DNA of 21,054 bases from a virus: the IMG/VR virus record IMGVR_UViG_3300022198_004361, positions 1 to 21,054 of that record, one strand, 5' to 3'. The position numbers and the translations under genes are program-made. Position 1 is the first letter of the stretch. Each line of letters opens with the position of its first letter. The notes under the pieces were generated by a model. The model worked only from the letters and a program-made list of their open reading frames with translations, was not told the origin of the DNA and did not search any database. This document shows positions 1-21,054 of this stretch, one piece after another.

Positions 1-2130
1 TGCGTTACCTTGAGCATCTATTTCTTTTAATAATTTTTGTTCAGCTAATTTCTGAGACTCTAATTGGAATTGTCTATTTAAAGCATCCTTCTGCATCTCT
101 CTATCTTGCTGATCTTGCTCTCTTTTTTTCCTTCTTATTTTTAGTAATTGAGATGCTAATTTGATATTTTTTATTTCTTCTATATCAATTTTGTCATCTA
201 TGGTAATACCTCCAGATCTTAAAGCTAATTGTATATCCTGTTGAAGTCTTTCATTTTCTTCCTCATCTGGTGATATTTCAACAAAAATCCCAAAGTCATG
301 TAAGTACAAATCTTTTATTTCGTTTAAGATTGTCATGTTACTTCTGCCTATTTGATTAGCAAAAGCTTCAGCAAAATCTGAATATTGTAAGATGTCAGCA
401 ACTCTTATTATAGATGCTTGTGCCATCCTCTTTGTAATCCATAATCCAGATTCTAAGATATGTCTAGTTGCTGTATTAGAGTTTAAAGCAGCCATTTTTT
501 GTATACCCACTAATGCTCTAGAATCTGGCGTAGTGGCATCTCTAGCCTCATTAAGACCCGTTACTTGCCTTATCATACCAAGGTAGTAGTTGTAGTTACC
601 AATCAACATTTGAAGCTTACCAGTAGCGGCAGATTTATTAATCTCCTCAATAGGAACTTTTGCCCTATTCATATCTCCTTCAGTTGTATAACTTCTACCA
701 ATAACACTACCTGTTTGGAAATACATGTTAAGAGCAGCACTAGGATTATAGGAATTACCGTCTCCTAAATCTATGTTTACCAATCCATCAGCATCTAAGT
801 ATACACCATCAGGTACAACTCTAGCTACAACTTGCTGTATTTTATAATGGGTCATTTGTATTTGATTAGCAAAAGGTATCATCCTCTTTACTAATGAATC
901 TAGTTGGCCTTTATACATCCTTGATGCACAAGCTACATATTTAGGTATAGCTCTCTCTAAAGCACTGCTTGGTCGAACCATATTTTTTTCAAGTTCCCAT
1001 TTAACTAGTATATCAGTACCAAGTACTAAAACACCTTCATACCAAACTTCTATATCCTTGTCAACTCTATCAAATCCATGCTCCTCCCAACTATCTGGGC
1101 CTGGATTAAATGACTCTTCTTTCTCTATTAATTTTTCACCGTTTTTAGTTTTCTTCCTCTTATAAACTCTTTTCTGTGTAGTTTTATAAGAAAAATTTAA
1201 GATGTCTACAGTATCCTTATTAAATGGAGATCCATATAATTTATCTAAATTATGAGTTGTATACCACTGCCCACTTAGAGATTGAACTTCTTCAATTGTC
1301 TCATCAGAAATACTTGGATTAATAGCTTTCAAATGAGATACATGAACTGTCTCTACATGTCCAAAATAATAACAGTCCCTAAAGTATCTATCTTCAGTGT
1401 AACTATGGATCCATCTCGCTGGATCAACTCTTGATAAAACTAATCCCTTACCTTTTAAGAAGTCATGCTTACCTACAGATAATCCTAAAATAACTTGATC
1501 CTCATCTATTTCAGATCTAATAGTTTCATAATCATTATCTTCAAAAATTGTAGAAATAGCAGTCTCAGCAGCAATCTCAATTCTAGGTTTATACTTTAGC
1601 TGCATGTGTAGATTCAGTTCTTCATCATCAGCAGGTAAATCGTCAGGATTCATTGCAAACCCATCTACACCAAGCTCTTTTTGGAAATTTTCAATAATAG
1701 GTTTAGCCAACATTTGACCCTCAACCATATCTTGGTATTCCATTCTTTTGGCTTGAGATAATGCATCCTCAGCTTTCACTTTTGGTTTGAATAATCTGTT
1801 ACTCATTCCATTTACAACAATATCAACAAACTTGGGTATAATAGGAACTGGACTCCAATCTATGTTGATGTAAGATAAATCACCATTTATAGCCATTTCT
1901 TTTTTATACTGGGCTATTGGTTGCTCACCTCTTGCGTAAAGTCTTAACTTATTAAAGTCATTCCATCTAGAATAGAACCTAGAATCTGATCCAGTGTTCA
2001 TCCTAAACCATTCACTTTCAATAGCTTTCCCTACTTTTAATCCAAAATCATCACTACCTTTTTCAGTCTCACTTGCAGTTTGAGAAGGAAAGTCTACATA
2101 TGGTATAATTGTTCTTTTACCTTTTTCCAT
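1..2130 (-). CDS. Phage portal protein (3' end cut off by window edge)
   Basis: The frame is open from an ATG at 2128-2130 to base 1, giving 710 residues without a stop, so the C-terminus lies outside the window. Portal proteins form the dodecameric ring at the head vertex through which TerL pumps DNA. Visible marks are an N-terminal stretch with VPIIPKFVDIVVNG (about residues 97-110) and a later TGLNEARD...ALVGIQKMAALNSNTA block, both of which I associate from memory with portals of crAss-like and related Bacteroidota phages. The last ~60 residues are charged and probably coiled coil (KIRRKKREQDQQDREMQKD). The start overlaps the TerL stop by 14 nt, so the two are translationally coupled, and portal after TerL is the usual packaging order. 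The family call is strong; the taxonomic affinity is inference. Confidence 0.88.
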   Translation of the reverse strand, partial: MEKGKRTIIPYVDFPSQTASETEKGSDDFGLKVGKAIESEWFRMNTGSDSRFYSRWNDFNKLRLYARGEQPIAQYKKEMAINGDLSYINIDWSPVPIIPKFVDIVVNGMSNRLFKPKVKAEDALSQAKRMEYQDMVEGQMLAKPIIENFQKELGVDGFAMNPDDLPADDEELNLHMQLKYKPRIEIAAETAISTIFEDNDYETIRSEIDEDQVILGLSVGKHDFLKGKGLVLSRVDPARWIHSYTEDRYFRDCYYFGHVETVHVSHLKAINPSISDETIEEVQSLSGQWYTTHNLDKLYGSPFNKDTVDILNFSYKTTQKRVYKRKKTKNGEKLIEKEESFNPGPDSWEEHGFDRVDKDIEVWYEGVLVLGTDILVKWELEKNMVRPSSALERAIPKYVACASRMYKGQLDSLVKRMIPFANQIQMTHYKIQQVVARVVPDGVYLDADGLVNIDLGDGNSYNPSAALNMYFQTGSVIGRSYTTEGDMNRAKVPIEEINKSAATGKLQMLIGNYNYYLGMIRQVTGLNEARDATTPDSRALVGIQKMAALNSNTATRHILESGLWITKRMAQASIIRVADILQYSDFAEAFANQIGRSNMTILNEIKDLYLHDFGIFVEISPDEEENERLQQDIQLALRSGGITIDDKIDIEEIKNIKLASQLLKIRRKKREQDQQDREMQKDALNRQFQLESQKLAEQKLLKEIDAQGNA

Positions 2131-4390
2131 TATTTATAGAGCTGTGTAATCCATTATTATCGTAAGTTGCAAAGTTAAAACTTATTTTGGACTCTTTGAC
2201 TACTGGATTGTATAAGTGTCTGTTAGCACCTATAATTGCAAATCCAGAACTAACTGTAGGGTCATGAACAGTCCTATTTTTCGGGTTGTATGAAACCCAA
2301 TCAGAAAGAGTTCTATTAAATGGCATAGTGCCCATATCACCTTTGTCTCTATATGAACCAGTATGATCTACGCCTACATGCTTTTGGATGTATGTCTCAA
2401 TAGCTGCTGTATGATCACCAATAACTTGATCAGATGAAGGTATACCCCCTAACTCTCTTTCTGTTGATGTTAGTTTATTTTGGGGTTTATCTGGTCTAGT
2501 TAGTGAGTATTTTCTAAATCCGTTATTTTTTAAAAAGTACAAAAATCTAGGCTTATTATTTTCAGCTAATATAGGCATTCCATAAAATATAATAGCCATC
2601 AATATATCCTCAAAGAATATCTCAGCCATAGGAGGTCTTGCTATATACTCCAAGAAAAACTGATTTGTAGGAGCATCATCCATGTGCGAACCAAGAAATC
2701 CATGAGCAGCACCTTTAGAGCCTCCTCCACCAACAACTCCAGATATATCATATCCATCTAATCCAAAGCATCCTAAATGCTCATTTGCAGGATATTTCAT
2801 ACCGTTTCTCTCGATCCACCTATTTTCCATACCTTTAGGAGGAGTCCATGATACCAAAAACCTACCTCTAACATCTGGGTACCATTCAACATTTCCAAAT
2901 TTAATCCCATCTTTCCATCTAAACCCACCCCTAGTATATAAATGCTGTTCTAAAAATGAGTCATTATAATCTATTTGTTCATATAGATTTGTTAAATTAA
3001 ACAAAGTATTTTTACTATCATCTCTAAATGCATGCCCTTCATTTCTTGGATACTGCCTGTAAAATTCATTTAAAGCGTCAGGATCACCTTTTAAAGACTC
3101 AACCTCACCTTCCCAATAGTCTATAGCTCCTTGGTCTATCATCTCACCATCTATACCAAGTACTGGTTCATCTGGAGTTCTTATTACTGGCATACCATAC
3201 CTGTCTATAAAGCCCTCCATATTCCATTCCATTGGTATGAATAAAGAATATAGTCCAGATTTAGTTTGGCCATTAGCACTTCTTCTAGCAATATCAGAAT
3301 CGTAGTAAATTTCTTTACCCTCTTGACCACCTTCTTTTAATGCATTACAGGTAGACCCCATCATGCATTTTCCAACGATGTTTTTACCAAGACGTAAACA
3401 TGTTTTAGTAACCCTCCAGTTTTTCTTTATATTATTTGGTTTTGTCCATTTGTAAGCCTCATCATGTATTAACATTCTAAGCTTCATACTATCGTATGAG
3501 TTATTGTCAGTATTTCTCCAGCTTATAAATGTATCAAGACCTTTAGCATCATCAGTGCTTTCATCGCCATCCATATTTTTCTTGGTTATCTTTGTAGCTG
3601 GAATTGTATATGATATCTCTGATTTTGGAGTATCCATACCAGCCATAAAAGGCTTAAAGAAAAACGGAAGGCTATTGTTTATAGGAACAACTTTACCTGT
3701 AAACATCTCCTTAGCATCTGCACCAGTCTTTGAAAGTATACCTAAATGGCTTTTTTCTACACGGGTGCCTATATTTATAAGCTCAGAAGAACTCATGAAT
3801 GAAAATCCAGAACGCCTAATTTTTAGATAGTTTAAGCCATAACATCTATGATCAGCAATACATGCCTCCCAAAAAATATAAAGTATTCTATTAGCTTCTC
3901 TAAAGTCAGGATAGCCAATGTCTATATTTGACCATTGAAGATATTGATATTGCGATGGTGGGATCCATACCTTGTTACCATTAGACATAATAAACAGACC
4001 AAAATCTCTTCTTTCAAACTCTTGATCTATATAGCTTATCCATTTAGACTTGAATTCTTTCGGCTTACTTCTCCATTGCTTTAAGGTCTTGATTCTGCTT
4101 AACTCCTCAGGTAAAGGTTGTCTCTCCCAATATTGATGCTCTTTTACATTGCTTCTACTCCATACATTTTTGTAGGCTTTTGGAAGAGCTATTACTAGAT
4201 TTTGTATTTTATAGATGTCCCCAATTTCTCCTGTTTTTGAGACAATAACCATGTCATGCTTTGCATCATAACCATACTTCCAGGACTTTCTTGTATTCCC
4301 TGATTTTATAACAGATTGAGAAACATAATCATCAAGAATCTCATATAAAACTGCACCACTATCCTCTTGTTCTTGTTTCTGCAAAGCCAT
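2117..4390 (-). CDS. terL: Terminase large subunit (ATPase and nuclease)
   Basis: A 757 aa packaging motor protein that translocates and cuts phage DNA at the portal. The ATPase half shows a degenerate Walker A, KIRRSGFS (190-197, the Arg-rich terminase variant), a Walker B MLIHDEAYKW with D310/E311, and a coupling-motif candidate GSTCN (345-349). The conserved-looking SKTGADAKEMF follows Walker A at 220-230. The C-terminal RNase H-like nuclease half has candidate acidic metal ligands at D545 or D548 (FGLDGYDIS), E610 (PILAENN) and D697 (TLSDWV). Length is typical of the large TerLs of Bacteroidota podoviruses. The start ATG lies 32 nt inside the preceding 111 aa gene, and the 3' end overlaps the portal start, all consistent with one packaging operon. 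No intein or frameshift is apparent. Confidence 0.92.
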   Translation of the reverse strand: MALQKQEQEDSGAVLYEILDDYVSQSVIKSGNTRKSWKYGYDAKHDMVIVSKTGEIGDIYKIQNLVIALPKAYKNVWSRSNVKEHQYWERQPLPEELSRIKTLKQWRSKPKEFKSKWISYIDQEFERRDFGLFIMSNGNKVWIPPSQYQYLQWSNIDIGYPDFREANRILYIFWEACIADHRCYGLNYLKIRRSGFSFMSSSELINIGTRVEKSHLGILSKTGADAKEMFTGKVVPINNSLPFFFKPFMAGMDTPKSEISYTIPATKITKKNMDGDESTDDAKGLDTFISWRNTDNNSYDSMKLRMLIHDEAYKWTKPNNIKKNWRVTKTCLRLGKNIVGKCMMGSTCNALKEGGQEGKEIYYDSDIARRSANGQTKSGLYSLFIPMEWNMEGFIDRYGMPVIRTPDEPVLGIDGEMIDQGAIDYWEGEVESLKGDPDALNEFYRQYPRNEGHAFRDDSKNTLFNLTNLYEQIDYNDSFLEQHLYTRGGFRWKDGIKFGNVEWYPDVRGRFLVSWTPPKGMENRWIERNGMKYPANEHLGCFGLDGYDISGVVGGGGSKGAAHGFLGSHMDDAPTNQFFLEYIARPPMAEIFFEDILMAIIFYGMPILAENNKPRFLYFLKNNGFRKYSLTRPDKPQNKLTSTERELGGIPSSDQVIGDHTAAIETYIQKHVGVDHTGSYRDKGDMGTMPFNRTLSDWVSYNPKNRTVHDPTVSSGFAIIGANRHLYNPVVKESKISFNFATYDNNGLHSSINNGKR

Positions 4391-4694
4391 TGTCTCCTAA
4401 ATCTTTACTATCAGCACTAGACTGCGATAATTTTATATCATTCTCTTCCTCCTCAATTCTTTTTAAAATATCAAAAGCATCAGATATGCATAACTTTTTT
4501 GTAGCTGCTGCATTTTTAAGCCTGTCTGCTGATAGGCTTTGCTTTTGAGCTATAGCAACCATCCCCTCGTCATCATACTCAGGTTCTTCACTATCGTCTA
4601 TAATTTCTTCTTCAGCAACTTTTATCAGCTGATTAATAGCTTTATATCCGGCACTTATAATTTTATGTCTTATCTCAACATTCTCCATATCCAA
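4359..4694 (-). CDS. Small acidic protein before TerL; candidate small terminase subunit
   Basis: A 111 aa protein I do not recognise by sequence. It is acidic (EEEIIDDSEEPEYDDEG at about 28-44) and looks largely helical, with a central QKQSLSADRLKNAAATKKLCISDAFDILKR region cut by short loops; the C-terminal 15-20 residues look disordered. Its place directly upstream of TerL, with its 3' end overlapping the TerL start by 32 nt and its 5' end overlapping the 183 aa gene by 20 nt, is where a small terminase subunit is often encoded, and size fits. A DNA-binding helix-turn-helix is not obvious, so the assignment rests on position only. A second Met at residue 3 could be the true start. Confidence 0.6.
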   Translation of the reverse strand: MDMENVEIRHKIISAGYKAINQLIKVAEEEIIDDSEEPEYDDEGMVAIAQKQSLSADRLKNAAATKKLCISDAFDILKRIEEEENDIKLSQSSADSKDLGDNGFAETRTRG

Positions 4695-5226
4695 CTATAT
4701 TTCTATTAAACATCCTGTAAGCAATAACGCCATCAATATTAAATTCGTACTCACTATCAGGTTCAAAATAAACCTTAACTCCTTCAACTACACCTTTTGA
4801 TCTAAGATATTCGTTTGAATATAACATCTCCCCAGTTAAGTATTGAGTATATCCAGAATCATCTTTAAACGGTTTAACAAAACAAATCCCTTCTCTAGAT
4901 ATCCATTGGTCATTATGTTTATACATAAACCACTGCTCATCATCAATAAGAAAATTTTGCTCATTAAAAAAGCTTTTACCGCTTTTTCTGCGACCCATCA
5001 TATCATTGTAAATCTTAAAAACATTATGATGAACTAATAATGTGTCACCAACCTGAACTGGCCCATCATACCTTAAAGGTACATCTACTACAATGCCTTG
5101 TCTATTAGATACGGTGTGATCTTCTTCGGAGGAGCTCATAATTAAATCTAATCCCCCTATTTTTTTTATGTTATCGTATCTTCTGTCTTTATTAGGTTTT
5201 ACAATAAACTGTGTAAGTGGCTTCAT
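4675..5226 (-). CDS. GroES-like (co-chaperonin fold) protein, probably two tandem domains
   Basis: A 183 aa protein in the packaging operon. The first half carries GIVVDVPLRYDGPVQVGDTLLVHHNVF (44-70), written here in parts: GIVVDVP, then VQVGDTLLVHHNVF, which fits the GroES barrel pattern G-x-V-x-x-V...V-x-x-GD-x-(I/V/L). The second half repeats the scheme: ICFVKPF (115-121), then GVKVYFEPDSEYEFNIDG (149-166) and IAYRM...IVG (168-179), matching the last strands of GroES. No canonical mobile loop with an I-V-L-type tripeptide is clear, so productive GroEL binding is doubtful. From memory, similar proteins sit next to TerL in many Bacteroidota phages and are annotated as co-chaperonin GroES-like. 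ATGA overlap links it to the 79 aa gene. It is distinct from the 87 aa GroES at 13067-13330. Confidence 0.68.
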   Translation of the reverse strand: MKPLTQFIVKPNKDRRYDNIKKIGGLDLIMSSSEEDHTVSNRQGIVVDVPLRYDGPVQVGDTLLVHHNVFKIYNDMMGRRKSGKSFFNEQNFLIDDEQWFMYKHNDQWISREGICFVKPFKDDSGYTQYLTGEMLYSNEYLRSKGVVEGVKVYFEPDSEYEFNIDGVIAYRMFNRNIVGYGEC

Positions 5227-5462
5227 TCGATTTCAATATAATGCTCTTCAGTTATTGGTGTAGTATTAGGATTAAATGTTTTCCATGGGAATAAAGAGTT
5301 TGGGTGTTTATCTACAGAAACAAATACCCTAAGCTTACCATTACTTAACCTAGCTATATTCCTGATTTTAAATAATCCCATATATCCATCTACAATATAA
5401 TGCATTGCATTTTTAGGATCGGCCCCAACGGATATTTTTCTTAACGGTAAGTCTTCTTCCAT
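5223..5462 (-). CDS. Conserved-looking 79 aa hypothetical protein of the packaging module
   Basis: No function can be assigned. The N-terminal RKISVGADPKNAMHYIVDGY (8-27) looks like the conserved core of a small family that I vaguely associate with the terminase-portal module of crAss-like phages; this is memory only. The rest has a beta-rich look (GLFKIRNI, KLRVFVSVD) ending with WKTFNPNT and an acidic tail. No transmembrane segment or cysteine is present. Its start codon follows a 11-bp inverted repeat and a TAATTTTG promoter-like element at 5489-5496, so it may begin a separate packaging transcript. Its stop overlaps the ATG of the 183 aa gene (ATGA), arguing for coupled expression. Confidence 0.75.
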   Translation of the reverse strand: MEEDLPLRKISVGADPKNAMHYIVDGYMGLFKIRNIARLSNGKLRVFVSVDKHPNSLFPWKTFNPNTTPITEEHYIEIE

Positions 5463-5474
5463 ATAATTTAATTT

Positions 5475-5502
5475 AAATTGTAATTACGCAAAATTACAAT
5501 TT
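5475..5502. promoter_or_regulatory. Perfect 11-bp inverted repeat containing a promoter-like -7 element
   Basis: Arms AAATTGTAATT (5475-5485) and AATTACAATTT (5492-5502) are perfect complements around the 6-nt spacer ACGCAA. On the minus strand the structure contains TAATTTTG (5489-5496), a match to the Bacteroidota -7 consensus TAnnTTTG, lying 26 nt before the 79 aa start. It also touches the stop codon of the 149 aa gene. It could be an operator over a promoter for the packaging genes or an mRNA hairpin between the lysis and packaging genes. It is too AT-rich and lacks a clean U-tract, so a terminator is less likely. No good -33 TTTG is visible. Confidence 0.5.
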
Positions 5503-5950
5503 ATTTTAAAACCGTTGTTGTAAACAAGACTGCTGCTAAACCATAACCTATTAGCATTTTAGTTCTAGCTTTTTTTAACTTTTCTAGATATTTATCTCTA
5601 TCTCCCACAGCTACTATTCTATCAGCTTCACAAGATTGGTATTTCTGCATTTCTAATCCATATAACTTACCTACATTTTTTTTATGTTTTTCAAGTTCAG
5701 TTATTAGATATTCTTGTTCTCCAACTTTCCTTCTATAGGTCCCAATTAAGCTATCTTGTAAAGCAGCCTTTTCAATGTAATTAGTTCTTTCTTGTAAAGC
5801 TATAGCAATAACTTTGACTTGTGAGTGATTCCAAGTATAGAGAGTATCTCCAATTACGGGTTTAATTACCGGTGTTAAATTGGTAGGTTGAGAAAAAACT
5901 CCCAAGCTCATCACTGTTAGCGTTACTAAGAGTAGTAATAGATTTTTCAT
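5501..5950 (-). CDS. Spanin-like protein: signal peptide, coiled coil, C-terminal TM helix
   Basis: A 149 aa protein with a clear N-terminal secretion signal (MKNLLLLLVTLTVMSLGVFS, cleavage probably just before Q21), a charged helical middle likely to form a coiled coil (about 55-128) and a C-terminal hydrophobic helix MLIGYGLAAVLFTTTVL (132-148). This topology resembles unimolecular spanins, which bridge the outer and inner membranes during lysis of Gram-negative hosts. The odd point is that no lipobox cysteine follows the signal (LGVFSQ), so outer-membrane anchoring would need another mechanism. It overlaps the end of the 129 aa membrane/coiled-coil gene by 89 nt, reminiscent of overlapping i-spanin/o-spanin genes, and sits in a lysis-like cluster. 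The spanin call is inference from topology and context. Confidence 0.6.
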   Translation of the reverse strand: MKNLLLLLVTLTVMSLGVFSQPTNLTPVIKPVIGDTLYTWNHSQVKVIAIALQERTNYIEKAALQDSLIGTYRRKVGEQEYLITELEKHKKNVGKLYGLEMQKYQSCEADRIVAVGDRDKYLEKLKKARTKMLIGYGLAAVLFTTTVLK

Positions 5951-6251
5951 GTTTTTGTAATAATGTTTCTAGTTTATTTATTTGAGAAGTTTTAACACTA
6001 TCTATTTCATGTAAAGCTCCCCTTAAAGCAGTCATTTTACTTTCTGATAAAAGCAGACTATCTTTAAGAGCAACTTGCTCCTTATCTAGAGCAGATAATT
6101 TTTCTTGATAAACAGTTTCTTGTTTATCCCACTGCCCTTGACGCATTTTATAAAAAAAGTATTGAGCTCCTTCTAATATAAAAACAGTTGCAGCAGTTAT
6201 TAAAAGTTTTTTAATAGTGTCTCCTTCAAGGCTTATTGTTGGTATCTCCAT
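5862..6251 (-). CDS. Small membrane-anchored coiled-coil protein, inner-membrane spanin candidate
   Basis: A 129 aa protein with one N-terminal hydrophobic segment (about residues 14-34, KKLLITAATVFILEGAQYFF) followed by a long charged helix (42-105) of coiled-coil character and a polar tail. This N-in, C-out layout is that of Rz-type inner-membrane spanins. The 3' end is embedded out of frame in the 149 aa secreted gene (89-nt overlap), an arrangement typical of spanin pairs. Upstream it overlaps the 122 aa holin-like gene by 26 nt. There is no sequence motif that proves the role; a generic membrane-anchored structural protein remains possible. Confidence 0.55.
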   Translation of the reverse strand: MEIPTISLEGDTIKKLLITAATVFILEGAQYFFYKMRQGQWDKQETVYQEKLSALDKEQVALKDSLLLSESKMTALRGALHEIDSVKTSQINKLETLLQKHEKSITTLSNANSDELGSFFSTYQFNTGN

Positions 6252-6594
6252 CTTCTTGAATCTTTTTTGAGAACTTCTTCATTATGGTATCTGAAAACAT
6301 AGCAGATAATGCAGCCATGGATTCAGAGGTTACTCCTAAAAATCCATCAGCGTGTTTAGCAAGTAAAGCATCTATATCCATAGTATGGAATAAAAAAGCC
6401 GCTACTCCTCCAAAGAAGAAAGAGAAGGCTGTATCATCCCATCTGTCTTTCCACCAGTTACCAATTTGAGAGTCAACACCATTTTTTACTCTATATTTTC
6501 TTTGATTATTTTTTAAATGCCACATTTCTTTAGCCATAGTTCCAAATAGTATAGCTAGAAAGTACCATAATAATATTTCAATAGTTTGTATCAT
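6226..6594 (-). CDS. Holin-like small membrane protein
   Basis: A 122 aa protein with a first hydrophobic helix at about 3-20 (QTIEILLWYFLAILFGTM), a second at 55-72 (TAFSFFFGGVAAFLFHTM) and a weaker amphipathic or membrane stretch at 83-104, ending in a charged tail (KKFSKKIQEDGD). Two or three short helices, small size and a charged C-terminus are holin features; holins make the inner-membrane lesion that times lysis. Its position between the DUF5675 gene and the spanin-like pair supports a lysis role. I do not recognise a named holin family. The start ATG at 6594 follows the DUF5675 stop by 10 nt. Confidence 0.55.
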   Translation of the reverse strand: MIQTIEILLWYFLAILFGTMAKEMWHLKNNQRKYRVKNGVDSQIGNWWKDRWDDTAFSFFFGGVAAFLFHTMDIDALLAKHADGFLGVTSESMAALSAMFSDTIMKKFSKKIQEDGDTNNKP

Positions 6595-6604
6595 AGTTCA
6601 AGGG

Positions 6605-7114
6605 TTATATAAATTTAGTATTTCTTTGAGGCATATTAACAATACTTAATCCAACAGTTCCTTGATCAAGATAATTCTTAATAATTTTAGTAAGCTCTTT
6701 TTCAGCAGTACCTTGAATAGTATTTAAACTTGGTCTGTTGTAAGCTACTAAGGGACATCCTTCAGTGTGCTCATGCTTATTACCCCCATGGATTTGAGCT
6801 TGAACAAACTCCACCGCACCTTGACCTTTTACGGTGTAAACATCAGCAGTTTTAGTAGAATATATTACAGGCATTTCTCTTTTAAATCTTGGGCTATATC
6901 TCATACCAATATTATAAGCTAGACTTATTCCGGTATCAGGTAAAGCTGTTTCTCCAGGAACCTTAATACCGCTTGGCCTAACAGTATCTTCTAATGTCCA
7001 ACAAAATTTACTATCTTCTTTGGTAGGAATATAAAGCTCTCCAATAGTAGTTCTAGTGAAGTATTCATATCTCCACAGTTTAAGTAAAAAGTCAAAAGAG
7101 TCTACTGATTTCAT
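6605..7114 (-). CDS. DUF5675 family protein, likely lysis-associated
   Basis: The 169 aa protein matches the DUF5675 pattern as I know it: a TIGELYIP strand (23-30), FCWTLEDTVRP (37-47), VPGETALPDTGISLAYN (52-68), YSPRFKREMPVIY (73-85), and the signature QIHGGNKHEHTEGCPLVAYN (107-126) with H109 and C120. The conserved His and Cys recall L,D-transpeptidase-like active sites, so an enzymatic role on peptidoglycan is plausible but unproven. In phages this family is often located beside holin and spanin genes, as here, and could supply or replace the endolysin: no other endolysin domain is visible in the window. ATGA overlap joins it to the 116 aa gene upstream. The first ~15 residues may be an extension. 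Confidence 0.8.
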   Translation of the reverse strand: MKSVDSFDFLLKLWRYEYFTRTTIGELYIPTKEDSKFCWTLEDTVRPSGIKVPGETALPDTGISLAYNIGMRYSPRFKREMPVIYSTKTADVYTVKGQGAVEFVQAQIHGGNKHEHTEGCPLVAYNRPSLNTIQGTAEKELTKIIKNYLDQGTVGLSIVNMPQRNTKFI

Positions 7115-7461
7115 TTATGTAAATTTTGTAGTCTTTCTAAATCTTTTATTCTTTCAGCTTTTTCTGAATTTTCTTTTTCTAACTGGTGAAGTAACTTTTT
7201 ATATATTTCTTCTTTATCCTTTACAGACTTTTCTAATCTTTTATCTAAAATTATTAGTCCTGCAAGAACTAACCCTGCAAATAAAACTGCAAATCCTACA
7301 GGAGTTAAATTAGCAATTTCACTTATATCTGTGATGCCTACAGCTCCTACATAAGAAGAAGCTACCATCAATCCTGAGTGTCCAGAGACCCATGCAAATA
7401 AACTTAGTTTTGTTATTTGAGCACTTATGGTCTCTTCTAAAAAGGGAGGAATTGTAATCAT
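7111..7461 (-). CDS. Membrane protein with C-terminal coiled coil (holin or lysis accessory candidate)
   Basis: A 116 aa protein with a strong hydrophobic helix at about 51-71 (PVGFAVLFAGLVLAGLIIL), a weaker hydrophobic Gly/Ala/Ser-rich stretch before it (28-46) and a highly charged helix from 72 to the end (KRLEKSVKDKEEIYKKLLHQ...), likely a coiled coil. The layout is compatible with a holin or an envelope-anchored scaffold. It begins the lysis-like cluster, lying between the virion-like 176 aa gene and DUF5675, whose ATG overlaps its stop. I do not recognise a family; function is inferred from topology and neighbours only. Confidence 0.6.
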   Translation of the reverse strand: MITIPPFLEETISAQITKLSLFAWVSGHSGLMVASSYVGAVGITDISEIANLTPVGFAVLFAGLVLAGLIILDKRLEKSVKDKEEIYKKLLHQLEKENSEKAERIKDLERLQNLHK

Positions 7462-7475
7462 GTATTCAAAAATAT

Positions 7476-8006
7476 TTACAATGTAGGCAGTTCATCATTT
7501 TTGTGAAACATTTTAGCTGTCCATTCTATGTACTCCATAGAGTTAAGCACTGTATTCATAGGCACTTCCTTATTAAGTCCTAAATTTTTTAATTCTCTAA
7601 TTTCACCATTTAAATTACTACATTCTGGAAGCCTAGCAATAAACAATTTGTGTTTTACATATTGGTCTTTAGTAGCATTAGGGTCTTCTTCAGTAGGAGC
7701 TGGAACTGTTTCTACAATATACTTTTCAATATCTACCATTATACCAGTACCATTACCCTCTTCATCAAGTAACTCTTCTTGCACTATTTGTCTTGGCATA
7801 TACCACATCTCTAAAGGAGTTACACCAATTTTAGGTAAAAGCTCCTCCCAAGTATAATCCCAATTAGTAGTAATGTCATTACCTTCTTCATCGGTGTATG
7901 TAGAAGAACCTTTAGTGTTAAATTTTTCTGCCAACTTAGGGCAATTAGCACTTACCAAACTCTGATAAGTAGCTTCTGTAAAAGAGAAATATGTAAATGT
8001 TTTCAT
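7476..8006 (-). CDS. Hypothetical protein after the fibre genes
   Basis: A 176 aa acidic protein without a recognised domain. It has no signal peptide or membrane segment. It contains a ThrAsp/Glu-rich stretch (TYTDEEGNDITTNWDYT, 36-52), a second acidic GlyAsn loop (LDEEGNGTGI), and an Ala-Pro-Thr-Glu linker (VPAPTEEDPNATKD), suggesting exposed loops on a beta-rich fold, then a helical C-terminal third. Its place immediately after the 1108 and 284 aa fibre-like genes (2-nt gap) and before the lysis genes suggests a tail-fibre accessory or assembly protein, but that rests only on position. Length and composition give no decisive alternative. Confidence 0.7.
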   Translation of the reverse strand: MKTFTYFSFTEATYQSLVSANCPKLAEKFNTKGSSTYTDEEGNDITTNWDYTWEELLPKIGVTPLEMWYMPRQIVQEELLDEEGNGTGIMVDIEKYIVETVPAPTEEDPNATKDQYVKHKLFIARLPECSNLNGEIRELKNLGLNKEVPMNTVLNSMEYIEWTAKMFHKNDELPTL

Positions 8007-8008
8007 AA

Positions 8009-8863
8009 TTATAATGCGTTTATATAAGCGTTAAAAGAATCTACAAGCTGAGCCATATAAGCTGATATATCTCCTCCTGCATAAAATATTCTTGTAGAAG
8101 CAGTACTATTTGCAGCAGGTGCGGCTCTATTAATACCATTAGTTAAAAATGTGTATGTCCTAGGAACAAATGTTGAAACGCTACTTGTAGTTCCTTGTAA
8201 TTCGTCTCCATGATATGTTTTAAATTCAGAAGAGTTAGACCTGATATGAGTAATGAAAGCATTTTGATAATCAGCAGTATATCCTCCAGGAACTTGCACA
8301 AGTTGTCCATTAATAGACCCATCTATAGTTCCTCCGTTTACGTCTGACCTAATCCAAGCTCTATTAGGATTTTCATCTATACCAACAAGATATTGCTGAG
8401 CTTGATTATCACTACCTGTCAAAACACCAAAAGATGCGCTATTTAAAGAATAATTTATGTTATGAGTTGCAGGTTGAAATCCAGTATTAATACCTGTTCC
8501 TTTATATTTATCATCTGTTGTAAATATAGTCTCACCATAAATACTAGGTAACACAACAAAAGGCTGTCTTAAATCTACGAGTGATTGTATTTGGTCTGCT
8601 GCTGCATAAACTTGAATACTATCTAGTAATGCAAACACATTATCTTCTCCTGTATTTCCAACTCCCTTTAAGTCTTTGATAAGTTGGTTAATAATTACTT
8701 TCCTCTCAGTAGTTGGCTCACTACCATTAACCAGCATTTTAACAAATACAGCTCCTGCCTCTACTTCATAACCATCGTAAAGTCTTTTATGTACTTCACC
8801 AGCATCATAAATAGGCTGATTTATTTTCCAATTATCTGTTGCTAGTTTATCTACTGTTGCCAT
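8009..8863 (-). CDS. Putative tail or appendage structural protein
   Basis: A 284 aa protein of unknown family with Ser/Thr/Asn/Gly-rich, cysteine-free composition typical of secreted-face phage virion proteins. Residues ~1-95 look helical (KLATDNWKINQPIYDAGEVH, RKVIINQLIKDLKGVGNTGE); from ~110 the chain is beta-like with many Asn/Ser/Tyr turns (FQPATHNINYSLNSASFGVL, GGTIDGSINGQLVQVPGGY); the C-terminal ~25 residues return to a helix (DISAYMAQLVDSFNAYINAL). Encoded 2 nt after the giant LamG protein, so it is almost surely co-translated with it. A partner of the fibre, for instance an adaptor or second receptor-binding chain, is the simplest inference. No glycoside hydrolase or chaperone motif is visible. 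Confidence 0.65.
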   Translation of the reverse strand: MATVDKLATDNWKINQPIYDAGEVHKRLYDGYEVEAGAVFVKMLVNGSEPTTERKVIINQLIKDLKGVGNTGEDNVFALLDSIQVYAAADQIQSLVDLRQPFVVLPSIYGETIFTTDDKYKGTGINTGFQPATHNINYSLNSASFGVLTGSDNQAQQYLVGIDENPNRAWIRSDVNGGTIDGSINGQLVQVPGGYTADYQNAFITHIRSNSSEFKTYHGDELQGTTSSVSTFVPRTYTFLTNGINRAAPAANSTASTRIFYAGGDISAYMAQLVDSFNAYINAL

Positions 8864-8865
8864 TA

Positions 8866-11800
8866 TTATTCTTTTACAATATTCAACTTATCTATCCCAA
8901 ATTCTTCAAAAGCATCTGGCACAGCACTACTACCAATATATAACTTTTCTATATCAACTGGAGTAGTAAACTCAATAGTAACTTGTTGCCAAATATTAGT
9001 AATAACTATATCTGTTTCTACATTATTAATATACACACTGCTTAAACCAAAATCAGATACTACTTGATTACCACTAATATAGGCTATTCTATTATTAGCT
9101 TCGTCTGTAAGTATATAAGCATGGTTAGTAGAAGTAGGTTTAATAATAAACTGTATTTGCTTAACATCAGTGTAAGGCCCAGCATGACCATCATAATCTA
9201 CATAACCCAAACCTCTAAGAGCAAATGTTTCTTCTTCTCCTACAATGTTTTGAGAGTTACATTCAAATCCAAATACGTCATAAGGTATTCCTGCTATTGT
9301 TTCTTTCTCTGGAAGTATTATTGTTTCCATATCCCCACTAGGAGTTCCATCATTACCATTACCACTTAAATCTTTAAATACTCCGTTTTGATTTATAAAT
9401 CCATCTTTATAATATAACTGTAAATTTTCAGGTGAGTAATCACTAGCTAATGCTCCATTATATATATCTGTTATATCATTTTGGTCAAGTATAGTATCCC
9501 ATACAGCTATATCGTCTGTAATATGCTTACCATAAGTTTCTGTTTGCCATAATCTTCCTAAATTATATACTTGAAATGTATTTGATTCTACAGGTATATT
9601 AAAAGGGTTTTCCTGACAAGCTATTCCATTTACAAAACAATTAGCTGTTGTACTATTAAAAGTAACAGCTACATGATACCAATTTCCTATTGTCATAGGT
9701 AACGGGTCAGTAAAAAATAATTGATTAGCAGCACTATTAATTCTTAATAATATTTTTGAAAAATTTATTTGTGGATTAATATATGAAAAATTAGAAGAAC
9801 CATCAGCTCCTATAACACGGTTATAATTTGATTGTAAAGGCATAAACCAAAATGCTATAGTTCCCTCACTTAAAGTAAATGGTGTGCTTACATTAACTAC
9901 ATCATTAATCCCATCAAAAGGAGAATACCTACTAACATTCTGTAATCCTAATTGTCTAGCTGTACTTAGTCCTGTTTCATAAGCAGGATTAGTCCAAGTG
10001 CCATGATTAGCATTATCTGAATAGTCATAAGCTGTATCTCCACCATTTTCAGTTAGTGGATAAAAGGCTGCTACATTAGACCAAGTAAGTCCTACAGTAT
10101 TTACAAGATAATCTTTAGTAAGTTCAGGTCTAGCGGCCATTTGTTCTACTTGTGTGGCATTGGGCACATCACTACCTATTATAAAATTAGAAACCAATCC
10201 TTTTATTAAATCCGCAGAAGTATTTTCTCCACCTATAAATCTTTGTCCTGAAGTATCAATACTATCAAACCAAACAGTTTTATCTGTACTTATAGTAAAA
10301 GTAAAGTTTGCTTCACTACCATTCAAGTAAACAATAGGTTCAACACCATCTTGAACAATAGTTAATTGAAATATCTCGTCGTAAAGTATGTCTGATATTT
10401 CAATTATCCATTTTTCTGTAGAACCGTCTCTAACATGAATATCAATAGTATCATCATTTCTGTAGATAAGTCTTAAAAAGTCAACAGAACTATTTGATAG
10501 ATTAATTATTTTACTTGCATTAGCTATTGAAGAATCCAAATACAAGCCCATGTGTATAAATCCTGTTGCGAAACTAATATCAGCAGACAAATCACTAGGT
10601 AGTGAAATAACACTTGTCCCATCAAACTTTCCTACAATACCTGTGTATGGAGATAGTTCTTTGTAGTAACCATGTCTTACCCAACAAGTAGCAGTATCAA
10701 AATTGTTTAATGTGCCATTTTGATTTCCCATTGTGTCTATTAATGCAGTTTCACCATCATCTTCATTAAATTGATAATATCTATCAGGGGTAAATAAATT
10801 AGTAGCTAAATAACCATTTCCACTATTATATAAAGTTTGATGATTTGTAAGTGTTAAAGGTGTATCTACAATACTTAATTCATCAGTTCTTCCTTGAAAA
10901 ATAAAATTTAATGATGAACTATTACTCATATCTGCACCTAATCCACTTGCTGTTCTTGCAAGAACTGTACCTGCATTAACCGTTGAACTTGCCTCTTGTA
11001 CTCCGTTTAAAAATAAATAATGTTGGTCGTTTACGCTATCAAAAACAAATGAAACAAATTGCCAACTATTAATTGGTATATCCGAAGTTGATATTAATTG
11101 AACTTCCGTGCCACTATTTCTTGCTCTACATCCTAATTTATTTGATGTGTCAAAATTTACACCAATAGCTACACCGTAATTATTAAAGCTACCATGCCAA
11201 AAAATGTATTGACGTGAAGCACTGGCAGAATTTTCTCGATAAAACCATAAATTAATGGTAAATTGAGATTTTCCTGTTAAATATGTTTCATTAAAATCAA
11301 CATAATCATTAACCCCATCAAATTTTAAAGCGTTGCCGAATGTAAACTCTGGTTTAGTAGGACTAGTATTCTCAATTCTATACTGACCAGGAACAGTAAT
11401 AGTTTCTCTCTTAGTAGCATTACCTACATAACGAGTAAATGTATAACCACTCCAATCATAAGTAGTTCCATTAGCACCATAAATATTTTTGAAGTCTAAT
11501 ATAATATCATCGTTAGAATCTGTAATTTGAAATCTAGAAATATAACCATTTACTTGAAAATCTCTAAAACTACTACTACTAGGTCTTTGCATTATAGAAA
11601 GAACTTGTGCTGTAGTCATAGTGCCTGCACTAGGAGAACCACTATTACGATTTATCATAATTATTGCTGCAGCTCCATCTAAAGAAACAGTCCAAGCACT
11701 TCCGTTATATTCAAATAAAAGAGTATGATTACCAACACTTATAATACCTAAATTAGCACCCCAATTTGTACCTGTTGTAGTTCTAAATCCTACATTATCT

Positions 11801-12192
11801 GGACTATAACTTGCAGTAACTTGTCCTAAAATTATTCTATTATCTGCTGATACTGTTACGGATTCTAAAAAACATGAAGCAGCAGTTGTAGTATCATTAG
11901 AAATAATTTGGGTAGCTAAATAAAACTCAAAATAATAACTTTTTAAAGTATTTGCTCCACTAGTTGATACAAGAGGACTTCTAAAATAATTTAACTGATT
12001 TCCATCAGCAACAAGATAATCATTAATAACAGATTCACCTTCTCCAGCACCTACAAAACTATTAGTATTTTGTTCAGTAAAGTCATAGAAGTGTTCTCCA
12101 ATTATTGCGGATACAGCATCACCAATAGCTCCAATAGCACTTAATACAGAACTTCCAATCCTAGAAAATAAAGATATCTTAAAAGGACTCAT
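8866..12192 (-). CDS. Giant multi-LamG (concanavalin-like) tail fibre / receptor-binding protein
   Basis: The 1108 aa product is built of repeated LamG/concanavalin A-like beta sandwiches, which bind glycans or surface proteins. The clearest unit is 288-455: ALKFDGVNDYVDF at its start, TINLWFYRE, NSWQFVSFVFD, HYLFLNGVQE and RTDELSIVDTPLT. Related units are at about 55-240, 520-665 (GKFDGTSVISL...YLNGSEA) and 745-910 (SPFDGINDVVNV, NWYHVAVTFN, CFVNGIACQ, TDDIAVWDT), with a more divergent C-terminal sandwich at about 960-1108. Spacers share a Y-x-F/Y-x-(N)-E/G...D-x-x-GN-x-NGT motif (471-496 and two later copies). The N-terminal 30 residues are hydrophobic-amphipathic (SSVLSAIGAIGDAVSAIIGE) and may attach to the virion. 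Host recognition is the likely role; enzymatic residues are not visible. Confidence 0.85.
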   Translation of the reverse strand: MSPFKISLFSRIGSSVLSAIGAIGDAVSAIIGEHFYDFTEQNTNSFVGAGEGESVINDYLVADGNQLNYFRSPLVSTSGANTLKSYYFEFYLATQIISNDTTTAASCFLESVTVSADNRIILGQVTASYSPDNVGFRTTTGTNWGANLGIISVGNHTLLFEYNGSAWTVSLDGAAAIIMINRNSGSPSAGTMTTAQVLSIMQRPSSSSFRDFQVNGYISRFQITDSNDDIILDFKNIYGANGTTYDWSGYTFTRYVGNATKRETITVPGQYRIENTSPTKPEFTFGNALKFDGVNDYVDFNETYLTGKSQFTINLWFYRENSASASRQYIFWHGSFNNYGVAIGVNFDTSNKLGCRARNSGTEVQLISTSDIPINSWQFVSFVFDSVNDQHYLFLNGVQEASSTVNAGTVLARTASGLGADMSNSSSLNFIFQGRTDELSIVDTPLTLTNHQTLYNSGNGYLATNLFTPDRYYQFNEDDGETALIDTMGNQNGTLNNFDTATCWVRHGYYKELSPYTGIVGKFDGTSVISLPSDLSADISFATGFIHMGLYLDSSIANASKIINLSNSSVDFLRLIYRNDDTIDIHVRDGSTEKWIIEISDILYDEIFQLTIVQDGVEPIVYLNGSEANFTFTISTDKTVWFDSIDTSGQRFIGGENTSADLIKGLVSNFIIGSDVPNATQVEQMAARPELTKDYLVNTVGLTWSNVAAFYPLTENGGDTAYDYSDNANHGTWTNPAYETGLSTARQLGLQNVSRYSPFDGINDVVNVSTPFTLSEGTIAFWFMPLQSNYNRVIGADGSSNFSYINPQINFSKILLRINSAANQLFFTDPLPMTIGNWYHVAVTFNSTTANCFVNGIACQENPFNIPVESNTFQVYNLGRLWQTETYGKHITDDIAVWDTILDQNDITDIYNGALASDYSPENLQLYYKDGFINQNGVFKDLSGNGNDGTPSGDMETIILPEKETIAGIPYDVFGFECNSQNIVGEEETFALRGLGYVDYDGHAGPYTDVKQIQFIIKPTSTNHAYILTDEANNRIAYISGNQVVSDFGLSSVYINNVETDIVITNIWQQVTIEFTTPVDIEKLYIGSSAVPDAFEEFGIDKLNIVKE

Positions 12193-12195
12193 GGC

Positions 12196-12465
12196 TTACC
12201 AATGAGCTACAATATTAGAAACTGTAGTACCTGTAGCGTAAACTCTAACAACATTTACCGGAATCCATTCTCCAGCATAGATGCCATTATAAGTTATCTC
12301 ATCTCCACCAACAGTTAATACCTTAATATCAGTCCCACCAGAAATATTACCTATTCTAAGAAGGCAACCTTTATTTTTACTTTCGCTTCCAAATGGTGGA
12401 GCGATATTAACAGTGTCGCTAGGAGTAACAACTTTTGCCCTACCTGCTTGATCTTTTGTATTCAT
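12196..12465 (-). CDS. Small spike-base-like virion protein
   Basis: This 89 aa protein shows VTPSDTVNIAPPF (13-25), then LRIGNISGGTDIKVLTVGGD (36-55), and a C-terminal IPVNVVRVYATGTTVSNIVAHW. The scheme TPSDT ... G-G-x-x-x-V-x-T-x-G-G-D ... PV-x-V-x-RV-x-ATGTT-x-x-NI-V-A is that of small phage and gene-transfer-agent structural proteins, including the head spike base (RCAP_rcc01079-type) family as I remember it. An all-beta, surface-exposed virion role fits its place directly before the LamG fibre (3-nt gap). ATGA overlap couples it to the 51 aa Cys protein upstream. The family match is by eye. Confidence 0.7.
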   Translation of the reverse strand: MNTKDQAGRAKVVTPSDTVNIAPPFGSESKNKGCLLRIGNISGGTDIKVLTVGGDEITYNGIYAGEWIPVNVVRVYATGTTVSNIVAHW

Positions 12466-12617
12466 AACTTAACCTTATTTAGTTTTTCTTTTCTTGAAGC
12501 ACAGCCGCAATCTTTTCCGGTAATTTTAGATACTTTATCAACAACAGCCTTAACTCCAGTTATGGTTGTCACCTTTTCAACAAGATCACCTAATCCAATT
12601 TTTTCTCTGTGTTTCAT
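12462..12617 (-). CDS. 51 aa basic protein with a C-G-C motif
   Basis: Read by hand: ATG at 12615-12617, stop TGA at 12462-12464, 51 codons. The product has a GLGDLVEKVTTITGVKAVVD region, an ITGKDCGCASRKEKLNK tail with Cys at 37 and 39, and net positive charge. From memory this GLGD...KDCGC...RKE-LNK layout recurs in small proteins of Bacteroidota phages, of unknown function; the C-x-C could bind a metal or form a disulfide. It opens the virion/lysis/packaging operon, right below a TATATTTG promoter element only 8 nt from its ATG, and its stop overlaps the next ATG. Confidence 0.75.
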   Translation of the reverse strand: MKHREKIGLGDLVEKVTTITGVKAVVDKVSKITGKDCGCASRKEKLNKVKL

Positions 12618-12625
12618 ATGTTATG

Positions 12626-12633
12626 CAAATATA
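12626..12633 (-). promoter_or_regulatory. Putative minus-strand -7 element for the structural operon
   Basis: The minus strand reads TATATTTGC here, an exact TAnnTTTG match, followed by ATAACAT and then the ATG at 12617. Start of transcription would fall within a few bases of the start codon, giving a very short leader. A -33 TTTG is not well matched at 19-21 nt (TTTC lies 17 nt upstream). It overlaps the plus-strand promoter region of the winged-helix gene. Confidence 0.6.
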
Positions 12634-12634
12634 G

Positions 12635-12642
12635 TAGATTTG
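12635..12642 (+). promoter_or_regulatory. Putative plus-strand -7 element for the winged-helix gene
   Basis: TAGATTTG on the plus strand matches TAnnTTTG and lies only 6 nt before the ATG at 12649, so the mRNA is probably leaderless or nearly so. The best -33 candidate (GTTT around 12611-12614) is imperfect. This element and the minus-strand element at 12626-12633 are separated by one base. Confidence 0.55.
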
Positions 12643-12648
12643 TAGTTA

Positions 12649-13092
12649 ATGAAATCAGATTATTTAAAATACTATAAGGTAGTTAGAAAATTTATTAAGG
12701 AAAAGCACGGACTTACACAGTCAGATTTAGATACTCTATTCTTCTTAAGATCAGAGGGTTTGTTCACATCAACAAACTTTGATGAGTTTAACAAAATAGT
12801 GTCGTGGGATAGATTAAGGTTAGATAGACTCAGACAAAATGGATGGGTCGAGATCTATAGAGATGCTCCAAAGGATTTAAAGCCTGGAAAAATAGGAGTT
12901 GTATATAGGTTAACCTATAAAGCAAAGCGTGTTATAGATACGATATACGAATACCTAGATGGTAGGTCTCTACCAATGACTCAAACAAGTAACCCGTTAA
13001 TGGCAAAAAATGTACCCTTCTCATCGAAGGTACATAGAAATTTTATAAGAAACTTAAATAAAAAAATTAAGACGGGACAGCACAAACAATAA
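12649..13092 (+). CDS. Winged-helix (MarR-like) DNA-binding protein, only plus-strand gene
   Basis: A 147 aa basic protein. The helices LTQSDLDTLFFLRSEGLF (22-39), TNFDEFNKIVSW (42-53) and DRLRLDRLRQNGWVEIYR (54-71), then a beta wing (GKIGVVYRLTYKAKRVIDTIY), give the order of a MarR-type winged helix: scaffold helix, recognition helix with 'D-x-L-R-Q-N-GWVE', wing, then a C-terminal helix. The C-terminal part (TSNPLMAKN...) resembles, from memory, small proteins common in marine Bacteroidota phages. It is divergent from the structural operon and shares a 31-nt promoter region with it, so it may regulate that operon or itself. Its 3' end overlaps the convergent groES by 26 nt. DNA binding is inferred from pattern only. 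Confidence 0.75.
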   Translation: MKSDYLKYYKVVRKFIKEKHGLTQSDLDTLFFLRSEGLFTSTNFDEFNKIVSWDRLRLDRLRQNGWVEIYRDAPKDLKPGKIGVVYRLTYKAKRVIDTIYEYLDGRSLPMTQTSNPLMAKNVPFSSKVHRNFIRNLNKKIKTGQHKQ

Positions 13093-13330
13093 ATGGATAC
13101 TTAATAGCCATCACATTTTCTCCTTCTATATGCAAAGAAAATGTTCTTGATTTATCGTAATATATAACATCATTCACCTTTAGTTTTCCACAACTCTCGC
13201 CAACAGATACAATCTTACCTTTAGAGTATCTGAAGTCTGATTTGTCTGTAATTATCATTCCATTTTTATCCTTTAGCTCTTCGTTAACAGGTTTAAATAA
13301 AACGTAATCAGCTATTGTTACTATATTCAT
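13067..13330 (-). CDS. groES: Co-chaperonin GroES
   Basis: An 87 aa GroES. It begins IADYVLFKP (6-14), then has a mobile-loop region NEELKDKNGMIITDK (16-30) with the GMII tripeptide in place of the E. coli GIVL contact, then the barrel signatures YSKGKIVSVGE (35-45), KVNDVIYYDK (51-60), IEGENVMAIKYPFIVC (68-83). Length is slightly below the 95-100 usual; the roof hairpin seems shortened. It caps GroEL and provides a folding chamber. The gene ends a three-gene chaperonin operon, its start overlapping the 122 aa gene by 23 nt. The 3' end lies antisense to the end of the winged-helix gene. A phage T4 gp31-like role, adapting chaperonin to a phage capsid protein, is plausible but here a phage GroEL is present too. 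Confidence 0.9.
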   Translation of the reverse strand: MNIVTIADYVLFKPVNEELKDKNGMIITDKSDFRYSKGKIVSVGESCGKLKVNDVIYYDKSRTFSLHIEGENVMAIKYPFIVCAVPS

Positions 13331-13676
13331 TTTTATATTTTTTTTGAAATTCGTAAATAAATTTTATTGGCGAGTGGTCTAAAAAGTCATTTTCATTTAC
13401 AATTTCTCTAACTACCCATCCTGCACTTTTTCTGATTATACCCTTTTTTAGGTCTTTACCCCATCTAAACCAACCTGTTCTTTGGTCGTAATTTAATCCT
13501 AGACTAATAAGCATATTACCTGTAATATCTACGGGTAGTAAGAATTTTATGTATTCAGATATTCCATTATGAGAAAAAACCTTGTTGTTTTCACCAAACT
13601 TTTCTATAGAAAAAACCTTACCATTCCTATCAGAAACAATGGATCCAATTTCTAAATCAGTTCGATTCATAAACAA
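13308..13676 (-). CDS. Hypothetical protein between groEL and groES
   Basis: A 122 aa protein of no assigned function. The N-terminal part (IGSIVSDRNGKVFSIEKFGE, 11-30) reads as a small beta unit, followed by ISEYIKFLLPVDITGNMLISLGLNYD (39-64), WFRWGKD (71-77) and a C-terminal SPIKFIYEFQKKYKN (102-116). This layout recalls a small family frequent in Bacteroidota phages and prophages, with L-L-K-x-GF in the middle and an 'H/Y-x-LQ-x-LYxxLTG' helix at the end; the match is weak and from memory. The 67 aa product at 18438-18641 (ending LNNLVKTLTGESIY) looks like a distant member. It overlaps groEL by 20 nt and groES by 23 nt. The start may be Met3 at 13670. Confidence 0.75.
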   Translation of the reverse strand: MFMNRTDLEIGSIVSDRNGKVFSIEKFGENNKVFSHNGISEYIKFLLPVDITGNMLISLGLNYDQRTGWFRWGKDLKKGIIRKSAGWVVREIVNENDFLDHSPIKFIYEFQKKYKNEYSNNS

Positions 13677-15231
13677 CAGTATCAGTCCCTAGTACAGTAG
13701 TTGCAACAGAAACAGCATTCTCTAATGCCGACTTTGTAACTTTTGAAGGATCAACAACGCCCATATCAATAAGATTGCCATATTTACCAGATTTTAAATT
13801 ATAACCAAATCCAATTTCATTTTTATACGGATAAACATCTTCTTTATTTAAATCAGCATTTTCCAGTATCTTTAATAAAGGTTGCTTTAATGCATATTTC
13901 ATTATTTCATGAGCAACAATTTCTTCTTGAGTCAAATCTTCTACAGTAAAGTCTAAATGGGTTTGAGCATCATATAGAGCTTTCCCTGCCCCAGACACTA
14001 CCCCATCTTCTATAGATGACCTTACAGCACAAACAGCATCCTCTATTCTATCATAAAGTTCTTTCTGCTCTATGTCGCTATTACCGCCTGCGTATATAAC
14101 ACCTATACCCCCATCTAAAGTGGCAATTCTTTTTCTTATGAACTCTCTCTCAGATTCGGTAGAAGCTTCGTTAATGGCCTCTTTCAATTCCTCTACCCTT
14201 TGACTTATAGCTTCATCGCTTGAATTAACCCTAACCATTACTGTAGACTCCTGATCAGAAACAACTCTAGATACTAACCCAAGATCTTCATATGATATTA
14301 AACTTAAATCATCCCCTGTTGATTCGCTAAAGTATGTAGCACCAGTTGCTAAAGCAATATCCTTCATTAACTCATCTTGCTTCCATCCGAAATTTGGCGG
14401 TTCAACAGCCAACATCTTTAATCCTAACTTCACAGTATTTGCAGCTAAAGTAACATTGAAGTTAACTGAGCATGGAGCTATTATAATTAATGGCTTTCTT
14501 TCTTGTATAACCTTTGATAAGGCCCCTTCTATTTGAGATAAATTACTTATCTCTTGGGTAGACACCAAAACATGAACATCACCCTCAAGGATACACTGAT
14601 CACCCTTCATGTTATTGATAAAAGCCCTATTAGACATACCCCTATCAATCTTAATCCCGTTTGCACCTTCAAAATATGTCTCCTCTGTCTTTGAATTATC
14701 AACAGTAACATGTCCGTTTTTACCAACACTTGTGTATGCCTTATGAACTAAATCTCCGAGCCATGGTGTGTTATTAGTTGATATGGTTGCAATTTCTTTC
14801 ATTAACTTCTCATCTAAGTTTATCTTAGATTTATTAATAATATCGATGCATGAATTTTTTAAATCTACTATTTTAGACATTATATCAGATCTGCTTAAAG
14901 AAGAGTTACCATTAATAAGCTCTAAACCTTTTTCAATTATAGCGTAAGCTAAAACTATCGATGTTGTTGTCCCATCACCAGCTTTTGTTGCTGTGTTTAA
15001 TGATGCTTGTCTTACCATAGTGGCACCAAGACTTTCTACCTTATCATCTAAGTTTACAGCTCTAGCTACAGTAACACCATCCTTTGTCACTGTCATCCCA
15101 CCAATATGTCTGTTTGATTCTAAAACTACGGTTTTACCGTTAGGTCCTAATGTGCTTGATACAGCCTTGTAAATTTTAGTAATGCCTGAGAATAGTTTTT
15201 CTCTAGCTTCTTCAGAAAATAATAGTTTCAT
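13657..15231 (-). CDS. groEL: Chaperonin GroEL (phage-encoded)
   Basis: A full-length-like 524 aa Hsp60. ATP-site residues are kept: LGPNGKTVVL (28-37), TKDGVTVAR with D51 (49-57), AGDGTTT (84-90), the catalytic D398 in RIEDAVCAVR, GAGKAL (415-419 region, GGG changed to GAG) and VVDP with D494. The apical substrate-binding part (about 190-370) aligns by pattern (RGMSNRAFINN, EVP-type positions, KAPNFG-like EPPNFGWKQDELMKDIA). The flexible GGM-rich C-terminal tail of bacterial GroEL is absent; the chain ends GTDTVVYESN. Folding of phage proteins, perhaps capsid or fibre chains, is the likely use. It is first in the operon with a 122 aa gene and groES, and has its own promoter-like element at 15249-15256. 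Confidence 0.95.
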   Translation of the reverse strand: MKLLFSEEAREKLFSGITKIYKAVSSTLGPNGKTVVLESNRHIGGMTVTKDGVTVARAVNLDDKVESLGATMVRQASLNTATKAGDGTTTSIVLAYAIIEKGLELINGNSSLSRSDIMSKIVDLKNSCIDIINKSKINLDEKLMKEIATISTNNTPWLGDLVHKAYTSVGKNGHVTVDNSKTEETYFEGANGIKIDRGMSNRAFINNMKGDQCILEGDVHVLVSTQEISNLSQIEGALSKVIQERKPLIIIAPCSVNFNVTLAANTVKLGLKMLAVEPPNFGWKQDELMKDIALATGATYFSESTGDDLSLISYEDLGLVSRVVSDQESTVMVRVNSSDEAISQRVEELKEAINEASTESEREFIRKRIATLDGGIGVIYAGGNSDIEQKELYDRIEDAVCAVRSSIEDGVVSGAGKALYDAQTHLDFTVEDLTQEEIVAHEIMKYALKQPLLKILENADLNKEDVYPYKNEIGFGYNLKSGKYGNLIDMGVVDPSKVTKSALENAVSVATTVLGTDTVVYESN

Positions 15232-15248
15232 TTAATTTAAATTTACAG

Positions 15249-15256
15249 CAAATATA
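15249..15256 (-). promoter_or_regulatory. Putative -7 element for groEL operon
   Basis: The minus strand reads TATATTTGC 17 nt before the groEL ATG, a match to TAnnTTTG. A TTTG lies upstream at 17-nt spacing rather than the usual 19-21. The element overlaps the 15-30 nt gap after the 215 aa gene, which supports separate transcription of the chaperonin operon. Confidence 0.55.
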
Positions 15257-15262
15257 TAAATA

Positions 15263-15910
15263 TTACTGAATCTCAAAATCAAATGATGAAAATTCTGAAA
15301 GTATATCTCCAGAACGAGTAGAACTTACAGTTATTCTTAAATAAGTATTTGATGGAAAATTAAAATAAGAGTAAAATGAATCAACATGACTTCCTATACT
15401 ATACTTTGAACTTTGAACTGTTTTAATAATATCAAAATTAACATTATCAGGAGAGGATTCTAAGTTGAAATTAATCTGGGAATTATTAGCCGATATATTC
15501 GTAAAAGCTGACATTGAAACTTTTATAACAAAAGCTTCATCGGATATATTTGCAATAAAAGTATTATTTAAAAGATTCATCTTGCCAGGATAAATATTAA
15601 TACTTCCTGTAGAAGGATTTCCTGTTATTCCTTTAAATGAAATTACCGTAGGCTCTAATATAACATTACTTATAGACCTTTCTTCAGATAATAATAATAG
15701 TTTTTGCTTTTTTAATGAATCTATATCAGCTTGAAGAGCATCTTCAATACCATCAACATAGGATTGAACTACATAGTTTCCTTGAAAATAACTCTTAAGA
15801 TTAGATAAAGAAAAATTTTTTGTGCCACCACCATTGGATGAGTCACTACCAATAAGCTTGTCATCATTGCTTATAGTTTGGTCATTATCGTAGTCATTTA
15901 TTCTTCCCAT
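15263..15910 (-). CDS. Tail fibre/appendage-like protein with phage fibre N-terminus
   Basis: A 215 aa protein. Its first 42 residues match the N-terminal pattern common in phage tail fibres: IxxYDxDxxIxxxDKLIGSD, then GGGTKNFSLSNLKSYFQ. A predicted helix follows (YVDGIEDALQADIDSLKKQK, 52-71), probably a trimeric stalk, and a beta-rich C-terminal domain with GITGNPSTGSINIYPGK, then ISANNSQINFNLESSPDN, ending FSSFDFEIQ. This suggests an adaptor with a short stalk and a beta head. It lies just upstream of groEL, with a 31-bp gap holding the groEL promoter, and downstream of a terminator and a TATCTTTG promoter 5 nt from its ATG. Specific partner unknown. Confidence 0.78.
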   Translation of the reverse strand: MGRINDYDNDQTISNDDKLIGSDSSNGGGTKNFSLSNLKSYFQGNYVVQSYVDGIEDALQADIDSLKKQKLLLLSEERSISNVILEPTVISFKGITGNPSTGSINIYPGKMNLLNNTFIANISDEAFVIKVSMSAFTNISANNSQINFNLESSPDNVNFDIIKTVQSSKYSIGSHVDSFYSYFNFPSNTYLRITVSSTRSGDILSEFSSFDFEIQ

Positions 15911-15915
15911 AACTG

Positions 15916-15923
15916 CAAAGATA
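15916..15923 (-). promoter_or_regulatory. Putative -7 element, near-leaderless, for the 215 aa gene
   Basis: Minus strand TATCTTTGC matches TAnnTTTG and is followed by AGTT and the ATG at 15910, so the leader would be almost absent. No clear -33 TTTG was found. It lies just downstream of the terminator at 15961-15999. Confidence 0.55.
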
Positions 15924-15960
15924 TTAAACTTTTTATTTGCTACTAATATGGTATTTTAAC

Positions 15961-15999
15961 TAAATAAAAAGCCATGCGAGATTTATCAAGCAGGGCTTT
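15961..15999 (-). terminator. Rho-independent terminator-like hairpin with U-tract
   Basis: On the minus strand, arm AAAGCCCTGC, a 12-nt loop, and arm GCATGGCTTT pair over 9 of 10 positions (one mismatch), and the stem runs straight into TTATTTA, making TTTTTATTT. Arms are at 15990-15999 and 15968-15977. It stands downstream of the 38 aa gene and before the 215 aa promoter. Confidence 0.65.
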
Positions 16000-16030
16000 A
16001 ATATTCTAAAAGTATGTAAGTAAACTTTTA

Positions 16031-16147
16031 TTAATATTTCTTCTTTCCTTTAGAAGAAGTATTTGTTTTTGATTTACCCATTTTTCCGTATCCAGATGTG
16101 GTCTTGCTTTTAGATTTCATGGTTTTTTTACATGTACTTCCTTTCAT
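16031..16147 (-). CDS. 38 aa lysine/serine-rich protein
   Basis: Read by hand: ATG at 16145-16147, stop TAA at 16031-16033. The product (MKGSTCKKTMKSKSKTTSG... to ...KGKKKY) is almost all Lys, Ser, Thr and Gly, with a single Cys at 6, and is strongly basic and surely disordered. A second in-frame ATG (residue 10) followed by K-S-K-S resembles the start of the other basic proteins at 19187-19637, and could be the true start. It sits alone between two terminator-like hairpins with its own TATATTTG element 19 nt upstream, which argues that it is a real, independently expressed gene. Nucleic-acid binding is a guess from charge. Confidence 0.6.
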   Translation of the reverse strand: MKGSTCKKTMKSKSKTTSGYGKMGKSKTNTSSKGKKKY

Positions 16148-16166
16148 TTCTTTTTATTTTAACATA

Positions 16167-16174
16167 CAAATATA
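16167..16174 (-). promoter_or_regulatory. Putative -7 element for the 38 aa gene
   Basis: Minus strand TATATTTG ends 19 nt before the ATG at 16147, the same spacing as at 17158-17165 and 19657-19664. No well-placed -33 TTTG is present. It lies directly below the terminator-like hairpin of the kinase gene. Confidence 0.5.
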
Positions 16175-16176
16175 AG

Positions 16177-16211
16177 CAAAAAATAAACCACGATAGGAGT
16201 CTAACTCTATC
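16177..16211 (-). terminator. Terminator-like hairpin at the end of the dNMP kinase gene
   Basis: On the minus strand GATAGAGT (16204-16211), loop TAG, and ACTCCTATC (16192-16200) form an 8-bp stem with one bulged base that covers the kinase stop codon. A U-rich run TTTATTTTTTG follows at 16177-16188. The stem-to-U-tract distance of 4 nt is a little long, so strength is uncertain. Confidence 0.45.
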
Positions 16212-16866
16212 TCCTTTTGAAGTAATATGACCATAAGTTATATAACTTCTCAAGTGATCCGCTGTTTGTTAATACATCGTCAAAGTGCTTGTACCCATCC
16301 AAAGAAGTCTCGCTTGTATGATTGTATTTATGTATATCCTCAACCGTTCCATTAACCAATAGGTCATCTTCACTACGATAGTGAGATCTTAATGCTATAC
16401 TCCTTTCTATTCGGAATACTTTTCCACCTCTGTTCTTGATCCCTTCCACCTCATTTGGAAATCTCACATCTGTAATAATCCAATTCGAATTCTCCTTATA
16501 ATCTGAAAATAACGAGTTTACCCAAATGTTTGGATGGATGATCTTACGACCACATTCAGTCCCTAAAAGTTGTAATATCTTTCTCGGTGTTAAATCATCC
16601 CATTCAGGACCCAATGAAGCCTCTTTATACTTCCTATTTTCAAGCTGCTCCCTAGTACAACCTAACCATAAGCACAACGTGTCCTTGATTTTGTCCGCAA
16701 ACTTTTTATACTCGTACTTGGGGTTACCCAACAACTGGCTTGAATAAACATGCCTAGCTCTAAACTCAATAAAACTAGGATGGTCAACAGTAGATAAATA
16801 ATTAATTATCTGCCCTGATAAATCTTTGCCGGAGCCAATCTTGCCTGATATACCAATGATGCTCAT
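16207..16866 (-). CDS. Deoxynucleoside monophosphate kinase
   Basis: A 219 aa P-loop kinase, which phosphorylates dNMPs to dNDPs for phage DNA synthesis. It shows GKIGSGKD (8-15), the TPRKILQLLGTECGR (93-107) and NIWV (113-116) motifs, TDVRFPNE (132-139) in the lid/substrate region and HTSE (183-186), as in T4 gp1-type enzymes. The longer open frame to 16983 gives 39 extra residues that are out of keeping with the family and run antisense-free over the end of the membrane gene, so I chose the ATG at 16864-16866, which overlaps the membrane gene's stop (ATGA). It ends at the hairpin 16192-16211. Length suits the phage family. Confidence 0.87.
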   Translation of the reverse strand: MSIIGISGKIGSGKDLSGQIINYLSTVDHPSFIEFRARHVYSSQLLGNPKYEYKKFADKIKDTLCLWLGCTREQLENRKYKEASLGPEWDDLTPRKILQLLGTECGRKIIHPNIWVNSLFSDYKENSNWIITDVRFPNEVEGIKNRGGKVFRIERSIALRSHYRSEDDLLVNGTVEDIHKYNHTSETSLDGYKHFDDVLTNSGSLEKLYNLWSYYFKRR

Positions 16867-17138
16867 TTCTTTAAAATAAATCCTACAAATGTTCCAATAG
16901 TACCGCCAATTAAATATGCTAAAATTGGTTGCCAAGTCATGCTCATAACAGCATCCGCTCCAATAGCGATTGATAACAGCCACAATATACCAATTGCATT
17001 TCCTGTTATAACTGCTTTTAAGATATTACGTTCTGAGGTGTGTATCACATTCAAGGTCCTGAACATGACGAATAAAAATTGTGTGACTAACACAATAAAC
17101 CCACTTATCCATGGGTCCGTTAAAATTGATTTTAGCAT
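16863..17138 (-). CDS. 91 aa membrane protein with three helices
   Basis: The product has three hydrophobic segments: ISGFIVLVTQFLFVMFRTL (11-29), AVITGNAIGILWLLSIAIG (42-60) and PILAYLIGGTIGTFVGFIL (71-89). The layout, with short loops and a Lys-Lys end, recalls small membrane proteins seen in Bacteroidota phages that carry F-x-x-RTLNV-I-x-T-x-E in the first loop; function is unknown and holin is one option. It is followed directly by the dNMP kinase with ATGA overlap, and preceded by the repeat-borne promoter element TAAATTTG 19 nt upstream of its ATG. A membrane role is certain from hydropathy; the rest is inference. Confidence 0.8.
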   Translation of the reverse strand: MLKSILTDPWISGFIVLVTQFLFVMFRTLNVIHTSERNILKAVITGNAIGILWLLSIAIGADAVMSMTWQPILAYLIGGTIGTFVGFILKK

Positions 17139-17156
17139 AAATTAAATTTGAATAAA

Positions 17157-17206
17157 GCAAATTTAATAAATACTTTCACCTGTTAAAGTTTTTACTAAAT
17201 TATTTA
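17157..17206. repeat. Direct repeat A, copy 1, carrying a promoter element
   Basis: Fifty bases identical to 18432-18481 except one (17183 T versus C). The minus strand would encode NNLVKTLTGESIY then stop, i.e. the C-terminus of the 67 aa gene, but here it lies beyond the stop of the 208 aa gene with no upstream gene. It ends with TAAATTTGC (17157-17165), an exact TAnnTTTG for the membrane gene. At 18-19 nt upstream this copy has TTTA where copy 2 has TTTG, weakening the -33. Confidence 0.85.
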
Positions 17207-17236
17207 CCACGCCTTTTTGAACGCATTGTTTTCATT
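17199..17236. repeat. Direct repeat B, copy 1
   Basis: Thirty-eight bases identical to 18391-18428. It encodes the C-terminus of the 208 aa protein (MKTMRSKRRGK, then stop) and overlaps repeat A by 8 bases (17199-17206), the likely joint of recombination through an AT-rich microhomology. Confidence 0.9.
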
Positions 17237-17826
17237 CCAGCTTTTACAGCAGACTTGCTAACACCATTCACCTCTTTGGTCCTAACAGTTTTATTCACAG
17301 TCTTTCTGCTTTTCGTTTGCATCTTTGATCCAATCTTAGCACCAGCAGCAGCACCAAATGCGGAACCAACACCACCAAAAGTAGCTCCTAAACCAATATT
17401 GTTAGTGCCCTTGTAAGTCCTTCCACTTGTTATGTGTGTTTTGGTCTCAGGCTTCCTATCAATATAATGAGTGGTCTCTTTTCTAAATGGAAGAGTTCCT
17501 TGAGCACTAGCATAATCACCAGTAGCCCTATTCTTATAAGTTGGCTCATCGTTCCTTGTACCTACGGCAATAATCCCTGCTCCTATAGCAGCTCCTACAG
17601 CAGCTCCAATTTTTGTAGCCCTTCCGGAAATATTTTTAGATGAGCTCTTTTTTGAAACAGTCTTTCTTACAGTCTTTACAGGATTGTCTCCCCTCTGGAT
17701 GGTTTTCTTAACAACCTTTTTCCTTGGAGTTTTAGTCTTCTCAACTATTTTGTTATTACGCAACTTTACGTTCTTAGAGTTTACCTTCCTCTTAAGTTTT
17801 CTACCTTCTTTTTCCGGATCGTTCAT
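17200..17826 (-). CDS. Basic protein with two Gly/Ala-rich hydrophobic segments
   Basis: A 208 aa protein of unknown family. The N-terminal 70 residues are densely Lys/Arg (RKLKRKVNSKNVKLRNNK, PRKKVVKKTIQR, KTVRKTVSKK). Two glycine-zipper-like segments follow: KIGAAVGAAIGAGIIAVG (71-88) and IGLGATFGGVGSAFGAAAG (143-161), separated by a polar linker; the rest is again basic (SRKTVNKTVRTK, SKSAVKAGMKTM), with reused KTV-type motifs. The Gly/Ala segments could insert in or associate with membrane, the basic parts could bind DNA or phosphate-rich surfaces. It is the last gene of the repeat-bracketed cassette; its end lies in repeat B. Confidence 0.7.
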   Translation of the reverse strand: MNDPEKEGRKLKRKVNSKNVKLRNNKIVEKTKTPRKKVVKKTIQRGDNPVKTVRKTVSKKSSSKNISGRATKIGAAVGAAIGAGIIAVGTRNDEPTYKNRATGDYASAQGTLPFRKETTHYIDRKPETKTHITSGRTYKGTNNIGLGATFGGVGSAFGAAAGAKIGSKMQTKSRKTVNKTVRTKEVNGVSKSAVKAGMKTMRSKRRGK

Positions 17827-17876
17827 AACTTCTTTTTATATTTTCCTTTAGTTGTTGATATGCTTTAAAATAAAAA

Positions 17877-18386
17877 TTAACGCTTAGGGGCTTTACATCT
17901 TTTACTATTAACACCACAACCAAGTTCTCTTTTACTCGTCTTCGTTGGTGTTCTTTTTTTAGATGCTCCAATTTTATCTTTAGCTTTAATAACAGCTTTT
18001 TTAACTGTCTTTTTTAGATTTCCTTTATTTCCAGAACTTGTTCCTCCACCATAACTACCATCCTCATTAGACGTTCTAGGTCTTGGAGTTTTCATTGGCG
18101 TTCCTTTAATACTTCTTGTGTTTGGAGGTGTTGGAACAGAAGCTTTTTTAGGTGTTATTTTTTTTGGTGCATCTGGTCTAAAACTTTCAGATGTTTTATT
18201 AGCGTTGTATGCCTTAGCTGCTGCAACATTACCTCCCTCTTTTGCTAATTGAGCATAAGTTTTTCTTGGAGCAGAACTACCGCTTATTGATGTTGTGGTG
18301 CTTACTAATGTTCCACTAACACCATTACGTTTAGTTCTTGTTACTGTTGTGCTTTTACTTCTTGTTGGTACGTTTCCTCTTGCCAT
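17877..18386 (-). CDS. Basic Thr/Ser/Pro-rich protein in the repeat-bracketed cassette
   Basis: A 169 aa low-complexity, disordered-looking protein, rich in Lys, Thr, Ser, Gly and Pro, with no known family. It begins MARGNVPTRSKSTTVTRTKR, contains RKTYAQLAKEGGNVAAAKAY (38-57), a possible short helix, then Pro-rich runs (KKASVPTPPNTRS) and lysine blocks (NLKKTVKKAVIKAKDK), and ends in a cysteine-bearing tail GCGVNSKRCKAPKR. It starts 5 nt after repeat B copy 2, so its 5' flank is the foreign junction, and it is followed by the 208 aa gene after 50 nt. Both cassette genes share an extremely basic composition, suggesting a joint role, possibly DNA or capsid associated. Confidence 0.65.
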   Translation of the reverse strand: MARGNVPTRSKSTTVTRTKRNGVSGTLVSTTTSISGSSAPRKTYAQLAKEGGNVAAAKAYNANKTSESFRPDAPKKITPKKASVPTPPNTRSIKGTPMKTPRPRTSNEDGSYGGGTSSGNKGNLKKTVKKAVIKAKDKIGASKKRTPTKTSKRELGCGVNSKRCKAPKR

Positions 18387-18390
18387 AATT

Positions 18391-18428
18391 ATTATTTACC
18401 ACGCCTTTTTGAACGCATTGTTTTCATT
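18391..18428. repeat. Direct repeat B, copy 2, a displaced 3' gene end
   Basis: Thirty-eight bases identical to 17199-17236. On the minus strand it holds a short frame (18392-18427) MKTMRSKRRGK, stop, identical to the end of the 208 aa protein but with no upstream part of that gene. It lies between the 67 aa gene and the 169 aa gene, and reads as a leftover of recombination rather than a working gene, although repeat A in front of it supplies a promoter-like sequence. Confidence 0.85.
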
Positions 18429-18431
18429 AGT

Positions 18432-18481
18432 GCAAATTTAATAAATACTTTCACCTGTCAAAGTTTTTACTAAATTATTTA
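18432..18481. repeat. Direct repeat A, copy 2, end of the 67 aa gene plus promoter element
   Basis: Fifty bases matching 17157-17206 with one difference. This is the native copy: it encodes the C-terminus NNLVKTLTGESIY of the 67 aa protein in frame. Its distal end is TAAATTTGC (18432-18440), and the copy has TTTG with an 18-nt gap to it, a fair Bacteroidota promoter. It would drive the 169/208 aa cassette. Three bases (AGT) separate it from repeat B copy 2. Confidence 0.85.
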
Positions 18482-18641
18482 ACTCTTCTGGAAATTTATA
18501 TTGAGGCTCTAACCATCTTTCGTTTATACATACAGTGTAATAGTTGAGATCATACTCTATCCAATCTTGTTTTTTATACTCCCACAAACCATAACCTAAA
18601 TCCCTAAAGTTATTTGATAGCAACCAGTCTGAACTAATCAT
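18438..18641 (-). CDS. 67 aa hypothetical protein, phage family with LTG C-terminus
   Basis: A short protein with SDWLLSNNFRDLGYGLWEYK (4-23), DWIEYDLNYYTVCI and a C-terminal helix LNNLVKTLTGESIY. The order 'W-L-L-x-x-x-F ... L-W-x-x-K ... L-x-x-L-x-x-x-LTG' is that of a small protein family recurrent in Bacteroidota phages and prophages, of unknown function, and the 122 aa gene between groEL and groES may be a relative. Single Cys at 37. Its stop codon lies within repeat A, which was copied to 17157-17206. It is 5 nt from the upstream 80 aa gene. Confidence 0.68.
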   Translation of the reverse strand: MISSDWLLSNNFRDLGYGLWEYKKQDWIEYDLNYYTVCINERWLEPQYKFPEELNNLVKTLTGESIY

Positions 18642-18646
18642 CTCCT

Positions 18647-18889
18647 TTATCGATTTTTACCCTTATGTAATCCATGTTTAGCATATTGCTCACCCTTAGA
18701 TGTAGCTTCTCTTTTCTTTTTATTAGCAAGAGCTAACTTTTTTCTACCTGATGGAGTAGACTTTAACTTACTTATAGTTTTAGCAGGGGCATACACCTCT
18801 CCTGTTTCGGAAGATTTTTTCCCGGATGGTGTAGTCCAATTTTGCTTAGTCCATTTATTTAAAGACTTTTGTGATTTTTTAAGTGGCAT
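18647..18889 (-). CDS. 80 aa lysine-rich DUF5872-like protein
   Basis: The sequence MPLKKSQKSLNKWTKQNW, then TPSGKKSSETGEVYAPAKTI and TPSGRKKLALANKKKREATS, ends KHGLHKGKNR. The K-S-L-x-K-W-T-x-Q-x-W-x-T-x-S-GK-x-S-x-x-TGE-x-Y-x-P sequence is the DUF5872 core, found in phages and some large DNA viruses, with no proven function. The protein is very basic and free of Cys. It may be a virion-internal or DNA-associated protein. Its stop is 5 nt before the 67 aa gene's start; its own ATG overlaps the 42 aa gene's stop by one base (TAATG). Confidence 0.78.
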   Translation of the reverse strand: MPLKKSQKSLNKWTKQNWTTPSGKKSSETGEVYAPAKTISKLKSTPSGRKKLALANKKKREATSKGEQYAKHGLHKGKNR

Positions 18890-19017
18890 TATTTTCTCTT
18901 TTTCTTAGCTTTTGAAAGTGCAATAGCAATTGCCTGCTTTTGAGGCTTACCTCTTTTCATTTCAGCTTTAATGTTCTCTGAAATAGTCTTTGCTGATTTA
19001 CCTTTTTTAAGTGGCAT
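18889..19017 (-). CDS. 42 aa lysine-rich protein with a Q-K-Q-A-I-A-I-A-L-S-K motif
   Basis: Read by hand: ATG 19015-19017, stop TAA 18889-18891. The chain begins MPLKKGKSAKTISENIKAEM and continues KRGKPQKQAIAIALSKAKKK. The pattern S-x-x-x-I-S-x-N-I-x-x-E-x-x-x-GKPQKQAIAIAL is a compact two-helix unit that I know from many small phage proteins (DUF6496-like). Function unknown. TAATG overlaps connect it with both neighbours, typical of a translationally coupled chain. The shared MPLKK start with the next gene suggests duplication of a start region. Confidence 0.75.
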   Translation of the reverse strand: MPLKKGKSAKTISENIKAEMKRGKPQKQAIAIALSKAKKKRK

Positions 19018-19190
19018 TATTTTGTCTTTCTTGTTTTTTTCTTAGCAGTATCAGATAACTCTTTAAAGTGAAATAATTTTACACTTGTTTTACTGTGAGT
19101 CTTTCCAGAGTGTAATGAACCATTTGGCATTTTATGTGTTCCTCCTGTGTAAAGTGTTCCGTCTTTCTTGTAGTGTTTTACACCTTTCAT
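19017..19190 (-). CDS. 57 aa Lys/His-rich small protein
   Basis: Read by hand: ATG 19188-19190, stop TAA 19017-19019. It has MKGVKHYKKDGTLYTGGTHK, then MPNGSLHSGKTHSK and KLFHFKELS, then a lysine-rich end. The K-x-YKKDGT-x-Y-x-G-x-THKMPNG-x-LHSGKTH pattern is a recognisable phage microprotein type with five His residues; function unknown. The ordered His/Gly pattern could make a metal site. Start and stop overlap those of neighbours (ATGA upstream, TAATG downstream). Confidence 0.75.
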   Translation of the reverse strand: MKGVKHYKKDGTLYTGGTHKMPNGSLHSGKTHSKTSVKLFHFKELSDTAKKKTRKTK

Positions 19191-19363
19191 TTGTATCCTC
19201 CTCCTTTAGATTTATATTCTTTTGCTAACATTTGAGCTTTACGAGCCGACCATTCACCAGCTCTTCCGCCTTTTGTCCCTGCTTTAATTTTGTTAAACAA
19301 ATTCTTACGCATGGTAGGCTTAGTGTAATTGCCTGCTTTATTTACTGTAGATTTACTTTTCAT
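19187..19363 (-). CDS. 58 aa basic small phage protein (KAGNYTKP type)
   Basis: Read by hand: ATG 19361-19363, stop TGA 19187-19189. It reads MKSKSTVNKAGNYTKPTMRK, NLFNKIKAGTKGGRAGEWSA, then RKAQMLAKEYKSKGGGYK. The K-AGNYTKP-x-x-RK-x-LF-x-x-IKAG-x-KGG-x-x-G-x-WSARKAQ-x-LAK-x-YK sequence is highly typical of a small family found in phages, in cellular genomes and, as I recall, in some large DNA viruses. The function is unknown; a basic DNA/RNA contact is plausible. Four bases separate its start from the upstream gene's stop. Confidence 0.8.
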   Translation of the reverse strand: MKSKSTVNKAGNYTKPTMRKNLFNKIKAGTKGGRAGEWSARKAQMLAKEYKSKGGGYK

Positions 19364-19367
19364 AGAC

Positions 19368-19637
19368 TTAACAATTCCATCTCTTTAAAGCTGCACCTTT
19401 CCTTGTTAGTTTACCATCCTTACTTGTTGGACCTGACACCCCTGACATTCTCGCACAGAAACTTTTCCTTCTTGCTTTGTCTTTTTTCGTTTTTGGGTTT
19501 GGTGCTGGTGCCTGTAAGTTAGAACCTGTGGCTCTGTTATATTTCTTTCTCCCTTTTTCAGTTAATCCTGCTCCTCTTTCTATTGATAGCTTCTCACCTC
19601 TTTTTACACTTAGGCTTACGTTCTTTTTAGATTTCAT
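19368..19637 (-). CDS. 89 aa basic DUF6321-like protein
   Basis: The 89 aa product shows GLTEKGRKKYNRATGSNLQA (24-43), APNPKTKKDKARRKSFCARM (45-64) and SGVSGPTSKDGKLTRKGAAL (65-84) ending KRWNC. This fits the DUF6321 layout (L-x-x-KGR-x-KYNRATGSNL-x-AP ... RRKSFCARMSG ... TRK-x-x-AL-x-x-WNC), a phage family with unknown function; two conserved Cys (61 and 89) may form a disulfide or metal site. It opens the microprotein chain, with a TAAATTTG element 19 nt upstream. Confidence 0.82.
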   Translation of the reverse strand: MKSKKNVSLSVKRGEKLSIERGAGLTEKGRKKYNRATGSNLQAPAPNPKTKKDKARRKSFCARMSGVSGPTSKDGKLTRKGAALKRWNC

Positions 19638-19656
19638 GGTTTTTGTTTCTACAATA

Positions 19657-19664
19657 CAAATTTA
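19657..19664 (-). promoter_or_regulatory. Putative -7 element for the small basic protein operon
   Basis: Minus strand TAAATTTG ends 19 nt before the ATG at 19637, matching TAnnTTTG. A near -33 (GTTT) stands 19-20 nt upstream. The position inside the 76 aa gene's 3' flank suggests a separate start for the microprotein genes. Confidence 0.5.
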
Positions 19665-19669
19665 CCAAA

Positions 19670-19900
19670 TTATTTACTAGCTAAAACATTAAATGTAAAC
19701 ATCTCCGCAATCTCCTTACTCGTAGGGAAGAATTTCTTATCAATAGACCTAATCAACCTGTCTGATCGATTAATAACTTTCATCACCCTCTTTACCTCTG
19801 ATGGTGTGCTATCTACACCTAAGTTAGAATTGGCCCTCGCTTGAATACGCAAGAGCCAATCTATCCTTTTTCTATCTGCTTCGTTATCCTCGTAAGCCAT
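19670..19900 (-). CDS. 76 aa helical hypothetical protein
   Basis: I do not recognise it. It starts MAYEDNEADRKRIDWLLRIQ, with many Arg/Lys/Asp charges alternating with hydrophobics, and continues TPSEVKRVMKVINRSDRLIR to SIDKKFFPTSKEIAEMFTFN. It should be all helical and could bind nucleic acid, but no helix-turn-helix is certain. Its ATG lies 2 nt after the stop of the 139 aa gene, so both are one unit. No Cys is present and no transmembrane segment. Confidence 0.7.
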   Translation of the reverse strand: MAYEDNEADRKRIDWLLRIQARANSNLGVDSTPSEVKRVMKVINRSDRLIRSIDKKFFPTSKEIAEMFTFNVLASK

Positions 19901-19902
19901 AA

Positions 19903-20322
19903 CTACGAAAGTATATCTTTTAGTAACTCAATCTTAGCCTCAGTATCTATTTTCTCACCCATACCTAAAGGGCATGTAGCCAAAATAAACTCATAACCAT
20001 CTAACATCTCCTCCAAATATTTCCTGCTGATATTTCTCTTTATAGAAGACTCACAAGAAACACTCATACCGTGCCTCGTTTTAAAAGACAGCTCGAATGT
20101 GGTTTCTTTTACCTCTATGTCATAATCCTCTATATAAGGCAACTCATCCAAGAAACCAGCAAGCTCTGATAAGTCATCCTCAGTCTGAACTAAATAACTA
20201 TCCTCTTTTACCTCTGCTGTACTTTGGTTATCACTATGAACATAATCCATAGCAAGTAACACTACACCATCATCATCTGAGACGATAATAATGCAATCTT
20301 GATTTAAATAAATTTTTTCCAT
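19903..20322 (-). CDS. 139 aa acidic hypothetical protein, first gene of the arm
   Basis: A protein of unknown family. It is acidic (DDDGVVLLAMDYVHSDN, EDDLSELAGFLDELPYIEDY), with beta strands at the start (CIIIVSDDDG, VVLLAMDY) and in the middle (FELSFKTRHGMSVSC), then a helical end (RKYLEEMLDGYEFILA, EAKIELLKDILS). The mixed alpha/beta layout would suit an early regulatory or anti-host protein, but that is guesswork. It is the first gene next to the large intergenic region, with the best-formed promoter of the window 4 nt upstream of its ATG (20320-20322). Confidence 0.72.
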   Translation of the reverse strand: MEKIYLNQDCIIIVSDDDGVVLLAMDYVHSDNQSTAEVKEDSYLVQTEDDLSELAGFLDELPYIEDYDIEVKETTFELSFKTRHGMSVSCESSIKRNISRKYLEEMLDGYEFILATCPLGMGEKIDTEAKIELLKDILS

Positions 20323-20326
20323 GCAA

Positions 20327-20357
20327 CAAATATAGTCAACCTTTCCAATGTTGCAAA
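20327..20357 (-). promoter_or_regulatory. Strong Bacteroidota-type promoter before the 139 aa gene
   Basis: On the minus strand TTTG (20354-20357), 19 nt, then TATATTTG (20327-20334) match both elements of the Bacteroidota sigma-A consensus (TTTG, 19-21 nt, TAnnTTTG). The element ends 4 nt before the ATG, so transcription is expected to start at or within a few bases of the start codon (leaderless mRNA). A (TC)7 run lies just beyond at 20381-20394. Confidence 0.75.
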
Positions 20358-20706
20358 TGTTGATTTTTCCACCTTCCCTATCTCTCTCTCTCTCTATTCT
20401 TTATGCGTACTTTAATTTCTATCTCATTTCATTTTTTTTTATAACAGTACAACAGAACTATTGATTATCAATTACTTATACAACATTTTTTCAACAGGAA
20501 AATGTAGAAGAATAACATTATAAGAGTAATAAATAGGTAACGGTGGTTATGTGCTATTAAAGAAGTTATGTCGCATAAATGGTTGATTTGGGGTATATAG
20601 CGAAATTACAAGCCGGAGTCCAAAGTGAAAACGTGCTTCGATTTTGGGGTGGGGGGTCGATTTTTTTCCGATTTCCTGCTGAGTTTTTGACTTTTGTATT
20701 GGCTTA

Positions 20707-20760
20707 TGTAACTGTATGGCTACATACTAATCTCCCTCTGTAACTGTTTGGCTACATACT
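20707..20760. repeat. Pair of 22-bp direct repeats, 32 bp apart
   Basis: 20707-20728 and 20739-20760 both read TGTAACTGTxTGGCTACATA with one difference (A/T at 20716/20748). Degenerate further copies start at 20800 (TGTAGCTGTGGCT) and 20857 (TGTAACTATTTGG). The motif is itself an imperfect palindrome (TGTAAC ... GCTACA), as expected of a protein-binding site. Confidence 0.75.
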
Positions 20761-20992
20761 TTGCTCTGCTTGTGGTGCATGTGTATTGCTTATGGTCTCT
20801 GTAGCTGTGGCTCCCTAAGCGTATCCATTCGGTTAAATAGCTGATTAGATCTACAATGTAACTATTTGGTTTCGCTTGGATGGCCGTCCAACTTAATACC
20901 TATTATAAGGAACCATGGAAGCACCAAGTAAACTCATGCACACTAATCACGTTAGGCCAAAATTGAACCAATGCACACATTCATTTATCTTT

Positions 20993-21031
20993 TTTAGGCT
21001 TGTCTAAACTATTTTTTTAGGCGAACCTAAA
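20993..21031. promoter_or_regulatory. Two tandem TTTAGGC-type palindromes
   Basis: 20993-21008 reads TTTAGGCTTGTCTAAA and 21016-21031 reads TTTAGGCGAACCTAAA, 16-bp palindromes with centres 23 bp apart; the second is perfect over six bases per arm (eight, TTTTTAGG, counting the flanks at 21014-21033). The form TTTAGG-N4-CCTAAA resembles operators of DtxR/MntR-type metal repressors as I remember them. It may regulate a rightward gene beyond the window or the leftward arm. A hairpin terminator is less likely since no U-tract follows on either strand. Confidence 0.5.
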
Positions 21032-21054
21032 AATTTATGCTCTGCACATAACAT

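Follow-up and report, generated by a model that had tools for sequence, protein, structure and literature searches.

Does a phage that carries groEL and groES possess a chaperonin system of its own, which genes make up that system, and does the small gene lying between the two take part in it? These questions are raised by the window, by which we mean the whole 21,054-base IMG/VR virus record analysed here, and the record was confirmed to be viral.

Gene layout of the window

An earlier note had described GroEL, a 122-aa gene and GroES as one overlapping minus-strand operon, and open reading frames were found exactly where it had placed them (Table 1). The frames of GroEL and the 122-aa gene overlap by 20 nt, and those of the 122-aa gene and GroES by 23 nt. 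A further co-chaperonin gene, overlooked in that note, was identified directly upstream of the terminase gene and 8 kb from GroEL, and minus-strand genes of tail and lysis type lie between the two GroES-type genes. The 111-aa ORF occupies the position usual for a small terminase subunit. No Rfam match, tRNA or tmRNA was found in the window.

Table 1. Principal features of the window, with the basis for each assignment
Feature	Coordinates	Strand	Basis or remark
Portal	1-2130 (cut)	-	Position and gene order in relatives
Large terminase subunit	2117-4390	-	phrog_6681, 2.6e-160; conserved neighbour of tandem GroES
111-aa ORF	4359-4694	-	Between tandem GroES and terminase; homologue in 80/80 tandem loci
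Tandem two-domain GroES-like co-chaperonin, 183 aa	4675-5226	-	phrog_13932 and predicted fold
147-aa convergent gene	12649-13092	+	Sequence resembles winged-helix regulators; conserved directly past GroES
Single-domain GroES (Cpn10), 87 aa	13067-13330	-	Pfam Cpn10
122-aa insert ORF	13308-13676	-	Remote phrog_10066 member
GroEL (Cpn60), 524 aa	13657-15231	-	Pfam, PHROGs, NCBIfam

Three other genes deserve mention. The convergent gene was present in 76 of 80 GroEL loci; 75 of these 76 copies lie antisense to GroEL, and of the 59 whose distance to GroES could be measured, 48 are no more than 200 nt away. Its homologue in the podovirus genome MW202828 is annotated 'repressor protein', and this winged-helix-like gene may serve in control or insulation of the chaperonin operon. 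Upstream of the operon lies a deoxynucleoside monophosphate kinase gene (16207-16983, minus strand; phrog_139, 5e-41), which was not found in the loci of GroEL relatives. A minus-strand gene at 8866-12192 encodes an 1108-aa protein in which repeated concanavalin/LamG-like sequence was recognised by eye; this protein, which has hardly any counterpart outside the window's phage, is probably a tail or receptor-binding protein.

Identity and origin of the phage GroEL

The GroEL protein matched Pfam Cpn60_TCP1 over its full length (2.3e-49; 168.8 bits against a cut-off of 34.3) and phrog_5725 groEL at 7e-119, and scored above the cut-off of the NCBIfam GroEL subfamily. The ATP-site residues listed in the earlier note (D51, D86-GTTT-90, D398 and D494) are indeed present and correspond to E. 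coli D52, D87-T91, D398 and D495; they were observed to be invariant in 77 phage proteins and, apart from one T91A, in 80 cellular ones. The GGM tail is absent, as had been noted: the window protein ends in VVYESN, and no GGM was seen in any viral relative examined.

Phage-type flanking genes (portal, terminase, tail-type genes) surround the operon in this viral record, and in a maximum-likelihood tree the window GroEL falls within an all-viral clade of 36 sequences (SH-aLRT 100), which includes the complete podovirus genome MW202828. It neither lies within a host genus nor has bacterial genes beside it, and the phage-specific chaperonin proposed in the earlier note, for which a phylogeny had been suggested as a check, is thereby upheld. 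The long-branch GroELs of Elemovirus, Panino and Calle lie outside this clade, and the deep placement of these, and of the crAss-like and HHBS47_1 GroELs, is unsure. It might still be argued that the operon is a recently captured host GroEL operon, and so an ordinary auxiliary gene, as the top PDB match of GroEL is an ancestral Bacteroidetes-group GroEL. We consider this extremely improbable and rejected it on identity and tree: the best cellular GroELs, drawn from several phyla, reach just 37% identity, whereas viral relatives reach 41-50%, the viral clade has a support of 100, and at 53 positions that hardly vary among cellular GroELs, fewer than 10% of the phage proteins retain the residue.

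The earlier description of phage GroELs as rare could not be maintained. One IMG/VR scan returned 125 relatives, 278 phage records match, and the genes were already published in 2017, when 36 environmental Flavobacteriaceae phage genomes with GroEL were reported (PMC5332604); GroEL together with GroES was described in phage Panino in 2024 (PMC11590407). The pair is common in phages of this lineage and already known. Two Salmonella records of about 501 kb in the phage collection (AFYI01000007.1 and AGRM01000005.1) contain chromosome-like GroEL matches and could give rise to false phage GroELs.

Contact residues of GroEL

Using E. coli GroEL numbering, we compared the 77 phage with the 80 cellular GroELs, and the 53 changed positions noted above were found among 185 that are conserved in cells. 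At the inter-ring sites R452/E461/S463/V464 the window protein has L453, N462, E464 and D465. R452 is present in 80/80 cellular GroELs and in fewer than 10% of phage GroELs, which have E, K, I, M or L instead, and the V464 position is mostly charged (E, K or D) in phages. These inter-ring positions are among those changed in SR1, the classical single-ring form of GroEL. The position of L234 is E in 69 of the 77 phage GroELs, and V263 and V264 are mostly replaced by A; these residues line the site at which GroEL binds substrate and GroES. The altered contact sites are no more than suggestive of a single or loosely paired ring, because so many other GroEL positions have changed as well.

The gene between GroES and GroEL

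If translation begins with the TTG at 13676, the protein has 122 aa; beginning instead with the ATG that lies two codons on (13670), overlaps the GroEL stop and is equally likely to be the true start, it would have 120 aa. The earlier note had proposed this gene as a partner or client factor of the chaperonin, and frames that overlap both GroEL and GroES do suggest co-translation. Against a dedicated partner stands the distribution of the gene. No relatives were detected by tblastn in 80 GroEL loci, and none were found in phage records or IMG/VR. Among 79 relatives, GroEL and GroES directly abut in 50, are separated by an inserted ORF in 20 and by a gap without an ORF in 8, and the inserts fall into 13 families unrelated to each other and to the 122-aa protein.

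A remote kinship was found with phrog_10066 (PHROGs; E 2.6e-4 over residues 3-114). Against our own profile of this family (13 members) the 122-aa protein scored 18.2 bits, whereas the highest of 10,000 shuffles reached 12.8, and in a background of 5,566 ORFs it came directly behind the single true member; one family member (L165) reads ELRIGNYV..PIPLTEEWLLKFGF..KYVHEIQNLYFALTGEEL. Relatives of phrog_10066 occur in 35 phage records, all of them from flavobacterial phages, in non-chaperonin contexts among small unannotated genes, and a member turned up in only one of the 30 GroEL-type phage records tested, outside the GroEL-GroES slot. Since the family is rare in GroEL-type phages and the slot turns over, the 122-aa gene is most likely cargo unrelated to the chaperonin; a role as partner appears very unlikely to us and was ruled out on this distribution. 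Callevirus (Calle_3, L255 1925-4048) also has a gene between its chaperonin genes, the order being Cpn10, a 90-aa unknown gene and GroEL, opposite to that of the window.

The single-domain GroES

The 87-aa protein matched Pfam Cpn10 at 8.6e-10 (39.0 bits against a cut-off of 21.1). Neither this protein nor its aligned relatives contain the roof segment of E. coli GroES (around NGRILENGEVKPLD), in agreement with the shortened roof described earlier, and 42 of about 60 distinct sequences are 85 aa long. Such a roofless GroES would form a more open dome, similar to that of gp31. Its mobile-loop motif reads GMIIT at the position of E. coli GIVLT, and among single GroES proteins the G is found in 60/60, followed by L/I, L/I/F and L.

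A tandem GroES-like protein beside the terminase

The 183-aa protein matched phrog_13932 'co-chaperonin GroES' at 2e-22, and 415 relatives were recovered in one IMG/VR scan. Its AlphaFold2 model (pLDDT 84) divides into domain 1 (about residues 1-106) and domain 2 (about 107-183). The top Foldseek match of the whole model was 7ekq_R (E 3e-5; Z 10.2 over 156 aa, covering both domains), a chain whose molecule name identifies it as Cpn20 in the Chlamydomonas ClpP complex. When domain 1 was modelled alone, its 18 best Foldseek matches were all of GroES/Cpn10 type, with Z 7.3 over 82 aa against GroES, 6.2 against T4 gp31 and 5.0 for the best non-GroES structure; domain 2 (107-183) matched single GroES with Z of about 8. 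Domain 2 also exceeded the Pfam Cpn10 cut-off in relatives (phi18:3, 2.1e-8; Calle_1, 1.4e-5), and its profile matched single phage GroES at E 5.8e-7. Searches with the window sequence itself gave no significant Pfam, NCBIfam or PDB profile match, domain 1 had no significant sequence match to Cpn10, and a profile comparison between the two domains gave no signal. The tandem assignment is for this reason based on predicted structure and on relatives: by predicted fold the protein is a tandem GroES, domain 1 through structure alone and domain 2 also through the sequences of relatives.

The loop of domain 1 is non-canonical, reading GGLDLI in the window, of the pattern GG[IL]D[FL], and the loop of domain 2 is shortened in the window. 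In phi18:3 both loops look loop-like: that of domain 1 (KTESGLELH) appears canonical, and the Cpn10 match of domain 2 is full and includes the loop region. The tandem protein further carries an invariant HHN segment that was not seen in aligned GroES sequences. Wherever the neighbourhood could be checked (76 of 76 loci), the tandem gene was followed by the terminase. In one record (L055 39847-40397; G061) the tandem frame is broken by several stops, which reflects either a pseudogene or an assembly error.

The tandem lid was found in 0/397 bacterial genomes from the family of one Flavobacterium and in 0/395 from its phylum, a null that shows little given that no positive-control genome was included, while the same model did find phage records. 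In databases the long GroES of phages is annotated 'GroES', 'Cpn10' or 'hypothetical'. We found no published description of its two-domain nature, and the literature on Cellulophaga and virioplankton phages might contain one.

Co-occurrence of the putative lids and GroEL

The tandem lid was present in 25 of the 29 GroEL-bearing IMG/VR records of at least 43 kb and in 0/7 GroEL phages of other lineages. Conversely, 13 of 16 tandem-bearing records of at least 46 kb contained GroEL and three did not; both genes occur together in MW202828, Panino, Elemovirus and Calle_1. No GroEL was found in the complete Cellulophaga phage phi18:3 (L263), which encodes a single GroES (gp080) and a tandem GroES (gp096), the two genes lying at 6109-6363 and 16459-17061. 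Because phi18:3 keeps both lids without GroEL, the lid pair looks from gene content to be a more stable unit of the lineage than GroEL, and it may exist with host GroEL alone. The histories of GroEL and the tandem lid need not be shared, since the clade of the window does not include the GroELs of Elemovirus, Panino and Calle.

A proposed chaperonin system and its alternatives

We favour, as the probable explanation, that this marine-type phage encodes a group I chaperonin system of Bacteroidetes podovirus type, comprising a private GroEL and two lid genes, with the 122-aa gene as unrelated cargo. The phage GroEL would bind and hydrolyse ATP as bacterial GroEL does, and its rewritten inter-ring and apical surfaces would make it a ring that is single or only loosely paired, served by private lids and acting on substrates of its own. 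One lid would be the roofless single-domain GroES beside GroEL, the other the Cpn20-like tandem GroES beside the terminase. Because both carry mobile-loop-like motifs, it is plausible that both cap the chaperonin ring, alone or mixed. The chaperonin would serve the folding of phage proteins, probably late virion ones. By analogy, the ring might even carry a mixed seven-domain lid (e.g. 3 x 2 + 1), evolved independently of chloroplasts on a single-ring phage GroEL. We advance this as a tentative idea that is more doubtful than not; if it is true, the built-in asymmetry of such a lid could suit large virion proteins.

The place of the tandem gene counts against a co-chaperonin: it lies among the packaging genes, at a distance of 8 kb from GroEL, and a structural or packaging role would suit this as well. 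A GroES fold could have been taken over for packaging, head assembly or scaffolding, leaving only the single GroES to serve the phage GroEL; the fixed place of the tandem gene beside the terminase (76/76), the HHN segment, the non-canonical loop of domain 1 and the persistence of the family without GroEL in phi18:3 would all fit. However, about a dozen genes of the phi18:3 record are flagged by virion MS/MS, the portal included, and the tandem gene is not among them, its annotation coming from similarity alone; the canonical-looking domain 1 loop and full domain 2 Cpn10 match of phi18:3, together with the co-occurrence of the tandem protein and single GroES, also speak for a lid, and we regard the structural role as rather unlikely, while taking it seriously. 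It is also conceivable, and in our judgement unlikely, that both lids act mainly on host GroEL in the manner of T4 gp31, with the phage GroEL an optional extra. The gene content of phi18:3 and the apparently greater stability of lids and terminase in the lineage agree with this, but GroEL directly abuts single GroES in 50 of 79 relatives of the window's group, and the clade-wide change of the apical contacts of phage GroEL suggests co-adapted lids.

The operon as first read is also corrected by our preferred explanation, the third chaperonin gene lying beside the terminase and not between groEL and groES. A review terms the tandem GroES (Cpn20) chloroplast-specific (PMC5780408). What appears to be new, going by the predicted fold, is the two-domain nature of a phage GroES encoded beside a single GroES, GroEL with GroES in a phage being already known. 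Hundreds of viral contigs contain this combination, as do cultured phages of Cellulophaga, Flavobacterium and Maribacter. A phage tandem lid would offer an independent test case for why lid subunits are unequal and how an even number of domains fits a sevenfold ring. The question is directly testable in cultured phages with their own GroEL (Calle_1, phi38:1) and without it, phi18:3 being a natural test case with both lids, no GroEL and virion MS/MS data.

Comparison with known systems

Virioplankton chaperonins were reportedly described by Marine et al. in 2017. Phages of Flavobacteriaceae (Cellulophaga phi38:1/Calle, Elemovirus, Maribacter phage Panino) likewise have a phage-type GroEL with an adjacent small GroES, and such phages, including the 'group 2' environmental viral genomes (PMC5332604), share the terminase-adjacent long GroES, annotated as co-chaperonin GroES, Cpn10 or hypothetical. 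The GroELs of Elemovirus and Panino are, however, just 30-33% identical to that of the window.

In chloroplasts Cpn20 occurs with Cpn10/Cpn11, and the Chlamydomonas co-chaperonins Cpn11, Cpn20 and Cpn23 include tandem and single forms that assemble jointly into rings containing seven GroES domains (PMC5780408). The likeness to Cpn20 consists in two GroES domains arranged head to tail and encoded alongside a single-domain GroES. The window protein differs in being a phage gene product with 15-16% identity to Cpn20, in having no roof, and in an extra domain 1 segment after the HHN strand and a reduced domain 2 loop. By analogy, mixed lids of the Chlamydomonas type are possible with the phage gene set.

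T4 gp31 is a single-domain protein that replaces host GroES on host GroEL, and T4 is not known to encode a GroEL. It is a phage co-chaperonin without roof loops (PMC6318259); both domains of the tandem protein match it in structure, and the single GroES is likewise roofless.

Pseudomonas phages EL and OBP encode GroELs that adopt single-ring states and have lost bacterial-type features (PMC7185714, PMC5934643). The window GroEL resembles them in being phage-encoded and without some bacterial-type features, its own ring state being suggested here by sequence. GroELs of this kind are far more divergent, that of Pseudomonas phage HHBS47_1 being 23% identical to the window protein, and whereas no GroES is known for EL, the window system encodes two.
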